64,000 nt of DNA from Dietzia sp. ANT_WB102 (GTDB lineage Bacteria; Actinomycetota; Actinomycetes; Mycobacteriales; Mycobacteriaceae), in NCBI RefSeq assembly GCF_008369165.1, contig NZ_VOBA01000001.1:992001-1056000 (forward strand), given 5' to 3'. The notes beneath the pieces were generated by a model, which saw nothing but the letters and a program-made list of their open reading frames with translations, had not been told where the DNA came from and did not search any database. Below are positions 1 to 64,000 of this stretch, piece after piece. Position numbers and translations under genes: made by a program. Each line of letters begins with the position of its first letter. The stretch's first letter is position 1.

Positions 1-116
1 GCGACGGACAGCAGTGTTGCGATTAGCACCGCTTGGACGGTGGCGCTGACGTGTTGCCAGGAGTCCGTGGCGAGCTGGACCCTGCGGGTGGATATGAAGT
101 CCATCAGACCGGTCAT
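1..116 (-). CDS. ABC transporter permease, N-terminal fragment (betaine/OpuC type), cut by window edge
   Basis: An open frame runs leftward from ATG at 116 to the window edge (38 codons visible). The first residues (MTGLMDFISTRRVQLATDS, then a WQHV segment leading into a hydrophobic stretch AVLIATLLSV) match the usual beginning of ProW/OpuCB-type permeases for glycine betaine, carnitine or choline, where a short cytoplasmic FL(S/D)TRW-like segment precedes the first membrane helix. A GGAG lies 10 nt upstream of the ATG. An upstream ATG at 121 hits a stop after two codons and is excluded. The protein would import compatible solutes with an ATPase and a binding protein outside the window. The substrate is inferred from a short stretch only. 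Confidence 0.55.
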   Translation of the reverse strand, partial: MTGLMDFISTRRVQLATDSWQHVSATVQAVLIATLLSV

Positions 117-216
117 CGCATCTCGGCTCCGTCCGTGTGGGGTGTGCTCACCGTAACCTTATCGGTGGGTGTAGAGGGCGGACACGCGCGATCCGGCAGG
201 ACAGCGAGGGGCCGTG

Positions 217-1065
217 ATGCACCATGGGGGTATGACGTCACGGCCTGAACGCCCCCTGGACCCCGACCTGACTGAACGGATCGACGAGCTTCTGGCCGCC
301 ACTGGCCGCATCGCCCGCCGACACTTCTACGGTGACCTCGAGGCGCTCGCTGCCGCGGACAAGGGAATCGGTGACAGGGGTTACGACCCGGTCACCGAGG
401 CCGACCGCGCCATTGAGGAACTGCTGCGTGCGGGCATCTCGTCGATGGCCTCCGGGGACCGGGTGGTGGGGGAGGAGAACGGCGAGACCGGCCCGGCCGA
501 CGCCGCGCGCACCTGGTACCTGGACCCGATCGACGGCACCAAGGCGTTCCTCACCGGTATGGCGGGGTGGGGGACCCTGATCGGCGTGGTGGAGAACGGC
601 CGGGCCGTGGCCGGGTGGATGGACCAGCCGATCCTGGGAGAGACCTTCACCGCGATCCACGGGCGCGCCACCGTGCGACGGCGCGCCGACGGCCCGGCGG
701 CCATCGAGCTGCACGCCTCCGGGTGCACGGAGCTGAGTGACGCCATCCTGTACACCACGCACCCGTCGATGTTCGGGGACGACGGCGAGGTGCGCCGCCG
801 CTACGACGAGCTCGGTCGCCGAGTTCGACTGCAGCGCTTCGGCGGTGACTGCTACGCCTATTGCATGCTCGCCGCGGGGCGCATCGATCTGGTCGTGGAG
901 GCCGACCTGAACTCGTACGACATCGTGGCGCTGATCCCAATCATCGAGGCCGCCGGCGGTGTGATCACCGGCACGGACGGGGGCCAGCCGCTCGAGGGCG
1001 GCACCGTGGTGGCGGCCGCGACCCGGGAGTTGGCAGAGCAGGCGTGGGCGGTGCTGCGGCCCTAA
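217..1065 (+). CDS. hisN: Histidinol-phosphatase, inositol monophosphatase family
   Basis: The product (282 residues) belongs to the FIG/inositol-monophosphatase fold of Mg-dependent phosphatases. Visible motifs in order are DPVTEADRAIE, GEENG (metal-binding Glu), WYLDPIDGTKAF (the DPIDGT metal site) and the late YDIVALIPIIEAAGG motif. Length and motif wording fit the actinobacterial HisN (Rv3137-like) that removes phosphate from L-histidinol phosphate in histidine synthesis. A general inositol or sulfite-nucleotide phosphatase cannot be excluded. The ATG at 217 sits 5 nt after GAGGGG. GTG at 214 and ATG at 232 are in-frame alternatives. It is convergent with the next gene and the two tails overlap by 4 nt. 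Confidence 0.8.
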   Translation: MHHGGMTSRPERPLDPDLTERIDELLAATGRIARRHFYGDLEALAAADKGIGDRGYDPVTEADRAIEELLRAGISSMASGDRVVGEENGETGPADAARTWYLDPIDGTKAFLTGMAGWGTLIGVVENGRAVAGWMDQPILGETFTAIHGRATVRRRADGPAAIELHASGCTELSDAILYTTHPSMFGDDGEVRRRYDELGRRVRLQRFGGDCYAYCMLAAGRIDLVVEADLNSYDIVALIPIIEAAGGVITGTDGGQPLEGGTVVAAATRELAEQAWAVLRP

Positions 1066-1649
1066 GAGGTGACCGCGCGCATGCTCCACACGCTCGGTCC
1101 GTCGGGACGTTCGGAGCAGGCGACAGTCGAGAACCCGTACCGCTGGTAGAGCTGTACGTTACGGGGATCAGAGGTCTCCAACACGACGTTGCGGGCACCC
1201 CGCTGCGCTGCGGTGTCGAGCCCGAACGTCACGAGCGCTCCGCCGAGTCCGCTGCCCTGCCGGGTCGGGTGCACGCCGAGGGTCTCGAGGCGCCACGTCC
1301 CGGGCCGCCCGGGTTCGGATTCCTCGGCCGGTGGTCCGCTCTCGCCCTGTCCGAGCCGGTCCAGCCGGTCGCCGTGGAGCGCGATGATCTGCCGGACCGT
1401 CTCGGCGTCGGGCTCGGGGGCGTCCGGCGGGAGCAGCGCGATCACCCCGTCTGCGGAATCGGTGACGCCGACGATCCCGTGCTGGTGCGCGTGCCGCAGG
1501 TACAGGTACTGGAGCGCACGTAGGCGTTCAGCGTAGTCGTCGTCGGGGATGACGTACCGGGTCCAGGGGTAGTCGGCGAACGCGGCCGCGAGTGTGTCGG
1601 CCGCGAGGGGCAGGGCATCGGCGTCCGCGAGACGGGGACAGGGGGTCAT
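1062..1649 (-). CDS. GNAT family N-acetyltransferase
   Basis: A 195-residue protein with the GNAT acetyl-CoA fold. The best motif is LGVHPTRQGSGLGGALV (motif A, pyrophosphate-binding R/Q-x-x-G-x-G/A) followed by ARNVVLETSDPRNVQLYQRYGF, the usual beta-strand and C-terminal YxRxGF signature. It transfers an acetyl group from acetyl-CoA to an amine or amino acid, but the acceptor cannot be told. The closest style is the large group of single-domain actinobacterial GNATs whose N-terminal half has an AFxxYPWTRYVIPDD-like segment. It stands alone, tail to tail with hisN. The ATG at 1649 is the only good start. Confidence 0.8.
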   Translation of the reverse strand: MTPCPRLADADALPLAADTLAAAFADYPWTRYVIPDDDYAERLRALQYLYLRHAHQHGIVGVTDSADGVIALLPPDAPEPDAETVRQIIALHGDRLDRLGQGESGPPAEESEPGRPGTWRLETLGVHPTRQGSGLGGALVTFGLDTAAQRGARNVVLETSDPRNVQLYQRYGFSTVACSERPDGPSVWSMRAVTS

Positions 1650-1747
1650 AGGTCGATCACCCCGAGCACGTTATCGGCCCCGGCGGGGCGCACTTGGCGA
1701 GAGTCGGACCGGATGCGACGTGTATCACATTCGGCTAGAACCGATCC

Positions 1748-3280
1748 ATGGAGCATCGATCCCGGGGTGAGGCGTCCCCCGACACCACGTCCGGGTCCGG
1801 TAAGCGCAAGCTCGGGACCATCACCACGGCAGTTCCCGCCCGGATGGACCGCCTGCCCTGGGCAGGTTTCCACTGGAAGGTCATCATCGGTCTGGGCACG
1901 GTGTGGATCCTCGACGGCCTCGAGGTCACCCTCATCGGGTCCCTGGCCGCGCGGCTGGTCGAACCGGGCAGTGGCCTGGCCATCACGGAGAGCCAGATCG
2001 GTCTGGCCGCCTCGATCTACATTCTCGGCGCCTGCCTGGGCGCGTTGTTCTTCGGGCGCCTCACCGACAAATGGGGACGCAAGAAACTGTTCCTCATCAC
2101 TCTCGTGGTGTATTGCATCGCCACGCTCGCCACCGCGCTGTCGATCGCGCCGTGGATGTTCTTCATCTGCAGATTCTTCACCGGCGCGGGGATCGGCGGC
2201 GAGTACGCCGCGGTCAATTCCGCCGTCGACGAACTGATCCCCGCCAACTACCGGGGCCGCGTCGACATCCTCATCAACGGCACCTACTGGCTGGGCGCCA
2301 CGTTCGGCTCGTTCTATTCGCTTTTCTTCCTCAACTCCGCCATGTTCGCCGAGAACCTGGGCTGGCGCTTCGCGCTGGGCGTGGGGGCGGTGCTCGGGGT
2401 GGTGATCATCTTTGTCCGCCGACACGTGCCGGAGAGTCCCCGGTGGCTGTTCATTCACGGCCGCGAGGGTGAGGCTGACGAGATCGTCTCCGACATCGAG
2501 GAAGGGGTCGAGGAGGAGAAGGACGAGTCGTTGGAGGAGGTCGGCCGCGACGACCAGATCACCATCCACCAGCGGGCCAGCATCCCGTTTACCGAAATCG
2601 CGAAAACGGCCTTCGGCAAGTACCCCAAGCGGGCCGTCTTGTGCCTCGCACTGTTCATCGGCCAGGCATTCCTCTACAACGGCATCACCTTCAACTTGGG
2701 CACGCTCTACCAGAGTTACTACGGGATAGACGCCGGCCGCGCCCCGCTCCTGCTGGCGTTGTTCGCGGTCGTCAACTTCCTCGGTGCACTGATCCTCGGG
2801 CCGCTGTTCGACAAGGTCGGACGCAGGAAGATGATCTCCGGTACCTACCTGGGTGCGGCCCTGGTGTCCGTGCCGCTGTACTTCGTATTCATCAGTGAGA
2901 CCGGTGGTCTGTGGGGCTTCGTGGCGCTGCTGTCACTGACCTTCTTCATCGCCACCGCGGGGGCCTCGGCCGCCTACCTCACGGTGTCGGAGATCTTTCC
3001 CATGGAGACCCGAGCGCTGGCGATCGCGTTCTTCTACGCGATCGGCACCGGCGTCGGTGGCATGATCGGCCCGCTGCTGTTCGGTAACTTCATCGAGAGT
3101 GGCGACCGCGGCCTGGTGGGACTGGGCTTTCTGCTCGCGGCCGGCATCATGGCGATGGGCGGGATCGCCGAAATCTTCCTCGGTGTGGATGCGGAGGGCG
3201 AGTCGCTCGAGGACATCGCTCCGCCCATGACGGCGGAGGCCCCCGCCCAGACGCCTGCAGAGGGGAGCGACGAGAGGTGA
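1748..3280 (+). CDS. MFS transporter, sugar-porter / metabolite:H+ symporter type
   Basis: A 510-residue, 12-helix major facilitator. Signatures are an N-terminal D-G-L-E at the first helix, GRLTDKWGRKKLF (loop 2-3 motif), the helix-4 RFFTGAGIGGEYAAVNS motif, PESPRWLF after helix 6, and GPLFDKVGRRKM in loop 8-9. The long acidic central loop (residues about 240-275) is typical of the family. Such proteins move sugars, aromatic acids or other organic acids with protons, and the substrate is unknown here. The start codon follows TAGAAC by 6 nt and no RBS is visible, so a leaderless start is possible. It ends in an overlap with the alkB-like GTG, implying translational coupling. Confidence 0.85.
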   Translation: MEHRSRGEASPDTTSGSGKRKLGTITTAVPARMDRLPWAGFHWKVIIGLGTVWILDGLEVTLIGSLAARLVEPGSGLAITESQIGLAASIYILGACLGALFFGRLTDKWGRKKLFLITLVVYCIATLATALSIAPWMFFICRFFTGAGIGGEYAAVNSAVDELIPANYRGRVDILINGTYWLGATFGSFYSLFFLNSAMFAENLGWRFALGVGAVLGVVIIFVRRHVPESPRWLFIHGREGEADEIVSDIEEGVEEEKDESLEEVGRDDQITIHQRASIPFTEIAKTAFGKYPKRAVLCLALFIGQAFLYNGITFNLGTLYQSYYGIDAGRAPLLLALFAVVNFLGALILGPLFDKVGRRKMISGTYLGAALVSVPLYFVFISETGGLWGFVALLSLTFFIATAGASAAYLTVSEIFPMETRALAIAFFYAIGTGVGGMIGPLLFGNFIESGDRGLVGLGFLLAAGIMAMGGIAEIFLGVDAEGESLEDIAPPMTAEAPAQTPAEGSDER

Positions 3281-3957
3281 CCGAGCCGCTCTTCGGCGTC
3301 GATCGCGAGCCCACAGTTCTGGGCCCGGGTGCCGTCCACGTACCCGACTGGATGAGCCGAGAGCAGCAAGAATTCCTCCTCCGGGCGTGCGTGGATTGGG
3401 CTGCGGTGCGCGCGCCGCGGTCGATTGTGCTGCCCGGCGGCGGCCGGATGTCGGTACGGACGTTCAGCCTGGGGCGGCACTGGGTGCCATACCGGTACGA
3501 CGACGACGAGGAGGTCCTGCAGGTCCCGGAGTGGCTGGTGCGGGCGGCGCGAAACGGGCTGGAGGCTGCCGCGGCAGTGGAGCCGTCGGTCGCGACGCCC
3601 GGCATCACCTATACCCCGGATACCGCCCTCGTAAACCTCTACGGGCGTGGATCCACGATGGGACTACACCAGGACCGCGACGAGGCCAGTTCGGCGCCCG
3701 TCGTCTCGCTGAGCCTGGGCGATGCGTGCACGTTTCGATTCGGCACGCCCGAGCATCGGGGGCGCCCGTACACCGACGTGCGTCTCGAGTCCGGCGACTT
3801 GGTGGTGTTTGGCGGCCCGTCGCGGATGGCGTTCCACGGTGTCCCGAAGGTGTTCGACGGCACCGCTCCGGCGTGGTGTCGCGAGGTGCTCGGCGCTGAG
3901 CCGGGGAGGGTCAACATCACGCTGCGCGAGTCCCGTCCGCCTACGCTGGACGGATGA
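3277..3957 (+). CDS. alkB: AlkB family alpha-ketoglutarate-dependent DNA/RNA demethylase
   Basis: A 226-residue Fe(II)/2-oxoglutarate dioxygenase that reverses N-alkyl base damage (1-methyladenine, 3-methylcytosine). The iron triad is visible as H131-x-D133 in GLHQDRDEAS and H187 in MAFHGV, and the 2-oxoglutarate Arg residues are in RVNITLRES (R211, R217). VNLYGRGSTMGLHQD and VSLSLGDACTFRFG match the E. coli AlkB core. Length is close to the 216 residues of E. coli AlkB. The GTG start overlaps the stop of the MFS gene by 4 nt and its own stop overlaps the next ATG, so the three form a coupled operon. No ada or adaptive-response operator is visible. Confidence 0.92.
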   Translation: MTEPLFGVDREPTVLGPGAVHVPDWMSREQQEFLLRACVDWAAVRAPRSIVLPGGGRMSVRTFSLGRHWVPYRYDDDEEVLQVPEWLVRAARNGLEAAAAVEPSVATPGITYTPDTALVNLYGRGSTMGLHQDRDEASSAPVVSLSLGDACTFRFGTPEHRGRPYTDVRLESGDLVVFGGPSRMAFHGVPKVFDGTAPAWCREVLGAEPGRVNITLRESRPPTLDG

Positions 3958-4679
3958 TGTCAGGCCAGAACCCGTCCGCCGGCAAGACCCGGGCCCTGCT
4001 GCTGGTGGCGTTGGTGGCCGTTCTCGCGGTGGTCGCCGCGGTCGTGACGGTCATTGTCTCCTCGGCGACCTACTCCCCGGGTATCCGCACGCTGTCGCCC
4101 AAGACCCAGGTCGCGGCCGGAGTAGACCACGTCGATCCCGACGCCGGGCTCATCGTGCGGGTGCCTGAGGGGTGGCGCGTCGAGTCCGGCGACGTGATCT
4201 TCGGCAGCACCGTGCTGGTCCCGGAGTCCGCCGAGGACAAGACCGACTCCGCGGGCCGTCTCGGCGGGATCGTGCTCGTCGGCGCGCTGACCCCGGACTT
4301 CGTCGCCTCCCAGGAGGCGGACAACCAGCGGGCGGCGGTCGCCCTGATCATCGGGATGGGGGAGTTGTTCCTGCCGATCCCCGGCCAGCAGGTCGACCAC
4401 CGGATGGACGAGATCTCCACCGACGTGGGCGACGGTTGGGCGCTGTCGTACCGGGTGGTGGCGGACCCGGCGCTGGGCGCAGGGACTCCGGCCGGTGGGC
4501 TGGTCTACACCGCCGTGGTCGGCGAGGGGGACGCGCGGTTCTGGCTCACCTATGTCGGCTCCCCGGCCGACGGCGCTATGGACTCACCCCACGCGGAGTG
4601 GGCGGACGAGATCGTCACGCGTCTGCGGCCGTCCGAGGCCTCATCCTCGCCGCTCGACCCGGTGGGCGAGCCGGCCTGA
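3954..4679 (+). CDS. Membrane-anchored or secreted protein of unknown function
   Basis: A 241-residue protein. One hydrophobic segment (residues about 12-38, LLLVALVAVLAVVAAVVTVI) acts as a signal anchor, and the rest is an extracytoplasmic domain of about 200 residues with a VRVPEGWRV segment and a regular alternation of strands. No catalytic motif or cysteine pair is apparent. Its beginning overlaps the alkB stop by ATGA, so it is the third gene of a coupled operon. I do not recognise a named family. The PEGWRV-like pattern is reminiscent of cell-surface proteins of mycolate actinobacteria, but that is only an impression. Confidence 0.7.
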   Translation: MMSGQNPSAGKTRALLLVALVAVLAVVAAVVTVIVSSATYSPGIRTLSPKTQVAAGVDHVDPDAGLIVRVPEGWRVESGDVIFGSTVLVPESAEDKTDSAGRLGGIVLVGALTPDFVASQEADNQRAAVALIIGMGELFLPIPGQQVDHRMDEISTDVGDGWALSYRVVADPALGAGTPAGGLVYTAVVGEGDARFWLTYVGSPADGAMDSPHAEWADEIVTRLRPSEASSSPLDPVGEPA

Positions 4680-4686
4680 ACCGGTC

Positions 4687-5442
4687 TCAGGGGCGCATTC
4701 GTCGAAAACCCACCACCGGGTGGCCGCCGGCCAGTCCCTCGACGGGGGCGACCATCCGTTCGACCTGGGCCCGGGATTGGTCGAGTACCGGGGTCTGTGG
4801 GTCGAGCACCGACAAGTACTCGGAGTGCTCTGCCAACGCCTTCACCGCGGGTTCGACGAAGCCCTCGACATCCACGTAATGGGTGGGCTCGGGCGCTGAC
4901 TCGAACCACATCTGCGGTCGTCCCTCGGCCGAGTCGACGCCCACCGCGGCTACCAGATCGTCGTACGCCACCCCGACGGCCTCACCGAATTCCATGTGGT
5001 CGCTCTGGTTGGGCATGTCCGGGCCGAACTCGGGACCCGAGAACAACGACACCACGATGTCCGGGCGATGCCGCCGGATCGAGTCGGCGACCGCGTCGCG
5101 CAGTTCGGCGTTGTTGACGATCCGACTGTCTGGGAAGCCGAGGAACTCCACCGTGTCCACTCCGACTATCGCCGCCGAGCGACGCTGCTCCTCCTCGCGT
5201 ATCGGCCCGGCGGTCGCTGGTTCCATCCCCTCGATGCCCGCCTCGCCGCTGGAGGCCAGCACGTAGACGACGCTGCGCCCCTCGGCCGTCCAGCGGGCCA
5301 CTGCCGCGGACATGCCGTACTCGGGGTCATCGGGATGCGCCACCAGGACCAGGCAGCGGGTCCAGTCGGTGGGGAACGACTCGGGCAGGGCCGGCGTGTC
5401 GGGCAGGGCTGCATTCTCGGGCTGGTCCGGGGATTCGCTCAT
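4687..5442 (-). CDS. PIG-L (LmbE-like) deacetylase
   Basis: A 251-residue zinc deacetylase of the PIG-L/LmbE superfamily. The metal site is visible as LVLVAHPDDPEYGM (AHPDD) near residue 35, with a later SDHMEFG histidine motif. Family members remove N-acyl groups from amino sugars (MshB, Mca of the mycothiol pathway, antibiotic enzymes). Here PDDPEYG replaces the PDDE-T of MshB/Mca, so it is a different subfamily with unknown substrate. The chosen ATG gives a start 20 residues before the first strand, and the 102-nt gap to the divergent acyl-CoA dehydrogenase can hold both promoters. Longer upstream reading is antisense to that gene and is not real. Confidence 0.82.
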   Translation of the reverse strand: MSESPDQPENAALPDTPALPESFPTDWTRCLVLVAHPDDPEYGMSAAVARWTAEGRSVVYVLASSGEAGIEGMEPATAGPIREEEQRRSAAIVGVDTVEFLGFPDSRIVNNAELRDAVADSIRRHRPDIVVSLFSGPEFGPDMPNQSDHMEFGEAVGVAYDDLVAAVGVDSAEGRPQMWFESAPEPTHYVDVEGFVEPAVKALAEHSEYLSVLDPQTPVLDQSRAQVERMVAPVEGLAGGHPVVGFRRMRP

Positions 5443-5544
5443 ACCGTGAGTATGGCCCTTTCGGTGTCGAGCGCGCGGGGCCTTGCCCGAGACCTGCGGA
5501 CGTAAACTGGCGGCGATCTCGTCGTCGTCCCCTGGAGGCCCCTC

Positions 5545-6702
5545 GTGTCCGCACTGTTCCCCGACTACCGCCCCGACTGGGAGACCGACGACCACCGTCT
5601 CCTGCGGGAACACGCCCGCGCGTTCTTCGCCAAGGAGATGACGCCCAACCAGGAGAAGTGGGCCGCGCAGAAGCACGTCGACCGCGAGACCTGGCTGCGT
5701 ACCGGCGAGGCCGGCCTGATCTGCCTCGACGTGCCCGAGGAGTTCGGTGGCCAGGGTGGCGACCCTGGCATGGAGTACCTCGTCACTGAGGAACTGGTCT
5801 ACTCGGGTGACACCGCGTTCGGCATGGGCGTCGGCTCCACCATCACCCCGCACTACATCGCGAACTACGCCGCCGACGAGCAGAAGCGCGAGTGGCTGCC
5901 GAAGCTCTGCTCGGGCGAATGGATCTCCGCCATCGCGATGACCGAGCCCGGTGCCGGCTCCGACCTGCAGGGCGTACGCACCACTGCCAAGCGTGACGGT
6001 GACGAGTACGTCATCAACGGCTCCAAGACCTTCATCTCCAACGGCGGCTCCGCCGACTTCGTGGTGGTCGTGGCCAAGACCGACATCGACGCCGGCCACA
6101 AGGGCATGGCCCTGTTCGCCGTGGAGGCCGACACCCCCGGCTTCAATCGTGGCCGCGTCCTGGAGAAAATGGGCCGCCACGGCGCCGACACCGCCGAACT
6201 GTTCTTCAACGACATGCGCGTTCCCGCCGCCAACCTCCTCGGCGGCGAGGAGGGCCAGGGCTTCTACCAGCTCATGAACCAGCTGCCGCGCGAGCGCCTC
6301 GCCATCGCCGTGGACGCACTGGCGATGGCCGAGGCCGCCGTCGTGGAGACCCTCGAATACACCCGGGAGCGGCAGGCGTTCGGCAAGCCAATCCTGGACT
6401 TTCAGAACACTCGTTTCGAGCTGGCGCATTGTAAGACCCAGGTCATGGCCACCCGCACGTTTGTCGACCACTGCATCTCCCGCGAGATCGCCGGGGAGCT
6501 CGACGCCGTCACCGCATCGATGGCCAAGCTGCAGGCCACCGACATGCTCGACGACGTGGTCGACCGGTGCCTCCAGCTGTTCGGCGGCTACGGCTACATG
6601 ATGGAGTACCCCATCGCGCAGAAGTTCGCCGGCGCCCGCGTCATGCGGATCTACGGCGGCACCAACGAGATCATGAAGGAGGTCATCGGCCGGTCGCTGT
6701 GA
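5545..6702 (+). CDS. Acyl-CoA dehydrogenase, long-chain (LCAD-like) type
   Basis: A 385-residue FAD enzyme that forms trans-2-enoyl-CoA in beta-oxidation. Features include WISAIAMTEPGAGSDLQG (FAD/substrate loop), SKTFISNG, TRERQAFGKPI and LQLFGGYGYM. The C-terminal IYGGTNEIM has Gly where many acyl-CoA dehydrogenases carry the catalytic Glu. Instead E263 in the ERLAIAVDALAMAE segment sits where long-chain and isovaleryl enzymes place their base, and the run MEYPIAQKFAGARVMRIYGG also resembles mammalian LCAD. GTG at 5545 follows GGAGG by 7 nt. A TAAACT box near 5501 is a possible -10. The stop overlaps the following GTG, coupling it to the flavin oxidoreductase. Confidence 0.9.
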   Translation: MSALFPDYRPDWETDDHRLLREHARAFFAKEMTPNQEKWAAQKHVDRETWLRTGEAGLICLDVPEEFGGQGGDPGMEYLVTEELVYSGDTAFGMGVGSTITPHYIANYAADEQKREWLPKLCSGEWISAIAMTEPGAGSDLQGVRTTAKRDGDEYVINGSKTFISNGGSADFVVVVAKTDIDAGHKGMALFAVEADTPGFNRGRVLEKMGRHGADTAELFFNDMRVPAANLLGGEEGQGFYQLMNQLPRERLAIAVDALAMAEAAVVETLEYTRERQAFGKPILDFQNTRFELAHCKTQVMATRTFVDHCISREIAGELDAVTASMAKLQATDMLDDVVDRCLQLFGGYGYMMEYPIAQKFAGARVMRIYGGTNEIMKEVIGRSL

Positions 6703-7877
6703 GCAGACCCGTGACGCAGCGAGACGTGACCCGCAGCAACGTCACACGCCGCGACGTCGTGGTGATCGGCGGCGGCCAGTCCGGCCTCGCCGCCGGTTTC
6801 TATCTCCGGCGCGCGGGGGCGGACTTCGAGATTCTCGACGCGGCCGACGGCCCCGGCGGTGCGTGGCCGCACACGTGGCCGTCGCTACGTCTCTTCTCGC
6901 CCGCCGAGTTCTCGTCGCTGCCCGGCCGCCGAATGTCTCCGACCGCGGACGGCGCCAACCCGGACACCGCACACGTCGTGGACTACCTGCGCAGCTACGA
7001 GGAGTACTACGAGCTGCCCGTGCGACGTGGGGTGCGGGTCGTCTCGGTGGAGCGCGCGGGACCGGAGCACCCGGGGTCGGAGCGCGCGGGCGGCGGCGAC
7101 GCCGGTGGTGGGGTCGGTGGCGAGGATCACGACGACGAGGGCTTTCTCGTCCGCGACACCGACGGTCGTGAGTGGCGAGCTCGGGCAGTGATCAGCGCGA
7201 CCGGCACCTACTCGCGCCCGTTCGTCCCCACCTACCCGGGAGTCGCCGATTTCCGGGGTCGGCAGTTGCACAGTGCCGACTACCGCGGGCCGTCGGACTT
7301 CGAGGGCCAGCGCGTCGTTGTCGTGGGCGGGGCGAACTCGGGTGCGCAGATCGCCGCTGACCTGGCCGTGCCTCTCGCATACTCGGGCGGTGAGCTGACC
7401 TGGTGCACCATCGCTCCGCCCCGCTACCTGCCGGACGACGTCGACGGCCGCGAACTCTTCCGAGTCGCCAACGCCGCTATCCGGGGGGTAGGTGACTCCG
7501 TCGGCGGTATTGCTGACCTGGGGGACATCGTCGCGGTGCCGCCGGTCCGCGCGGCCCGCGACGCGGGGTTGTTGACGGCGACGCCGATGTTCGAGCGGTT
7601 CACCACCGACGGGGTGGAGTGGTCCGACGGCCGGTGCGCAACCGCCGATGCGGTGGTCTGGTGCACGGGTTTCCGCGCGGAGTTGGGGCACCTGCGGGGG
7701 TTGCTCACGCGGCGCGGTGGGCGGGTCGTCACCCGTGGCCCCGTGGTGCCCGATGTCCCGGGACTGTTCCTCGTCGGTTACGGAAACTGGTGCGGTGCGG
7801 CGTCGGCGACACTCGTCGGGGTGGGGCAGTGGGCGAAGGCGGCGGTGACCGCGGCTCTGGCCGCGGCGCCGACCTGA
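6699..7877 (+). CDS. FAD-dependent oxidoreductase (flavin monooxygenase / CzcO-like)
   Basis: A 392-residue two-dinucleotide-domain flavoprotein. DVVVIGGGQSGLAAG (residues about 17-31) is the FAD Rossmann motif, VVVVGGANSGAQIA in the middle is the NAD(P)H motif, and AVVWCTGFRAELGHL is the usual ATG-like motif before the C terminus. It resembles proteins annotated as putative K+-transport flavoproteins or Baeyer-Villiger-like monooxygenases. The FxGxxxHxxxW/Y monooxygenase fingerprint is partly present as FRGRQLHSADY. The GTG at 6699 overlaps the stop of the acyl-CoA dehydrogenase. GTG at 6711 is an alternative. The segment at residues 120-145 is rich in Gly and Asp and probably a loop insertion. 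Confidence 0.83.
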   Translation: MSRPVTQRDVTRSNVTRRDVVVIGGGQSGLAAGFYLRRAGADFEILDAADGPGGAWPHTWPSLRLFSPAEFSSLPGRRMSPTADGANPDTAHVVDYLRSYEEYYELPVRRGVRVVSVERAGPEHPGSERAGGGDAGGGVGGEDHDDEGFLVRDTDGREWRARAVISATGTYSRPFVPTYPGVADFRGRQLHSADYRGPSDFEGQRVVVVGGANSGAQIAADLAVPLAYSGGELTWCTIAPPRYLPDDVDGRELFRVANAAIRGVGDSVGGIADLGDIVAVPPVRAARDAGLLTATPMFERFTTDGVEWSDGRCATADAVVWCTGFRAELGHLRGLLTRRGGRVVTRGPVVPDVPGLFLVGYGNWCGAASATLVGVGQWAKAAVTAALAAAPT

Positions 7878-7885
7878 GTGGGGCC

Positions 7886-8251
7886 TCAGCGCAGCCGTTC
7901 CACGATCTCCACGAACTCCTCCGCGTACGCCAGATGTGTGCGGAGCCGCTCGAGACGCTCGGTGGCCTCGGCGCGGACCTCGGCGATGACGTCGGACGCG
8001 GCGGGACCTGACGGGGTGGGACGCGACGCTGCACGATCGTCGAGTGCCCGGCAGAACTCCCGCATCCGCTCCAGGCTGAAACCCAGCGGTTTCATCCGCC
8101 GGATGAGCAGGATCCGTTCGACGTCGGTCTCGGTGTAGAGCCGAAAACCTCCGGGGGAGTGGGCGGACGGACTCACCAGTCCGACCTCGTCCCAGTGCCG
8201 CAGGCTGCGGATCGACAGTTCGGTGCGCTCGGCGACCTCGCCGATCTTCAT
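7886..8251 (-). CDS. MerR family transcriptional regulator
   Basis: A 121-residue regulator. The N-terminal winged helix is classic: MKIGEVAERTELSIRSLRHW (helix-turn-helix), then YTETDVERILLIRRMKPLGFSL. A coiled coil follows (residues about 78-121) that would form the antiparallel dimer. There are no cysteine ligands for metal or Fe-S and no effector-binding domain, so the inducer is unknown. Divergent from the SulP transporter gene, with a perfect 7+3+7 inverted repeat between them, so it most likely controls that gene and itself. Reading frames that extend upstream of ATG 8251 run through the transporter start and are unlikely. Confidence 0.88.
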   Translation of the reverse strand: MKIGEVAERTELSIRSLRHWDEVGLVSPSAHSPGGFRLYTETDVERILLIRRMKPLGFSLERMREFCRALDDRAASRPTPSGPAASDVIAEVRAEATERLERLRTHLAYAEEFVEIVERLR

Positions 8252-8308
8252 GGTCCGCTCGCCCCGGCTTGGCCCGGTCACAACTCTCCCGTTACGGTAG
8301 CTTTTGTT

Positions 8309-8325
8309 CCTCACGCGACGTGAGG
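8309..8325. promoter_or_regulatory. Candidate operator between merR-like and sulP-like genes
   Basis: CCTCACGCGACGTGAGG is a perfect inverted repeat with 7-nt arms and a 3-nt centre in the 98-nt divergent gap. A second, smaller dyad CCGTTACGG lies at 8289-8297. MerR proteins bind such dyads inside long promoter spacers. The binding partner is inferred from position only. Confidence 0.5.
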
Positions 8326-8349
8326 GTCTGACGACGACTGTAGGTGACG

Positions 8350-9864
8350 ATGAGCGAGCAGTTCCCGATCGGCGTACTGGAGTCCTTCCGGGCCGCGTTC
8401 TCCTCCCCGGCGAGGTTGCGCACCGAGGTGCTGGCCGGTCTCGTGGTCGCGCTCGCGTTGATCCCGGAGGCGATCTCGTTCTCCATCCTGGCCGGGGTCG
8501 ATCCCCGCGTCGGGCTGTTCGCCTCGGTGACGATGGCCGTGACCATCGCGTTCTCCGGCGGTCGTCCCGCCATGATCTCTGCCGCCACGGGCGCCATCGC
8601 CCTGGTGATCGCACCGGTCGTCGCCGACCACGGTCTCGACTACCTCATCGCCACCGTGCTGCTCGGCGGAGTGCTGCAGATCCTGCTCAGTCTGCTCGGC
8701 GTCGCCAAGCTGATGCGCTTCATCCCCCGCTCGGTCATGATCGGCTTCGTCAACGCTCTGGCCATCCTCATCTTCATGGCGCAGATCCCGCACCTGGTGG
8801 GCGTGCCATGGCTGGTGTATCCGCTGGTTGCGGCAGGAATCGTCATCATGGTGGGCTTCCCGCGCCTCACGACCGTGGTCCCGGCGCCGCTCATTGCCAT
8901 CGTCGCGATCACGGCCGTCGTCCTGATGGTGGGCTGGTCAGTTCCCGACGTATCCGAACAGGGCGAGCTACCGACCTCCTTGCCGTCGTTGCTGTTCCCC
9001 GACGTCCCCCTGACGCTGGAGACACTCCAGATCATCGCCCCCTACGCGCTGGCGATGGCGCTTGTCGGACTGATGGAGTCCCTGATGACGGCGAAGCTCG
9101 TCGACGACATCACCGAGACCCACTCCGATAAGACCCGCGAGGGCCTGGGGCAGGGTGTGGCCAACCTCGTCACCGGCTTCTTCGGCGGGATGGGCGGCTG
9201 CGCGATGATCGGGCAGACGATGATCAACGTCAAGCAGTCCCGCGCGCGGACGCGGCTGTCCACCTTGCTCGCCGGAGTGTTCCTGCTCGTCCTCGTCGTC
9301 GTCCTGGGCGATGTCGTCGGCCTCATCCCCATGGCCGCGCTGGTCGCGGTGATGATCATGGTCTCCGTCGGCACGCTGGACTGGCATTCGATCCACCCAC
9401 GCACACTGCGCCTCATGCCGCTGTCGGAGACACTCGTCATGCTGGTCACCGTCGCGGCGACCGTGTGGACGAGCAACTTGGCGATCGGCGTCGTGGCGGG
9501 CGTGCTCACCGCGATGGTGATGTTCGCGCGTCGTGTCGCGCGAATGACCACCGTGGAGAAGGTGGCGGAGCTCGATACCGACCACGACGGCGAGGTGGAC
9601 ACCCGCACCTACCGGGTCACGGGCGAACTTTTCTGGGCCTCCAGCAACGACCTCGTATACCAATTCGACTACTCCGGGGATCCCCAGAACGTGATCCTGG
9701 ACCTCACCGACGCCGACATCTGGGACGCCTCCACCGTCGCGACGTTGGACGCCGTGCAGCAGAAGTACTCGGCCAAGGGCAAGACCCTGTCGGTAATTGG
9801 ACTGGACGGCGCGAGCCAAGAGCGGCTCGACAAACTGTCAGGAAACCTCGGCGGGGGATTCTGA
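8350..9864 (+). CDS. SulP (SLC26) family anion transporter with STAS domain
   Basis: A 504-residue membrane protein with about 12-14 helices, followed by a cytoplasmic STAS domain (residues about 395-504). The N-terminal part has VVALALIPEAISFSILAGVDP, the SulP signature region, and GGMGGCAMIGQTMIN later in the transport core. The STAS domain shows VILDLTDADIWDASTVATLD. SulP proteins carry sulfate, bicarbonate or dicarboxylates, usually with Na+ or H+. The substrate here is not decided and no sulfate-assimilation genes are adjacent. ATG 8350 and GTG 8344 are both possible starts. Divergent from the MerR gene. Confidence 0.88.
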   Translation: MSEQFPIGVLESFRAAFSSPARLRTEVLAGLVVALALIPEAISFSILAGVDPRVGLFASVTMAVTIAFSGGRPAMISAATGAIALVIAPVVADHGLDYLIATVLLGGVLQILLSLLGVAKLMRFIPRSVMIGFVNALAILIFMAQIPHLVGVPWLVYPLVAAGIVIMVGFPRLTTVVPAPLIAIVAITAVVLMVGWSVPDVSEQGELPTSLPSLLFPDVPLTLETLQIIAPYALAMALVGLMESLMTAKLVDDITETHSDKTREGLGQGVANLVTGFFGGMGGCAMIGQTMINVKQSRARTRLSTLLAGVFLLVLVVVLGDVVGLIPMAALVAVMIMVSVGTLDWHSIHPRTLRLMPLSETLVMLVTVAATVWTSNLAIGVVAGVLTAMVMFARRVARMTTVEKVAELDTDHDGEVDTRTYRVTGELFWASSNDLVYQFDYSGDPQNVILDLTDADIWDASTVATLDAVQQKYSAKGKTLSVIGLDGASQERLDKLSGNLGGGF

Positions 9865-9953
9865 CCGGCTGGCCGTCTGCTGTGTGATCCCGAGAGGCTC
9901 GGACAGGGTGCGTGATCCCGAGGGCCCGCTCCGCGGCGGGCGATCGGCGTGGA

Positions 9954-10382
9954 TCAGTAGCCTGTGTAGCGTTTCGGTTCGTCTCCGAATGTAAAGCCTC
10001 GACCGGAGATCTCCTCCGGTGTGATCTCGACGAAGTTGTACTTCAAGGTCGGGACCCAGGGCTTGAGATCGAGCTCCTCGGCGCGGTTGATCTCGTCGAA
10101 TCTGTCGAGTCGTCGCGCCGTGCCGCGGACGACGATCGACCATGCGTTGTCGTTCTCGATGTGGTCGACCTGGAACACAACGTCCGGATGGACGGTGATC
10201 CCGGCCAACTTGGTGCCTTCCGCAGTGCGGAAGAACAGCGTGCCTTCCGGGGACAAGGCGTAGTTGACGGGGAAGATCTCTGCCCGGCCGTCGGAGACGG
10301 TGACCAGGCGCCCCAAAGAGACCGTTCCGAGAAGCTCAAGGCTGCGAGCCTCGTCGAAACTCGTGATCGGGTTCGCGTCCAT
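9954..10382 (-). CDS. Pyridoxamine 5'-phosphate oxidase family / NimA-like flavin protein
   Basis: A 142-residue single-domain FMN-binding split barrel. The order LGRLVTVSDGRAEIFPVNYAL, then LFFRTAEGTKLAGI, then VVFQVDHIENDNAWSIVVRGTA is typical of the PNPOx-like group that includes nitroimidazole-resistance and F420-dependent reductases. It lacks the substrate-binding C-terminal extension of true PdxH, so a role in vitamin B6 synthesis is unlikely. Flavin or deazaflavin reduction of small molecules is more plausible. It is divergent from ectA, separated by 167 nt, and convergent with the SulP gene. Confidence 0.8.
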   Translation of the reverse strand: MDANPITSFDEARSLELLGTVSLGRLVTVSDGRAEIFPVNYALSPEGTLFFRTAEGTKLAGITVHPDVVFQVDHIENDNAWSIVVRGTARRLDRFDEINRAEELDLKPWVPTLKYNFVEITPEEISGRGFTFGDEPKRYTGY

Positions 10383-10549
10383 GGATCAATACTGGCACGG
10401 CGCGACCACCTTTGGAACCGATGGCGGGACATCCTCAGTGACCGACCTCACTCCCTATCGGCCACCTGCACACTCATCAGGAAATCAGGTAACGAAGTGG
10501 AGAAGGTGGATGCAACAATCTGAGGACGTCACTACGGTGGACACCGACT
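10383..10549. promoter_or_regulatory. Divergent intergenic region upstream of ectA
   Basis: These 167 nt are less GC-rich than the flanks and must hold the ectABC promoter and that of the PPOX-like gene. I see no box pair that meets consensus well enough to name. No GlnR- or MarR-type dyad is evident. Confidence 0.4.
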
Positions 10550-11062
10550 ATGACCCCAGGAGAACGAGAAGTACCCCGTAACCCTGATTCGTCCGACGCG
10601 GTATTCCGGGTGCCCACGGCGGCCGACGGAACGCGCATGTGGGAGATCGCCCGTGACAGTGGCGTTCTCGACCTCAACTCCTCCTACGCCTATGTGCTGT
10701 GGGGGGCGGAGTTCTCAGAGAGCTCCGTCGTCGTGGAAGTCGAGGGCCGCGTCGTAGGCTTCGTCACCGGATTCATCCGCCCGTCCGAGCCGGACACGAT
10801 CTTCGTATGGCAGGTCGGCGTAGACGCCGACCAACGCGGCAAGGGATTGGCGGCGCGACTGCTGCACCACCTCATGGACAGGCTCGCCGAGCGCGGAGTG
10901 GTGCGTCTACGGACCACCATCAGCCCGGACAATGAGGCCTCGCAGCGCACCTTCGGTGCCGTGGCCCGCGACCGCGGAATGACACTGTCCAACGAGGACT
11001 ACCTGAGCTCCGAGCTACTCGGAGAAGGTCACGAGCAAGAAGACCTCTACACGATTTCCTAG
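10550..11062 (+). CDS. ectA: L-2,4-diaminobutyrate N-gamma-acetyltransferase (ectoine synthesis)
   Basis: A 170-residue GNAT enzyme that acetylates L-2,4-diaminobutyrate, the second step of ectoine synthesis. The motifs VWQVGVDADQRGKGLAARLL (acetyl-CoA loop) and TISPDNEASQRTFGAVARD are the EctA hallmarks, and DLNSSYAYVLWG at the N-terminal half is the conserved substrate-side segment. Length matches the family. First gene of ectABC, 69 nt ahead of ectB. The operon makes the osmoprotectant ectoine in the cytoplasm and is normally induced by salt. Confidence 0.95.
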   Translation: MTPGEREVPRNPDSSDAVFRVPTAADGTRMWEIARDSGVLDLNSSYAYVLWGAEFSESSVVVEVEGRVVGFVTGFIRPSEPDTIFVWQVGVDADQRGKGLAARLLHHLMDRLAERGVVRLRTTISPDNEASQRTFGAVARDRGMTLSNEDYLSSELLGEGHEQEDLYTIS

Positions 11063-11131
11063 ATAAGGGCGCGCGGGCCGCCCGGCCCGCCACCGACGCC
11101 CGCCTCTTTACAAATGGAGTGATCTGAGACC

Positions 11132-12427
11132 ATGACCGAGTCCACGCACGACACCAGCACCAACACGGACATCTTTTCCGACCGCGAGTCGGAGGTGCGT
11201 AGCTACTCGCGAAACTGGCCGGTGGTATTCGACACCGCCAAGGGCACGACGCTCAAGACCGTCGATGGGGACGAGTACCTCGACTTCTTCGGCGGCGCGG
11301 GCGCGCTGAACTACGGCCACAACGACGATGACATGAAGGCCGCCCTGCTGGAGTACATCCAGCGCGACGGCGTCACCCATTCGCTCGACAAGTACACGGT
11401 CGCCAAGCGCGCCTTCCTGGAGACCTTCAGTTCGACGATCCTCGAGCCGCGCGGACTGGACTACAAGGTGATGTTCCCCGGGCCGACCGGTACCAACGCT
11501 GTCGAGTCCGCGCTCAAGCTGGCCCGCAAGGTCACCGGCCGCGAGGCGATCATCAACTTCACCAACTCGTTCCACGGCATGACCCTGGGGTCGCTCTCGG
11601 TGACGGGTAACTCGATGAAGCGCGCCGGCGCCGGAATCCCGCTCGTCCACGCCACGCCGATGCCGTACGACAACTACTTCGGCGGCGTCACCGAGGACTT
11701 CCAGTGGATGGAGCGCGTGCTCGTGGACTCCGGCTCGGGCATGAACCGCCCCGCGGCCGTCATCGTCGAGTGCGTCCAGGGTGAGGGCGGCATCAACGCT
11801 GCTCGCGCCGAGTGGCTCCAGGCTCTCGACGAGCTGTGCAAGCGCCACGAGATTCTGTTGATCGTTGACGACGTCCAGATGGGCTGCGGCCGCACGGGCG
11901 AGTTCTTCTCGTTCGAGTTCGCGGGTATCAAGCCGGATATCGTCACCCTGTCCAAGTCGATCGGCGGCTACGGCTTGCCGCTGGCGGTCACCCTGTTCAA
12001 CCGTGAGCTCGACGAGTGGACGCCGGGCGAGCACAACGGCACCTTCCGCGGCAACAACATGGCGTTCGTCACCGCCGAGCTGGCGCTGCGCAAGTACTGG
12101 TCGGACGACGAGTTGCAGAACAGGACCCTGGAGAACGGCCGCATCCTGCGCGAGCGCTTCTCCCCGCTGGTCTACAAGTACGAGGACAAGCTCGAGCTCC
12201 GTGGCCGCGGTATGGCGTTCGGCATCGCCTTCCTCGAGAAGCCGGAGCTGGCCGGACAGGTGATGGCCCGCTGCTTCGACAACAAGATGCTGGTCGAGAC
12301 CGCCGGGCCGAGCGACGAGGTCGTCAAGTTCCTCGCCCCGCTCACCCTGACCGACGACGAGCGTGACCGCGGCATCGAGATCTGTTACGAGGCCGTCGAC
12401 TACGTCCTCGCCCAGCAGTACGCCTGA
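11132..12427 (+). CDS. ectB: Diaminobutyrate--2-oxoglutarate aminotransferase
   Basis: A 431-residue class-III PLP aminotransferase that makes L-2,4-diaminobutyrate from aspartate semialdehyde and glutamate, the first step of ectoine synthesis. Motifs include DFFGGAGALNYGHN, FPGPTGTNAVESALKLARK, VDDVQMGCGRTGEFFSFE (PLP ring Asp) and VTLSKSIGGYGLPLA, whose Lys near residue 276 forms the Schiff base. The length and the QMGCGRTG wording are specific for EctB rather than 4-aminobutyrate aminotransferase. Middle gene of ectABC, 37 nt before ectC. Confidence 0.96.
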   Translation: MTESTHDTSTNTDIFSDRESEVRSYSRNWPVVFDTAKGTTLKTVDGDEYLDFFGGAGALNYGHNDDDMKAALLEYIQRDGVTHSLDKYTVAKRAFLETFSSTILEPRGLDYKVMFPGPTGTNAVESALKLARKVTGREAIINFTNSFHGMTLGSLSVTGNSMKRAGAGIPLVHATPMPYDNYFGGVTEDFQWMERVLVDSGSGMNRPAAVIVECVQGEGGINAARAEWLQALDELCKRHEILLIVDDVQMGCGRTGEFFSFEFAGIKPDIVTLSKSIGGYGLPLAVTLFNRELDEWTPGEHNGTFRGNNMAFVTAELALRKYWSDDELQNRTLENGRILRERFSPLVYKYEDKLELRGRGMAFGIAFLEKPELAGQVMARCFDNKMLVETAGPSDEVVKFLAPLTLTDDERDRGIEICYEAVDYVLAQQYA

Positions 12428-12464
12428 GCCACAGACCACCACACCCTCGACGAGGAGGCACCGC

Positions 12465-12887
12465 ATGATCGTTCGCACCACCGCAGAGATCACCGACACC
12501 GACCGCCACATCAAGGGCAACAACGGCAACTGGGAGTCCAAGCGGATCGTCCTGGCCGACGACCGCGTCGGGTTCTCGTTCCACGAGACCACCATCGCCG
12601 CCGGCACGACCAACGACTTCCACTACGCCAACCACATCGAGGCCGTCTGGCTGACCCGCGGTAAGGGCACGCTCCGTGACCTCACCAACAACAAGGAGTA
12701 CCCGCTCGAGGCGGGCTCCATGTATCTGCTCGACGGGCACGAGAAGCACCAGGTCATCGTGGAGGAGGAGATGCAGATGCTCTGCGTTTTCAACCCCCCG
12801 GTCGTCGGCGACGAGAACCATGACGAGAACGGCATCTACCCGCTCCTGCGTCTGCAGGACGACGGCACGGTCGTTCGCGAGAAGTAA
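12465..12887 (+). CDS. ectC: L-ectoine synthase
   Basis: A 140-residue cupin that cyclises N-gamma-acetyl-diaminobutyrate to ectoine. Visible EctC features are MIVRTTAEI, WESKRIVLADD, FHYANHIEAVWL, the cupin strand ending in MYLLDGHEKHQV, and LCVFNPPVVGDENHDENG. The Glu of NHIEAVW and the His of GHEKH are in the positions that bind iron in characterised EctC. The ATG follows GAGGAGG by 6 nt. The gene after it is an unrelated deacetylase, so no ectoine hydroxylase (ectD) is linked here. A small GTGCCC/GGGCAC hairpin follows the stop. Confidence 0.96.
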   Translation: MIVRTTAEITDTDRHIKGNNGNWESKRIVLADDRVGFSFHETTIAAGTTNDFHYANHIEAVWLTRGKGTLRDLTNNKEYPLEAGSMYLLDGHEKHQVIVEEEMQMLCVFNPPVVGDENHDENGIYPLLRLQDDGTVVREK

Positions 12888-12894
12888 CACCCGG

Positions 12895-12910
12895 GTGCCC
12901 CGACGGGCAC
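12895..12910 (+). terminator. Weak hairpin after ectC
   Basis: GTGCCC-CGAC-GGGCAC forms a 6-bp stem 8 nt after the ectC stop. There is no U-tract, so it may only slow or mark the 3' end. Confidence 0.3.
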
Positions 12911-13074
12911 ATGCGGGCACAAGGGGGCATCCCCACTCACTCCCCGGTCGGATTCGTTCAGTGCGAGCGAAACCGTCCGGGGAGTCGTGCGTCGTGCGTT
13001 GTCCGGCAGCGTCGACAGTCGTGCCGATTTGGTTGCGACGAGCGTCCGGGCGCCGGGAGGGGCAGAATGTCCAG

Positions 13075-13908
13075 GTGTCTACGATCGTGTTTCTCCACGC
13101 CCACCCCGATGACGAGACTTCTCAGACCGCGGGGATGATGGCGCTGGCCTCCCGCGAGGGCCATCGTGTGGTGACGGTGTTCGCCACGGACGGTGATCAC
13201 GGCGAGCGTCCCGATCACCTCGGGCCGGATGGCGACCTGGTCGAGCACCGGCGCGGGGAGGCCCGGGCAGCGGCGGCAGTGTTGGGTGCCGCCCGGATCG
13301 ACTGGCTGGGATACCGCGACTCGGGGATGACCGGGTGGGAACAAAATGATGATCCGCGGTGCCTCCACGGCGCCGACGTCGACGAGGCCGCGGCCCGGGT
13401 GGCGCGGATCCTCGACCGCGAGAACGCCGATGTCCTCGTGGGTTATGACTACCACGGAAACTACGGGCACCCCGACCACATCGCGGTGCATCGGATCGCG
13501 CGCCGCGCGGTGGAACTGGCCGCGCACCGCCCCCGCCTGCTCGAGGCGACGACTAACCGGGACGCCCAACTCGAGATGATCGACAGCCCCGAGGCGGTGG
13601 CGTTCTTGGAAACTCTCGCGGCCGGCGGGATGACGATGGACGTCGAGCAGCTGCGCACGATGATCCTCACGGGCGATGACGGCCTGCCGGTCGGGGTCGC
13701 GGAATCGGAGATCGCGTGGGCGATCGACCTGCCGGGGGACGTGATCGACCTCAAGCGCAGTGCGATGCAGTGCCACGCCAGTCAGACCAGCGACATCGGC
13801 ATGATGCTCGCCCTCCCGCCGGAGGTGTACGCGCTGTCCTTCGGCACCGAGTACCTCATCGACCCCGGTACGGACGAGCCGATGCGCCGTGGGTGGCCGT
13901 TCGGCTAA
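13075..13908 (+). CDS. PIG-L family deacetylase, MshB/Mca-like
   Basis: A 277-residue zinc deacetylase. FLHAHPDDETSQTAG carries the AHPDDE metal motif, DGDHGERPDHLG follows as the strand-2 loop, and YGHPDHIAVHRIAR is the HPDH(I/V)xVH motif that supplies the third ligand. These match the LmbE branch that includes mycothiol enzymes MshB (GlcNAc-Ins deacetylase) and Mca (mycothiol S-conjugate amidase). Both are expected in this lineage, but I cannot tell which, if either, this is. GTG 13075 is the closest in-frame start before the first strand. An AGGGG lies about 10 nt before it. Tail to tail with the DUF2332 gene. Confidence 0.82.
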   Translation: MSTIVFLHAHPDDETSQTAGMMALASREGHRVVTVFATDGDHGERPDHLGPDGDLVEHRRGEARAAAAVLGAARIDWLGYRDSGMTGWEQNDDPRCLHGADVDEAAARVARILDRENADVLVGYDYHGNYGHPDHIAVHRIARRAVELAAHRPRLLEATTNRDAQLEMIDSPEAVAFLETLAAGGMTMDVEQLRTMILTGDDGLPVGVAESEIAWAIDLPGDVIDLKRSAMQCHASQTSDIGMMLALPPEVYALSFGTEYLIDPGTDEPMRRGWPFG

Positions 13909-13940
13909 GCGCGGTTGGACAGGACGATCAGGCCGGAAGG

Positions 13941-14948
13941 TCAGGGCATGTCGAGGGCGCGGACCCAGTCGCCGTGGCCGTGCGCCGTGGCGAGGGGGCG
14001 ACCGTTGACGGCGACGACGAAGATGCCCTTGTGTCGACGGATCGATGCCGGGACCTGCTCGGCGACGTCGGGCAGGAGTGTCACTCCCTCGACCGAGATC
14101 CACACACAATCCAGCTCGGTGACCCGGCGGACGAACTCTGTGCGGGCCGGGGGCTCGAGGTAGCCGAGCACCGCGGTGTGGAAGACCACCGGCGTGGATC
14201 CCGCGGGACAGGCGGCGACGGAAGTTTCCAGGTTCTCGACCAGATCGCCGGCGATGATCTGGGGCGGGTCGGCGGCGGCAATATCGAGGGCGGCCTCCAG
14301 GCGCGGTCCGCGCTCGGCGTGCTGCCCGGGCCAGATGAGGCTCTGCAGCCAGGCGCGTGAGCTGGTGTCGGCGGGGTCGATGGGGGACAGGTCGACGCCA
14401 CCCCGGTGGACGACCTCCGGAAGCGAACGGGGCAGGGGCACGCCGTCGCGCAGGTCGCAGTCCAGCACGGGGGGAAGTCCACCGGCGCCGGTGGGGCGTA
14501 GTTCGCGGGGGTTCCCGCCGTCGAGCGTGTACTGGTAGGCGTAGCGGTCCGGGTACAGGCACAGCCCGGCAGAGGCCCCCATCTCCACCAGCGAGAGCGG
14601 CCCGGGGAGTAGGGACAGGAACGGCAGGAGCACTGCGCAGCGCTTGGCCTCGTTGGTCTGGGTGGAGTGGGTGAGCACGATCTGCTCGATGTCCAACCAG
14701 TGGGCGTGGACGAACTCGCGGAAGGCCGTGTAGTCCTCGGTCTCTGGTGCGCCGGCGTGCCTGGCGGAGGCGAAGAACAGGGCCGGTTGGCGCTTGATCC
14801 GTGGCAGCGACGCGATGAGTGCGCTGGTGTCGGGGTCGTCGGCGATGCCGCGGGCCCAGGCGAGATAGACCGGGGTGCGTTGACGGACCTCGAACTCGGC
14901 GAAATCCGAGTAGCGGGTCGGGACGTCGTCGACGTGCGCGGAGTCCAT
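13941..14948 (-). CDS. DUF2332 family protein
   Basis: A 335-residue protein of a family common in actinobacteria and some proteobacteria. Recognisable segments are RTPVYLAWARGIADD, IKRQPALFFASARHAG, LVEMGASAGLCLYPDRY (a methyltransferase-like Gly-rich strand) and GDLVENLET with a late VVFHTAVLGYL. The second half therefore looks like a Rossmann-type fold with a possible SAM site, but no activity has been established for the family as far as I know. ATG 14948 is preferred. GTG 14966 is an in-frame alternative. It is divergent from the GST-like gene, and the gap contains one copy of the 66-bp inverted-repeat element. Confidence 0.8.
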   Translation of the reverse strand: MDSAHVDDVPTRYSDFAEFEVRQRTPVYLAWARGIADDPDTSALIASLPRIKRQPALFFASARHAGAPETEDYTAFREFVHAHWLDIEQIVLTHSTQTNEAKRCAVLLPFLSLLPGPLSLVEMGASAGLCLYPDRYAYQYTLDGGNPRELRPTGAGGLPPVLDCDLRDGVPLPRSLPEVVHRGGVDLSPIDPADTSSRAWLQSLIWPGQHAERGPRLEAALDIAAADPPQIIAGDLVENLETSVAACPAGSTPVVFHTAVLGYLEPPARTEFVRRVTELDCVWISVEGVTLLPDVAEQVPASIRRHKGIFVVAVNGRPLATAHGHGDWVRALDMP

Positions 14949-14984
14949 GTCCCCAGCGTGGCACACCCCGGGGGCCGCAGGTAG

Positions 14985-15050
14985 GTGGAGTCACTCAGTC
15001 ATCGGGGCGGGGGAAATCACCTGGCGCAATGCTGACCGCAGTGACTCCAC
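14985..15050. repeat. 66-bp dispersed element with 11-bp terminal inverted repeats, copy 1
   Basis: The ends are GTGGAGTCACT and AGTGACTCCAC, a perfect 11-bp inverted repeat around a 44-nt centre. The centre is about two-thirds identical to that of the second copy at 37952-38017, and both copies are exactly 66 bp. Within the centre GTCA and TGAC can lengthen the stem. It lies in the divergent gap between the DUF2332 gene and the GST-like gene. It codes for nothing and may be a REP/MITE-type element or a structured RNA. Confidence 0.8.
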
Positions 15051-15131
15051 GGGGGAACGGCACCACCCCGCGGTTTCTGCCTCTCGCCGCTGATCGTCCT
15101 GAAGGCTGGCCGAGACAGACCCGAGCGGGTA

Positions 15132-15150
15132 TATTGGTGACGTATCAATA
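15132..15150. promoter_or_regulatory. Promoter and possible operator of the GST-like gene
   Basis: TATATT at 15130-15135 is a good -10 box, 43 nt before the proposed start. It overlaps an inverted repeat TATTG / CAATA with a 9-nt centre (15132-15150), placed where a repressor would block initiation. No clear -35 is present and no regulator gene is adjacent. Confidence 0.35.
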
Positions 15151-15177
15151 AAATGACGCCGAATCCTGGAGGCCCCC

Positions 15178-16248
15178 ATTTCTACCGACTCCGACTTCAC
15201 GCCCGCCAAGAACGCCTCGACCGACGGTGAATTCGTCCGCGACGCCACCTACATCAACGACCGCGTGGTGGCGGAGGTGCCGGCCGGGTCAGACCCGGTG
15301 GGGGACACGATAGGTGAGATGCGCTGGCCGGTGGAGGCCGGTCGTTATCGGCTCATGGCGGCCCGTGCCTGCCCGTGGGCTAGTCGCACGATCATCGTGC
15401 GCCGCTTGATGGGGCTCGAGGACGCCATCTCGATGGGCCTCGCGGGCCCTACCCACGACGTCAATTCCTGGGTGTTTGACCTCGACCCGGATGAGAAGGA
15501 CCCGGTCACCGGCCTGCACCGCCTGCAGGAGGCCTACTTCAACCGGATCCCTGATTACCCGCGCGGCATCACGGTGCCAGCGCTTGTCGACCTGCCGACG
15601 AAGTCCGTTGTCACCAACGCCTTCGAGAAGCTGAACTTCGACCTCCTCAACGAGTGGACGGCCTTCCATCGCGACGGCGCCCCGGACCTGTACCCGGAGA
15701 AGCATCGCGACGAGATCGACGAGCTGGACTCGTGGGTCTACCCCACGGTCAACAACGGCGTCTACCGCAGTGGCTTCGCCGCCGAGCAGGGTGCGTACGA
15801 AACGGCCTACGACGAACTGTGGGCCTCCCTGGACCGTCTCGAGGAGAGGCTGTCCACGCGCCGCTACCTCGTCGGTGACACGATCACTGTCGCGGACATT
15901 CGCCTGTTCACCACGCTGGTCCGCTTCGATGCGGTCTACCACGGCCACTTCAAGGCCAACCGCAGCAAGATCAGCGAGATGCCGGCGCTGTGGGGTTACC
16001 TGCGTGACCTGTTCCAAACCCCCGGTTTCGGCGACACCTGCGACTTCCCGCAGATCAAGGAGCACTACTACAACGTCCACCGGGACGTTAACCCCACCGG
16101 CGTGGTCCCCAAGGGTCCGGACCTGTCCGGGCTGCTCACGCCACACCACCGCGAGGAGCTGGGCGGCTGCCCGTTCGGGGACGGAACCGCACCCGGGCCC
16201 ATCGCCAACCCGGCGGAACGCGTCCCCGAGGGGCATGGCGCGGTCTGA
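15178..16248 (+). CDS. Glutathionyl-hydroquinone-reductase-like S-transferase, apparent ATT start
   Basis: A 356-residue cytosolic protein of the Xi-class GST / YqjG (ECM4) family, which reduces S-thiolated hydroquinones. In actinobacteria the thiol is probably mycothiol. MAARACPWASRTIIVRR carries the catalytic Cys (C65) in the CPWA motif, GITVPALVD is the cis-Pro segment, and the C-terminal helical domain runs to PKGPDLSGLL. Coding homology begins well before the first GTG (15265): the frame reads EFVRDATYINDRV upstream of it. The only sensible start is ATT at 15178, 5 nt after a perfect GGAGG. No ATG, GTG or TTG exists in frame there. A sequencing change from ATG is the other explanation. 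Confidence 0.82.
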   Translation: MSTDSDFTPAKNASTDGEFVRDATYINDRVVAEVPAGSDPVGDTIGEMRWPVEAGRYRLMAARACPWASRTIIVRRLMGLEDAISMGLAGPTHDVNSWVFDLDPDEKDPVTGLHRLQEAYFNRIPDYPRGITVPALVDLPTKSVVTNAFEKLNFDLLNEWTAFHRDGAPDLYPEKHRDEIDELDSWVYPTVNNGVYRSGFAAEQGAYETAYDELWASLDRLEERLSTRRYLVGDTITVADIRLFTTLVRFDAVYHGHFKANRSKISEMPALWGYLRDLFQTPGFGDTCDFPQIKEHYYNVHRDVNPTGVVPKGPDLSGLLTPHHREELGGCPFGDGTAPGPIANPAERVPEGHGAV

Positions 16249-16264
16249 CAGACGAGTTAACGCC

Positions 16265-16281
16265 TAGACTCATCGCCTGTG
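16265..16281 (+). promoter_or_regulatory. Leaderless-type -10 box for the GtrA gene
   Basis: TAGACT at 16265-16270 lies 8 nt before the GTG start, with no Shine-Dalgarno between. This spacing fits transcription starting at or just before the start codon. Confidence 0.45.
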
Positions 16282-16845
16282 AACCCAGCCCCCGTCGAAC
16301 TCGGCCGCTACCGTCGTGGTGCCCGGCAATTCATCATGTTCGGCATCGTCGGCGGCTCCGGCATGGTCGTCAACATGATCGTCACGGTCCTGATGAACAA
16401 GGCCAACGGCGGGACGCAGAACGCCCAGGACATCCTGTTTCCCCTCGCGGGGACGGAGTTCAACTTCCGGTTCACCACGCTCGTGTGGGTGGTGGCGTTC
16501 TTCGTGGCGAACGTCTACAACTTCCTACTCAACCGGCACTGGACGTTCGGCAAGGGGCACAAGGCGCCGGCCTGGCAGGAATTCTGGCCGTTCCTCGTGG
16601 TGGGATCGGTGGCCGCAGCCGCGGGCATCTTCATCAAGCTCGCGTTCACCAACCCCACCAGCCCCCTCTATCTGCAGGAACCGTTCTGGCATGAAGACGC
16701 GGGGATCCACTCCCGGGAGTACTGGAGCCAGCTGCTGACGATCCTCATCACGATGCCGATCAACTTCGTCGTCAACAAGCTCTGGACGTTCCGCGCGGTG
16801 CGTAACCGTCACCACGCACGTTCCATGGCCGACGCAGTGATCTAG
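16279..16845 (+). CDS. GtrA family membrane protein
   Basis: A 188-residue protein with four predicted membrane helices. The first half (FIMFGIVGGSGMVVNMIV), the VYNFLLNRHWTFG motif after helix 3 and FVVNKLWTFR at the end are GtrA hallmarks. GtrA proteins help move polyprenyl-linked sugars across the membrane and are often linked to cell-wall polysaccharide genes. An insertion of about 25 residues (NKANGGTQNAQ and nearby) separates the first two helices. The mycobacterial relatives act in arabinogalactan or decaprenyl-phosphoarabinose handling. Here it is followed 8 nt later by the TRIC gene. Confidence 0.85.
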   Translation: MNPAPVELGRYRRGARQFIMFGIVGGSGMVVNMIVTVLMNKANGGTQNAQDILFPLAGTEFNFRFTTLVWVVAFFVANVYNFLLNRHWTFGKGHKAPAWQEFWPFLVVGSVAAAAGIFIKLAFTNPTSPLYLQEPFWHEDAGIHSREYWSQLLTILITMPINFVVNKLWTFRAVRNRHHARSMADAVI

Positions 16846-16853
16846 GCAAAACC

Positions 16854-17627
16854 GTGGAGACCTCACCGCTGCTCCTGGTGTTCGACCTGTTGGGCGTGTT
16901 CTTCTTCGCACTGTCCGGCAATCTGCTGGCGGCGCGCAAGGACATCGACATCACCGGCGGCTTGGTGCTGGGGCTGCTCGCCGGTCTCGGCGGCGGCATC
17001 ATCCGCGACGCCCTGCTGGGGGTCACACCACTGGCGCTGGCGCAGCCCGTCTATCTCGTCCCGCCGGTGGCCGCGGCGGTGGTCGTGTACCTGATCGGGT
17101 CGCATATCCACCGCGTGCAGACGCTGATCGTGGCCCTCGACGCCGCCGGCCTCGGGCTGTTCTGCACCTTCGGCACGGCGCGGGCGCTGGACCACGGGAT
17201 GCCGGTCGCGTCGGCGCTGCTGCTCGGGGTGGTCACGGCGGTCGGTGGCGGGTTGATGCGCGACGTGGTGGCCAACGAGATCCCCGCGGTGTTCAGCGGC
17301 TCCAACCTGTACGTCGTCCCAGCGGCGACCGGTGCCGCGTTGACCGCCGTCGCCGTCGGGACGGACACGTGGGGGCCGGTCACGGCGACCGTGCTGCCCT
17401 GCCTCGTGTTCGCCTTCCGCATGGTCGCCTGGAGCAGACAGTGGAGTGTCCCGGCTCCTGTGCGCAGTTGGACGGTGCGGGACCTCGACGTGCTCCGGCG
17501 CCGGGATCGGTCGGTGTTCGGCCGTCCACGCCGGGAGCAGGGCTTCGACGACGACGAGGACCGCGGCCCCGGAGACGAGGTCGACCCCGGCGGCAGCCGA
17601 GGCTTCCGGCCGGACCGGCGTCGGTAG
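16854..17627 (+). CDS. Trimeric intracellular cation (TRIC) channel family protein (UPF0126)
   Basis: A 257-residue protein with seven helices made of two repeated halves. Each repeat has the Gly-rich signature: GLGGGIIRDALLGVTPLAL in the first and AVGGGLMRDVVANEIPAVF in the second. These are the kinked Gly-Gly-x-x-R-D helices that line the pore of prokaryotic TRIC channels, which pass K+ and Na+. The C-terminal 60 residues are charged and cytoplasmic. GTG at 16854 follows the GtrA stop by 8 nt, so the two are probably co-transcribed. Confidence 0.85.
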   Translation: METSPLLLVFDLLGVFFFALSGNLLAARKDIDITGGLVLGLLAGLGGGIIRDALLGVTPLALAQPVYLVPPVAAAVVVYLIGSHIHRVQTLIVALDAAGLGLFCTFGTARALDHGMPVASALLLGVVTAVGGGLMRDVVANEIPAVFSGSNLYVVPAATGAALTAVAVGTDTWGPVTATVLPCLVFAFRMVAWSRQWSVPAPVRSWTVRDLDVLRRRDRSVFGRPRREQGFDDDEDRGPGDEVDPGGSRGFRPDRRR

Positions 17628-17639
17628 GGTTGCCCGGTG
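17625..17639 (+). promoter_or_regulatory. Leaderless-type -10 box for the GAP-like gene
   Basis: TAGGGT at 17625-17630 ends 6 nt before GTG 17637. No RBS is present in between. The box overlaps the end of the TRIC gene. Confidence 0.45.
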
Positions 17640-18332
17640 CAGTACTACCTCAGCCTGCTGGGCTTCGCGGCGATCGACTCGGTCAACCTCCTGGCCTTCG
17701 CCGTCATCGCGGGGCTGTGGCTGACCTCGGCCGGCCGCGGTGTTCCGTTCGCTCCCCGGGCCGCCCGGTTCACCGGCGGCGCATTCTGCGGCATCGTGCT
17801 GCTCTCGCTGATCTCCGTGTGGGTGATCGGCAACAACCAGGAGTTCGTCCGCGGGCTGTTCTACAACCTGTGGGCGATGGTCGCGCTGGGAGTGGTCGGC
17901 CTCGTTATCACCGTCCTCGGGCTGCGCCGCCCGGCCGAGGCCAAGGAGGACAGTGTCGAGGCGCCACTCACCCAGAACGTTCTGCAGAAGTTCGGGATCA
18001 TGGCCACGGGCGTCGCGCTGGGCGTCATCCAGTCCGGGACGTCGGCGCCGTTCGCGGCCGGGATGGTGCTCATATCCTTCGCCGAATCCCCGTGGTGGTC
18101 CCAGCTGCTGCAGATCCTGTTCTTCGCGATCATCGCGGTCCTGCCCAGCGCCGCGTTGATCGTGGCGCTGTCGCGGGTCCGCTCGGGTGGGATCGGCGCG
18201 GCCACCCGCCGGATCGACCGGTTCCTGTCCTACGGCCGCGTGGCCGGGCGGGTGCTCACGCTGGTGGTGGGCGTGGCGCTGGTGGTTCTGGCAGTGGTGC
18301 GGGTCGTCCAGCTCACCGGCGTGCTGTCGTAG
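17637..18332 (+). CDS. Six-helix membrane protein, GAP/LysE-like
   Basis: A 231-residue integral membrane protein with about six hydrophobic segments, starting AAIDSVNLLAFAVIAGLWL and ending VLVGVALVVLAVV-like. It resembles the GAP (Sap, glycolipid-addressing) and LysE-type exporter groups that mycolate actinobacteria use for lipids or amino acids. No conserved charged motif allows a sharper call. It begins 10 nt after the TRIC gene and has its own TAnnnT box, so it may be expressed both ways. Confidence 0.6.
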   Translation: MQYYLSLLGFAAIDSVNLLAFAVIAGLWLTSAGRGVPFAPRAARFTGGAFCGIVLLSLISVWVIGNNQEFVRGLFYNLWAMVALGVVGLVITVLGLRRPAEAKEDSVEAPLTQNVLQKFGIMATGVALGVIQSGTSAPFAAGMVLISFAESPWWSQLLQILFFAIIAVLPSAALIVALSRVRSGGIGAATRRIDRFLSYGRVAGRVLTLVVGVALVVLAVVRVVQLTGVLS

Positions 18333-18391
18333 CGCGCTTTTAGGGTGACGACGACCACCACTCGGGTGGTCCGACGAACTCGGGAGACACC

Positions 18392-19114
18392 ATGCAGACT
18401 CACAATTCCGACACCGCGCCCACCGACACCGCGCCCACCGCCACCACACCCACCGCCACCACACCCACCGCCACCACACCCACCGCCACCACACCCACCG
18501 CTACCGCGCCCAGCGGCGCCGTTTTGTGCGAGGACGGGTTGATTCGGCCCTCGTGGGCGGCTCGCGACCCACTACTGCGGGAGTACTACGACACCGAGTG
18601 GGGTATGCCCGTCTACGACGAGGCCGGCCTGTTCGAGCGGCTGGTCCTCGAGGGATTCCAATCCGGGCTCAGCTGGGTGACGATTTTGCGCAAGCGCCCG
18701 GCCTTCCGGGAGGTGTTCGCCGGGTTCTCCCCGGACGCCGTCGCCGCTTTCACAGAAGCCGACGTCGCCCGGCTTATGGCAGACGAGCGGATCGTGCGAA
18801 ACCGCCGCAAGATCGACGCCGCCATCACCAACGCCCGGGCCGTGGTCGCGCTGCGCTCCGACGGCGGGCTGGCGGAGCTGATCTGGTCATACCGGCCGGA
18901 GACCACGCCGGAGCCGCGGATAATGGACGAGGTGCCCACGCGATCGCCGGAGTCGGAGGCGCTCGCCAAGGAGCTCAAGCGGCGGGGCTTCAGCTTTGTG
19001 GGGCCGGTGACGATCTTCGCGCTGATGGAGGCCATCGGGGTGATCGATACTCACCTGGTGGACTCGCACCGCCGCGGGACCTCGGGCGTGTGGACGGGCA
19101 CGGGCACGACCTGA
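18392..19114 (+). CDS. tag: DNA-3-methyladenine glycosylase I with Thr/Pro-repeat N terminus and lost zinc ligands
   Basis: A 240-residue base-excision glycosylase for 3-methyladenine. The catalytic core is clear: YYDTEWGMPVYDE, LVLEGFQSGLSWVTILRKR (with the base-recognising Glu), IVRNRRKIDAAITNARA, ELKRRGFSFVGPVT and IDTHLVDSH. In E. coli Tag the zinc snap uses C4, H17, H175 and C179. Here the first is Pro (RPSW instead of RCxW), the second is Tyr (YYD instead of YHD) and the last is not Cys, so the zinc site cannot form. The first 45 residues are a low-complexity PTATT repeat with no counterpart in E. coli. The start is ATG 18392. Starting after the repeat would need a GTG or TTG that is not seen. 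Confidence 0.88.
   Translation: MQTHNSDTAPTDTAPTATTPTATTPTATTPTATTPTATAPSGAVLCEDGLIRPSWAARDPLLREYYDTEWGMPVYDEAGLFERLVLEGFQSGLSWVTILRKRPAFREVFAGFSPDAVAAFTEADVARLMADERIVRNRRKIDAAITNARAVVALRSDGGLAELIWSYRPETTPEPRIMDEVPTRSPESEALAKELKRRGFSFVGPVTIFALMEAIGVIDTHLVDSHRRGTSGVWTGTGTT
18406..18516 (+). repeat. 15-bp tandem repeat encoding PTATT in tag
   Basis: Four near-perfect copies of CCCACCGCCACCACA span about 18433-18492, with decayed copies on both sides. Each copy is five codons, so gain or loss keeps the frame and only changes the linker length. Confidence 0.8.
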
Positions 19115-19124
19115 ACCCGGGCAG

Positions 19125-20447
19125 CTAGCGCGGCGCAGGGGCCAGCTCAGTCAGCCCTGGCGGCGCTGGAAGAAATGGCAGATCGGCGCGGGGCGGCAGA
19201 GTGGGCAGGTCGGCGGCCAGGGGACCGGCTTCGTCGACCTGCCCGGTGACGGGTCCGCCCAGGCACCCGGGGATCCCGCGCACTGCGGCCATGCGGGCGA
19301 GCGAGCGGTCGAGGTCGACCCGGCTCAGTGCGCCGACGCCCAGGGCATGCTCGACCGCGTCCAATGCCTCATTGATCCCGGCCGTCGTGATCCACAGCGG
19401 CGAGTCGGCCCCCGCGACTAGCGACTCGGCAACAGCCTGGGGCAGCGGGAAGGCGTCGGTGACCGCGCGCATGCCGGACAGGTCGTCGGTGAAGATCGGG
19501 CCGTCGAAGGGTGGCGCGCCGTAGCCTCGTCCGTCGCGGAGCAGACGGTACGCGGCGGGGGAGAGCGAGGCGGGTCGGTCCAGCCCGGTGAGGCCGGGCA
19601 CCTGCTGGTGGCCCAGCATCATCCCGGCGCCAGGGGTCACGGCGAGCTCCGCGAAGGGGTGTAGGTCGTAGGGCACGAGCTGGTCCAGGGGCGGCACGGT
19701 CACCGTCTGGAGATGGCTGTCGCCGGAGGATCGGCCGTGGCCGGGGAAGTGTTTGAAGACCGGGGTGATGCCTGCGTCCTGCAGGCCGTTCGAGAATGCG
19801 CGAGCGTAACTGACGACGCGTGCGGGGTCAGGGGAGAAGGAGCGGTCACCGATCACCGCGTTGTCCGGTTGTTCGGAGACGTCGAGGGACGGCGCGAAGT
19901 CCACGGTCACGCCCATCCCCCGCAGGAACTCGCCGCGGGCGCGGGCCGCTGCCCGCACCTCCTCGGGACTCATCGTGGCCGCCATGACCCGCGCGGACGG
20001 CAGCGGGCCGGCGAAGGGGGAGATGCGGGACACGCGCCCGCCCTCCTCATCAATCGCCACCAGGAGCGGCAGCGGCGAGTCGCGCTGAAGTTGTGCGAGC
20101 CCGTCGCCCGAGACGACCTCGCCTACGACATCGCCGCCGAGGAAGATGCCACCGATCTTGAACTGCTCCACCGCGCTGCGAGCATCGGCCACGGAGCTCA
20201 CGCCGACTGTGAACAGCTGCGCGATCCGCTCCCGTTGGGTGAGCCGATCGAGCGGCGACTCGCACGGCGGCGCCGGTGGCGGCTCCGGTGCGGCGGCTAC
20301 GGACGGTGCGCCGGCCGCGGTGTCGGAGATGATGTCCGAGCTGGCGGAGGAGGCTTGCTCCGCTGGCTCGCCGCCCGAGCACCCGGCCAATGCCATTCCG
20401 GTGATCAGGACGGTGGCCGCCACGCGGAATCGATGGGCGAAGGACAC
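19125..20447 (-). CDS. Glycoside hydrolase family 3 lipoprotein, NagZ/LpqI-like beta-N-acetylglucosaminidase
   Basis: A 440-residue exported hydrolase. The start (VSFAHRFRVAATVLITGMALAGCSGG) is a lipoprotein signal with lipobox LAGC, so it is anchored on the outer face of the membrane. The GH3 domain shows LPLLVAIDEEGGRVSR, FKHFPGHGRSSGDSHLQTVTVP (the KHFPGHG-x4-DSH loop with the catalytic His) and IFTDDLSGMRAV with the nucleophile Asp. These features fit a peptidoglycan-recycling beta-N-acetylglucosaminidase such as mycobacterial LpqI. GTG 20447 is chosen. TTG 20456 and TTG 20498 are in-frame alternatives. A short ORF with a strong promoter lies just upstream and may be co-transcribed. Confidence 0.9.
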   Translation of the reverse strand: MSFAHRFRVAATVLITGMALAGCSGGEPAEQASSASSDIISDTAAGAPSVAAAPEPPPAPPCESPLDRLTQRERIAQLFTVGVSSVADARSAVEQFKIGGIFLGGDVVGEVVSGDGLAQLQRDSPLPLLVAIDEEGGRVSRISPFAGPLPSARVMAATMSPEEVRAAARARGEFLRGMGVTVDFAPSLDVSEQPDNAVIGDRSFSPDPARVVSYARAFSNGLQDAGITPVFKHFPGHGRSSGDSHLQTVTVPPLDQLVPYDLHPFAELAVTPGAGMMLGHQQVPGLTGLDRPASLSPAAYRLLRDGRGYGAPPFDGPIFTDDLSGMRAVTDAFPLPQAVAESLVAGADSPLWITTAGINEALDAVEHALGVGALSRVDLDRSLARMAAVRGIPGCLGGPVTGQVDEAGPLAADLPTLPPRADLPFLPAPPGLTELAPAPR

Positions 20448-20540
20448 GGACTCCAATGTATCCGCCCGAGTGGGCCCTAGCGTTCTGGCTAGTCCCAACT
20501 GCGGGTAGGCGGTGCGGTTCGCGCTCGGGCTGGAAGTGGA

Positions 20541-20660
20541 TTACGTGGCGACGTGTGTCTGACTGGCGTCGAGGACCGACCCGTACACCTCTCGCATCAG
20601 AGCCTCAGGATCGTAGCCGTAGTTACTGAGCAACTCTTCGTCGGTCCAGCGCGACTCCAC
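20541..20660 (-). CDS. Possible small protein of 39 residues upstream of nagZ-like gene
   Basis: A GTG-started frame of 39 codons reads VESRWTDEELLSNYGYDPEA, continues with LMREVYGSVLDASQ and ends at TAA. The composition is protein-like (no Cys, acidic first half, regular aromatic residues). An AGGAG sits 10 nt before the GTG. A CTGACA-17-TATAAA promoter lies about 60 nt upstream on the same strand, in an otherwise empty gap. It could be a real small protein, a leader of the downstream lipoprotein gene, or the 3' remnant of a lost gene. I do not recognise the family. Confidence 0.5.
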   Translation of the reverse strand: MESRWTDEELLSNYGYDPEALMREVYGSVLDASQTHVAT

Positions 20661-20719
20661 AGTCGGGTAACTCCTCTCGAATGGCGGACTGATGGTGTTG
20701 GTGCAAACATCTGTCGGCC

Positions 20720-20748
20720 TTTATACCGAAGGCGTAGCGAGCTGTCAG
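20720..20748 (-). promoter_or_regulatory. Sigma-70-type promoter, minus strand
   Basis: On the minus strand CTGACA (20748-20743), a 17-nt spacer and TATAAA (20725-20720) form a near-consensus housekeeping promoter, rare in DNA this GC-rich. Transcription would start near 20713 and run through the 39-codon frame toward the NagZ-like gene. Confidence 0.6.
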
Positions 20749-20996
20749 GCGACGCTGGGAAACCGCTCCATTACCGAGGGCGCGTTCGCCGCAGCGCCAG
20801 GCGGGTCAGCGGCCGGTCATCTCGCTGCCGAATCCAGCCAGGTCATTCCTCCCCTCGCGCCGAATTTGGTGTGCCAAGTCATACATAAGTCCTCAAGGTG
20901 CATTCATGGCCGGGGCGTGTCCACGGGTTGTGGGGCTTCGACCGGGTGAGGTGTCCAATTCACCTGCTGGCCATCCTGGCCTGCGATGGTGACGCA
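20749..20996. other. Intergenic stretch without a supported gene
   Basis: About 250 nt between the minus-strand promoter and the permease start. GC is visibly lower than around it. A plus-strand open frame at 20692-20949 has no motif, no RBS and poor codon use, so I treat it as non-coding. It may be a remnant. Confidence 0.5.
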
Positions 20997-22295
20997 GTGA
21001 CGTCGACTCTCGATCGCAGGCTGGGGCTGTCCGACGCCGTCGTCGTGGGACTCGGCGCGATGATCGGCGCCGGTGTGTTCACCGCGTTCGCGCCGGCTGC
21101 GGCCCGGGCAGGCTCGCTCGTGTGGGTCTCGTTGGCGGTGGCCGCGGTGGTGGCCTTGTGCAATGCGCTGTCGTCGGCCCGGTTGGCGGCCCAGTTCCCC
21201 TCAGCGGGAGGGACGTACGTTTACGGGCGCGAACTCCTCGGGCCGTTGCCTGGATTCCTCGCCGGGTGGGGCTTCGTGGTGGGCAAGACCGCATCCTGCG
21301 CCGCGATGGCGCTGACCGCCGGCCTTTACATCTGGCCGCACCACGCCAACCTCGTGGCGGCCGCGGCGGTGCTCACGCTGACGATTCTTTCTGTGCTCGG
21401 GGTGCAGCGGACCGCCACCGCATCGAAGGTGATGGTCGGAATCGTTTTGGCGGTCCTGGCAGTGTTCGTCGTGGTGGCGTTGGTGGCGGGGCCCGTCACC
21501 TCGGGGCCGGGGGCGGTAGCGCCTCCCGTCGACGGCAAGTCGGTGCCCGCCCGGCTCCTCGGCATCCTCGGGGGTGCCGGGTTCTGCTTCTTCGCCTTTG
21601 CCGGGTACGCCCGCATTGCCACTCTCGGCGAGGAGGTGCGTGAACCCGCCCGCACGATCCCCCGGGCGGTCGTCGTGGCGCTCAGCGTAGTGATCGTGGT
21701 CTACGCCTTGGTGCTGGCCACCACGGTGCACGTGCTCGGGGTGGGTGGTGTGGCCGAGAGCGCCGCACCGGTGCTCCACGCGGCCGAACGGATCGATGAT
21801 GGGCGGGGTGACGGTGGGGTACTCGCCGCACTGGTCCGGATCGCAGCCGGGATCGCCGCACTCGGCGCGTTGCTCGGCGGAGTTCTCGGAGTCTCGCGCA
21901 CGACCCTGGCGATGGCCCGCGACCGGCACCTGCCCGAGCCAATGGCGGCCGTGCACCCCTCCACTCGGACGCCGGTCGTTGCCGAGATCTGCGTGGGCGT
22001 GCTGGTGACTGTGATCGTCCTGGTCGCAGACGTGCGACAGGCGATCGGGTTCTCCTCGTTCGCCGTGTTGATCTACTACCTCGTCGCGAACGTCGCGGCG
22101 CTGCGCCTTGACCGTCAGCGTCGGAGACTGCCGGCGTGGGTGCCGGTGCTCGGGGCGATCGGATGCGTGGTGGTCGCGGGGAGCCTGCCCTGGCGGTCGG
22201 TGTTCGATGGTGTCGTCGTCTTTGCCGTTGGGGGCGCGGTGTACGCCGTGACTCGTCGCCGGGCGGTGAAGCCGGGCGTAGCGTCGCAGGCATGA
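20997..22295 (+). CDS. APC superfamily amino-acid permease
   Basis: A 432-residue transporter with about 12 helices. GLGAMIGAGVFTAFAPAA is the helix-1 unwound motif that binds the amino-acid backbone. FPSAGGTYVYGRELLGPLPGFLAGWGF (helix 3 region) and GFCFFAFAGYARIATLGEEVREPARTIPRA (helix 6 and following loop) are APC hallmarks. The substrate is unknown. Its stop overlaps the ATG of the nitronate monooxygenase, so they are coupled. GTG 20997 is chosen because upstream in-frame sequence has no helix or homology. A GATGGT box ends 6 nt before it, resembling the leaderless arrangement seen elsewhere in the window but not meeting TAnnnT. Confidence 0.85.
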   Translation: MTSTLDRRLGLSDAVVVGLGAMIGAGVFTAFAPAAARAGSLVWVSLAVAAVVALCNALSSARLAAQFPSAGGTYVYGRELLGPLPGFLAGWGFVVGKTASCAAMALTAGLYIWPHHANLVAAAAVLTLTILSVLGVQRTATASKVMVGIVLAVLAVFVVVALVAGPVTSGPGAVAPPVDGKSVPARLLGILGGAGFCFFAFAGYARIATLGEEVREPARTIPRAVVVALSVVIVVYALVLATTVHVLGVGGVAESAAPVLHAAERIDDGRGDGGVLAALVRIAAGIAALGALLGGVLGVSRTTLAMARDRHLPEPMAAVHPSTRTPVVAEICVGVLVTVIVLVADVRQAIGFSSFAVLIYYLVANVAALRLDRQRRRLPAWVPVLGAIGCVVVAGSLPWRSVFDGVVVFAVGGAVYAVTRRRAVKPGVASQA

Positions 22296-23395
22296 ACGAA
22301 CACCAGACCCAGTCCGACCAGCCCCGCCTGCTCCCGGCCCACTTGCGCCGCGCCGTGATCGGGGCGCCGATGGCCGGCGGGCCCACGACGCCGGAGCTCA
22401 TTGCCGCGGTCGGTGAGGCGGGTGGGCTCGCGATGATCGGCTCCGGTTACCTCGACGCCGCCGGCACCCGGGCGGAGATCGCGCGCGTTCGTGAGTTGAC
22501 CGACGCGCTGTTCGGCGTCAACGTCTTCCTGCTGGACCGCGCCGACTCCGATGCCGCCCTTGCTGCGGCAGGTGGGCCGGACGCGGTCGCCCGCTACGCG
22601 GCCGCGATCGGGCCGGTCGCGCAGCGGTTGAGGGTCGACCTCTCGCGGGACCCGCAGTTCACCGACTTCGATCAGGACGCCACACTGGCCGCCCTGGTCG
22701 CCGATCCTGTCGCGGTGGTCTCGTTCACCTTCGGAATCCCGGGGGCCGACGTCGTGCGGGCGCTGCAGGAGGTGGGGTCGGCGGTGGTCGTCACCGTCGC
22801 GAGTGTCGCCGACGCCCGCCGGGCGGTCGAGGTGGGTGCGGACTGGCTGTCGGTGCAGAGCGCCGAGGCGGGCGGGCACCGGTCGACGACGACGGTCGGG
22901 GAGGAGCCCGACAACATCACCACAGTGGCGTTGGTGCGGGCAGTCCGCGAGGCACTGCCGCAGGTGCCGTTCGTCGCCGCTGGCGGGATCGCGACGCCGG
23001 ACGACGTAGCCGCGGCGCTGGTCGCCGGGGCGGACGGCGTGCAACTGGGCACCGTGCTGCTGCGCACCCCGGAGGCGGGCACGAGCGCTCTGCACCGGGC
23101 CGCGCTTGCCGACCCCCGGTTCACCGAGTCCCGGCCGACCCGGTGCTACACCGGCCGCTATGCCCGGGCGCTGGTCAACGAGTTCGTCGCCGAGTTCGAT
23201 GCGGTCGCACCGGCGGCCTACCCGCACCTGCATCTGCTCACCGGGCCGATGCGCAAGGCGGCCGCGCAGGCCGGGGACGTGGAGGTTCCGCCGCTGTGGG
23301 CAGGCTCGCAGTGGCGGGCCGCCGACGCCTACGCGGATCGTCCGGCGGCAGAGGTCGTCGCGGAGTTGTGGGATTCGGCGACGACGACAACCTGA
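22292..23395 (+). CDS. Nitronate monooxygenase / 2-nitropropane dioxygenase family flavoprotein
   Basis: A 367-residue FMN TIM barrel. Signatures are VIGAPMAGGPTTPELIAAVGEAGGLAMIGSG at the N terminus, ADWLSVQSAEAGGHRS (the AGGH active-site His), FVAAGGIATPDDVAAALVAGADGVQLGT (FMN phosphate-binding repeats). Family members oxidise nitronates such as propionate-3-nitronate, and some are enoyl-ACP reductases or of unknown role. The ATG overlaps the permease stop by 4 nt. It is convergent with the SRPBCC gene 18 nt away. Confidence 0.87.
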   Translation: MNEHQTQSDQPRLLPAHLRRAVIGAPMAGGPTTPELIAAVGEAGGLAMIGSGYLDAAGTRAEIARVRELTDALFGVNVFLLDRADSDAALAAAGGPDAVARYAAAIGPVAQRLRVDLSRDPQFTDFDQDATLAALVADPVAVVSFTFGIPGADVVRALQEVGSAVVVTVASVADARRAVEVGADWLSVQSAEAGGHRSTTTVGEEPDNITTVALVRAVREALPQVPFVAAGGIATPDDVAAALVAGADGVQLGTVLLRTPEAGTSALHRAALADPRFTESRPTRCYTGRYARALVNEFVAEFDAVAPAAYPHLHLLTGPMRKAAAQAGDVEVPPLWAGSQWRAADAYADRPAAEVVAELWDSATTTT

Positions 23396-23413
23396 GTTAT
23401 CAACTGGCTGCGG

Positions 23414-23881
23414 TCAGGTGGCGCTGGCCCGCCGTTCGGCCTCGGTGGCGATGTCCGCGAGGTCCTGCTCCATCGTCTTGCGTGTCGCCTTCTCAGCCAA
23501 GCGACCGAAGAGTGCCATTACGACTCGGGACACTGCGGGAGCGTGCGTGGTTTCGGCGCCGAATTGCATCCGCAGGGTCGAGCCACCGTCCGCGTCCGGG
23601 GTGATGGTGAAGACGGTCTTGTACTCGGTCCCGCCGTTTTCGGCGACGATAGTGGTGGAATGCGGCGGCTCGGAGGTCAGCACCATCATGTCCTCTGTGG
23701 CCTTCATCCCGAACATCTTGCGGGTTTCGCGCCAGCGCAAGCCGGGCTGGTACGGGCCGGGCGTGAGTATCTCGACCGCCTGCACCCCGCTGAGCGTGCG
23801 ATGCGCCTCCGGGATGTCGGTGAGCACGGCCCAGACGTCGTCGGGGCTGGCGGCGACATGGAGGGACAGGTCGAGGTGCAT
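23414..23881 (-). CDS. SRPBCC (START/polyketide-cyclase-like) family protein
   Basis: A 155-residue helix-grip protein. LDLSLHVAASPDDVWAVLTDIPEAHRTLSGV is the standard beginning (strand, then helices around the ligand pocket), the middle has paired strands (GLRWRETRKMFGMKATEDMMV), and the last third is the long C-terminal helix. Such proteins bind hydrophobic ligands or catalyse cyclisations, and the ligand is unknown. The ATG lies 6 nt after TACTCT on the minus strand with no RBS, consistent with leaderless expression. Reading further upstream lacks homology and is excluded. Confidence 0.8.
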   Translation of the reverse strand: MHLDLSLHVAASPDDVWAVLTDIPEAHRTLSGVQAVEILTPGPYQPGLRWRETRKMFGMKATEDMMVLTSEPPHSTTIVAENGGTEYKTVFTITPDADGGSTLRMQFGAETTHAPAVSRVVMALFGRLAEKATRKTMEQDLADIATEAERRASAT

Positions 23882-23893
23882 GGCCCGAGAGTA
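23879..23893 (-). promoter_or_regulatory. Leaderless-type -10 box for the SRPBCC gene
   Basis: TACTCT on the minus strand (23893-23888) ends 6 nt before ATG 23881. There is no Shine-Dalgarno in the gap. Confidence 0.5.
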
Positions 23894-23928
23894 CCGCCAG
23901 CGCTGATGTCGCGGCCCCGGGAAATGCG

Positions 23929-23962
23929 GAAACCGGCCCCCGCTGAATCGGAAGCCGGTTTC
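23929..23962 (-). terminator. Terminator hairpin of small peptide cassette 1
   Basis: GAAACCGGC and GCCGGTTTC pair perfectly (9 bp) around 16 nt, 59 nt after the peptide stop. The first 15 nt (GAAACCGGCCCCCGC) are identical to the hairpin near 26247 behind the third peptide. Confidence 0.7.
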
Positions 23963-24021
23963 GCGTGGTGCGCGGGTCAACCAGAGGTCAACCCGAGCGA
24001 TGCGCCGTCAGGCGCGTCAGC

Positions 24022-24180
24022 TCAGGAACCGAGGGTCTCGGTGACCTTCGAGACAAGGCCGCCGATGAAGCCGAGGACGTCGGCGAACAGGCCCGCGCCA
24101 CCGTCGACGATGTCGGAGCCGGTGTTAACAGCGTCGGAACCGGTGGCGAGACCGGGGAGGAAAGTTTCGATGGAACCCAT
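24022..24180 (-). CDS. Porin-like small acidic peptide 1 (52 residues)
   Basis: A 52-residue peptide with no signal sequence, no Cys, Trp, Arg or His. It starts MGSIETFLPGLATGSDAVN, has a central Gly/Asp segment (NTGSDIVDGGAG) and then a helix-like hydrophobic run (LFADVLGFIGGLVSK), ending TLGS. Charge is about -5. Size, acidity and lack of signal match corynebacterial PorA/PorH, which assemble cation-selective channels in the mycomembrane and are O-mycoloylated on Ser. The GS at the end is reminiscent of the penultimate Ser of PorH. The mRNA has a hairpin 21 nt before the ATG, and CGAAAGGA as RBS. The similarity is in design, not proven homology. Confidence 0.72.
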   Translation of the reverse strand: MGSIETFLPGLATGSDAVNTGSDIVDGGAGLFADVLGFIGGLVSKVTETLGS

Positions 24181-24201
24181 GTGATGGTCCTTTCGTCATG
24201 G

Positions 24202-24219
24202 GCGGCGCGGGTGCGCCGC
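24202..24219 (-). promoter_or_regulatory. 5' UTR hairpin of small peptide cassette 1
   Basis: GCGGCGC and GCGCCGC form a 7-bp stem with a 4-nt loop, 21 nt before the ATG and just ahead of the RBS. A matching hairpin precedes each of the other two peptides, suggesting 5' stabilisation of short mRNAs. Confidence 0.55.
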
Positions 24220-24450
24220 TCGGTGCAGTGAAATTCTCGGCACGCCATAGGGCCAGCCGAGAACTCCAGACAGGACGTTACGGGTGAGTTCCGACAACGT
24301 CATCCATAGGTACGGAAAGAAAGCAGAAACCGGGCACGGAAATCTTTATCTGGGCACTTGAGAGCGAGGAATGATATTCATGTGAGATACGCCTCACGTC
24401 GCAAGGGTCCTGGCGGTGGTCGTTAGCTATGGCTGTTTACTTGAAATGCA
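24220..24450. other. Intergenic region between peptide cassettes 1 and 2
   Basis: This lower-GC stretch should contain the promoter for peptide 1 (minus strand). I see no open frame of note and no box pair convincing enough to mark. GTGAG-ATACGC-CTCAC at 24383-24398 is a small inverted repeat of unknown meaning. Confidence 0.4.
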
Positions 24451-24490
24451 TTGCGCCGGCACCCGCCCCGAAGGGTGGATGCCGGCGCAA
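24451..24490 (-). terminator. Terminator hairpin of small peptide cassette 2
   Basis: TTGCGCCGGCA and TGCCGGCGCAA pair perfectly over 11 bp around 18 nt, 47 nt behind the stop. It is followed on the minus strand by a T-containing stretch. Confidence 0.75.
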
Positions 24491-24502
24491 TGAGAACCGG
24501 TC

Positions 24503-24518
24503 AGCGGGCTAGCCCGCT
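24503..24518. repeat. Perfect 16-bp palindrome behind peptide 2
   Basis: AGCGGGCTAGCCCGCT reads the same on both strands. It sits between the peptide 2 stop (24538) and the terminator. It could help end transcription or be a protein-binding site. Confidence 0.6.
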
Positions 24519-24537
24519 AGTTGGTCAGAAGCTCAAA

Positions 24538-24693
24538 TCACTCACCGATGATGGAGCCCGAGATGACGTCGTAGACGTTGTTGGCGGCGTCCGAGCCGGT
24601 GGTAAGGAAGCCCTCGGCGGCGGTCGAGCCAGCGGAGACGAAGCCGTCGAAGATGCTGAAGATGTTGGCGATGATATCGGAGACGGAACCCAT
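24538..24693 (-). CDS. Porin-like small acidic peptide 2 (51 residues)
   Basis: A 51-residue peptide starting MGSVSDIIANIFSIFDGFVS, with a middle AGSTAAEGFLTTGSDAAN and the end NVYDVISGSIIGE. It has no Lys, Arg, His or Cys and a charge near -6. It shares with peptide 1 the MGS start, a TGSDA motif and repeated Ser/Gly/Asp separated by hydrophobic residues, so the two are probably paralogues. The RBS (CGAAAGGGG) is nearly the same, and a 7-bp hairpin precedes it by 22 nt. As with PorA and PorH, two short acidic peptides encoded next to each other could form a hetero-oligomeric mycomembrane channel. Confidence 0.72.
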   Translation of the reverse strand: MGSVSDIIANIFSIFDGFVSAGSTAAEGFLTTGSDAANNVYDVISGSIIGE

Positions 24694-24715
24694 TTGGGAA
24701 CCCCTTTCGTTAGTG

Positions 24716-24734
24716 GCGACGCCTTGTGCGTCGC
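24716..24734 (-). promoter_or_regulatory. 5' UTR hairpin of small peptide cassette 2
   Basis: GCGACGC and GCGTCGC form a 7-bp stem with loop CTTGT (plus-strand sense), 22 nt before the ATG. Confidence 0.55.
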
Positions 24735-25003
24735 TGCGTGGTGCAGTCCTGCTTACGGACTCGTGAAGTTCATCTCGAACTCGTCACCGAACGTTACTAA
24801 CGGGGTCCACATCGTCACTTGGAGAAGCATTTTTGCCCGCAATGTCGGATGGATAACAACTTATTGTCGCAGCTAAGTGTGCCCCATACCCTTATGGTGT
24901 TATCCCCATCACATTCGTGTAGCGTGCCGGCTCGGCCACCGCAGTGCGAGTGATTTCGGCGACGGGATTCCCCGACGGGGTGTGTCGGGGGAGAATGGGG
25001 CGC
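24735..25003. other. Divergent intergenic region between peptide 2 and argJ
   Basis: About 270 nt with the lowest GC in this part. It must carry the promoter of peptide 2 (minus) and of argJ (plus). Runs such as ATAACAACTTATTG near 24852 are AT-rich, but I cannot assign -35 and -10 boxes with confidence. Confidence 0.4.
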
Positions 25004-26215
25004 ATGACGCCGCACGCCACCCACGCTCCCGAGTCGATTCCGCTGCCGCCGGGCTTTCGCGCCCACGCCGGAGCTGCAGGGCTCCGCGGGGAGGGTGACG
25101 ACGTCTTTGTCGTCGTCAACGACGGTCCCGCGCCCGCCTCATCGGCGGTGTTCACCCGCTCCCTGTTCGCCGGACCCTCGGTCGTGCTCAGTCGCGCCAA
25201 CGCCGCCAGTGGCCGGGCCCGCGGCGTCGTGGTGGTTGCGAAGAACGCCAACGTCGCTACTGGGGAGCAGGGCATGGCCGATGCGCGCGAGGTGCTCGAG
25301 CACGCCGCCGATGCGGTCGGGGCGACGCCGGAGGAGATGCTCATCGCCTCCACCGGCGTCATCGGTCGGCGCTACCCGATGGATCTACTGCGCTCGCACC
25401 TCGACGGGCTGGCCGGCGCGGAGTTCAACGCTGACGCGGTCGCCCTGGCCACCGCCATGATGACCACCGACACCCATCCCAAGACGGCGCGCATGGAGGT
25501 GACGACGACGACGGGCGGCACCGCCGAGGTGGTGGGCATCGCCAAGGGCGTCGGAATGATCGAGCCAGACATGGCCACAATGATCGCCGTGCTTTTCACC
25601 GATGCTGCAGTGGAGCCAACCATGCTGGACACCGCGTTCAGGGCCGCGGTGGACGAGACCTTCAATTGCCTGTCCGTCGACACCGACACCTCGACCTCGG
25701 ACACCGCGATCGCCCTGGCCAGCGGGTCCGGCGACCCAGTGGGAGAGGCGGAACTCCGTGAGGCGTTCGAGGCGGTCTGTCTGGACCTGACCCGCCAGCT
25801 GGCCCGCGACGGCGAGGGTGCCACCAAGCTCCTGACCGTCGAGGTGACCGGGGGGCGCGACCGCGACCAGGCCAAGCGCGTGGCCAAGGCGATCCTCAAC
25901 TCGCCGCTGGTCAAGACTGCCGTGCACGGCGCCGATCCCAACTGGGGTCGGGTCGCGATGGCGATCGGCAAGTGCCACGACGACACCGACATCGACCCCG
26001 AGCGGGTGCGCATCGTGTTCGGCGACCTCGAAACCTATCCCGCGTTCCCCGGCGAGGCCGAACTCGAACGGCTCACCGAGATCATGCAGGCTGAGGAGGT
26101 CACCATCTCGGTCGACCTCGGTGTCGGGGGCGGGATGGGCGACGGGACCTGCACCGTCTATGGCTGCGACCTCACCCGCGAGTACATCGCCATCAACGCC
26201 GACTACACGACGTGA
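25004..26215 (+). CDS. argJ: Bifunctional ornithine acetyltransferase / N-acetylglutamate synthase
   Basis: A 403-residue autoprocessing Ntn-type enzyme that moves acetyl between N-acetylornithine and glutamate in arginine synthesis. The cleavage site is KGVGMIEPDMATMIAVLFTDA, with Thr192 of the MATM motif as the new N-terminal nucleophile. STGVIGRRYPMD forms the oxyanion part, and DGEGATKLL and VHGADPNWGRVAMAIG are also typical. No other arg gene is near, whereas argJ usually sits in argCJBD. It could be the only copy, or a second OAT-like paralogue. ATG 25004 is chosen. ATG 24995, 3 nt after GGGGGAGA, is an equally possible start. Confidence 0.9.
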   Translation: MTPHATHAPESIPLPPGFRAHAGAAGLRGEGDDVFVVVNDGPAPASSAVFTRSLFAGPSVVLSRANAASGRARGVVVVAKNANVATGEQGMADAREVLEHAADAVGATPEEMLIASTGVIGRRYPMDLLRSHLDGLAGAEFNADAVALATAMMTTDTHPKTARMEVTTTTGGTAEVVGIAKGVGMIEPDMATMIAVLFTDAAVEPTMLDTAFRAAVDETFNCLSVDTDTSTSDTAIALASGSGDPVGEAELREAFEAVCLDLTRQLARDGEGATKLLTVEVTGGRDRDQAKRVAKAILNSPLVKTAVHGADPNWGRVAMAIGKCHDDTDIDPERVRIVFGDLETYPAFPGEAELERLTEIMQAEEVTISVDLGVGGGMGDGTCTVYGCDLTREYIAINADYTT

Positions 26216-26246
26216 GCCTCTGACCTTGGGCCCGACCTGGGCACTG

Positions 26247-26280
26247 GAAACCGGCCCCCGCACTGCGGGAGCCGGTTCTG
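26247..26280. terminator. Bidirectional terminator between argJ and peptide 3
   Basis: AACCGGC (26249-26255) pairs with GCCGGTT (26271-26277), with an inner CCCGC/GCGGG stem. It serves argJ on the plus strand and the third peptide on the minus strand (60 nt behind its stop). Its first 15 nt equal the terminator at 23929. Confidence 0.75.
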
Positions 26281-26337
26281 TCGTCATTCGAGAGGGCCCA
26301 GGTTGCGTCTGGTTACGCATGCTGGGCCTTCGCCGAC

Positions 26338-26451
26338 TCAGGAACCCATCGCCAAGAAGTAGTTCGCCAAATTATGCATTGCCCACTCGAATCCGGACGA
26401 ACCTAAGGCGCCGACAGAGTTGCCAATTGCCCACAGCAAACTTGAGAGCAT
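26338..26451 (-). CDS. Porin-like small hydrophobic peptide 3 (37 residues)
   Basis: A 37-residue peptide, MLSSLLWAIGNSVGALGSSG followed by FEWAMHNLANYFLAMGS. It has one Glu, one His, no Lys or Arg, no signal sequence, and ends GS like peptide 1. It is shorter and more hydrophobic than peptides 1 and 2, closer to PorA (45 residues) in style. RBS GGAAGGAAA is strong, a 6-bp hairpin lies 19 nt before the ATG, and a TTGAAC-17-TACCAT promoter fits upstream. The shared terminator sequence and layout tie it to the other two cassettes. Confidence 0.68.
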   Translation of the reverse strand: MLSSLLWAIGNSVGALGSSGFEWAMHNLANYFLAMGS

Positions 26452-26470
26452 GAGCTTTCCTTCCCCCAGA

Positions 26471-26491
26471 GGCGGCACCGGTTGCGCCGCC
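26471..26491 (-). promoter_or_regulatory. 5' UTR hairpin of small peptide cassette 3
   Basis: GGCGGC and GCCGCC form a 6-bp stem with a 9-nt loop, 19 nt before the ATG at 26451. Confidence 0.5.
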
Positions 26492-26547
26492 CTCGTTACG
26501 GGTTCGAGGTGAATTTGGTCACTTAATCGCTCCGTGCCCGTATGGAT

Positions 26548-26576
26548 ATGGTAATGGGGCATAGCAAAGGGTTCAA
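26548..26576 (-). promoter_or_regulatory. Promoter of small peptide cassette 3
   Basis: On the minus strand TTGAAC (26576-26571), a 17-nt spacer and TACCAT (26553-26548) give a good actinobacterial promoter with a 5' UTR of about 90 nt. An inverted repeat TGTGAC / GTCACA with a 5-nt centre (26582-26598) lies directly upstream of the -35, where an activator would bind. Confidence 0.55.
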
Positions 26577-26598
26577 TAGGCTGTGACAAACAGTCACA

Positions 26599-26720
26599 TG
26601 CAAATGGTATTTCACCACCCGTCCACGGCGGCAGTCGATTTCGGCGGTCAGCGTGGCTCGGGCCTCGGGGCGCGCACCGCCCAGAGCCGCGACTCGCTGG
26701 GCCCGGTGTCCCGGACGGAG
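26599..26720. other. Short intergenic stretch
   Basis: About 120 nt between the upstream region of peptide 3 and the end of the esterase gene. Nothing recognisable is seen in it. Confidence 0.4.
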
Positions 26721-27734
26721 CTAGCCCACGGGGCTCGGGCCGCGGCGGGCCATGGTCAGCAGGGTGTCACGGGTGTCGTGCCACACGGTGCCGGTGATGT
26801 CGCCCCACGGATCGTGCCCGCCGGGGACAAGCGAGACGCGGGCCGGGTCTCCGGCGCGGCGGGCCGCCCTGACGTACGACTCGGACTGCTCGGGACGCAC
26901 CACCTTGTCATCGCGGCCGTGGATGCACACCACCGGTACGCCGGCGGGCAGGTGCGTCACCGGAGAGGCGTCGACGTAGCGCTGCCGCCGCGAATCCGGT
27001 CGACCGCCGAGAAGACTGGGGACATAGCGGTCGCCGGCGCGCTCGGCCATGAGCAGGTCCGCCACCCCGGCCAAGGAGACGCAGCCGGAAACGGGCACGG
27101 CGGGTCGCGAACCGGGAAGCGAGGACGGCAGCCGCGCCCGCCCCGCGACCCACAGTGCCAGGTGCCCGCCGGCGGAGTGCCCGGCCACCACCACGCGCCG
27201 CAGGTCGAGGCGGTTTTCGACCTGCGGCGAAATCTCCGCGAGATAGTCCACGGCATCGCAGGCGTCTGCCACGGTGGTAGGCCACCCCCCACCCGAGTCC
27301 ACCCGCCGGTACTCGATGTTCCACACCGCGACATCGAAAGATGCTAGGTCGCGGGCCTGGTTATCCATGTAGGTCCGGCCGAGCGAATCCTTCCAGCCCC
27401 CGCCGTGGATGAGCACGACCACCGGTAGTGCCGGGTTGGCGGAGTCGGGCAGGTACAGGTCGCCGAACGTCTGACCGTCGGTGTCGCCAGGATCGGCGTA
27501 GTCGAAGCGACGGGGTTCCCGCACCGGGACCGCGCCCTCCGGCGGGGAATACGGGCGTGAAGCTACCGAGTCTGCACGCTGGCCCGCATCGCCCTGGTCG
27601 TCGTCGTCCACCCTGAGCGCGCAGGTCAGCGCCCAGCCCGCCGCCCCACCTAGGCCAGCCGACATGCCGACCAGCAGCGCGCGGCGGGACAAGTCCGGCC
27701 GGGCGCGGCGGCCGGACGTGCGACGGCTGGACAT
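26721..27734 (-). CDS. Alpha/beta hydrolase (BD-FAE esterase type) with Tat-like signal
   Basis: A 337-residue exported esterase/lipase. Residues 13-40 hold a twin-arginine motif (SRRALLVG, R17-R18) followed by a hydrophobic Gly/Ala segment. The oxyanion hole is HGGGW (110-114), the nucleophile is S187 in GHSAGG, the acid is D275 or D276 in HGRDDKVV and the base is H307 in PGGHDPW. This layout is that of carboxylesterases and kynurenine-formamidase-like enzymes. The substrate is unknown. It is 46 nt downstream of the fadD6-like gene on the same strand and may share its operon, which would fit lipid handling. Confidence 0.87.
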   Translation of the reverse strand: MSSRRTSGRRARPDLSRRALLVGMSAGLGGAAGWALTCALRVDDDDQGDAGQRADSVASRPYSPPEGAVPVREPRRFDYADPGDTDGQTFGDLYLPDSANPALPVVVLIHGGGWKDSLGRTYMDNQARDLASFDVAVWNIEYRRVDSGGGWPTTVADACDAVDYLAEISPQVENRLDLRRVVVAGHSAGGHLALWVAGRARLPSSLPGSRPAVPVSGCVSLAGVADLLMAERAGDRYVPSLLGGRPDSRRQRYVDASPVTHLPAGVPVVCIHGRDDKVVRPEQSESYVRAARRAGDPARVSLVPGGHDPWGDITGTVWHDTRDTLLTMARRGPSPVG

Positions 27735-27779
27735 GCGGCGGCTGAACCTCCTGGTGGGGGGTGCCGGCCGGCCGAGGGG

Positions 27780-29663
27780 TCAGGCGGTGCCGGCGACGAC
27801 GTCGTTCTCCGCCCCATCGTAGAACGGGACGTACCCTTTCTTCTTGGACAACACGTAAAGGGGGTCGTCGAACCTCGAGGTGTCGAAGGCTTGCTCGCGC
27901 AGTTCGGTCTTGCGGCTCTTGTAGGTGGAGGTGTGCTCGAGCTCCGTGGACAACCGGATGAACAGCGGAACCGCGTACGACGGCAGCCATCCGCGTAGGT
28001 GCTCGGCCAGCGCTTCGCCATCGAAATCCGACTTGTCGTGTAGACGGACTGCAGCCATGCCGGCCTTGCCGTCGGCGTCCGGCACGGCCACGCCGAAGAC
28101 GACGGCCTGGTCCACCTCGGGGCGTGAGTTGATCGCGGCCTCGACCTCGGTCGTGGCGACGTTCTCGCCCTTCCAGCGGAACGTGTCGCCCAATCGGTCG
28201 ACAAAGGACGCGTGCCCCAGCCCCTGGTCGAGCATGAGGTCACCGGAAACGAACCAGGCGTCGCCGTCGCGGAAGGCGTCGCGGACGATCTTCTTCTCCG
28301 TGGCCTCGGCGTCGGTGTACCCGTCGAAGGGCTGCGAGTCGGAAATTCCGCTGATGAGTAGCCCGGTCTCGCCCCTCCCGACCTTGGACAGTCTGCCGTC
28401 GTCGCCCCGGCGGGGCTCGCCCGTCTCGGGGTCGTAGTCGACGATCGCGAAGTCCATCGGGCAGTAACCGGTGGTCCGGGCAACACTGAAAGCGTTGACG
28501 AACGCGATGTTGCACTCGCTGGCCGCGTAGAACTCGCAGATACGGTCCACGCCGAAGCGTTCCTGGAACTCGTCCCAGATCTCAGGGCGCAGGCCGTTGC
28601 CGGTCATCACGCGGATGGAGTGGTCGCGGTCGCCCGGGCTGGGCTCCTGGTTGAGCAGGTAGCGGCAGATCTCGCCGATGTAGATGGCCGCCGTCGCCCC
28701 GGCCGTGCGGGCCTGGTCCCAGAACTTGGTCGCCGAGAAGTGCTCCTCGATCGCCAGGCATGCCCCGGACGCGAGCACGCAGCCGAGGGCGACCGTGAGC
28801 GCGTTGTTGTGGTACATCGGCAGGGGGCAGAGGAGGACATCGTCCTTCTTCAGCCGCACGCCCGACAGTCCGAACCCGGCCATCGCCTTGTTCCAGCGGT
28901 AGTGGGACATCGTCGAGGCCTTGGGCAGGCCCGTCGTGCCCGACGTGAAGACGTAGTAGGCGGTCTCGTCGCCGACGGTTTCGTCGGCGTCCGGCGGGTT
29001 CACCTCGCCGACGTCCTCGCTCAGGGCCTCGAGCTCGTCCTCCAGCCACGTCAGGTCGGACAGCTCCTCTGGGCGGTGGTTCGCGCGGAAATCGCGGAAG
29101 GGCAGATCCACCGGCGAGCTCACCGCGAGGAGTTCGCCCATCCAGTTCTCGCGGGGCACCGACAGGACGGCCTCCGCGCACTCGGCGCCCACCAGCACGA
29201 CCGTGGATTCGAGGATCCGCTGCGAGTGGTCCATCACCTCGCCTCGCTGGTGGTGATTGAGCAGTCCCACCGAGGCGCCGACCTTGAGCGCGCCCATGAT
29301 CGCCAACAGCACCTCGGGGCGGTTGACCATGCAGATGCCGATGGTGTCGCCCCGCTTCACCCCGCGCGCTCTGAGTACCTCGGCGAAGCGGTTGGCGCGC
29401 CGGTTCGCCTCGCCGTAGGAGATCTCGGACCCGAGGAATTTGAGGAACGGCGCGTCGGGACGGGCCGCCGCGAGCTTCTGGAAGCGGCGTCCGATGGACA
29501 CCTTGTCGCTGCTGCGCGAGGTGCGGACGATGCGGAGGCCGTTGAGAACGGACGGCAGGTCGGCGGCCAGGGAGGGCAGGCCCTTGGCAAGGTCAAGCGG
29601 GGTGAGGGGGCGGGCGGCTTCCGACCGGCGGGCGGCGGCGGTGGCGGTGGGCGAGTCGGTCAC
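27780..29663 (-). CDS. fadD6: Very-long-chain fatty-acyl-CoA synthetase / FATP-type, FadD6-like
   Basis: A 627-residue adenylate-forming enzyme that activates fatty acids with ATP and CoA. YVFTSGTTGLPKASTMSHYRW is the ATP/AMP P-loop, ICEFYAASECN corresponds to the FATP/VLACS version of motif II, and WFVSGDLMLDQGLGHASFVDRLGDTFRWKGENVAT is the hinge plus FATP signature. The VLACS style (GDTFRWKGENV) separates it from ordinary FadD enzymes and matches mycobacterial FadD6. GTG 29663 overlaps the tetR stop by 4 nt. It is therefore probably repressed by that TetR and induced by acyl-CoA. Confidence 0.87.
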   Translation of the reverse strand: MTDSPTATAAARRSEAARPLTPLDLAKGLPSLAADLPSVLNGLRIVRTSRSSDKVSIGRRFQKLAAARPDAPFLKFLGSEISYGEANRRANRFAEVLRARGVKRGDTIGICMVNRPEVLLAIMGALKVGASVGLLNHHQRGEVMDHSQRILESTVVLVGAECAEAVLSVPRENWMGELLAVSSPVDLPFRDFRANHRPEELSDLTWLEDELEALSEDVGEVNPPDADETVGDETAYYVFTSGTTGLPKASTMSHYRWNKAMAGFGLSGVRLKKDDVLLCPLPMYHNNALTVALGCVLASGACLAIEEHFSATKFWDQARTAGATAAIYIGEICRYLLNQEPSPGDRDHSIRVMTGNGLRPEIWDEFQERFGVDRICEFYAASECNIAFVNAFSVARTTGYCPMDFAIVDYDPETGEPRRGDDGRLSKVGRGETGLLISGISDSQPFDGYTDAEATEKKIVRDAFRDGDAWFVSGDLMLDQGLGHASFVDRLGDTFRWKGENVATTEVEAAINSRPEVDQAVVFGVAVPDADGKAGMAAVRLHDKSDFDGEALAEHLRGWLPSYAVPLFIRLSTELEHTSTYKSRKTELREQAFDTSRFDDPLYVLSKKKGYVPFYDGAENDVVAGTA

Positions 29664-30286
29664 GACTTCTCCTCTGGGGCGGTGGACACTGACTTGGCAG
29701 GATCGCCGGCGAGGCCACGCCAGGCGAGCTCCACGACGACTTCGGCGGCCACCGACGTGGGGATCGAGCGGTGGGCCACACGATCAGCGACCGCCTCACC
29801 CGCTCCGACGAGGGCGGTGGCGACCACCTCGAGCACCTCGCGACTGCGCTCGTCAACCGAGTTCTGCGCGAGCAGGTCGGCGGTGAGGTCCACCAGCACC
29901 GACCGGGTCTTCTCGACCTCGTCTCGGAACTGGGGTTCGGCGAAGGCCTGACGGTAGACGACGTTCCACGAATCGGTATGCGCGTCGACGAATTCAAGGA
30001 ACGCCTGGACCACGCTCTGGAGACGCCTCCGCGGACCGGCACTGCCGGTCGCGGCGGCCGTGAGGTGGTCGATGAGTCGACCGGACTCGCGGACCACACA
30101 CGCGGCGAACAGTTCCTCTTTGGAGCCGTAGTAGAGATAGAGCATCGGCTTGGAGATGCTCGCGTGGCGGGCGATCGTGTCCATCGAGGCCGACCGATAG
30201 CCGAGATCGGAGAACACGCTGATCGCGGAGTCGAGCATCTGCTGCTCACGGATCGCACGTGGGATGCGTTTTGTCCCCGTCGTCAC
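29660..30286 (-). CDS. TetR family regulator of the fadD6-like operon
   Basis: A 208-residue repressor. The N-terminal HTH reads MLDSAISVFSDLGYRSASMD, then TIARHASISKPMLYLYYGSKEELF, a very typical TetR recognition helix. The C-terminal domain is helical and unassigned but sits with an acyl-CoA synthetase, so an acyl-CoA ligand is plausible. GTG 30286 follows GGAGG by 8 nt. Codons upstream to 30328 are open but have no helix or RBS. A perfect 6+4+6 palindrome at 30329-30344 is the likely autoregulatory operator. Confidence 0.9.
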   Translation of the reverse strand: MTTGTKRIPRAIREQQMLDSAISVFSDLGYRSASMDTIARHASISKPMLYLYYGSKEELFAACVVRESGRLIDHLTAAATGSAGPRRRLQSVVQAFLEFVDAHTDSWNVVYRQAFAEPQFRDEVEKTRSVLVDLTADLLAQNSVDERSREVLEVVATALVGAGEAVADRVAHRSIPTSVAAEVVVELAWRGLAGDPAKSVSTAPEEKS

Positions 30287-30328
30287 AGGTCTCCTCCCGG
30301 CTGGCGTGGTGTCATGGACCACACCCAA

Positions 30329-30344
30329 CTTACCCGTCGGTAAG
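30329..30344. promoter_or_regulatory. Probable TetR operator
   Basis: CTTACC-CGTC-GGTAAG is a perfect inverted repeat 43 nt before the tetR start codon. TetR proteins that control acyl-CoA genes often bind such TTACC/GGTAA dyads. Confidence 0.6.
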
Positions 30345-30460
30345 GACTTGTGGGAGACGCTCTACCGAACCGTCCGGTCGCCGGGTGCTAGTCTTCCGGC
30401 GTCGGTGTGCTCCACAGCACTACCGCTCGACACTGTTACGTGACCCGCAGGGAGAACCCG

Positions 30461-30628
30461 ATGAGCTTCGGTACCGGAGCGCTCGCCAGCGCAGTCGGCG
30501 GAATCGTCCTCGGCGGCATCGTCGCCTTCGGGCTCAACACCGCCATGGCGGAGAACTCCATCCCCGAGGTAGCGCAGCCGCCCGCCGACCAGGCCCTGCT
30601 CGGCCAGGTCGAATACGGCGCGCGCTGA
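30461..30628 (+). CDS. DUF2613 small membrane/secreted protein (Rv0236A-like)
   Basis: A 55-residue protein with a single hydrophobic segment (residues about 8-28, ASAVGGIVLGGIVAFGLNTAM) and a short Pro/Gln-rich outer tail. It matches the small DUF2613 proteins that lie next to aftD in mycobacteria and related genera. ATG 30461 follows GGGAGAA by 5 nt. It is 35 nt upstream of aftD on the same strand, so the two are co-transcribed. The conserved linkage suggests a helper role in arabinan assembly, not demonstrated. Confidence 0.8.
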   Translation: MSFGTGALASAVGGIVLGGIVAFGLNTAMAENSIPEVAQPPADQALLGQVEYGAR

Positions 30629-30663
30629 CCCCGCGCTGCCGACAAGCTCTTACGCCGGCGTAG

Positions 30664-33600
30664 GTGATCCGCGGGGTCCGTCTCGGCGCCGGCGCGCGTG
30701 ACGCGGTCGTCGCGTTTCTTGCATTTCTCCTGTTGGCCTGCCTGCAGGCCCCGGGACTGGTCGTCCCGGACACCAAGTACGACCTCGTGGTGGACCCCGG
30801 GCGTTTCCTCGCCCAGGCCACTCACCTGTGGACCGGACTGTCCTTCAGCGGTCAGGTCCAGAACCAGGCGTACGGCTACCTGTTCCCGCAGGGCTCCTTC
30901 TTCGCGCTGTTCGACCTCGTCGGGGTGCCGGCCTGGGTGACCCAGCGCCTGTGGTGGGCGATCGTGCTCACCGTGGCCTACATGGGCGTGGTCCGGGTCG
31001 CCGCCGCGCTGCGCATCGGCACCCGCGGGACCCGCGCCATCGCCGGGGTCGGATACGCACTCGCGCCGCGCATGCTCGGCGACCTGGGTTCGATCTCGTC
31101 GGAGATCTGGCCGGTCGCCCTCGCACCCTGGGTGCTGCTGCCGGTCATCCGGGTGCTGCAGGGGCGGATGTCGCCGCGCCGGGGTGCGGCCGGTGCCGCG
31201 TTCGCACTGGCGCTGATGGGTGCGGTCAACGCCGTCGCCACCGCAGCCGCCTGCCTACCCGCGATCCTGTGGTGGGCGCTGCACCGGCCGAACCGCACGT
31301 GGGCGCGGCTGGCCGCGTGGTGGCTGCCGCTGTCCGCGGCGGTGTGCCTGTGGTGGGCCGTGCCGTTGGTCCTTCTCGGGCGGGTCTCGCCGCCGTTCCT
31401 CGACTACATCGAATCGGCCGAGGTCACCACCCGCTGGTCCTCGGTGACCGAGGTGCTGCGCGGCGCCGCAACGTGGGTACCGTTCGTGTCGACCGACCGG
31501 ACCGCTGGCGCGGACCTGACAAGCGAGCCGGTGTTCGTCCTGGCCACCGGGGTGATCGCGGCGGTCGGTGTCGTGGGGTTGTTGTGGCGCGGGATGCCCG
31601 CTCGTGGCCGGCTTCTGGCGATCGCAGCCCTCGGCCTGGTGTTGATGGCAGCACCGTGGGTCGGACCCGCCGGTGGCGGGCTCGCCGAGACTCTCCGCGC
31701 CCTACTCGACGGCCCGGCCGCGCCGCTGCGCAACGTGCACAAGTTCGAGCCGCTCCTGCGGCTGCCACTGGTGCTGGGCGCCGCGCATCTGCTGTCACAG
31801 TTGCTCGCGACTCTCGTCGGCGCCGAGGACCGCGACGACGACGGCGCCGCAGCCTGCGACGACGGCAGCCTCGACCGGTCCGGAGGGCAGCCCACCCGCG
31901 TCGGCCTCGTCAGTGCGCTCGCGCACCCCGAACGCCACCGCGCGGTCGCGGTCGCGATGATCATCATGTTGGCCGGGGGGGTATCGGTGGCCCCGGCGTG
32001 GCTGGGTCGGCTCGCGCCGGTCGGCGCCCACGAGTCACTGCCCGACCACTGGACAGAAGCCGCAGCGTGGCTGTCGGAGAACGCGCCGGTGGACCGCCCC
32101 GGCGAGGACGCAGAGCCCGACCCGGCCGCGACCACCCGCGCCCTCGTGGTCCCCGGCGCGTCGTTCGGCCGTCAGGTGTGGGGCGTCACCCGCGACGAGC
32201 CCCTGCAGCCGCTGGCGGAGACGCCGTGGGCGGTCCGTGACTCGGTGCCGCTCCAACCCGCCCCGGCCATCCGCGCCCTCGACGCGGTGCAGCGCCGGCT
32301 CGCCGACGGCCGCGCCGCACCCGGGATGTCGGCGACGCTGGCGTCGCTCGGCGTCGGCTTTCTCGTGGTACGCAACGACCTGTCGGAGGACTCGGCCGCG
32401 CCGCGCCCGGCACTGGTGCACCAGTCGATCGACGGCTCGCCCGGACTGGTGAAGGTCGCGGAGTTCGGCGAGCCGGTGGGTGGCTCCCGGGTCGACGGCG
32501 ACGACGACGAGGTGGTCGTGGTGCCGGACTCCGGGCTGCGGCCGGCCTATCCGGCCATCGAGATCTACCGGGTCGACTCCCGACTGGGATCGGACGCGGC
32601 GCCGCCCGGACCGGCACGGTCGGCCACGGCCCCGTACACCGTGGAGGTCCGCGACTTGCCGGTGGTCGCCGGCGGACCCGAAGCACTCTCCCGGCTGGAC
32701 GATCTACTCGCGGCGCGAGACACGATCGGCTCACCGCCCCGGGTCACCCGACTGCTCGAGGCCGACGCGCTCACTGCCGGCGTCGACCCGGCATCAGACC
32801 CGTTCCCGCGACCGCGGCCACTGAACTCCACCGCCCCGGTCCTCACCGACTCGCCGACCGACCGCGAAACCGACTTCGGCCGCCTCGACCACAACTCGTC
32901 GGCCGTCCGCGCAGAGGGCAACCCCCGGCGCAGCCGCGGCACGGTCCCCGACTACGCCGCCACCGTCGCGCCGGAGGACCCGCCGCTCGCGCAGGCGCGG
33001 TGGTGGGACGCCAGCGTGGAGGTATCGTCCTCGGCCGCCGATTCGGCGCAGCCCGGCGTGGTGCGGCCATCGCACTCCGTCGCGGCCGCGGTCGACGGCG
33101 ACCCCGACACCGCCTGGCGCTCCGGCGGATACGGTTCGGCGTTCGGCGAATGGATCGAGATCGAACTGCCCGAACCCGTCGACCGCGCAGTCCTGCAGCT
33201 GACCGTCCCGCCCCCCGAGGCCGGACCACAGGTCAGCACCCTGCAGGTGCGCACCGACACCGGCACCGCCACGGTGTTCCCGACGGTCGGAGAAGAGACG
33301 ACGGTGGCGCTGCCGCCCGGCCCCACAAAGCGGGTCCGGGTGACAGCGACCGGGTTCGCCGACGGGGGCCGCGGCACCTACTTCGAAATCTCCCAGATCG
33401 GGTTGACCGCCAGAGGTCGGGACATCCCGCTGCTACGGACCATCGCGCTTCCCGACCGGCCCGAGGACGACCGCGCGCCGTCAGGCTGGCTCCTGCGTCA
33501 GGAACTGGCCGGCCGTTCGGACTGTGTGCACGTCGGGAACCCGGTCGAGGGGCTGGCCGGGGCCGAGGAGTCGACCGGCGCTGCACGTTGCGCCCCCGAC

Positions 33601-35196
33601 CTGGCGATCGACCCCGAGGAACCGGCCCGATTCGCCCGCCTGCTCGACGTCCCCGCCCAGACCGCCGTAGCCCCGCAACTGCTCGTGCGCCCGAGGCCCG
33701 GCGCCGCCCTGGACGACGTGCTGCGCGGTGACCCGACCTCCCGTGCCCGGCAGGTCCGCGCGACGGGCGAATCACTCGTGACCGACCCCGCGGGAGGGCC
33801 GTCCGCGGCCGTCGACGGCGACCGCTCCACCAGCTGGCACGCGCGGGACGTGCCAGCACCGACGCTGGAACTGCGACTGCCCGGTCGGCAGCTCGTCGGA
33901 TCGCTCCGCCTCTGGCCACCCCGCTCCGCCGCCCCCGCCGCGCCCGACGTCGTCACGATCGACACCGGTGTCCAACGCACCAGAGTCGACCTGGCCACGC
34001 TCACCCCAGAGGACGACGGCTCCGTCGTCGTCGCCGTCCCCGCCGACCACACCGACCGCATCACCATCCGGGTCGACCACGCCCGCGACGTGCGCGGCCC
34101 TGGCGGTACGCAGCTGCCCACCGGCATCGCCGAGGTGTGGGTCCAGGACCCCGCCGGCGCCCGGATCGGCGCGCTGCCCGCCGCCGCCGACGACCCCGTC
34201 ACTCTGACCTGCCAGGACGGGCCCCGACTCCACATCGGCGACCGGGTGGTCCGGACGCGGATCACCGCCACCCGACGGGAACTCCTCGAGGGACGCGCCG
34301 TGACGGCCGAACTCTGCGACGACACCCCCGTCCCGCTGAGCGCGGGACCACAGGAGGTCTCTGTCGACCCGGGGCAGGCGTTCTCCGTGGACACGGTGGG
34401 CCTCGTCGTCGTCGACCCCGGCACCGGGGCCCGCACCGGCGGAACCGGGGGCAGTGCCGCACCGATCCTCGGCGGCGCGCCCCAACCCACCCGGGCCGTC
34501 ACCACCGCGCTCTGGGGCGACTCGCGACGCGAACTGCACGTGCCGTCCGCGCCCCGCGAGCGCGTCCTGGTGGTCCCCGAATCCGTCACGCCCGCGTGGC
34601 AGGCCCGGCTCGTCGCCGACGACGGCACCGACCTGGGCGACCCGCGCCCGGTGACCGTCGACGGGTGGAAACAGGGCTGGGTGCTGCCCGCCACCACTAC
34701 CGGGGCCACCCTGGTGCTCACGGTGCCCCTCGACGCCCCGTACCGCGCAGCCCTGCTCACCGGGCCGATCGCGCTCCTGTTGGTCCTGCTGCTGTTCCTG
34801 GTGCGCGGCAGCCGCGACCGGGCGGGCACCCACGCCACCCAGTGGCGGGGACGCGGGCTACTGACGATCGCCACTACCGCCGTGGTCGGATTCGTCGTGG
34901 CCGGTCCAGTCGGGCTGGCGCTGACCTTCGGGCTGACGATCAGCGCTCTGATGGCGAGCCGTCACCTCGGGGCGGGCCGTGCCCGGCAGTTGCTGGTGAT
35001 CGGCTCCGGGGTGGGGATCGTCGCCGGCGCCGCGCTGCTGGCCCGCGCGCCGTGGCCGGACTCGCTGGGCTACGCCGGCGACGGGTGGGGCCCTCAGGTC
35101 GCGACGGTGACGGGATTGATCTGCGCCGGGCTGGCCTCGAGTTGGCCGTCCACCGGCCGCCCCCGGGGTGCCCGCCGGGGCGCCAACCAACGCTGA
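30664..35196 (+). CDS. aftD: Alpha-(1->3)-arabinofuranosyltransferase, GT-C type
   Basis: A 1510-residue polytopic enzyme that adds arabinofuranose from decaprenyl-phosphoarabinose during arabinogalactan/lipoarabinomannan synthesis. The N-terminal third has about ten helices with the GT-C first periplasmic loop (VPDTKYDLVVDPGRFL) containing conserved Asp residues. The large outer part holds at least two F5/8-type-C/discoidin-like carbohydrate modules (VDGDPDTAWRSGGYG near residue 815 and VDGDRSTSWHARD near 1050). Four C-terminal helices follow at about 1365-1490. Length is near the 1400 residues of M. tuberculosis AftD. GTG start. Its 3' end overlaps the convergent acyltransferase by 103 nt. 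Confidence 0.92.
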   Translation: MIRGVRLGAGARDAVVAFLAFLLLACLQAPGLVVPDTKYDLVVDPGRFLAQATHLWTGLSFSGQVQNQAYGYLFPQGSFFALFDLVGVPAWVTQRLWWAIVLTVAYMGVVRVAAALRIGTRGTRAIAGVGYALAPRMLGDLGSISSEIWPVALAPWVLLPVIRVLQGRMSPRRGAAGAAFALALMGAVNAVATAAACLPAILWWALHRPNRTWARLAAWWLPLSAAVCLWWAVPLVLLGRVSPPFLDYIESAEVTTRWSSVTEVLRGAATWVPFVSTDRTAGADLTSEPVFVLATGVIAAVGVVGLLWRGMPARGRLLAIAALGLVLMAAPWVGPAGGGLAETLRALLDGPAAPLRNVHKFEPLLRLPLVLGAAHLLSQLLATLVGAEDRDDDGAAACDDGSLDRSGGQPTRVGLVSALAHPERHRAVAVAMIIMLAGGVSVAPAWLGRLAPVGAHESLPDHWTEAAAWLSENAPVDRPGEDAEPDPAATTRALVVPGASFGRQVWGVTRDEPLQPLAETPWAVRDSVPLQPAPAIRALDAVQRRLADGRAAPGMSATLASLGVGFLVVRNDLSEDSAAPRPALVHQSIDGSPGLVKVAEFGEPVGGSRVDGDDDEVVVVPDSGLRPAYPAIEIYRVDSRLGSDAAPPGPARSATAPYTVEVRDLPVVAGGPEALSRLDDLLAARDTIGSPPRVTRLLEADALTAGVDPASDPFPRPRPLNSTAPVLTDSPTDRETDFGRLDHNSSAVRAEGNPRRSRGTVPDYAATVAPEDPPLAQARWWDASVEVSSSAADSAQPGVVRPSHSVAAAVDGDPDTAWRSGGYGSAFGEWIEIELPEPVDRAVLQLTVPPPEAGPQVSTLQVRTDTGTATVFPTVGEETTVALPPGPTKRVRVTATGFADGGRGTYFEISQIGLTARGRDIPLLRTIALPDRPEDDRAPSGWLLRQELAGRSDCVHVGNPVEGLAGAEESTGAARCAPDLAIDPEEPARFARLLDVPAQTAVAPQLLVRPRPGAALDDVLRGDPTSRARQVRATGESLVTDPAGGPSAAVDGDRSTSWHARDVPAPTLELRLPGRQLVGSLRLWPPRSAAPAAPDVVTIDTGVQRTRVDLATLTPEDDGSVVVAVPADHTDRITIRVDHARDVRGPGGTQLPTGIAEVWVQDPAGARIGALPAAADDPVTLTCQDGPRLHIGDRVVRTRITATRRELLEGRAVTAELCDDTPVPLSAGPQEVSVDPGQAFSVDTVGLVVVDPGTGARTGGTGGSAAPILGGAPQPTRAVTTALWGDSRRELHVPSAPRERVLVVPESVTPAWQARLVADDGTDLGDPRPVTVDGWKQGWVLPATTTGATLVLTVPLDAPYRAALLTGPIALLLVLLLFLVRGSRDRAGTHATQWRGRGLLTIATTAVVGFVVAGPVGLALTFGLTISALMASRHLGAGRARQLLVIGSGVGIVAGAALLARAPWPDSLGYAGDGWGPQVATVTGLICAGLASSWPSTGRPRGARRGANQR

Positions 35197-36362
35197 GCCG
35201 GCACCTCCACGAGTGCGTAGCTGGCGGCCGCCACCACCGTCGTCACCACCACGGTGACAAACCAGATCCGCAGCATCTGCCCGGAGAACATGGGTACCGC
35301 CGCGATCTGGAACGCGAAGTGCAGCACCAGTACATGCCACAGGAACACCGCGTACGACCAGCGCCCCAGGGTGGTCAACACGCCCGAACCCAGCACGGGG
35401 AAGTGCGGTCCCAGACGCGTCGACCCGGCGGGAGCCGTCGCGGCAGGCGACAGCACGACCGGGGCGAGCAGGCAGAACGCCACCACCGCACCGAGCGCGG
35501 TGCGGGCCGCGAACTCCGGGCCCGACGGGTGGACAAACCCCTCGGTGAACCACCGCGGTACCGTGCTCGCCGCAAATGCCGCCGCAGCGACCGCCCACCA
35601 CCGCCACCGCGCGTGACGATGGCGGGCCAGCCCCGCCGCGCGACCGGGCGGCGCGCAGGCGAGCTCGGCCAGGATCATCCCCGCCGCGAACCACGACGCG
35701 AACGCCGGCGGCAGAATCTGGTCATTGATCCGTTCGTGCAGACCCAGCTCATACCACGGCACGAGCGCCCACCCCAGACTCGCCACCCCCACGCCGGCGA
35801 TCACCGGGATGCGCCACCGCGCCGCTCGCCCGCGCAGCCTGGCGAGCGCCCACCACAACAGCGGCAACACCAGATAGAAGCTCATCTCCACGGACAGTGA
35901 CCACGCGTGAGTGAGGCCCTCCACCAGAGAATCCGGGACGAACACCTGCGTCAACGTCAAGTTGGACGTCCAGGTGCTGGCAGAGCTCCGCGCGTTCCGG
36001 GGGATGAGAAGGAACGCTGCGGCCACCAGCACCAGGTATGCGGGCATGATCCGGACAAGTCGTGAGCGCAGGTAGGCGCGGGCCGGCCGCGCGGTTCCCG
36101 GGCCACCCCGGCGGGCGTGCAGGGCGTGCGCGCGCCACAGCAGGAAGCCGGATAATGCGAAGAACACGGCCACGGAAAGGTCGAACCGGCCCCAGATGCG
36201 GTTGATGGTCGACCCGGTGGAGGCCCCGGTCTGGAACGCCACATGTGTGGTGAGGACGGCGAACGCAGCCAGCGCGCGGAGCCCCTCGAGCGCCGGCACG
36301 AAGCCGGTCGCGGAGGGGAGAGTTCCATCGCGATGGTCGGGGGTACCGAATGCGTTCTTCAT
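35094..36362 (-). CDS. tmaT: Membrane acyltransferase 3, probable trehalose-monomycolate acetyltransferase (TmaT-like)
   Basis: A 422-residue acyltransferase-3 (OafA/YrhL) protein with about ten helices. The hallmarks are FVPALEGLRALAAFAVLTTHVAF (catalytic His after the R of helix 1), FDLSVAVFFALSGFLLWR and a central THAWSLSVEMSFYLVLPLLWW. It occupies the position of Rv0228 beside the Rv0227c-like DUF3068 gene. From memory, the corynebacterial homologue at this locus (TmaT) acetylates trehalose monomycolate before export by MmpL3. The ATG at 36362 follows AGGAGAAG. Its C-terminal 34 codons overlap the end of aftD on the other strand. Confidence 0.8.
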   Translation of the reverse strand: MKNAFGTPDHRDGTLPSATGFVPALEGLRALAAFAVLTTHVAFQTGASTGSTINRIWGRFDLSVAVFFALSGFLLWRAHALHARRGGPGTARPARAYLRSRLVRIMPAYLVLVAAAFLLIPRNARSSASTWTSNLTLTQVFVPDSLVEGLTHAWSLSVEMSFYLVLPLLWWALARLRGRAARWRIPVIAGVGVASLGWALVPWYELGLHERINDQILPPAFASWFAAGMILAELACAPPGRAAGLARHRHARWRWWAVAAAAFAASTVPRWFTEGFVHPSGPEFAARTALGAVVAFCLLAPVVLSPAATAPAGSTRLGPHFPVLGSGVLTTLGRWSYAVFLWHVLVLHFAFQIAAVPMFSGQMLRIWFVTVVVTTVVAAASYALVEVPAQRWLAPRRAPRGRPVDGQLEASPAQINPVTVAT

Positions 36363-36465
36363 CACTGTTAATCTTCTCCTGATGATGGTCCGGCCGGGGC
36401 GGCGCCCCCGGCACCAGCCCGGGAGTGACCGGCGGACCAAGGGCGCGACTCCAGGAGGACAACCG

Positions 36466-37770
36466 ATGGCACGACAGAGCAGTTCCGCGGGACGGAGGTC
36501 GTTGGTGCCCGCGCTGGTCCTTGTCGGCCTCGGCGTATTCCTGATCACTATCTCACTCGCGCTCGTGTTCTTCGTGGTGCCGAGCCAGAAGAAGACCCCG
36601 CTGGACATCAACTCCACGACTGTCACCGAGACCGCGCCGGGGGCGGTTCTCGTAGGTAAGGGACTGGCCTCGAACACCCCCACCGAACTCAATTCGGACC
36701 GCCCGGAGTGCCGTGCCGAGGGCTCGGCCGGTGGCGACGAGCAGCCGGCTGGAGGCGGCGAGGGCGAGGACGCCCAGGCGGAAGACAGTGAGGCCGCCGC
36801 CGACTCCGAGCGCCAGTACCCGGTCAGTTGCTTCATCGACAACGACATCCCGCTGTACTCGCAGCGTCGAGTGATGGCAGTGGAACCGTCGGACGCCGAC
36901 GTCATCACCATGCAGGCGGCCCAGTCGCTGCTGCGCGAGGACAAGACCGGCGGCGACGACGTCGACGCGCTGGTCAACGCCACCATCGACCGCATCACCG
37001 TGGACCGCGTCACGGCCATGCCGGTCGACGAGGCCACCAGCACCCTCCAGGTCGTGGCCACCGGCGGAGACACCGCTCCGGCGGGTTTCGTCCGCGACGG
37101 GCTGCAGTACAAATTCCCGTTCGACACCGAGCAGCGGGCCTACGACTACTTCGATGCGAGCACCTTCACCACCAACCCGATCGAGTTTGTGGGTGAGACC
37201 AGCGTCGGCGGTATCGACGCATACGAGTTCAAGCAGGACCTCGGCCCGATCGACATGTGGTCCTCGATCCGCGACCACTTCGCCGCGATCTCCGACGGCT
37301 ACGACCCCGCCGTGGAGTCGGTCCTGGCCAGCTACCGCCGCGAAGGCATGACCGCGGGACAGTGGGGCCTCGAGGGTGATCCGAAGCGCGAGGTCGACAT
37401 GCGCCGCTTTTACACCAACACCCGCACGGTGTACGTGAACCCGGCCACCGGTCAGATCGTCAACGGCAAGGAGGACATCTTCCAGTTCTTCGCGGAAGAC
37501 CAGGCCGAGGCCGAGGCGTTCTTCTCGGACAAGGCCCGCATGGAGAAGGAGAAGACCGAGCCGACCCGCACGGCCGTCCGCTTCCAGTCCGGCTGGAACG
37601 ACGAGACCCAGAACAACACCCTGGCCGCTGCGCAGGAAAGCGCCGACACGCTCAACACGTTCGGCCGCGTCGTCCCGGCGATCCTCGGCATCCTCGGTCT
37701 GCTGACGCTGATCGGTGGCATCGTGCTTGGTCTCCGCGGCGGCGGACGCACCAACCGGACCCGCGCCTGA
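36466..37770 (+). CDS. DUF3068 (PorA family) membrane protein, Rv0227c-like
   Basis: A 434-residue protein with an N-terminal helix (VPALVLVGLGVFLITISLALVFFV), a large extracytoplasmic domain, and a C-terminal helix (VVPAILGILGLLTLIGGIVLG). The outer domain holds FPFDTEQRAYDYFD and MRRFYTNTRTVYVNPATGQIVNG, typical of DUF3068. It has an acidic insertion at residues about 88-115. The family is named after PorA in databases but is unrelated in size to small PorA peptides. It is divergent from the acyltransferase gene, as in mycobacteria. RBS AGGAGG lies 7 nt before ATG. A strong terminator follows. Confidence 0.85.
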   Translation: MARQSSSAGRRSLVPALVLVGLGVFLITISLALVFFVVPSQKKTPLDINSTTVTETAPGAVLVGKGLASNTPTELNSDRPECRAEGSAGGDEQPAGGGEGEDAQAEDSEAAADSERQYPVSCFIDNDIPLYSQRRVMAVEPSDADVITMQAAQSLLREDKTGGDDVDALVNATIDRITVDRVTAMPVDEATSTLQVVATGGDTAPAGFVRDGLQYKFPFDTEQRAYDYFDASTFTTNPIEFVGETSVGGIDAYEFKQDLGPIDMWSSIRDHFAAISDGYDPAVESVLASYRREGMTAGQWGLEGDPKREVDMRRFYTNTRTVYVNPATGQIVNGKEDIFQFFAEDQAEAEAFFSDKARMEKEKTEPTRTAVRFQSGWNDETQNNTLAAAQESADTLNTFGRVVPAILGILGLLTLIGGIVLGLRGGGRTNRTRA

Positions 37771-37822
37771 TCCGACGGCTGCCGCGGCCCCCAGTGGCCA
37801 CGGCGGCCACGAGAGTCGGCCG

Positions 37823-37875
37823 AGAGCGTCCCGCACATTTCGCCCGAGAGGGGAGTGTGCGGGACGCTCTTTTTG
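37823..37875 (+). terminator. Rho-independent terminator after DUF3068 gene
   Basis: AGAGCGTCCCGCACA and TGTGCGGGACGCTCT form a perfect 15-bp stem around 18 nt, followed by TTTT. It is the best terminator in the window. Confidence 0.9.
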
Positions 37876-37951
37876 CGAGCTGCCCGGGCCGCGCCTCCCG
37901 CCTCCCGCCTCCCGCTTGCCGCCCGGTCGCGCACCATCTGTCGCCGTCTGC

Positions 37952-38017
37952 GTGGAGTCACTCCGTCAGCCGGCCGGGCGAGGCCTCCTGGGTAAACGCT
38001 GCACGCAGTGACTCCAC
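37952..38017. repeat. 66-bp dispersed element with 11-bp terminal inverted repeats, copy 2
   Basis: The ends GTGGAGTCACT and AGTGACTCCAC are identical to those of copy 1, the length is again 66 bp, and 29 of 44 central positions agree by eye. CAGC and GCTG can extend the stem, pairing differently from copy 1 but in the same place. It lies in the convergent gap after the DUF3068 gene and before the flippase gene end. Confidence 0.8.
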
Positions 38018-38042
38018 GGGGAGGGGGCGAAGGCCCGGAGCG

Positions 38043-39299
38043 TCAGGCCGGGCGGGTCCGGAGGGCCCGCCAGCCGGCGGCGACCGTCGTGAGCGCGATT
38101 GCCACTAGTGCGGCCCCGAGGACACCCTCGACCTCGCGGGGGGCGATCCAGACCGCGACCGCCGTGAGCACCAGTCCGAACCAGGCGATGCCAGCCTCCA
38201 TAGTGCGGTCGGAGGCGATGCTCGCCAACAGGAACGCCTGCAGGACGCTCAAGGTCACGCCCAGGGCCGCAAACGCCCACAGCAGTCCGGCGACGGGCCG
38301 GTAGTCCTCGCCCACGACGACCGGCACGAGCGGCGTGACCACCGCGGCACCGATCACCACAATCGCACCGATGCCCAGCAGGACGCCTACCGCGGAACGG
38401 ACCGCGCCCCGGTGGCCGGCTGGATCGGCCATCCGCGGATAGAGCACTGTTCCCACCGCCTGCGGCAACCAGAACGCCGCCTTCGCCGCGACCGCCCCGA
38501 GCGCGTAGCGACCCGCGTCCTCGGGAGACAGCAGGGCACGCGCCAAGAGCAGGTCCACGGAGGTCAAGGCCATCATCACCAGCTGCACCTGACCGGCGGC
38601 GAGCACGGCTGCGACCCCGGGTGCGGTCAAGGCGCCCCCGCCAGGGCCAGCGGCCCCGCCCCCGCCAGCGCCAGAGCCAGCGCCCCCGCCAACGCCAGAG
38701 GGGGAGGTCGAGATCCTCGCCGCCACGACCCACGCCACGGTCACACCGACGGCCCCCGCGGCGAGCGCCGGCCCCACACCCCCGCCCGCAGCAAGCACTG
38801 CGACGGCCGGCACGACCTTGCCCACGCCGGCCAGTGCGAGAACCGCACCGAGGGCCCGGAACCGTTCGGCGCCCTGCAGCAGCCCCTGCTCGGTGGCGAG
38901 CAGGCACAGCACGGGGCCGGGGGCCAGCGCGGCGGCGGTGGCGAGGCCCGGGGTGTCCAGCAGGAGTGACACCGGGACAACCACCAGCGCAGCGACTACC
39001 GCGACCAGCAGCGCGACCCGCCTGCCGACCGTGCGCAGCACGTCGTAGGGCACGCCCCGGACGTGTTCGCGGGCGACCACCGCCTGAAGTGCCAGTGACG
39101 GCACGGCCACCAGGAGCTGTGCGGACAACAGGGCGGCGAAGGCGCCGTACCCCTCGGGCCCCAGCCACCGGGAGGCCGGGAGGTGCAGTAGGTAGGCGGC
39201 GATGTTGGCCAGCATCGAGCCAGCCGTCACCGCCCCCGCGCCCGTCAGGAAACGCCTGGTGGCGGAACCTGATGTCGCCTCGCGCGCCTGATGGTCCAC
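38043..39299 (-). CDS. Oligosaccharide flippase-like (MOP superfamily) membrane protein
   Basis: A 418-residue protein with 12-14 helices that resembles Wzx/MurJ-type flippases. FLTGAGAVTAGSMLANIAAYLLHLPASRWLGPEGYGAFAALL is the family-typical beginning (broken here by two helices), and the second half repeats the pattern after a Gly-rich linker. That linker (residues about 200-222, GVGGGAGSGAGGGGAAGPGG) is unusual and comes from repeat-like GC-rich DNA. It probably moves a polyprenyl-linked glycan across the membrane. The GTG start follows TACGAT by 7 nt. It is an insertion relative to the Rv0226c-Rv0227c order I remember. Confidence 0.78.
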   Translation of the reverse strand: MDHQAREATSGSATRRFLTGAGAVTAGSMLANIAAYLLHLPASRWLGPEGYGAFAALLSAQLLVAVPSLALQAVVAREHVRGVPYDVLRTVGRRVALLVAVVAALVVVPVSLLLDTPGLATAAALAPGPVLCLLATEQGLLQGAERFRALGAVLALAGVGKVVPAVAVLAAGGGVGPALAAGAVGVTVAWVVAARISTSPSGVGGGAGSGAGGGGAAGPGGGALTAPGVAAVLAAGQVQLVMMALTSVDLLLARALLSPEDAGRYALGAVAAKAAFWLPQAVGTVLYPRMADPAGHRGAVRSAVGVLLGIGAIVVIGAAVVTPLVPVVVGEDYRPVAGLLWAFAALGVTLSVLQAFLLASIASDRTMEAGIAWFGLVLTAVAVWIAPREVEGVLGAALVAIALTTVAAGWRALRTRPA

Positions 39300-39312
39300 A
39301 CCGGGAATCGTA
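39297..39312 (-). promoter_or_regulatory. Leaderless-type -10 box for the flippase gene
   Basis: TACGAT on the minus strand (39312-39307) ends 7 nt before GTG 39299. No RBS is visible. Confidence 0.5.
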
Positions 39313-39382
39313 GGGGGCCGCCCGGGCGGCGCGGCCGTGCGGTGGCGGAGGGGTCCACTCGCGGTCGTGGTGGAATGTGCGC

Positions 39383-41320
39383 ATGGACTCCGCCGCCGGC
39401 TCCCGTCGCGTTCTCGCGCGATTCGCCCGCAGGGACGCTGCGGTGGATGCGGCAGTGGGGGCGGTGGTGACGGCCCTGCTGCTGGCGGGGTTGGTGCGGC
39501 CCGGGTTCCCGTTGTTGCGGGATTGGGTGGCCACGCCGACGCCGCCACTGCCGGATGCCGCGCTCGGGTTGGGGGAGTCGGCGGCGCGGGCGGTGCCCCA
39601 GGACGTGGCGGTGGTGTGGGCGACCCGGACGCTGGACGCCGTCGGGCTGCCGGTCTGGCCGCTCACAGGCCTGCTCACCATGGTGTTCTGCGTGTGGCTC
39701 GCGGTGGCGGCGGGGGCACTGGTCCGCCGGGTCCTGCCCGGTGCCGGGCCTGCCGGGCCTGCCGGGCCTGCCGGGGTGGCCGGGGTGTGGCTGCGTCTGC
39801 CCGCGGTGGTGGGGGCGGTGTGGAACCCGTACGTGGTGGAGCGTCTGCTGCAGGGGCACTGGTCGTTGCTGGCCGGGGTGGCGGCCGTGATGTCGATGCC
39901 GCTGTTCCTGGCGCGCACCGGTCCTCGCGTGGCGGCGGCGTGCGCGGCGCTGGCCGCGGCCGGGCTCACGCCGACGGGCTGGGTGCTGGCGGTCGTGGCG
40001 GCGCTGGTGTCGTTGCTCAGTGCCGGTCGGAGCACGGGCGCGGGCGCGGAGGGGGGCGCAAGGTCCGGTCGGCGGGCGGCGTACACGTTGTCGGTCACGG
40101 CTGTGGTCACGGCGCTGCCGTGGTTGGTGGCGACCGCGCTCGCCCCTGCCGGGGGCGGGACCGCGCCGGGCCTGGGGAACTCGGGACTGGCGGGCTCAGG
40201 CACGGACGCCGGCGTGGCCGCATTCGCCGCCCGCGCCGAGCCCGGGCTCGGCACGCTCGGGTCGGTGGTGGCGCTTGGTGGGATCTGGAACTCGGAGGCG
40301 GTCCCGCCGTCGCGCGCGACGTGGTGGGCGGTTGTTGCGCTCGCGCTGCTGCTGGCGGTGTGGGCGCTGGCAGCCCGGGGCCTGTGGCGGGCGCGCCGCG
40401 ATCCGGTCGTGCGGGCGACCGTCCCCCTGGCGATCGGCGCCTGGCTGGTGGTGGCCGCCGCCGCGACGGGCCCGGGACTGGTGGTGATGGACGCTCTGGT
40501 GTCCGCGGTTCCGGGAGCGGGTCTGCTGCGCGATACCCAGAAGTTTGTCGCGCTGGCGTTGCCGGCGACCGTGCTCGCGCTGGTCTTTGCCGCCCGCGCG
40601 CTGGCCGGGGGATTGCCGCGGGCCGGGGCTGGCCTGGTGATCACCGCGGTGGCCGTGGCCGCCGTCCCCGACGCCCCGAGCGCACTGTGGGGTCAGTTAC
40701 GACCGGTCGCCTACGGCGAGGATTGGGAACAGGTGGCGCGGATCGTGGACGAGCGGCCCGGGGACCTGCTGGTCCTGCCGGCCGGGTCCTTCCGGTCGAC
40801 GCCGTTGTGGGCCGGGGGGGCGGCGGTGCTCGATCCGGCGCCCCGGCTACTCGACACCCGCGTGTTGGTGCCTGGCGACCTGGTTGTGGGCGGCGCGGCG
40901 AGGGGCGGAGCGGCGGCGGTGCCCGGTGAGGGGGATCGCGCGCGTCGGGCGACCGAGGCGCTGCTGCGTGGCGATGATCCGCGCGCGGTGATCGACCTGG
41001 GCGTGCGGTGGGTACTGGACGAACGCACGTCCGTCGGCCCCCGTGGGGAGGCGGCGCAGACCCTGGAGGGGACCCCTGTCACGCCGACGACGACGAGGTT
41101 TACCGGCCCCGAACTGGTCCTCCACGAGCTGGGTCCACCGAGCGGGCCGGGTGAGGCGGACGCGCGATGGGAGGCGGCCGCCGAGCCCGCGGCTCCGGCG
41201 CCGGCCCGCGCGGCGGTGCTGGCGGCGCACGCGCTGTGGCTGGCCACGTTGGCAGGAAGCGCAGCAGTGGCCGTAACCGGAAGGGTGGCCGGGACGAGGC
41301 CTAACCGCGGTCGCCGCTGA
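39383..41320 (+). CDS. Polytopic membrane protein, GT-C-like, Rv0226c-like
   Basis: A 645-residue protein with about 11-13 helices and a C-terminal soluble part (about 440-610) before one last helix. It shares layout with GT-C glycosyltransferases (an early outer loop with acidic residues, DAALGLGESAARAVPQD, then helix pairs). VWNPYVVERLLQGHWSLLAG and GAGLLRDTQKFVALALP are the best-conserved looking segments, and RDTQKF is typical of this group. It corresponds by position to Rv0226c. A 9-bp tandem repeat (39748-39776) encodes GPA repeats in a loop. It is divergent from the flippase and its 3' end overlaps the GT4 gene by 20 nt. Confidence 0.75.
   Translation: MDSAAGSRRVLARFARRDAAVDAAVGAVVTALLLAGLVRPGFPLLRDWVATPTPPLPDAALGLGESAARAVPQDVAVVWATRTLDAVGLPVWPLTGLLTMVFCVWLAVAAGALVRRVLPGAGPAGPAGPAGVAGVWLRLPAVVGAVWNPYVVERLLQGHWSLLAGVAAVMSMPLFLARTGPRVAAACAALAAAGLTPTGWVLAVVAALVSLLSAGRSTGAGAEGGARSGRRAAYTLSVTAVVTALPWLVATALAPAGGGTAPGLGNSGLAGSGTDAGVAAFAARAEPGLGTLGSVVALGGIWNSEAVPPSRATWWAVVALALLLAVWALAARGLWRARRDPVVRATVPLAIGAWLVVAAAATGPGLVVMDALVSAVPGAGLLRDTQKFVALALPATVLALVFAARALAGGLPRAGAGLVITAVAVAAVPDAPSALWGQLRPVAYGEDWEQVARIVDERPGDLLVLPAGSFRSTPLWAGGAAVLDPAPRLLDTRVLVPGDLVVGGAARGGAAAVPGEGDRARRATEALLRGDDPRAVIDLGVRWVLDERTSVGPRGEAAQTLEGTPVTPTTTRFTGPELVLHELGPPSGPGEADARWEAAAEPAAPAPARAAVLAAHALWLATLAGSAAVAVTGRVAGTRPNRGRR
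39748..39776 (+). repeat. 9-bp tandem repeat encoding Gly-Pro-Ala
   Basis: GCCGGGCCT is repeated three times and then trails off, giving a GPAGPAGPAG loop between membrane helices. Unit length is three codons, so copy changes stay in frame. Confidence 0.75.
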
Positions 41321-42557
41321 CCACGCCGCTGACGCGCCGCCCGTCGGCGACCGCACGGAGGACTTGCGCCATCGCCGATCCGGTGGCGGGCCACGACATC
41401 CCCGCGGCCTTGCGGCGGGCGGCCTCACCCATGCGGTCCCTCAGGGCGGGGTCGGCGAGCAGTCGCTCGGTGGCCAGTGTCATGGCGGCGACATCGTCCA
41501 CGAGGAGGCCGGTCTCGCCGTCGTCGATCGAGTCGCGCAGTCCCGCGGCGTGGTGGTAGCCGACGGTGGGCACGCCGTGCTGCGCGGCTTCCGACACGGC
41601 CAGCCCCCAGCCCTCCTTGCGCGAGGGCATGAGGTGCAGCGTGGCGGCGGCGAGGATCCGGTGCTTGGTGGTCTCATCGACGTGCCCGTGGAAGACGACC
41701 GAGCCGGACTGCCCGCTCGGCCCGGGCTCTTGGCCCCGCCCGGAGTCGTCTGTGTCCGGACCGCCGAGGAGCCCGCGTTCGGCGGCGTAGTCGCGCAACC
41801 GGTCGGACCACCAGCCGCTGCCGATGACGTCCAGCACCAGGCCGGGTCGGCTCGCGCGCAGCGTGCCGACCACGTCGAGGGCGTCCTCGACGTGCTTGTG
41901 CGGCACCAGGCGAGAGAGCACGACCAGGCGCGGGGCGCGGGTGCGGGCGTCGGCGCTGGACTCGCCCCGCGGGGCGCCGCCTGCGTCGATGTCCGTCGGC
42001 AGCGGGTCGAGGCCGTTGCGCACCACCGCGATCCGTGCGGGATCTACGCCGAGCCCGGCGAGTTCGTCTGCGGAGGGCAGTGACACGGTCACGTACTGGC
42101 TGCGCGAGTGCACGCGGGGGGACAGCCACGACTCGATCCACCAGCCGATCCGCGCAACCAACCACCCGGCCACCGGCCACTGCTCGCGGTGGATGTGGTG
42201 GACCAGCACCACCACGGGAGCGGTGGTGGCCAGGCGGGAGAAGAAGGGGACGCCGTTCTGGGTGTCGACGACGACGTCGGGCCGCCGCAGGGACCCGAGC
42301 GGACCTAGGCCGATCCTGCCGGACAGGATCGCCAGGAGGGCGCGCGGATAGACAGTGAAGCGGCCGCCGGCCCGGCTGAACACCACCCCGGAGGAGGTGG
42401 TGGTGGAACGGGCCGCGCCCGGAGAGCGGGAGGTCCGGAAGATGACGGTGTGCCCCGCAGCGGCGAGGCCGTCAGCGACGTGTTCGAGGTACCGTTCGCT
42501 GCCGCCACCCTGTGGGTGGGTGCTGTCACGCCAGCACAACAGCAGGATTCGAGCCAC
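41301..42557 (-). CDS. Glycosyltransferase family 4, Rv0225-like
   Basis: A 418-residue GT-B retaining glycosyltransferase. RILLLCWRDSTHPQGGGSERYLE is the acceptor-side Gly loop, VVLSRLVPHKHVEDALDVV begins the nucleotide-sugar domain, and LHLMPSRKEGWGLAVSEAAQHGVPTVGY is the E-x7-E motif region of GT4. An insertion rich in Gly and Ser (residues about 283-300) lies between. The donor is likely GDP-mannose or UDP-glucose. It sits where M. tuberculosis has Rv0225, divergent from the methyltransferase by 55 nt. TACAGT lies 6 nt before its GTG. Confidence 0.86.
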   Translation of the reverse strand: MARILLLCWRDSTHPQGGGSERYLEHVADGLAAAGHTVIFRTSRSPGAARSTTTSSGVVFSRAGGRFTVYPRALLAILSGRIGLGPLGSLRRPDVVVDTQNGVPFFSRLATTAPVVVLVHHIHREQWPVAGWLVARIGWWIESWLSPRVHSRSQYVTVSLPSADELAGLGVDPARIAVVRNGLDPLPTDIDAGGAPRGESSADARTRAPRLVVLSRLVPHKHVEDALDVVGTLRASRPGLVLDVIGSGWWSDRLRDYAAERGLLGGPDTDDSGRGQEPGPSGQSGSVVFHGHVDETTKHRILAAATLHLMPSRKEGWGLAVSEAAQHGVPTVGYHHAAGLRDSIDDGETGLLVDDVAAMTLATERLLADPALRDRMGEAARRKAAGMSWPATGSAMAQVLRAVADGRRVSGVVSGDRG

Positions 42558-42569
42558 GCGGACACTGTA
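42555..42569 (-). promoter_or_regulatory. Leaderless-type -10 box for the GT4 gene
   Basis: TACAGT on the minus strand (42569-42564) ends 6 nt before GTG 42557. The 55-nt divergent gap also holds the box of the methyltransferase. Confidence 0.5.
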
Positions 42570-42599
42570 CGCAGCGGCGGGACGGCCACGACCCGTCGG

Positions 42600-42615
42600 T
42601 ATCGTCAGCGCCGTG
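42600..42615 (+). promoter_or_regulatory. Leaderless-type -10 box for the methyltransferase gene
   Basis: TATCGT at 42600-42605 ends 7 nt before GTG 42613. Confidence 0.5.
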
Positions 42616-43419
42616 ATCACCGACCCCGTCCACCGCTCGACCGCACTCTGCTCGGTGGCCCGCCGGGCCAGCCTCGGCCGGTCGCTCGGGCTGCTGCGTT
42701 CGTTCCCGCTCGAGCAGGCCGACCCGGATGTCTTCTACTCCGGCCTGGCCCACGACACCGTCGAACTGGTCGCCGACCTGTGGGAGTGCTCCGGTGACCG
42801 GCCGGCCGAGCCGGGAGTGGGCCGACTGCCGGGGCTGACGGTGCTGGATGTCGGCGGTGGGCCGGGCTACTTCTCCGACGTCTACGCCGCCGAGGGGGCG
42901 CGGTACGTTTCCGTCGAACCTGACGTCGGGGAAATGTCGGCGGCCGGCCTGGACCAGGCGGGTTCGGTCCGGGGCAGCGGGATGGCACTGCCTTTCCGAT
43001 CGGATTCCGTCGACGTGTGCATCTCTTCCAACGTGGCCGAACACGTACCGGAGCCCTGGTCGATGGCGGAGGAGATGTGCCGGGTCACGCGACCGGGTGG
43101 CCTCGTCGTCGTCTCCTACACGCTCTGGTACGGGCCCTTCGGCGGCCACGAGATGGGGCTGACCCATTACCTCGGCGGCGACCGGGCGAGGCGGATGTAC
43201 GAGCGACGCCATGGTCACCCGCCGAAGAACGTCTACGGCCAGTCGCTGTTTGAGGTGGGGTGCGCCGAGGGGCTCGCATGGGCGCGCGACACCGACGCCG
43301 CCGAGCTGCTCGCGGCGTTCCCGCGCTACCACCCGCGGTGGGCGTGGTGGCTGGTGCGAGTGCCCGGTGTGCGTGAGGTACTCGTGTCCAATCTCGTGCT
43401 GGTGCTGCGCGCGAAGTAG
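42613..43419 (+). CDS. Class I SAM-dependent methyltransferase, Rv0224c-like
   Basis: A 268-residue methyltransferase. LTVLDVGGGPGYFSDVYAAEG is motif I (SAM-binding Gly loop), YVSVEPDV supplies the ribose acidic residue, and VDVCISSNVAEHVPEPWSMAEEMCRVTRPGGLVVVSY covers motifs II and III. The substrate is unknown. Position next to a GT4 and an envelope cluster suggests methylation of a cell-wall glycan or lipid. It has the gene order of M. tuberculosis Rv0224c, which I recall as important for growth. Confidence 0.87.
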   Translation: MITDPVHRSTALCSVARRASLGRSLGLLRSFPLEQADPDVFYSGLAHDTVELVADLWECSGDRPAEPGVGRLPGLTVLDVGGGPGYFSDVYAAEGARYVSVEPDVGEMSAAGLDQAGSVRGSGMALPFRSDSVDVCISSNVAEHVPEPWSMAEEMCRVTRPGGLVVVSYTLWYGPFGGHEMGLTHYLGGDRARRMYERRHGHPPKNVYGQSLFEVGCAEGLAWARDTDAAELLAAFPRYHPRWAWWLVRVPGVREVLVSNLVLVLRAK

Positions 43420-43456
43420 GCGCCCACGCCGGGCCGGGCACTCGCCTACAGTGATA

Positions 43457-43470
43457 TGGAACACGTTCCT
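43457..43470. promoter_or_regulatory. KstR-like operator upstream of aldehyde dehydrogenase
   Basis: TGGAACACGTTCCT contains the dyad GGAAC-AC-GTTCC and matches TnnAACnnGTTnnA at every fixed position but the last. That pattern is the KstR motif of sterol-catabolism regulons. It overlaps a TGATAT box, where binding would block transcription. From memory Rv0223c belongs to the KstR regulon. Confidence 0.55.
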
Positions 43471-43514
43471 ATTGGTTTTCCTGTCGCACTATCTCCCACC
43501 GCATGGAGGTTCCC

Positions 43515-44987
43515 GTGGTCGTCATCCATGACAAACTCTTCTCCGGCACCCGCTGGACCGACCCCATCACTACCGGTGTCCTCGAGGTGACCTCGCCGGC
43601 CACCAACGCTGTCGTGGGCCGGGTCGCCGAGACCACCACCGAGGACCTGGACGAGATGATCAGCCAGGCGCGCGACTCGTTCGAGTCCGGTGTATGGCGA
43701 TCCACCCCGCCCGCCGAGCGTGGCGCGCTGCTGGCTCGCGTGGCGGACATGCTCGAGGAGCGCCAGGCCGAGGTGTGCACGATCCTGTCCGATGAGATGG
43801 GCACGCCCGCGTCCACCGCCGCCATGATCCAGGTGACGCCCACCCTCGGCGTGCTGCGCTACTACGCCCGGCTGTCGGAGTCCTTCCCGTGGTCCGAGGT
43901 GCGGCACGGGGACTTCGGCGCGTCCGTCGTTACCCGCCAGCCCGTCGGCGTGGTCGCCGCCATCACCGCCTGGAACGTCCCGCTCTACCTCAACACCGCC
44001 AAGGTGGCGCCCGCGTTGCTGTCCGGCAGTTCGGTGGTCCTCAAGCCGTCGTCGGCCACGCCGCTGTCCGCGCTGTGGCTGGCGGACCTGTTCCGTGAGG
44101 CCGGGCTGCCCGAGGGCGTGCTGTCCGTGGTGACCGGCCCCAGCTCCGTGGGCGACCACTTGGTCTCCCACGCGGACGTCGACAAGATCTCGTTCACTGG
44201 TTCGACTGAGGTCGGCAAGCACATCGCCGGCATCGCGGCCCAGAGCCTTAAGCGGTGTTCGCTGGAGCTGGGCGGCAAGAGTGCTGCCATCGTGCTCGAG
44301 GACGCCGACATCGCGGCACACGCCGGCACCATGGTGTTCTCCGCGCTCATGAATTCCGGGCAGGCGTGCGTGTCCCAGAACCGCATCCTCGCGCCACGCT
44401 CGCGTTACGACGAGGTCGTCGAGGCGCTGGTGGAGAACGTCAAGGCCATGCCCGTGGGCGACCCGGCCGACGAGAGCACCGCCTTCGGGCCGCTGGCGAA
44501 CCACAAGCAGAAAGAGTCCGTCGAGGGCTACATCCGCAAGGGCGTCGAGGAGGGTGCGACCATCGCCTACGGCGGCGGGAAGGTCGAGGGACTGTCCGCC
44601 GCCGTCGCCGAGGGCGCCTACGTGCAGCCGACCGTGTTCACCGGCGTCGACAACTCCATGACCATCGCCCAGGAGGAGATCTTCGGGCCGGTCCTGCAGG
44701 TCATCGCCTACGACAGCGTCGACGAGGCCGTGCAGATCGCCAACGACTCCGAGTACGGCCTCGCTGGCGCCGTGTACTCCGCCGACCCGGACGCCGCGCT
44801 CGCCGTGGCCCAGCGGGTGCGCACCGGCACGATGGGCATCAACTGGTACGCCTTCGACCCGAGCGCGCCCTTCGGCGGGTTCAAGAACTCGGGCCTGGGC
44901 CGCGAGAACGGTCCCGAGGGACTCGAGGCGTTTTGCGAACTGCAGAGTGTGCTCATGCCGTTCGGCTGGGAGCCCACCGCGGGCTGA
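43515..44987 (+). CDS. Aldehyde dehydrogenase, Rv0223c-like
   Basis: A 490-residue NAD-dependent aldehyde dehydrogenase. AITAWNVPLYLNTAKVAPALLSGSS contains the oxyanion Asn, LELGGKSAAIV holds the general base Glu, and FSALMNSGQACVSQNRI holds the catalytic Cys (GQAC). The ending NWYAFDPSAPFGGFKNSGLGRENGPEG is close to what I recall of Rv0223c. The GTG follows GGAGG by 6 nt, which is better than ATG at 43503 whose own context lacks an RBS. It probably oxidises lipid- or sterol-derived aldehydes. A strong hairpin ends the transcript. Confidence 0.9.
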   Translation: MVVIHDKLFSGTRWTDPITTGVLEVTSPATNAVVGRVAETTTEDLDEMISQARDSFESGVWRSTPPAERGALLARVADMLEERQAEVCTILSDEMGTPASTAAMIQVTPTLGVLRYYARLSESFPWSEVRHGDFGASVVTRQPVGVVAAITAWNVPLYLNTAKVAPALLSGSSVVLKPSSATPLSALWLADLFREAGLPEGVLSVVTGPSSVGDHLVSHADVDKISFTGSTEVGKHIAGIAAQSLKRCSLELGGKSAAIVLEDADIAAHAGTMVFSALMNSGQACVSQNRILAPRSRYDEVVEALVENVKAMPVGDPADESTAFGPLANHKQKESVEGYIRKGVEEGATIAYGGGKVEGLSAAVAEGAYVQPTVFTGVDNSMTIAQEEIFGPVLQVIAYDSVDEAVQIANDSEYGLAGAVYSADPDAALAVAQRVRTGTMGINWYAFDPSAPFGGFKNSGLGRENGPEGLEAFCELQSVLMPFGWEPTAG

Positions 44988-45040
44988 TCCGGCAGCGGCA
45001 GCGTCGTCACAGGCTGAGCCCAGCGCTGGACCCGCATCAC

Positions 45041-45074
45041 GCGAAGACCCCCGGCTCCGGCCGGGGGTCTTCGC
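45041..45074. terminator. Bidirectional terminator between ALDH and response regulator
   Basis: GCGAAGACCCCCGG and CCGGGGGTCTTCGC form a perfect 14-bp stem with a 6-nt loop, placed between two convergent genes. Confidence 0.85.
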
Positions 45075-45113
45075 GTCTCGAGCGAGCCCGGCGGGCAGTC
45101 GACCTTGCCGGGG

Positions 45114-45776
45114 TCACTCCACTCGGTAGCCGACTCCCCGGACGGTCTGCACCTTGTTCTCGCCGATCTTGCGGCGCAGGGACCGGATGTAGACGTTGAC
45201 GATGTTCGAGCCCGGGTCGAAGTCCATGCCCCAGACGCTCTCGAGAAGCTGCTCCCGGCTGATGGTCTCGCCTTTGTTGCGCAGCAGCATCTCGAGCAGC
45301 GAGTACTCGCGGTTGGTCAATTCCTGGATCCGGCCGTCCACCTCGACGCGGCGGGTACGGATGTCCAGACGCATGCCCGCGTGCTCGAGGATTCCCGGGT
45401 CCTCGGTGGCCTCGTGTTCGCGTAGCCGCAGGCGGATACGGGCGAGCAATTCGGGAACCCGGAAGGGTTTGACCATGTAGTCGTTCGCGCCGGAGTCCAG
45501 CCCTTCGACGGTGTTCGCGACACTGTCGCGGGCGGTGAGGATGATGACGGGCGCGGCGAACCCGCGGTCGCGGGCCTCGCGGAGGAGGGTCAACCCGTCC
45601 GTGTCCGGCAAGCCGATGTCGAGCAACATCAGGTCGATATCGGAAATGGTCGACAGGATGGCCTGGGCGCTCTCCCCGTCCACCGCCTCGAGCGCGGTGT
45701 ACTCAGCGCCGCCGAGCGCCTTTACCAACACCGAACGGATGAGGTCATCATCCTCCACGACGAGAACATTCGTCAT
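45114..45776 (-). CDS. OmpR/PhoB family response regulator
   Basis: A 220-residue regulator. The receiver has E8-D9-D10, phospho-acceptor D53 (LMLLDIGLPD), T81 and K103 (YMVKPF). The C-terminal winged helix (about 125-220) ends RSLRRKIGENKVQTVRGVGYRVE. It is the last gene of a three-gene operon (small exported protein, kinase, regulator) and follows the kinase by 107 nt with a strong GGAGG. Targets are not evident in the sequence. The MprA/TrcR/CgtR groups are similar in design, but I cannot name an orthologue. Confidence 0.93.
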   Translation of the reverse strand: MTNVLVVEDDDLIRSVLVKALGGAEYTALEAVDGESAQAILSTISDIDLMLLDIGLPDTDGLTLLREARDRGFAAPVIILTARDSVANTVEGLDSGANDYMVKPFRVPELLARIRLRLREHEATEDPGILEHAGMRLDIRTRRVEVDGRIQELTNREYSLLEMLLRNKGETISREQLLESVWGMDFDPGSNIVNVYIRSLRRKIGENKVQTVRGVGYRVE

Positions 45777-45883
45777 GCAACCCTCCTTCTCCGGACTCGG
45801 AGTATTCCACGTGAGAGCGCCATCGGGACACTGCCGCCGGTCCGTGTCCGGGCTTTCGCGGTGGGCGAGGGGCAGGATCGATG

Positions 45884-47455
45884 CTATTGGGTGCTGGTTG
45901 ACGTGACCGCGTCGTTTTCCGCGTCACCAGGGGAGCGCTTCTCCGGCGGCGGGGCGATGAGGGGGATGACGATGCAGAACGCCGCGCCGCCGCCCTTGGC
46001 GTTGAATGCGAAGGCGCGACCCCCGTGCGCCTTGGCGATGGTGGAGACGATGGCCAGACCCAGGCCGGTCCCGCCACGGCCGTCGCGCAGCTGGCCCCGG
46101 GCCGTGTGGAACCGCTGGAAGATGCTCTCCTCCTCGCCGGGTGGGATGCCCGGGCCGTGATCGCGGACCCACCACAGCAGACGGCGACGGTAGGCCTCCC
46201 GATTGGGTGGGGTGGCGACGGGGCCGGCGGAGAAACCGTCGGGCAAGGTCGCGTCCCCTGGTTCGATGATGCGGCAGCCGATCTCGATGGTGTCTCCGGG
46301 TGATGTGAACCGGACGGCATTGGAGCAGAACTGGATGAGGGCTTGTGTGATGCGCTGCTTGTCGAGTCGAGCTAGTCCCTCGGCGTAGGGCAGCACCCGC
46401 CAGTCGCGGTCGGCGATCACCTCGACCTTCGCCTCGATGTCGAGTATGAGTTCCGCGATGTCGGTGGGGACGGTCCGGAGAAAGTCGGGCCGGTCGGCCC
46501 GGGCGAGGGTGAGCAGGTCCTCCACGATGCGAGTCATCCTCGACAGTTCGTCCTGCATGAGGCGGGTGGCCTCTGCGCGACCTTCGGGGTCATCCGGCAT
46601 GAGGTCGAGGTTTCCCTGCACGACGGTCAGGGGTGTTCGCAGTTCGTGTCCTGCATCGTCGAGGAACTCCCGTTGGGTCCGGTAAGCGTCCTCGACGCGT
46701 TCGAGCATGGCGTTGACGGTGTCGGCGAGTGAGACGATCTCATCGGGTCCGTCGGCGGGGACCCGCCTCGACAGGTCGGCCGCGGAGATGGTCTCGGCGG
46801 CCTCTCGGATCCGGCGGACCGGCACGAGCATTCGTCCCGCGATCAACCACGCCAGCAGTGCGCTGACGACCATGCCCCCGGCACTGGCCCAGCGCATGTA
46901 GAAGACCACGCGCCGGGTCTCCTCGTGGGTACCCCGATCGTTGACGGCCACGACGATGTTCGCCATCCCGGCGGGGCTCTCGACAGCGGTCTTGCGCCAG
47001 CGAATCGAGCCGTCCAGGATCCCCGAACTCTCAGGCGAGTCCAAGCCGATCAGTTGGACCTCCGATCTGATCGCCGGTGGGAAGAGCGTGTCCTCGTCAG
47101 GTCCGAACCGGGACAGCGTGAACTGGGTGCCGGACTCGCTGGCGGTCCCGACGAGCAGAAGTTCGGACGACGGATACTGCTGGGCGAGGTACGCCCGGAT
47201 GAGCTGCTCGACGGTGGGGTCCTCCGACTCGAACGCCGGCAGGATGCCCGCTGTCATGAAGGTGGAGAAGTCAGCGGTCTCGCGTTGGAGTCTCGAGTCC
47301 ATCACCCGGTCGGTGCTGAGGTTGAGCAGTTGGAAGGTGAACACCATCATCGCCCCGAACACGGCGGCGGTGACGAGTGTGATGCCGAGGGTGATGCGGA
47401 GACGGGCGGAATGCCACCATCGGACCGGGGCCGCTTTCCGGATCGAGGCGCTCAC
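45884..47455 (-). CDS. Sensor histidine kinase with HAMP domain
   Basis: A 523-residue membrane kinase. TM1 is at about 20-45, an outer sensor domain of about 140 residues follows, TM2 is at about 188-208, and HAMP at 209-262. The dimerisation helix holds H270 in DDAGHELRTPLT. The ATPase domain has N379 (QFCSNAVRFT), D432 (VRDHGPGIP) and GRGGTGLGLAIV near 460. The outer domain has no recognisable fold. The GTG start overlaps the stop of the small exported protein by 4 nt, so the two are tightly coupled, which suggests the small protein may take part in signalling. Confidence 0.92.
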   Translation of the reverse strand: MSASIRKAAPVRWWHSARLRITLGITLVTAAVFGAMMVFTFQLLNLSTDRVMDSRLQRETADFSTFMTAGILPAFESEDPTVEQLIRAYLAQQYPSSELLLVGTASESGTQFTLSRFGPDEDTLFPPAIRSEVQLIGLDSPESSGILDGSIRWRKTAVESPAGMANIVVAVNDRGTHEETRRVVFYMRWASAGGMVVSALLAWLIAGRMLVPVRRIREAAETISAADLSRRVPADGPDEIVSLADTVNAMLERVEDAYRTQREFLDDAGHELRTPLTVVQGNLDLMPDDPEGRAEATRLMQDELSRMTRIVEDLLTLARADRPDFLRTVPTDIAELILDIEAKVEVIADRDWRVLPYAEGLARLDKQRITQALIQFCSNAVRFTSPGDTIEIGCRIIEPGDATLPDGFSAGPVATPPNREAYRRRLLWWVRDHGPGIPPGEEESIFQRFHTARGQLRDGRGGTGLGLAIVSTIAKAHGGRAFAFNAKGGGAAFCIVIPLIAPPPEKRSPGDAENDAVTSTSTQ

Positions 47456-47724
47456 CTCTGCCGTTCGGTGCTGCTGGCGTGAGGTGGGCGCGCCGAGCGG
47501 TCGATGATCGAGAGGTGCGGCTTGGCCCCGTTGATGGTCGTTCCTCCCCCATCCTCGTCGGCAACAGTGGGCTCGTCAGTGGCCGCCCCGGATATCCCCG
47601 CGGTGGCGGTCGGCCCGGGAGGGCTGGACGGGGGCTCAGCGGACCGGAAGCCCACCACGGCGGCTGCGGCCACCCCGCCCGCCGCGATAGGAAGCGCGAT
47701 GAGGGCGATCACACTGGCTTTCAT
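47452..47724 (-). CDS. Small exported/membrane protein coupled to the sensor kinase
   Basis: A 90-residue protein. MKASVIALIALPIAAGGVAAAAVVGF is a signal anchor, and the rest is a Pro/Ser/Thr/Gly-rich outer tail, likely disordered, with no Cys. AAGGAG lies 5 nt before ATG 47724. Its stop overlaps the kinase GTG. No family is recognised. Candidates for its role are an accessory sensor or a modulator of the kinase. Confidence 0.72.
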   Translation of the reverse strand: MKASVIALIALPIAAGGVAAAAVVGFRSAEPPSSPPGPTATAGISGAATDEPTVADEDGGGTTINGAKPHLSIIDRSARPPHASSTERQR

Positions 47725-47822
47725 GCCACTCCTTCCGGCGGGGGAACGGGATATCCACACAGCCTCTTACTGTGACATCAACATGAGCCGTAGGAAGGTC
47801 TTCGACCAGATTGAAATTGCGA

Positions 47823-47855
47823 AAAGGGCCACACCGGTGAACGGTGTGGCCCTTT
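47823..47855 (-). terminator. Terminator behind pckG
   Basis: AAAGGGCCACACCG and CGGTGTGGCCCTTT form a perfect 14-bp stem with a 5-nt loop, 31 nt behind the pckG stop, followed on the minus strand by TTTTC-like sequence. Confidence 0.85.
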
Positions 47856-47886
47856 CCGCGTAGCTGTTGTGCTGCAGTGGCTGGTG

Positions 47887-49713
47887 TCAGCCCAGCCGCT
47901 CCTTGAGGGCGGCGAACTGCTCGTGGACCTCGGCCGGGACCTTGGGGCCGCAGAACTCGAGCCACTCGGTGATGAGCGGTAGTTCGCGGCGCCACTCCTC
48001 GGGATCCACAGCCAAGGCGGCCTCGACGTCCTCGACCGAGGTGTCGAGGCCGGTGAGGTCGATGTCGGAGGCGCGCGCGGTGAGCCCGGCAGCGGTCTCG
48101 TTACCCTCGACGCGTCCCTCGATGCGGTCCACGACCCACTTGAGGACACGGCTGTTCTCGCCGAAGCCCGGCCACAGGAAGCGGCCGTCGGCGCCCTTGC
48201 GGAACCAGTTGACCAGGAAGATCTTGGGCATCTTGTCGCCGCCGCGGGCGCCCATGTCGACCCAGTGCTGGAAGTAGTCACCGACGTTGTAGCCGATGAA
48301 CGGCAGCATGGCCATCGGGTCGCGCCGGACTGCGCCGACTTTGCCCTCGGCGGCGGCGGTCTGCCCGGAGGACAGCGTCGCGCCGATGTAGACACCGTGG
48401 TTCCACGAGTACGCCTCGCTGACCAGGGGAACGGTGTCGGCGCGGCGGCCTCCGAACAGGATCGCCGAGATCGGCACGCCCTCGGGCGAGTTGAACTCGG
48501 GCGCGGTGACCGGGCACTGGTTGATCGGCACGCAGTAGCGCGAGTTGGGGTGCGCGGCGTTACCGGCGTTGCCGTCCCCGGTCGGGGTCCAGTCGTTGCC
48601 CAGCCAGTCGATGAGGTGATCCGGGGTGCCTTCGAGGTCCTCCCACCAGACGTCACCGTCGTCGGTGAGCGCCACATTGGTGTAGATCGCGTTGCCCGGC
48701 TCGAGCGTCTTCATGGCGTTGGGATTGGACGAGTAGTTGGTGCCGGGGGCCACGCCGAAGAAGCCGAACTCCGGGTTGACGGCGTACAGCCGACCGTCGG
48801 CGCCGAAACGCATCCATGCGATGTCGTCACCCACGACCTCGGCGCGCCAGCCCTCGATGGTGGGCTGGAGCATCGCGAGGTTGGTCTTGCCGCAGGCCGA
48901 CGGGAATGCCGCGGCGATGTAGTGGACCTCGTCCGTGGGGGAGATGAGCTTGAGGATGAGCATGTGCTCGGCCATCCAGCCCTCGTCGCGGGCCATGGCA
49001 GAGGCGATACGCAGCGCGAAGCACTTCTTGCCCAGCAGTGCGTTACCGCCGTACCCGGAACCGAAGGACCAGATCTCCCGGCTCTCCGGGAAGTGGGTGA
49101 TGTACTTCTCCTCGTTGCACGGCCAGGGCACGTCCTTCTCACCCTCGGCGAGCGGGGCGCCCACGGAGTGCAGGCCCTTGACGTACTCGCCGTCCGTGCC
49201 GATCTTGGCGAGCGCCTCCGCACCCATGCGGGTCATGATCTTCATCGAGACCACGACGTATGGGGAGTCGGTCAGCTCGATGCCGAGCTTGGGGTCCTCC
49301 GCCTCCAGCGGTCCCATGCAGTAGGGCACGACGTACATCGTGCGGCCCCGCATGCTCCCGCTGAACAGCTCGGTCATCTGGGCGCGCATCTCGGCCGGGT
49401 CACGCCAGTTGTTGGTGGGTCCGGCACCCTCTTCGGTCTCCGAGCAGATGAAGGTCCGCGACTCGACGCGGGCGACGTCCTTCGGGTCCGACTGGGCCAG
49501 GAAGGAGTTGGGCTTCTTCTGCTCGTTCAGCTTGACGAAGGTGCCGGCCTCCACCATTTCGGTCGTGAGGCGATCCCACTCCGCATCGGAGCCGTCGGCG
49601 AAGACGACCCGATCCGGCTGGGTGAGCTCGGCGACCTCGGCGATCCACGCGAGCATCTCCGCGTGATCGGTTGGTGCCTGACCCTCGAGGCCGGGAATGG
49701 TGGTGGTGGTCAT
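47887..49713 (-). CDS. pckG: Phosphoenolpyruvate carboxykinase (GTP)
   Basis: A 608-residue enzyme that converts oxaloacetate and GTP to PEP for gluconeogenesis, typical of actinobacteria. [16 protein letters not shown] is the kinase-1a P-loop with the reactive Cys of GTP-dependent enzymes, [10 protein letters not shown] is the kinase-2/metal motif, and [24 protein letters not shown] and [11 protein letters not shown] are further PEPCK-GTP signatures. ATG 49713 follows GAGGAG by 6 nt. M. tuberculosis has Rv0211 in the same context (next to Rv0210, Rv0209, trmB, mmpL3). Confidence 0.97.
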
Positions 49714-49826
49714 CACAGCTCCTCGCGCGTGGTGCATGTTGTTGGTCACAGAGTATCGTCATGCGCTGTGGAGTGCCGCGCCGCAGCCCCCTTTGCACAC
49801 CCAGAAGTGAGGGATTCCTCAGGTGG

Positions 49827-50234
49827 TCAGATGTGCCCGTGGTCGATTCGCTCCCAGCGGGCCGGGGCCGAGGGATCGCCGCCCGCGTCGCCGCGGGTCT
49901 CGTTCGTGAAGCCCCCGAAGGGCACACCCTCCGTGGGATTGGCCAGGCGCCACGAGTCGTAACTGCCGTCGAATCGCACGGTCGAGACGTGATCGACGGT
50001 GCCGTCGCCGTCGGCATCGGTGAACACGGTCAGTCCCCGGTCGTCGCCGAGGGTGACCGCCTCCATGAAGCCGTCGCCGTCCAGATCGGCCTCGGGGGAC
50101 CCCAGGTCGAGGACGTCCTCTCCGACGGGCACGTGCAGTCCCAGCGACGAGGCCTCTGCGAGCGGGGCGCCCTGCAGGCCGCACACGTCGGGCGCGGGCG
50201 CGAAGGAGTCCGAACTGAACAATGGATCGGTCAT
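49827..50234 (-). CDS. DUF6802-like protein with DxDGDG calcium-type repeats
   Basis: A 135-residue acidic protein. Two DxDGDG loops are visible: EADLDGDGFMEAVTL and DADGDGTVDHV, the dockerin/thrombospondin-like calcium pattern. The rest fits the DUF6802 group of mycolate actinobacteria (FTDADGDG, then a VSTVRFDG-SYDSW-like end). It has no signal peptide at this start. The ATG overlaps the stop of the preceding gene by 4 nt, so it is the last gene of a three-gene operon. It is not present at this place in the M. tuberculosis order I remember. Confidence 0.65.
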   Translation of the reverse strand: MTDPLFSSDSFAPAPDVCGLQGAPLAEASSLGLHVPVGEDVLDLGSPEADLDGDGFMEAVTLGDDRGLTVFTDADGDGTVDHVSTVRFDGSYDSWRLANPTEGVPFGGFTNETRGDAGGDPSAPARWERIDHGHI

Positions 50235-51559
50235 GGGTGGCTCCCTGCTGTGGGGGCGGACGGGCGGGGGGCGACCGGTGTGGCACCGGGCGTTGGTGAA
50301 CCAGTCGGGGCGGGTTGTCGCGCGCGGGTGGCTCGGATGCGCCGCTCAAGATCGGCGACCCGGGGGCCGGGGTCGTGCGCGAAACCGTCGGTGATGGTGG
50401 CCTCGGCGGCGAGGATTCTCGAGCCGAGTGACTGTTCGGCCTCGGCGCGCAGAGTTGCGAGCCGGTCGGCGACCGCCGCCACGGTGTGCGTGCGCAGCGC
50501 CTGTGTCCGGCGGACGGTGACGGTGATCCGCCCCAGCACCAGCCCGCACAGCAGTGCCAGTGGGACGACCATCGCGGCGACGCCGGGGATCTCGGCGAGC
50601 GGGGACAGCAGCATGCGCCCCACCCCGGTTCCTCCGGCGGCGCCCATGACCATGACGAGCATCTCCTCGCCCGTGTTGCGCGGCGGGCGACCCGGTGTGA
50701 TGCCGCTGGTGGGCGGAGGGATGCGGGGAACCACCGGAGCGGCAGCGCCGAGATGCCGGGCGACGAGGGCATCGGCGCGCCGGTCCGCGCGGGCGATGGT
50801 GCCCGCCACCGCGTCGTCGGCGTCGGCCGCCAACCGGTGGACCAGCCCGTCGACACGGGCTCGGGGGGCCGCGGCGAGCTCCTCGCGGACTCGTCCGCCG
50901 AGGTCGCGCACCGACCGGTGGAGATCTTGAACGACCTCCATACGCAACGCCTGGACGTCCTGGCGCAGGGCCTGGGAGCGGGTGGTGATGGCCTCCGTGC
51001 GGCGTGCCAGGAGCCAGTCGACGGTGGCCACGGCGGTGTCGGGCGTCGACGCGTCACCGGTGGGGGCGACGGATCTGCCGGCGCCGACCCCGGCACCGGG
51101 TGCAGGGCGCGGTGACGGAAGTCCGCGCACTGCGGAGACGAGCGCGGCGAGCAGCGCGGCCGGGGCGCCAGGATGGCCCTCGTCGACCACGTGGACCGGT
51201 GCTGTCACGCCCGCATCCGCCAGGCGACGGGTGGTCACGTCGACAATCTCCGACAGGGTCTCGCCCGTGCACTGCCCTGCGCGCCCGGCAAGCGCGACGG
51301 CCATCGGCAGGCGGGCGGCCACGCCGCGTGCGACCTCGACGTCATCGGGGCGCACCGGGCATACCGCGTCGACGACGAGGACCACCGCATCAGGACGGTC
51401 CTCGGGTGTCGCGCCGACGAGCACACGAATTCGGGCCCCGGCGTCCGCGGCCGGTCCCGCGACCGCGGTGAGCGCGTCGGCCACGGCGGGTGCGGCGGAC
51501 TCCCTCGCGCCCAGGACTGCGATCGTCAACTCGCGGGTAGGGGCGGGCGCGGTGGTCAC
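50231..51559 (-). CDS. Conserved membrane-associated protein, Rv0210-like, degenerate GTPase-type
   Basis: A 442-residue protein. The N-terminal third looks like a nucleotide-binding Rossmann part (RELTIAVLGARESAAPAV, then DAVVLVVDAVCPV, where GTPases have their switch and N/TKxD strands), but the P-loop Lys is missing. A helical middle contains Arg/Ala-rich coiled coils, then a hydrophobic hairpin (IPGVAAMVVPLALLCGLVLG) and a Pro-rich tail. The pattern recalls dynamin-like proteins in which nucleotide binding is lost. It sits where M. tuberculosis has Rv0210, overlapping its partner by 4 nt. Confidence 0.65.
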   Translation of the reverse strand: MTTAPAPTRELTIAVLGARESAAPAVADALTAVAGPAADAGARIRVLVGATPEDRPDAVVLVVDAVCPVRPDDVEVARGVAARLPMAVALAGRAGQCTGETLSEIVDVTTRRLADAGVTAPVHVVDEGHPGAPAALLAALVSAVRGLPSPRPAPGAGVGAGRSVAPTGDASTPDTAVATVDWLLARRTEAITTRSQALRQDVQALRMEVVQDLHRSVRDLGGRVREELAAAPRARVDGLVHRLAADADDAVAGTIARADRRADALVARHLGAAAPVVPRIPPPTSGITPGRPPRNTGEEMLVMVMGAAGGTGVGRMLLSPLAEIPGVAAMVVPLALLCGLVLGRITVTVRRTQALRTHTVAAVADRLATLRAEAEQSLGSRILAAEATITDGFAHDPGPRVADLERRIRATRARQPAPTGSPTPGATPVAPRPSAPTAGSHP

Positions 51560-52218
51560 GACGGGACCGACCCGGCGAGCACGCACAGGGCGGCCTCGGC
51601 GAGGTCTCCCACCTCGTCGTGGACCGCGAGTCGTTCCAACTCCGCCTCGAGACGGGCCACCCGGACCGCTGCCAAGGCGTCCAGGGCGCGCTCGAGGAAG
51701 TCCACGACGCCGTCGACCGACCGGTGCTCCGGCTCCCGCGCATCCACGGAGTGCAGCCCACGGGCCCACCGTGGCGGCACCTCGTCGTCGATACCCGTGA
51801 CCACCACCAGCAGGGCGTGCCGACGCGGTCGCCGCACCCACGCCTCCTCGTGGCGACAGGGGGCGGTGCGCAGGCATACGATCTCCACATCGGGGGCCGC
51901 GGTGGCCGGTGCGCCGGGGGCCGCGATCTCGTCCAGGTCGTCGACTTGCGCGTGCCACCCGCGACGCACCCGAAGCGCCGCGGCGAGGGTGCGCCGCCCC
52001 GATCCCAGGCCGCCGCGGATCCGGATGTCGACGGGCGCATCGAAGCGGGCGAGCGCCGCCTCCACCGGTGCACACCAGTCAGAACCGACGGCGACGTCGA
52101 CAGCCTTTCCGGAGCGCTCCCGGGCGGACCCGACCAGGCGACGGACCCGAGCGGCGGGATCCGGGCTCTCGGGCTGCACCGGGGCCGGGGGCTTGGTGTC
52201 GTGGGTCACTGTCGGCAC
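51556..52218 (-). CDS. Conserved protein with degenerate P-loop, Rv0209-like
   Basis: A 220-residue protein. VDIRIRGGLGSGRRTLAAAL resembles a Walker A (GxxxxGKT) with Arg for the Lys, and HALLVVVTGIDDEVPP resembles a Walker B strand. The C-terminal third is helical. It is the first gene of the operon, divergent from trmB, and overlaps the larger partner by 4 nt. The two may be halves of a split or duplicated GTPase-like protein. Function is unknown. The constant link to mmpL3 loci in relatives suggests envelope work. Confidence 0.6.
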   Translation of the reverse strand: MPTVTHDTKPPAPVQPESPDPAARVRRLVGSARERSGKAVDVAVGSDWCAPVEAALARFDAPVDIRIRGGLGSGRRTLAAALRVRRGWHAQVDDLDEIAAPGAPATAAPDVEIVCLRTAPCRHEEAWVRRPRRHALLVVVTGIDDEVPPRWARGLHSVDAREPEHRSVDGVVDFLERALDALAAVRVARLEAELERLAVHDEVGDLAEAALCVLAGSVPS

Positions 52219-52364
52219 GCGCTCATCGTGGCCCGGCGACCCGCCCGCGGCAAGGCCTTCCCCCAGGCAGGGTTGCCTCTGCGGTAGGGCTACCGGCTAC
52301 GAGGTGAGGGCGGGGTCACCGATCGGATTCGTAACCCGAACACGGCTTACGGGATGATGGCCGG

Positions 52365-53105
52365 GTGAACCAGAGCGAAAACCCCGCCCCGGCGGCCGGC
52401 GTGACCCCGGACGACAGTGCCCGACTGTTCCCCAGGGTGACCGCCTACCGGTTTCGGCGCGGCACCCTGAGGCCGGGGCAGCAACGAAACTGGGAGGAGC
52501 ACTGGCCCACCTACGGGCGCAATGTTTCGGACGAGATCGTGGACCCGGAGACGATGTTCGGGCGGCGGGCCCCGCTGATCGTGGAGATCGGCTCCGGGAC
52601 CGGCACCTCGACCGCCGCGATGGCCGCCGCCGAGCCGGGCGTCGACGTGATCGCGGTGGAGGTTTACCAGCCTGGGCTGGCCCAACTGCTCGGGATGATC
52701 CTGCGGGAGGGTCTCGAGAACGTCCGGATGATCCGCGGCGACGGCGTGGACGTGCTTACCAACATGATCGCGCCGGCGAGCCTGACCGGCGTCCGCGTGT
52801 TCTTCCCCGACCCCTGGCCCAAGGCCCGCCACCACAAGCGGCGGCTGCTGCAGTCCGGCACGTTCGAGCTCATCGCCTCGCGCCTGGCCCCCGGCGGCGT
52901 GCTGCACGTGGCCACCGACCACGCCGACTACGCCGAGTGGATCGGCGAGACCGGCGACGCGGAGCCCGAGCTGATGCGCCTGGACCCCGCGACGGACCTC
53001 GGGCACGTACCGTTCAGTCTGGACAGACCCGTGACGAAGTTCGAGGGCAAGGGGCTGCAGGAGGAGCGAGTGATCAACGAATTCCTCTGGCGTCGCAAGA
53101 GCTGA
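52365..53105 (+). CDS. trmB: tRNA (guanine-N7-)-methyltransferase
   Basis: A 246-residue SAM enzyme that methylates G46 of tRNA. VEIGSGTGTSTAAMA is the SAM loop, VIAVEVYQPGLAQLL the ribose acidic motif, VFFPDPWPKARHHKRRLLQ the TrmB signature, and ATDHADYAEWI and TKFEGKGLQE further conserved motifs. GTG start with no clear RBS; GATGAT lies 6 nt before it. Followed by the NYN gene 47 nt later, as Rv0208c-Rv0207c are adjacent in M. tuberculosis. Confidence 0.95.
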   Translation: MNQSENPAPAAGVTPDDSARLFPRVTAYRFRRGTLRPGQQRNWEEHWPTYGRNVSDEIVDPETMFGRRAPLIVEIGSGTGTSTAAMAAAEPGVDVIAVEVYQPGLAQLLGMILREGLENVRMIRGDGVDVLTNMIAPASLTGVRVFFPDPWPKARHHKRRLLQSGTFELIASRLAPGGVLHVATDHADYAEWIGETGDAEPELMRLDPATDLGHVPFSLDRPVTKFEGKGLQEERVINEFLWRRKS

Positions 53106-53152
53106 CGCCCCTTTTCCACCAGCCCCCCGACGACGACAACCGAGGCGGACCG

Positions 53153-53827
53153 ATGACCCCACCAGACGAGACGAGCACCCACGACACGGCGGACGTGGTC
53201 ACGCCCGACGCCCCGGGAGTGGTGCTCCTGGTGTGGGATGCGCCCAACGTCGACATGGGCCTGGGCTCGATCCTCGGCGGCCGTCCCACCGCGGTGTACC
53301 GCCCGCGCTTCGACGCGCTCGGCCGGTGGCTGCTCGGATACACCGCCGACCTCTCCCTGCAGACCGAGGACACCCTCGAGGCCGAGGCGACGGTCTTCAC
53401 CAACATCGTCCAGGGCACCTCCGACAACGTCCGACCGTGGGTCGAGGCGCTGCGAAACGTCGGCTTCGCGGTGTTCGCCAAGCCCAAGACCAGCGACGAC
53501 TCCGATGTCGACGATGACATGCTCGAACACATCGACCGACGTGCAGCCTCCGGGCGCCTCGCCGGCGTCGTGGTGGCCTCAGCCGACGGGCAGGCGTTCC
53601 GCGAGCCGCTGGAAGACCTGGCCCGGGACATCCCGGTCGCGGTGATCGGGTTCCGCGAGCACGCCGCGTGGGCCGTCCAACACGACACCATCACGTTCCT
53701 CGACCTCGAGGACATCCCCGGTGTGTTCCGCGAGCCGCTGCCCCGGGTCAGCCTTGAGAACCTGCCCGACGAGGGTGCCTGGCTGCAGCCGCTGCGGCCG
53801 CTCACGGCACTGCTCACCTCGCGCTAG
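53153..53827 (+). CDS. NYN-domain protein, Rv0207c-like
   Basis: A 224-residue protein with a PIN-like/NYN ribonuclease fold. VVLLVWDAPNVDMGLGSILGG holds the first acidic site (D and N), a middle DDSDVDDDMLEHIDR supplies further Asp residues, and GVVVASADGQAFREPLEDLA holds the last (SADG). NYN proteins cut or process RNA with Mg. The conserved link to trmB fits an RNA role, whereas it is also always beside mmpL3 here. ATG 53153 is preceded by GAGGCGGA. It precedes mmpL3 by 10 nt. Confidence 0.83.
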   Translation: MTPPDETSTHDTADVVTPDAPGVVLLVWDAPNVDMGLGSILGGRPTAVYRPRFDALGRWLLGYTADLSLQTEDTLEAEATVFTNIVQGTSDNVRPWVEALRNVGFAVFAKPKTSDDSDVDDDMLEHIDRRAASGRLAGVVVASADGQAFREPLEDLARDIPVAVIGFREHAAWAVQHDTITFLDLEDIPGVFREPLPRVSLENLPDEGAWLQPLRPLTALLTSR

Positions 53828-53837
53828 GAGTTACCCG

Positions 53838-56222
53838 GTGTTCAACTCACTCGGGCGGTTCGTCGCCCACCGCCGCGCCCTGGTCCTGGTGTGCTCGGTA
53901 CTGGTCATGGCCTTCATCAGCCTCGCCGGCACCGCGTTCGGCAACCCCTTCGGCCAGGGCGGCTTCGAGGATCCCGCGAGCGGGTGGGCGACCGCTGAGC
54001 AGCTCGAGCAGGAGGCCTACGGGAGGGACGCCCTCGGCGACGTCGTGGTGTCCTATCACGCTCCCGAGGGCACCTCGGTGGATGACCCGGCGTTCCAGGA
54101 GCCGATCCGCGCCTCGCTCGAGTCGATCCGCACCGAGTTCCCCGACCAGGTCACCGGCGTCACAAGCTTCGTGTTCAACCAGTCTCCGGCCCTGGTCAAC
54201 CGGGACGAGGGCGTCGCGGTGGCCTCCATCCAGATCGCAGGCGAGGAGGAGGAGATTCTCGAGAACTTCCGGGTGATCGAGGACCGGATCGCCATCGACG
54301 GCATCCAGACCGATGTCGCGGGCGTGCAGGCCGTCGCCGGCGCTCTGCAGGACGGGATGGACGCGGACCTGGTGCGCGCCGAGCTTATCGCGCTGCCGCT
54401 GGTGTTCGTCCTGCTCATCGTGGTGTTCGGCGGTGTCGTGGCCGCGTTCCTGCCGGTCGCGGTGGGCGTGCTGACGATCCTCGGATCGCTCGGGGCGCTG
54501 CACCTGCTGTCGCTGATCACACCCGTGAACTCGTTCGCCCAGAACGTGGTGACACTGATCGGTCTGGGCCTGGCCATCGACTACGGGCTGTTCGTGGTCA
54601 GCCGGTTCCGGGAGGAGATGGCCGAGGGCTATCCGCCGGACGCGGCCGTCCGCAGGGCGGTGGCCACCGCGGGGCGGACCGTGGTCTTCTCCGCGGTCAT
54701 GGTGGGTGTGACCCTGTCGGGGCTGCTGATCTTCCCCCAGGATTTCCTCAAGTCCGTCGCGTACGGCGCGATCGCCGCGGTGGTTCTCGCCGCCATCCTG
54801 TCAGTGACCCTGCTGCCGGCAGTGCTGGTACTGCTCGGTCACCGCGTGGACATGCTCGGCATCGCACGCCTCCAGCGCCACCGCTCCCGCGAGGAAGTGG
54901 AGAACGGCCTGTTCGGGCGCGTCGCCGACTTCTCCATGAAGCGCCCCGTGGCCGTGGCGATCCCGGTCGTGGTGGTGCTCGTTGCGCTCATCATCCCGTT
55001 CTCCGGCGTGAAGTTCGGCGGTATCAATGAGACCTACCTCCCGCCGGACAACGCCACGCGTGTCGCGCAGGAGCAGTACGACGAGAACTTCCCCGGCACC
55101 CGCACCGACCCGGTCAAACTCGTGGTGATCGGCTCCGACGGCGCCACCCTGTCGCAGATCCGCTCGACGGCCAACGAGGCGCCGGGTCTGACCGGTCCGT
55201 TCCAGTTCTCCCGGTCGGGGAAGCAGGACGCGCAGGGCCGAGACGTGGTGGTGCTGCAGACCGGCGTGGTCGACCGCAACGCGTCCTCCGACACCGTCGA
55301 GTACCTGCAGTCGTTCCCGATCCCCGCCGGCACCGAGGTGTACGTCGGGGGCAACCCCGCCATGGAACGCGATTCCGTCGCGGCCCTGGTCGACGGACTG
55401 CCGTGGTTCGTCCTGTACGTCCTGCTGGCCACCACGATCCTGATGTTCCTGGCGTTCGGTTCGCTGGTGCTGCCGCTCAAGGCCGCGATTATGAACCTGC
55501 TCGGACTGGGCGCCACCCTCGGCATCCTCACCTGGATTTTCGTCGACGGGCACCTGTCCGGGCTGCTCGGCTTCACGCCCGGCCCGCTCACCTCGCCGGT
55601 CGTGGTGCTGCTCATGGCGATCATCTACGGCCTGTCCACGGACTACGAAGTGTTCTTGGTGTCACGGATGGTCGAGGCCCGCTCGCGTGGCGCCCGCACC
55701 GCGGAGGCTGTCCGAAGCGGCGTGGCCAACACCGGCCGGATCATCACCTCGGCCGCACTCATTCTCATCGTGGTGACCGGTGCGTTCGCGTTCTCCGAGA
55801 TCGTCATGATGAAGTACATCGCGTTCGGCATGATCGCGGCGCTCATCATCGACGCGACGGTCATCCGCATGCTGCTCGTGCCGGCGGTGATGCAGATGCT
55901 CGGCACCGACAACTGGTGGGCGCCTGGGTGGATGAAGCGGATCCAGGAGCGGATCGGGCTGGGCGAGGCGGAGATCGACGACGAGGTCGAGCTGCTCACC
56001 GGCCGACCCGCCGCAGCGGTCGGCCTACTCGAGGGCGAGTCCGACCTGGACCCCGAATTAGAGCCGGAATCGGACCCGGAGTTGGAACCGGAATCGGAGT
56101 TCGAGCCGGTCTACGATACCGAGTACGACGAGGATCCCGATCCTGCCGCCGAGGGGAAGATCCCCGCGGCGGAGCTGATCGCCCGCCTGATGCGGGAACG
56201 TCAGCAGGGGCACGACGCGTGA
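53838..56222 (+). CDS. mmpL3: MMPL/RND family transporter, MmpL3-like trehalose monomycolate exporter
   Basis: A 794-residue RND-superfamily protein with 12 helices (TM1, outer domain, five helices, repeated). The proton-relay pairs are D248-Y249 (GLAIDYGLFVVSR) and D602-Y603 (GLSTDYEVFLVSR), as in M. tuberculosis MmpL3. It flips trehalose monomycolate for mycolic-acid layer assembly. The N-terminal GNPFGQGGFEDPASGW segment also fits the MmpL3 branch. The C terminus is an acidic tail (about 740-780) with repeated PELEPES. At 794 residues it is shorter than the 944 of M. tuberculosis. AGGAG lies 8 nt before GTG. Confidence 0.92.
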   Translation: MFNSLGRFVAHRRALVLVCSVLVMAFISLAGTAFGNPFGQGGFEDPASGWATAEQLEQEAYGRDALGDVVVSYHAPEGTSVDDPAFQEPIRASLESIRTEFPDQVTGVTSFVFNQSPALVNRDEGVAVASIQIAGEEEEILENFRVIEDRIAIDGIQTDVAGVQAVAGALQDGMDADLVRAELIALPLVFVLLIVVFGGVVAAFLPVAVGVLTILGSLGALHLLSLITPVNSFAQNVVTLIGLGLAIDYGLFVVSRFREEMAEGYPPDAAVRRAVATAGRTVVFSAVMVGVTLSGLLIFPQDFLKSVAYGAIAAVVLAAILSVTLLPAVLVLLGHRVDMLGIARLQRHRSREEVENGLFGRVADFSMKRPVAVAIPVVVVLVALIIPFSGVKFGGINETYLPPDNATRVAQEQYDENFPGTRTDPVKLVVIGSDGATLSQIRSTANEAPGLTGPFQFSRSGKQDAQGRDVVVLQTGVVDRNASSDTVEYLQSFPIPAGTEVYVGGNPAMERDSVAALVDGLPWFVLYVLLATTILMFLAFGSLVLPLKAAIMNLLGLGATLGILTWIFVDGHLSGLLGFTPGPLTSPVVVLLMAIIYGLSTDYEVFLVSRMVEARSRGARTAEAVRSGVANTGRIITSAALILIVVTGAFAFSEIVMMKYIAFGMIAALIIDATVIRMLLVPAVMQMLGTDNWWAPGWMKRIQERIGLGEAEIDDEVELLTGRPAAAVGLLEGESDLDPELEPESDPELEPESEFEPVYDTEYDEDPDPAAEGKIPAAELIARLMRERQQGHDA
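56048..56112 (+). repeat. Acidic repeat in the mmpL3 tail
   Basis: DNA and protein repeat here as PELEPESDPELEPES, a short tandem duplication of about 24 nt in the cytoplasmic tail. Confidence 0.6.
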
Positions 56223-56274
56223 CGCCCGCCCGGGCCCGGCGGTGTGGGGCCTGGGCCGGGCCGGATGGACTGGT

Positions 56275-56289
56275 TATGGTGGGGCAATG
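56275..56289 (+). promoter_or_regulatory. Leaderless-type -10 box for the YbhN-like gene
   Basis: TATGGT at 56275-56280 ends 6 nt before ATG 56287. A GGTGGGG overlaps this box, so a weak RBS cannot be fully excluded. Confidence 0.4.
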
Positions 56290-57609
56290 ACGGGGACGCG
56301 GGGCGCTGTTGCGCGGCGTCGCATCCGGATGGTCCTGGGCAATCCGTGGTTCAAGGCCATCGCGACCCTCACTGTCTTGGGTCTGATCCTGTACTGGCTC
56401 CGCGGTCAGATGCCGTTCTTCGCCGAGGGTTTCGACGCCGTCACCCGACCACACTGGGGTTGGGTGGCCATCGCGCTGGTGTTCTCCTACCTGTCGATGT
56501 CCAGCTACGGTTCCGTGCAAAAGGTGCTGCTGCAATCCGCCGGCGTCAGGGTGGGGTACTGGGCCAGCGTCGGCCTGGTGTTCTCCGCCAACGCGTTCTC
56601 CACCTGCATCCCCGGTGGGCAGGTATTCGGCACCACCTTGACTTACCGCAAGACCCGCCAGTGGGGAGCCTCGCGGGTGGTGGCGTCGTGGCAGCTCGTC
56701 ATCTCCGGTGTCCTGTCGACGGTCGGCATCGTGCTCCTCGCACTGCTGGGCTTCTTCCTGGTGGGGTCCGTGTCCAACCCGTTCCTGCTGGTGTTCTCGG
56801 CGCTGGGACTCGTAGGAATCGTCGTGGTGGTCCAGTGGGCCGCCCGCCACCCGGACAAGATCGAGGGCGCGTTGCTGTCCGTCCTGGGGTGGGTCAACGC
56901 TCGGCGTCGCAAGCCCGCCGACCACGGCGCCGCCGGGGTACGCAAAGTTGTCGAACAGGCCGAGGCGGTCGACCTGAGCAAGCGGCAGTTGTCCCAGGCC
57001 TTCGTCTTCTCCCTACTCAACTGGGTCGCTGACATCGGTTGCCTGTGGGCTGCAGCCAACGCGGTCGGCGCCCAGCACAGCATCGGCGGCCTGTGCATCG
57101 CGTACGTCACCGGAAAGATCGTGGCCACCGCCCCCATCACGCCCGGCGGTCTGGGCACCGTCGAGCTCGCGCTCATCACGGCACTGACAGCGGGCGGGCT
57201 CGGCGCGCATCAGGCGTTCGCGACGGTGTTCGTCTACCGCATCGTCAGCTTCGTGTTGGTCGCTTTGGCCGGGTGGGTGATCTTCTTCCTCTTCTACCGG
57301 GGTGCCGTGGACATCGACCCCGACGCCGACTCGGCTGATGCTGCCGACACGGGGGAGAGCTCCTCGTCGTCGTCATCCACACCGTCGGCGCTTCCGGAAG
57401 CACAGCAGACGACCATCGCGGCGGCCCCGCCGGCCGGACTTGTGGCGATGTGGCCGCTCAAGGGTTCGCCGTGGCGCCCGACGATCCACCACGATTCCGG
57501 CCCCATTCCGCTCCTGCGTGTCCGGGAGGACGGGGTCGTGGACGACGAAGCCGGTAGTTCCTCCTGCTCGGTCGGCGGCAGTGACCGGCGTGACGAGAAA
57601 GGTCGGTGA
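56287..57609 (+). CDS. Lysylphosphatidylglycerol-synthase-TM-like (YbhN/UPF0104) membrane protein
   Basis: A 440-residue protein with about eight helices and a long charged, Ser-rich C-terminal tail. The flippase-like core has SANAFSTCIPGGQVFGTTLTY, ITPGGLGTVELALITALTAGG and FVYRIVSFVLVALAGWVIF, all typical of the UPF0104/LPG-synthase transmembrane domain. No synthase domain is attached, so lipid flipping rather than lysylation is likely. I recall Rv0204c near mmpL3 as a similar protein. It overlaps the DUF3054 gene by 4 nt. Confidence 0.83.
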   Translation: MTGTRGAVARRRIRMVLGNPWFKAIATLTVLGLILYWLRGQMPFFAEGFDAVTRPHWGWVAIALVFSYLSMSSYGSVQKVLLQSAGVRVGYWASVGLVFSANAFSTCIPGGQVFGTTLTYRKTRQWGASRVVASWQLVISGVLSTVGIVLLALLGFFLVGSVSNPFLLVFSALGLVGIVVVVQWAARHPDKIEGALLSVLGWVNARRRKPADHGAAGVRKVVEQAEAVDLSKRQLSQAFVFSLLNWVADIGCLWAAANAVGAQHSIGGLCIAYVTGKIVATAPITPGGLGTVELALITALTAGGLGAHQAFATVFVYRIVSFVLVALAGWVIFFLFYRGAVDIDPDADSADAADTGESSSSSSSTPSALPEAQQTTIAAAPPAGLVAMWPLKGSPWRPTIHHDSGPIPLLRVREDGVVDDEAGSSSCSVGGSDRRDEKGR

Positions 57610-57986
57610 GTCCGGTGACCGTACCGGTGATGATCGTGCTCGACGCGGTGTTGGTGGTGGTGTTCTCCACCTTCGGCCGGGGTGCACACTCCGAGGGGCT
57701 TGGCGTGGCGCAGGTGTGGGGCACGGCGTGGCCGTTCCTCATCGGCCTGGCCGTGGGGTGGATGATCCTGCTGACGACCCGCCGTGCGCCAGCCGCCACC
57801 AGGTCCGGCGTGCTGGTGTGGTTGGCCACGCTCGCGGTGGGCATGGTGATTCGTGGGCTCAGTGACGGGCGGGTGCCGCACTGGAGCTTCATCGTGGTGG
57901 CGGGCGTCGTCACCGCGGTCTTCCTCATCGGGTGGCGGGCCGTACGTGCCGCGATCGTACGGCGGCGGGGGGCGGCCGCCCGCTAG
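57606..57986 (+). CDS. DUF3054 membrane protein
   Basis: A 126-residue protein with four helices, beginning VPVMIVLDAVLVVVFSTFGR and containing the Gly-x-R-G-x-S segment GMVIRGLSDGRVPHWSFIVV, both typical of DUF3054. The GTG start overlaps the stop of the YbhN-like gene, so they are co-translated. Its end overlaps the convergent lysozyme gene by 4 nt. Function unknown. Confidence 0.82.
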   Translation: MSPVTVPVMIVLDAVLVVVFSTFGRGAHSEGLGVAQVWGTAWPFLIGLAVGWMILLTTRRAPAATRSGVLVWLATLAVGMVIRGLSDGRVPHWSFIVVAGVVTAVFLIGWRAVRAAIVRRRGAAAR

Positions 57987-58972
57987 CGCAGCCCGGACCG
58001 CAGCTCGGACACGACTCCGGCGGGGACCTCGATGGTGTCCGGTAGCTGCACCTCGTCCGGCGTCGGCAGGTCGCCCGGGACCGTGAGCGCGACCGGCTCG
58101 ACGGGCACCGGCACCTCGGGCGGGATCTCGGCGGGCGCCTCGGCGGTCAGGTGGTCGGCGGCCGGCTCGGGCGCCGGTTCCCGTGCCGGCTCGACGGGGC
58201 CGGTCCAGGCGTCGAGGTCCGCGCGCGTGCCGGCGAAGACGTTGAGGTCCACGGCGTCGTCAAAGCCGGGCACCTCGCCGGTCTCGGAGCGTTGCCAGAA
58301 CAGCCACTGGCTCCAGCCGCCGATCACGGGCAGCGTGGGCTCGGAGACCCCGTACTCGGCGAGCCACAGCGGGTACTCGGCGAAGCGGGTGGTGTTGGCC
58401 ATCCGGTCGATCCAGAAGTAGCGGTAGGTGTAGATGACCGGCGCACGACCGGTGCGGTGGTCGAGAGTGTCAAGGAAGTCCTGCGTCCATTCGGCCAGTT
58501 CGGCGGGGTCGAGGCCCTCGTCGACCTCGAGGTCCAGCACCGGCGGGAGCTGCGGGCCGCCGACGGACTGCAGTCGATCGGCGAAGGCATGGGCCTGCTG
58601 CGCGGGATCCATCGCGGGCCGTGCCTTGTGGTAACTGCCGACGAGCATGCCGGCGGCGCGAGCAGCCTCGACGTCGGACTGGTAGTGGTGGTTGGCGGGC
58701 CCGGTGCCCTCGGTGGCCTTGATGAAGGCGAAGGACTGCCCCGAGGCGGAGGCCGCGTGCCAGTCCACGTCAGCACCGTGCGGGTGCTGCCAACTCGCCG
58801 CGTCGACTCCGTGCGCGAGGCCGTGGAAGGCGGGAGCCAGCGGGACCTCGGCGTCCGCACGGGGGGAGATGACGACGACGAGGAGGCCGACGGTCAGGGA
58901 GGCTGCAGAGGCCAGAGTGACGAGAAGGCGGGGGAGGAGAGCGCGTCGGGCCAACGGTCCGGCAGAAGTCAT
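57983..58972 (-). CDS. Secreted GH25 muramidase (lysozyme)
   Basis: A 329-residue exported enzyme. A signal sequence (LLPRLLVTLASAASLTVGLLVV) ends near ADA. The GH25 barrel begins HGLAHGVDAASWQHP with the first active-site Asp, then FAFIKATEGT, LPPVLDLEVDEG (the DxE catalytic pair) and VIYTYRYFW, ending with AVDLNVFAG. It would cut the MurNAc-GlcNAc bond of peptidoglycan. A Pro/Glu/Val-rich tail of about 65 residues follows and may anchor it in the wall. ATG 58972 is chosen, since upstream codons have no signal character. Confidence 0.9.
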   Translation of the reverse strand: MTSAGPLARRALLPRLLVTLASAASLTVGLLVVVISPRADAEVPLAPAFHGLAHGVDAASWQHPHGADVDWHAASASGQSFAFIKATEGTGPANHHYQSDVEAARAAGMLVGSYHKARPAMDPAQQAHAFADRLQSVGGPQLPPVLDLEVDEGLDPAELAEWTQDFLDTLDHRTGRAPVIYTYRYFWIDRMANTTRFAEYPLWLAEYGVSEPTLPVIGGWSQWLFWQRSETGEVPGFDDAVDLNVFAGTRADLDAWTGPVEPAREPAPEPAADHLTAEAPAEIPPEVPVPVEPVALTVPGDLPTPDEVQLPDTIEVPAGVVSELRSGLR

Positions 58973-59194
58973 GGGCCGAGTATGTTGCAACCCCTGCAGT
59001 CACACAAGCAACTCGCGCATCGTTCTTCACATCCGCCCAGTACGGGAGTGGTCAAGCGTCCTGGTGATCGGGCCCAAGAGTGGAGTGGGTCACGGGTTCA
59101 TTACAACCTGTAACACGCTGTCCCACAGGTGTGTCGACGTGGTTTTCTCACCTACGCTTAAGGCAATCCCACCGACCAGTCGGGAGTGCCCCTC

Positions 59195-59467
59195 ATGAAC
59201 AATGCGATCGATCTGACCACCCCTCGTTTTTGCCGCGATCTCGTTACCGAGGTCGACGGCCCGGGCGACGACCCCTTCGTGGAGGTGTCGGTCGCCGAGA
59301 CCGTGATGCTGGACGAGCACGGTGCGGGACGCGGGGTTCCCGAACTGCGGCTGCGCACTGGTGCCGACGGCATCACGCTCACCGATCGTGACCAGATCCT
59401 CCAACTCCAGGCGATCATCAACCGAGCCGTCAACCAGTGGCGCGAGTCCGCCTCACACCTGGTCTGA
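59195..59467 (+). CDS. Conserved hypothetical protein, 90 residues
   Basis: A 90-residue acidic, soluble protein. The text (CRDLVTEVDGPGDDPFVEVSVAE, broken here, then LTDRDQILQLQAIINRAVN) has no known motif, but the C-terminal helix with regular hydrophobic spacing looks real. ATG 59195 follows GGGAG by 9 nt. GTG 59186 is in frame. TACGCT near 59153 may be its -10. It ends 7 nt before the convergent pentapeptide gene. No function is inferred. Confidence 0.6.
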   Translation: MNNAIDLTTPRFCRDLVTEVDGPGDDPFVEVSVAETVMLDEHGAGRGVPELRLRTGADGITLTDRDQILQLQAIINRAVNQWRESASHLV

Positions 59468-59474
59468 CTCCGCC

Positions 59475-60164
59475 TTATTCGACGCGGATCCCCATCTCGC
59501 CGATCAGCGCCAGTCCGACGCCCAGGACCTGCTCGGGGGAGATGAGTGCGCTCCGCAGTGCCGACGCCCCGCGGATGTCCTCCAGGTCCGCGCCCCGCAG
59601 GTCCGCGGCCGAGAAGCTCGCCTGTTCAAATGCGGCCCCGCGTAGGTCCGTGCTCTCGGTGGTCAGGTCGGCGACGCGGGCCTCGAGTAGGTCTGCCTGT
59701 CGACACCGGGTCGAGGCGAGGCGGACCCGCTGAAGTCGCGCCATCCGAAAGTTGGCCATGTCAGCGTGGCAGTCCTCGAACGTCACGTCGGTCAGCCGCG
59801 CGTCGGACAAGACGATCCCGGTCAGGCGGCATCCCACGAACCGCACCCGATTCAGGGAGGCTCCGTCCGCCACCAGTCCTGACAGGTCGCAACCGCTGAG
59901 TACAACATCGGTAAGCCGTATGCCGTCGGCGCGAGCCCCGCTCAGGCGCAGGTCCTCGAGCACGGACTCCCGGATCTCCATCCCGCCGATCTGCGCGGGG
60001 CCCTCATCGGGGTCGGGTGCGTGCTCGGCGGCGGCCGCCACCCCGTCCCAGAGTCCGTCCGTCTCGAGTTCGGTGCGAGGTGGCTCCAGTTGTTCCCGCC
60101 GCGGAATTCTTGGCGCGGCGGGTGGACGGGGTGAGCTGGAGCGGCGGCGTAACGGGGTGGACAC
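59475..60164 (-). CDS. Pentapeptide-repeat protein
   Basis: A 229-residue protein. From about residue 66 it shows five-residue periodicity with central Leu/Phe (for example DLRLSGARADGIRLTDVVL and ANFRMARLQRVRLAS, then ADLRGADLEDIRGA), which folds into a right-handed quadrilateral helix. Such proteins (MfpA, Qnr) can mimic DNA and protect gyrase, but most are unassigned. The first 60 residues are Pro/Arg-rich and separate. TACGCT ends 7 nt before the GTG start on the minus strand, so it is probably leaderless. Confidence 0.82.
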   Translation of the reverse strand: MSTPLRRRSSSPRPPAAPRIPRREQLEPPRTELETDGLWDGVAAAAEHAPDPDEGPAQIGGMEIRESVLEDLRLSGARADGIRLTDVVLSGCDLSGLVADGASLNRVRFVGCRLTGIVLSDARLTDVTFEDCHADMANFRMARLQRVRLASTRCRQADLLEARVADLTTESTDLRGAAFEQASFSAADLRGADLEDIRGASALRSALISPEQVLGVGLALIGEMGIRVE

Positions 60165-60177
60165 GGGGGCCAGCGTA
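60162..60177 (-). promoter_or_regulatory. Leaderless-type -10 box for the pentapeptide gene
   Basis: TACGCT on the minus strand (60177-60172) ends 7 nt before GTG 60164. Confidence 0.45.
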
Positions 60178-60237
60178 GGCGGAGCTGACCTTCGCGGCGG
60201 GACAGGCGTACGCTTGCCCCATGCGTAGACCGATCGG

Positions 60238-60243
60238 TCTATT
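60238..60243 (+). promoter_or_regulatory. -10 box for the DUF4395 gene
   Basis: TATTGT at 60238-60243 lies 25 nt before the GTG start and ahead of the RBS GAGGAG (60256-60261), so this transcript has a normal leader. Confidence 0.45.
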
Positions 60244-60268
60244 GTTGGGTATTTGAGGAGCGAGAACT

Positions 60269-60781
60269 GTGAGTGTGCGAGAGGCCTTCGCCTTCCCCGA
60301 GATCGTCAACGACTACGCCGCACGGTGCACGGCCGCCCTCGTGGTGGCGCTGGCGGTGATCACGGTCGTCGTCCCCGCGCCCGCCCAGACCTGGCTGGCA
60401 GCGGCGCTGATGGCGGGTTTCGTGCTCCGTGTGGCCGGGGGGCCGCGGTACTCACCGTTCGGCAGGCTCTCGGTGCACGTGCTCGCGCCGCGGGTCAGCG
60501 ACGAGCCAAGGATGGTGGCCGGCGCACCCAAACGTTTCGCGCAATCGATCGGCCTGGTGATGTCCTCTATCGCGTTGGGGCTTTTCCTCGCCGGCCTGGC
60601 CACGGCGGGCAGCGTGGTGCTGGGTGTGCTGGTCGTCGCCGCGCTCGCGGAGGCGGCGCTCGGATTTTGTCTGGGCTGCTGGATCTACGGCACGCTTCAA
60701 CGGGCCGGCGTCGTCTCTGACGACGCGTGCGTGGACTGCGCGAACATCTGGGCGCGGCCCGGGATGACCGCACGTCACTGA
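60269..60781 (+). CDS. DUF4395 membrane protein
   Basis: A 170-residue protein with four helices. PEIVNDYAARCTAALVVAL at the start, GGPRYSPFGRLSV in the first loop, APKRFAQSIGLVMS and the Cys-rich ending (GFCLGCWIYG, then CVDCANIW) are typical of DUF4395. Members often sit beside thioredoxin-like or rhodanese genes and the paired cysteines suggest a redox or sulfur role. Here no such partner is adjacent. GTG start with GAGGAG 7 nt before. Confidence 0.83.
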   Translation: MSVREAFAFPEIVNDYAARCTAALVVALAVITVVVPAPAQTWLAAALMAGFVLRVAGGPRYSPFGRLSVHVLAPRVSDEPRMVAGAPKRFAQSIGLVMSSIALGLFLAGLATAGSVVLGVLVVAALAEAALGFCLGCWIYGTLQRAGVVSDDACVDCANIWARPGMTARH

Positions 60782-60873
60782 CCTGCCCGGCGAGTTGCAC
60801 AGAGGGAGGGTCGGCGGGGCGACAGGGCAGCGAGTTCTGATGTCGACGCGGACGGACTGTCGTACGAGCGCGT

Positions 60874-60888
60874 TAGTGTGGATTCATG
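60874..60888 (+). promoter_or_regulatory. Leaderless-type -10 box for the QPYG-repeat gene
   Basis: TAGTGT at 60874-60879 ends 6 nt before ATG 60886. There is no RBS. Confidence 0.55.
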
Positions 60889-61434
60889 AGCACACCCGCT
60901 GACGGCAACGCCTCTGACCGGCCCGACGGCCCGTTCGGCGGCCGGGAGAACGACCAGTGGCCCGGCTACGGCTCGAACTACGGCGCCCAGCATTTCGGGG
61001 CCGGTGGATACAGCGGACGATTCGAGCCCGGCCAGTACGGAGAGAAGTCGTTCTACGGGGCCGACGAGGCGTACGGGGCACAGCAACCGTATGGAGCGCA
61101 ACCGTATGGAGCGCAGCCGTATGGAACGCAGCCCTATGGTCAGATGTACGGAGCGATGCAGCAGTACGGGGTGCAGCCGTACGGGCAGTACCCGCCCGCG
61201 GCACGCAAGGAGCCAGCGCTGATGCTGGTGGCATCGCTGCTCGTGCCCGGCCTGGGGACCATTCTCAACGGAAGGGTGGGGAAAGGACTCGGAATCCTCG
61301 GCGGCTACTTCGTGGGGCTGGTGCTGTCGGTCGTGCTGATCGGCCTGCCGATCATGTTCGGGTTCTGGATCTGGGGGATGATCGATGCCTATCAGGGGGC
61401 AAAGGACCACAACGCCCGCCACGGCCTGCCCTGA
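60886..61434 (+). CDS. QPYG-repeat protein with TM2-like membrane domain
   Basis: A 182-residue protein in two parts. Residues 1-105 are disordered and rich in Gly, Gln, Tyr and Pro, with repeats of QPYGA and relatives. Residues 108-170 form two membrane helices around a short turn (LMLVASLLVPGLGTILNGR, then LVLSVVLIGLPIMFGFWIWG), ending IDAYQGAKD, which resembles TM2-type domains. Tyr/Gln/Gly repeats in bacteria can drive self-association, so it may form clusters at the membrane. Function is unknown. Confidence 0.72.
   Translation: MSTPADGNASDRPDGPFGGRENDQWPGYGSNYGAQHFGAGGYSGRFEPGQYGEKSFYGADEAYGAQQPYGAQPYGAQPYGTQPYGQMYGAMQQYGVQPYGQYPPAARKEPALMLVASLLVPGLGTILNGRVGKGLGILGGYFVGLVLSVVLIGLPIMFGFWIWGMIDAYQGAKDHNARHGLP
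61078..61191 (+). repeat. 15-bp tandem repeat encoding QPYGA
   Basis: Units like CAACCGTATGGAGCG occur about four times (61084-61140), then decay. Each unit is five codons. The unit uses TAT for Tyr and GGA for Gly, unlike the flanking GC-rich codon use, as expected for recent duplication. Confidence 0.7.
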
Positions 61435-61537
61435 GCCGCCTCGCCAGCCAGCCTCGTCGTCTGATCCTCACGACACTCCCCTCCCGCCGCCGACGTGGGT
61501 GGCAATCGAGCCGACCGCTCACCCTGCGGCCGTTCCG

Positions 61538-61552
61538 TAACCTGGTCACATG
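61538..61552 (+). promoter_or_regulatory. Leaderless-type -10 box for the M13 peptidase gene
   Basis: TAACCT at 61538-61543 ends 6 nt before ATG 61550. No RBS is present. Confidence 0.5.
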
Positions 61553-63556
61553 ACCGCGACCGAGATTCCCACCACCAACGCCCCCCGCCCCTCGGGCCTG
61601 GACCTGCAGTACGTCGACCAGGACATCCGGCCACAGGACGACCTCTACCAGCACGTCAACGGCACCTGGATCCGGGAGCACGTGATCCCCGCCGACCGGC
61701 CGATCGACGGCGCGTTCCTCGCCCTGCGCGACCTGTCGGAGGAGCGGGTGCGCGACATCATCACCGACGCCCCGGTCGACTCGCAGATCGGCGCCTTCTA
61801 CGCCTCATTCATGGACACCGACGCAGTTGAGGCCGCCGGTGTGTCCGCTCTCGCGCCGGACCTGGCCGAGATCGACGGTGCAAGCGACGCCGACTCGCTG
61901 GCCCTGGCCATGGCGCGGCTGGAGAAGGTGGGCGTCGGTGGCCTGATCGGTGCCTACGTCAACAATGACGCCAAGAATTCGAGCGAGTACATCCTCTACC
62001 TGGTGCAATACGGCATCGGCCTGCCCGACGAGTCGTTCTACCGCGAGGACCAGTACGCGGAGATGCGCGAGCAGTACACCGAGCACATCGCGAGAATGCT
62101 CGACCTGGCCGGGCTCGGGGGCGCCGACGACGCCCGAGACCGGGCAGAGAACATCGTCGCGCTGGAGACCCGCATCGCCGGCGCACACTGGGACGTGGTG
62201 GCCCGCCGCGATGCCGACAAGACGTACAACCCGGTCACCTGGGACGAGCTGCCCCAGTTGGCGCCCGGGTTCCCCTGGCACGCGTGGGCCCGTGAGCTCG
62301 GTGGCACCGAGGAGACGTTCGGCCGACTCGTCGCGATGCAGCCGGACTTCCTCACCGCCGTGGCCGACTTGTGGGCCACCGAGCCGCTGGAGACGTGGAA
62401 GCAGTGGCTCCGCTGGCGGACCGTCTCCTCCCGCGCGCCCTACCTGACCGGTGAGCTCGTGGACGAGAACTTCCGCTTCTACGGCACCGCCATGTCCGGC
62501 ACCGAGGAGATCAAGGCCCGGTGGAAGCGCGGCGTCGGCGCGGTCGAGGCCGCCCTCGGCGAGGAGGTGGGCAAGGAATACGTCGCCCGGCACTTCCCGC
62601 CCGGCCACAAGGCTCGGATGGTCGAGCTGGTGGAGAACCTCACCGCCGCCTACCGCTACTCGATCGGTCGCCTGCCGTGGATGACCCCGGCCACCCGCGA
62701 GCGGGCGTTGGCCAAGCTCGAGGCATTCGTGCCCAAGATCGGCTACCCCGAGAAGTGGCGAGACTATTCCGCGCTCGAGGTCCGCGCCGACGATCTCATC
62801 GGGAACGTGCGCCGCTCCGCCGAGTTCGAGCACGGCTACGAGCTGGGCAAGCTCGGTGGCCCGGTCGATCGGGACGAGTGGCACATGACGCCGCAGACGG
62901 TCAACGCCTACTACAACCCGGTGATGAACGAGATCGTCTTCCCGGCCGCGATCCTCCAGCCCCCGTTCTTCGACGCCGACGCCGATGACGCCGCCAACTA
63001 CGGTGCGATCGGCGCCGTGATCGGGCACGAGATCGGCCACGGCTTCGACGACCAGGGATCGAAGTACGACGGCGACGGCAACCTGGTCGACTGGTGGACC
63101 GACGACGACCGCGCGGCATTCGGAACCCGCGTGGAGGCGCTGATCGCCCAATACGAGGGCCTCACCCCGGACGGACTGGACCCGGCCAAGGACCACGTCA
63201 ACGGCGCCTTCACAGTGGGGGAGAACATCGGCGACCTGGGCGGTCTCACGATCGCCCTGCTGGCCTATCGGCTGGCGCACGGCACCGACAGCGAACCGGC
63301 CGAGGGCGCCGACGTGGGCCCGGAGATCGACGGGATGACCGGCGTCCAGCGACTCATCACCTCCTGGGCAATCGTCTGGCGCACCAAGACCCGCGCCGAG
63401 GAGGCGGCCCGCCGACTCGCCGTGGATCCGCACTCCCCGCCGGAGTTCCGCTGCAACCAGGTGGTCAAGAACCTCGACGACTTCCACGTGGCCTTCGACG
63501 TGACCGAGGGTGACGGGCTGTGGCTCGCCCCCGAAGAGCGCGTCACCATCTGGTGA
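61550..63556 (+). CDS. M13 family metallopeptidase, neprilysin/Zmp1-like
   Basis: A 668-residue zinc endopeptidase. H493-E-I-G-H497 is the zinc motif (AVIGHEIGHGFDDQGSKYD), ENIGDLGG supplies the third ligand Glu, and MTPQTVNAYYNPVMNEIVFPA (broken here) is the substrate-binding Asn-Ala-Tyr-Tyr segment of the family. The C terminus ends FRCNQVVKNLDDFHVAFD and a W, as in M. tuberculosis Zmp1 (Rv0198c), itself near mmpL3. There is no signal peptide. It cuts peptides, and the family is linked to host interaction in pathogens. Confidence 0.92.
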   Translation: MTATEIPTTNAPRPSGLDLQYVDQDIRPQDDLYQHVNGTWIREHVIPADRPIDGAFLALRDLSEERVRDIITDAPVDSQIGAFYASFMDTDAVEAAGVSALAPDLAEIDGASDADSLALAMARLEKVGVGGLIGAYVNNDAKNSSEYILYLVQYGIGLPDESFYREDQYAEMREQYTEHIARMLDLAGLGGADDARDRAENIVALETRIAGAHWDVVARRDADKTYNPVTWDELPQLAPGFPWHAWARELGGTEETFGRLVAMQPDFLTAVADLWATEPLETWKQWLRWRTVSSRAPYLTGELVDENFRFYGTAMSGTEEIKARWKRGVGAVEAALGEEVGKEYVARHFPPGHKARMVELVENLTAAYRYSIGRLPWMTPATRERALAKLEAFVPKIGYPEKWRDYSALEVRADDLIGNVRRSAEFEHGYELGKLGGPVDRDEWHMTPQTVNAYYNPVMNEIVFPAAILQPPFFDADADDAANYGAIGAVIGHEIGHGFDDQGSKYDGDGNLVDWWTDDDRAAFGTRVEALIAQYEGLTPDGLDPAKDHVNGAFTVGENIGDLGGLTIALLAYRLAHGTDSEPAEGADVGPEIDGMTGVQRLITSWAIVWRTKTRAEEAARRLAVDPHSPPEFRCNQVVKNLDDFHVAFDVTEGDGLWLAPEERVTIW

Positions 63557-63573
63557 CCTGACACAGGCGCGAA

Positions 63574-63608
63574 CTGTCGGCCGCCGGGGTTTTCCCGGCG
63601 GCCGACAG
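63574..63608. terminator. Terminator behind the M13 peptidase gene
   Basis: CTGTCGGCCGCCGGG and CCCGGCGGCCGACAG form a perfect 15-bp stem with a GTTTT loop, 17 nt behind the stop. No U-tract follows. Confidence 0.75.
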
Positions 63609-63725
63609 CCCTTCCGCAGCGGCGCCCGCCCGAGTACGGTGAGGTTAATCACATAGAAGTGCCCATCGAAAGGTCTGGTAACGGCGACGACGTTGTCCCG
63701 CCCCGGCCGCAGAGGACGGGGAATC

Positions 63726-64000
63726 ATGTCGGAAACTCTCGTGCCACGCGGGCAGGTCGTCACCGCCGCCGCCGACGCCCCGGCGCTACGGCGGCCATTC
63801 CGATTCTCAGCATGGGAGATACTCACCACGACTGATCACAAGAAGATCGGCGTGATGTACATCATCGTGTGCTTCGTGATGTTCTTCGCGGGTGGCCTCA
63901 TGGCGTTGATGGTGCGGGCCGAACTGTTCCTACCAGGTCTGCAGTTCCTGTCGAACGAGCAGTACAACCAGTTGTTCACGATGCACGGCACGATCATGTT
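63726..64000 (+). CDS. ctaD: Cytochrome c oxidase subunit I, N-terminal part (cut by window edge)
   Basis: The first 91 residues are visible. [23 protein letters not shown] is the invariant entrance of CtaD, followed by the first helix ([20 protein letters not shown]) and the start of helix 2, ending MHGTIM, which contains the heme-a His (H in TMHGT). It forms the proton-pumping core of the aa3 terminal oxidase. ATG 63726 follows GGGGA closely. The remaining 450 or so residues lie outside the window. Confidence 0.93.

Follow-up and report, generated by a model that had tools for sequence, protein, structure and literature searches.

Two short neighbouring genes on the minus strand of Dietzia sp. 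ANT_WB102, g1 and g2, are conserved coding genes, beyond what chance would give. With a probability of roughly 60%, to judge by analogy, they encode structural mycomembrane peptides that would work like PorA, PorH and ProtX; by sequence, no similarity to PorA or PorH was found. The window, i.e. the whole stretch of DNA analysed, is 64 kb long, and the features considered in it are the following.

24022..24180, minus strand: g1, encoding an acidic peptide of 52 aa in which Ser15 and Ser22 belong to GS motifs
24538..24693, minus strand: g2, encoding an acidic peptide of 51 aa that contains two GS motifs
26338..26451, minus strand: g3 (frame 3), a candidate of 37 aa laid out like g1 and g2
24202..24219, minus strand: 5' hairpin in the g1 leader, its end 22 nt upstream of the ATG
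24716..24734, minus strand: 5' hairpin in the g2 leader, its end 23 nt upstream of the ATG
26466..26495, minus strand: hairpin upstream of g3, from the fold in the window alone
24256..24281, minus strand: sigma-D-like promoter of g1, -35 GTAACG intact, -10 degenerate (GGC); from alignment, hand-counted
24772..24797, minus strand: sigma-D-type promoter of g2, GTAACG-N17-GAT
23930..23961, minus strand: 3' hairpin of g1, without a T run; from sequence and alignment, hand-counted
24453..24488, minus strand: 3' hairpin of g2; from sequence and alignment, hand-counted
26249..26277, minus strand: 3' hairpin of g3; from sequence, hand-counted
25004..26215, plus strand: argJ (Pfam ArgJ, E=2.4e-125); the open reading frame is listed from 24944

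A preliminary description of this DNA had proposed the three frames, and all of them were found in place, with products of 52, 51 and 37 aa. Composition analysis bore out its statements that Arg is absent from all three peptides and that the first two are strongly acidic, with a pI of about 4.05 for both; that of the frame 3 peptide is 5.2. The g1 and g2 products contain six Asp/Glu residues each and one and zero Lys/Arg residues, respectively, and Cys is also absent, leaving acidic peptides without Arg. No Sec signal is evident by eye in either sequence; the maximum 19-residue hydropathy is 1.51 and 1.32, and the amphipathicity of g1 is modest, being equalled by 21 of 500 shuffles. Pfam and NCBIfam returned nothing for the peptides of the three frames (P0001-P0003) and PHROGs a single chance-level match (E 0.24); P0001 had no match among the plasmids or phages searched, and the solved structures yielded nothing meaningful for the g1 profile or for a PorH sequence. 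Structure prediction was uninformative; the two models each consist of one helix, with modest confidence values (pLDDT 70 and 72; pTM 0.30 and 0.40).

At E<=0.1, g1 has matches in 16 of 23 Dietzia genomes and g2 in 12 of 23, the own genome included; these counts are partly circular, since the profiles contained Dietzia relatives. The argJ gene is matched in 19/23 Dietzia genomes and is divergent from g2. In 13 of the relatives the fetched region includes argJ, and g1 lies on one side of it in all 13, regions that were themselves picked through g1; g2 is beside argJ in 10 of these 13, where g1 and g2 form a neighbouring pair, and in related Dietzia the orthologues of both keep the same order next to argJ. 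Conservation in relatives holds for frames 1 and 2; for frame 3 no orthologue and no convincing match elsewhere was found. The idea that argJ had been inserted among the cassettes is abandoned, because g1 (13/13) and g2 (10/13) adjoin it in relatives and no orthologue of frame 3 was found.

The coding nature of g1 and g2 was assessed by placing the same substitutions at random 2000 times and computing a frame-specific BLOSUM score; in none of 13 g1 pairs did more than 21 of 2000 placements attain the score of the true frame, and in each of 10 g2 pairs none of 2000 did. The preliminary description had taken equal rates of synonymous and nonsynonymous change as evidence against its proposal, and the two are indeed nearly equal, pN/pS being 0.85 and 1.09 for the two genes; since values of 0.68-1.48 are obtained when the DNA is read in other frames, this ratio fails to single out the true frame. 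As a coding test dN/dS did not discriminate, and it is reported here beside the placement test. Codon bias is a likely reason for the near parity: in g1 and g2 together, Val is encoded by GTC/GTT in 9/9 cases, compared with 100/187 in five neighbour genes, and Gly by GGC/GGT in 18/18, compared with 113/172 (summed by hand). Codon use of frame 3 is unlike that of g1 and g2. When the window's 1079 frame segments were searched with a profile of the proposed TGS-peptide family built without frame 3, this frame scored E=5, and g1 and g2, both included in building the profile, scored 7e-25 and 6e-10; frame 3 may at most be regarded as a candidate gene, whose membership in the family is unproven.

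Matches to this family, 39-62 residues long, turned up in 20 of 23 Dietzia genomes; it is diversified and often in tandem, with many paralogues, and paralogues elsewhere have other neighbours. A related family occurs in genus g22, which is probably Nocardia. The g22 peptides (MIPVIIDTGSAALNG..., alignment A8) carry the TGS motif, are acidic and 37-44 aa long, and in some genomes lie two or three in a row, like the Dietzia tandems. Their similarity to the g1 profile has an E of 7e-5 and a probability of 63%, and the A8 profile, with no Dietzia sequence inside, matches a Dietzia g2 at E 3.6e-5.

The hairpin that the preliminary description had seen before each ATG is present, ending at -22 for g1, at -23 for g2 and, for frame 3, at -15 (longest fold) or -20 (core stem, by hand count); CGAAAGG likewise precedes g1 and g2, and the g1 pattern CGAAAGGR-N7-ATG occurs once in 64 kb against a mean of 0.02 in shuffles. 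Across 25 g1/g2-type leaders, 98.3% of the cells of the hairpin are paired, and 12 cells are changed on both sides, as compensatory changes, against 2.0 in shuffles. A hairpin energy <= -9 kcal/mol was found in 42 of 53 Dietzia leaders and 104 of 178 control genes (p=0.001), a mild excess over controls that, here and in the promoter counts below, are mechanical open reading frames of at least 150 aa, some surely not genes; energies did not differ from controls in g22 loci (p=0.40) or in Corynebacterium-type loci (p=0.39, with only two control genes). Covariation was the useful test of the hairpin; energy gave little enrichment. The compensatory changes in the hairpin also speak for g1 and g2 being genes. 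Hairpins also follow all three frames; for frames 1 and 3 they start with the same sequence, an exact 16 nt on the plus strand at 23928 and 26246 (mean by chance 0.26 in shuffles, with up to two mismatches allowed). As classical terminators they do not qualify, none with a T run being found in 23900-26800 against a mean of 2.0 in shuffles. Rfam gave two matches, far below the cut-off (best E 0.13).

GTAACR-N17-GAT is the sigma-D consensus published for C. glutamicum in PMC6338062, a text with 0 occurrences of porH or protX; porH, cmt1 and protX are counted in the sigma-D regulon of this species in PMC11175481, and porH also in PMC5508688. The elements of a sigma-D (ECF40) promoter, -35 GTAAC(A/G) and -10 GAT, are both found before g2; the g1 of the window has the -35 and a degenerate -10. 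The g2 site is the only exact GTAACR-N17-GAT in 64 kb, and GTARCN-N16-18-GAT precedes 9/10 g2 orthologues; the g1 site of the window does not match this form, while 7 of 12 distinct g1 orthologue leaders do. Within 220 nt, GTAACR-N17-GAT was found in 21 of 52 distinct Dietzia family leaders and in none of 353 control ORFs, a count of sequences and not of events, since orthologues are non-independent; a looser form gave 24/52 and 5/353, and the strict promoter is absent from 31/52, whole subfamilies among them. One duplicate had been dropped from 53 Dietzia leaders and one from 12 of Corynebacterium type. Once one mismatch is permitted, the window holds 9 copies of the motif, about as many as chance predicts (8.97). 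The own genome has 16 exact sites, against three for the reversed pattern. They are followed, among others, by genes for a mycoloyltransferase-like PF00756 protein, for an ECF factor of SigD/ShbA type (273.9 against a cut-off of 209 for NCBIfam ShbA) and for a fabD-like protein scoring below its cut-off; one site is separated by 420 nt from a PF00756 match downstream, a weak link because no gene start was found within 400 nt, sites L074, L082, L087 and L088 look intragenic, and L083 has a P450 at a distance. In g22, GTAACN-N17-GAT lies at -78 to -81 in 15/20 loci and differs in having C or T at position 6 in all 15.

PorA and PorH of Corynebacterium form a two-peptide mycomembrane channel, O-mycoloylated by MytC/Cmt1. 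With them the Dietzia peptides share a length of about 40-57 aa, acidity, the lack of an evident Sec signal and neighbouring short genes; three Corynebacterium-type PorH/PorA peptides are likewise acidic and free of Arg and Cys, and in 6/6 fetched porH leaders the RBS is directly preceded by a hairpin (-8.9 to -15.2 kcal/mol), as in Dietzia. Sequence similarity of the Dietzia peptides to PorA/PorH was not found (hhalign E 0.03-0.43); PorA and PorH are themselves weakly similar (E 0.0036, probability 9%), and a PorH sequence as query matched 4 of 401 genomes, all in genus g3, and 0/23 Dietzia. Unlike PorA/PorH, the Dietzia peptides have GS motifs, and g1 and g2 come each with a separate leader and 3' hairpin. 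According to PMC5944148, PorA/PorH genes are flanked by groEL2 and the PKK2 polyphosphate kinase gene, whereas g1 and g2 sit by argJ. O-mycoloylation, according to PMC11066868, falls on Ser, and less frequently on Thr, in a context of Gly/Ala/Ser that follows no strict motif. Ser15 and Ser22 are invariant in 14/14 g1 sequences, a pattern compatible with O-mycoloylation.

MspA porins, large Sec-exported beta-barrel proteins, presumably answer the same need, the passage of solutes through the mycomembrane. Mafakheri 2014 is said to be a paper on a D. maris porin. The MspA model PF09203 found no match in 23 Dietzia genomes and matched 8/8 tested genomes outside Dietzia and genus g3; MspA is also absent from two PorH-bearing genus g3 genomes tested, and g22 differs in that it is present as well in the three genomes tested. 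A 2022 paper (PMC9233653) states that Dietzia contains channels of the MspA superfamily; the PF09203 search in the 23 genomes gives no support to this statement.

The sigma-D-type promoter together with the family data strengthens the PorA/PorH-type reading, and a set of small mycomembrane peptides of this type stands as the best reading for g1 and g2, not for frame 3; the porin set proposed at the outset is thereby partly supported. By analogy, the Dietzia peptides are probably mycoloylated and possibly channel-forming. A SigD-type ECF sigma factor would transcribe g1 and g2 along with mycomembrane genes; the peptides would be abundant and pass through the inner membrane along the route that PorA/PorH take, Ser residues of the GS motifs would be O-mycoloylated, and the peptides would lie as helices in the mycomembrane, where g1 and g2 might, in the least certain step, assemble into an oligomeric channel replacing MspA.

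An unlikely but serious alternative is that the peptides reside in the mycomembrane or at the surface and form no pore, acting as lipidated coat, spacer or surfactant-like peptides that shape the cell surface, as ProtX might; many paralogues and tandem copies, an acidic Gly/Ser-rich composition with modest amphipathicity, and a sigma-D link that does not require a pore fit this, but the g1/g2 pair in 10/13 regions and the absence of MspA make it plausible that a channel is needed. Secreted leaderless bacteriocins, signalling peptides or small toxins would also be short, hydrophobic, multi-copy and without an evident leader; this is improbable for acidic peptides lacking Arg and Cys, with sigma-D-type promoters, a conserved place by argJ and six scanned neighbour proteins that are ordinary, including a nitronate monooxygenase, Polyketide_cyc2 and ArgJ. 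Slightly less probable still is a role as small subunit or regulator for an inner-membrane enzyme: the hydrophobic stretches could form a membrane helix, but there is no constant enzyme partner except argJ, divergent from g2, and paralogues elsewhere have other neighbours. That the frames arise by chance in a conserved leader or regulatory RNA, as the lack of synonymous excess and the conserved hairpins might suggest and as would best fit frame 3 with no orthologue, is hardly credible for g1 and g2 given the placement test, the RBS, the biased codon use and the lack of an Rfam family above cut-off.

Extending the mycomembrane-peptide reading of g1 and g2, it may tentatively be proposed, at clearly lower confidence, that a miniature mycomembrane family, its window members without a Pfam or NCBIfam model, spans at least Dietzia and probably Nocardia, with sigma-D-type promoters, a porH-like 5' hairpin cassette in Dietzia, expansions and tandem copies differing among species and GS serines as mycolate anchors, and that it would provide the main Dietzia channel in place of MspA. 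Little is known of how solutes pass the outer membrane of mycolic-acid bacteria outside Corynebacterium and Mycobacterium, and MspA seems to be missing from Dietzia; annotation easily misses short signal-less peptides, and the promoter-plus-leader layout offers a route to a genome-wide search for them. The family also represents a comparison set for inner-membrane crossing and for the choice of serine mycoloylation sites, questions that are open in the Corynebacterium papers.

The three minus-strand frames claimed in the preliminary description are present as described in the genome carrying the window (3.28 Mb, 4 contigs), where they lie around a gene matching the Pfam ArgJ model:

24022-24180, minus strand: g1 (P0001), acidic peptide of 52 aa
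24538-24693, minus strand: g2 (P0002), acidic peptide of 51 aa
25004-26215, plus strand: argJ
26338-26451, minus strand: frame g3 (P0003), candidate peptide of 37 aa

Conservation in related genomes holds for g1 and g2, with matches in 16/23 and 12/23 Dietzia genomes, respectively, their own included (E<=0.1), but not for frame g3, which outside its own genome gave only weak matches in this set (best E 0.14). Among named genomes, the g1 profile identified seven loci, every one from Dietzia, D. maris IMV 195T among them. Seventeen regions were compared, 16 of them picked through a g1 match; g1 is found on the opposite strand and upstream of argJ in 13/13 argJ-containing regions, as expected for regions picked in this way, and a g2 orthologue lies between the two in 10/13. 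A CGAAAGG-type RBS precedes nearly all of these orthologues. argJ itself has matches in 19/23 Dietzia genomes; in the 17 of these that were viewed (all except G014 and G021), g1 is beside argJ in 14 (its own and 13 others), other family peptides take its place in G001 and G015, and no family peptide passing the filter was found around argJ in G022. Ten g1 residues are invariant in 14/14 sequences (F7, G10, A12, G14, S15, V18, T20, G21, S22 and D26), and two GS motifs are kept in 11/11 g2 sequences. In two Dietzia genomes the argJ region has one more family gene, the third, on its g1 side (L041:4781-4921 and L134:2466-2606), with a GTAACA-N17-GAT site at -124; its orthology to frame g3 was not demonstrable.

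The unequal synonymous and nonsynonymous rates sought as a sign of coding were not observed: taken over every pairwise comparison, g1 has a pN/pS of 0.85 (91 pairs) and g2 one of 1.09 (55 pairs), which counts against coding; reading this DNA in its other frames gives 0.68-1.48. A likely reason for values near 1 is codon bias; in g1 and g2 together, Val is encoded by GTC/GTT in 9/9 cases and Gly by GGC/GGT in 18/18, versus 100/187 and 113/172 in five neighbour genes (hand-summed counts). A substitution-placement test, in which the substitutions of each pair are kept and only their places are shuffled (2000 placements), favours the true frame in 13/13 g1 pairs (reached by at most 21/2000) and in 10/10 g2 pairs (0/2000).

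Frame g3 lacks this codon preference and gives E=5 against a profile built without P0003. Its layout is that of g1, with a hairpin, an RBS and a 3' hairpin; the shared start of 3' hairpins 1 and 3, already noticed in the preliminary description, is an exact 16-nt identity (window 23928 and 26246), which may reflect either cassette duplication or a genome-wide terminator repeat. Since the cassette layout is kept, frame g3 may be a decayed or a young copy.

A profile of 25 sequences, representing many Dietzia genomes and including P0003, whose own match is therefore circular, matched 20/23 Dietzia genomes and 3/378 other genomes of the GTDB family (E<=0.001). Further subfamilies seen at the loci comprise tandem MGSLATLAAGSAEFALDSGST peptides, an M-SDFWYGLS-GSADLVPNVGSAAIDGLL type and three similar, consecutive 39-aa peptides at one locus (L102, in G022); the window's own genome has a fourth copy at G000:C1:1834575. 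The three non-Dietzia genomes all belong to genus g22, and each carries either one such peptide or three, 37-44 residues long. A second profile, free of Dietzia sequences and supplied by three of the g22 genomes, matched 45/401 genomes: 41 of g22, 2 of g19, 1 of g14 and 1 Dietzia, the last through a g2 (E 3.6e-5). Profile-profile comparison gave E 7e-5 (probability 63%) for g1 versus g22 and E 5e-5 (68%) for g1 versus g2. Genus g22 is probably Nocardia; a g22 peptide has a 78.8% match over 33 residues in Nocardia farcinica NCTC 11134. A relative in N. farcinica NZ_LN868939.1 (match at 2363681) lies on a 2.66-Mb record labelled plasmid, with 2 features listed in PLSDB.

Upstream of the genes, a 7-bp leader stem is paired in 98.3% of the cells of 25 g1/g2-type leaders; two-sided changes affect 4/7 pairs (1.7 in shuffles; reached by 17/500) and 12 cells are changed on both sides (2.0 in shuffles). 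In the PorH-bearing genomes of genus g3, taken to be Corynebacterium because PorH and PorA are present, 6/6 porH leaders retrieved have an equally placed hairpin (-8.9 to -15.2 kcal/mol), and 6/12 porA/porH leaders reach -9 kcal/mol or lower, versus 7/60 shuffled ones (control genes, n=2). Hairpin energy alone separates the Dietzia family mildly from control genes and g22 not at all, so a leader layout common to the Dietzia family and porH is suggestive.

Alignment of the leaders also revealed GTAACG and GAT separated by 17 nt. GTAAC...GAT is the C. glutamicum sigma-D consensus (PMC6338062, which mentions neither porH nor protX); cmt1, porH and protX are counted in the sigma-D regulon according to PMC11175481, and porH and cmt1 also according to PMC5508688. 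Within 220 nt upstream, strict GTAACR-N17-GAT is present in 21/52 distinct Dietzia family leaders, 0/353 control ORFs, 2/11 Corynebacterium-type porA/porH leaders and 0/7 g22 leaders; under a looser pattern the respective counts are 24, 5, 2 and 2. GTAACN-N17-GAT, its sixth base being C or T, occurs in 15/20 g22-type loci matched by the g22 profile. The g2 site is the sole exact one in the 64-kb window, and g1 has the -35 with a -10 reading GGC. The whole genome contains 16 exact sites, versus 3 for the reversed pattern. Among the downstream genes are g2, a member of PF00756 (L080), the family of the mycoloyltransferases, an ECF factor above the cut-off of the ShbA model (L085), which covers SigD, a fabD-like gene scoring below cut-off (L086) and several encoding proteins with signal-peptide-like starts; other sites are intragenic or ambiguous. 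The L085 site (G000:C2:50621), GTAACA-N17-GAT, is directly ahead of the sigma gene, which suggests autoregulation. Another sigma-D-type site precedes a protein with a SipW-dependent-type signal (L079, G000:C1:1193489). The 39-mers of G022 each have their own GTAACG...GAT at -135 to -139, with a spacing of 17 (two) or 18 (one). At L138:2712-6578, tandem MGSLATLAAGS peptides are flanked by genes for an ECF-like sigma factor and an AMP-binding enzyme; no sigma-D motif was found for these peptides, and thus the adjoining sigma factor might drive them.

In the porin and mycomembrane literature on Dietzia, Rhodococcus and Nocardia, none of the matches listed, which include few subscription papers, describes these peptides in its title or opening abstract lines, and the words porin, channel and mycoloyl do not occur in the main text of a paper on the vesicle proteome of Dietzia (PMC8027190). 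The size and acidity of the peptides and their confirmed lack of Arg, as well as of Cys, point to mycomembrane peptides of the PorA/PorH/ProtX kind, and so do the link to sigma-D, the absence of MspA from Dietzia and nine PF00756 matches. The nine matches, in the window's genome, have E<=1.1e-16, and mycoloyltransferase identity need not hold for all of them. The earlier proposal of PorA/PorH-like porins is retained for the kind of peptide. No membership in the PorA/PorH family is asserted, since tests of sequence similarity failed; a reservation is that PorA and PorH each barely detect the other. In C. glutamicum, mycoloylation of at least one partner is required for PorH surface assembly, and PorA-PorH has been modelled as a helical hetero-oligomer (PMC12632848). 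The invariant Ser15 of g1 falls within a GS motif and PorA also has a Ser15, a numbering match that we consider a coincidence; in PorA this residue is located in a linker between helices (PMC11927696), and our structure predictions give a single unbroken helix. Putative pore formation by g1 and g2 is the least supported step.

The MspA model (PF09203) matched 0/23 Dietzia genomes and 0/2 of genus g3, versus 8/8 tested genomes outside these two genera. According to a 2022 paper (PMC9233653), the cell wall of Dietzia contains MspA-superfamily channels; the gene behind this published channel may need to be re-examined.
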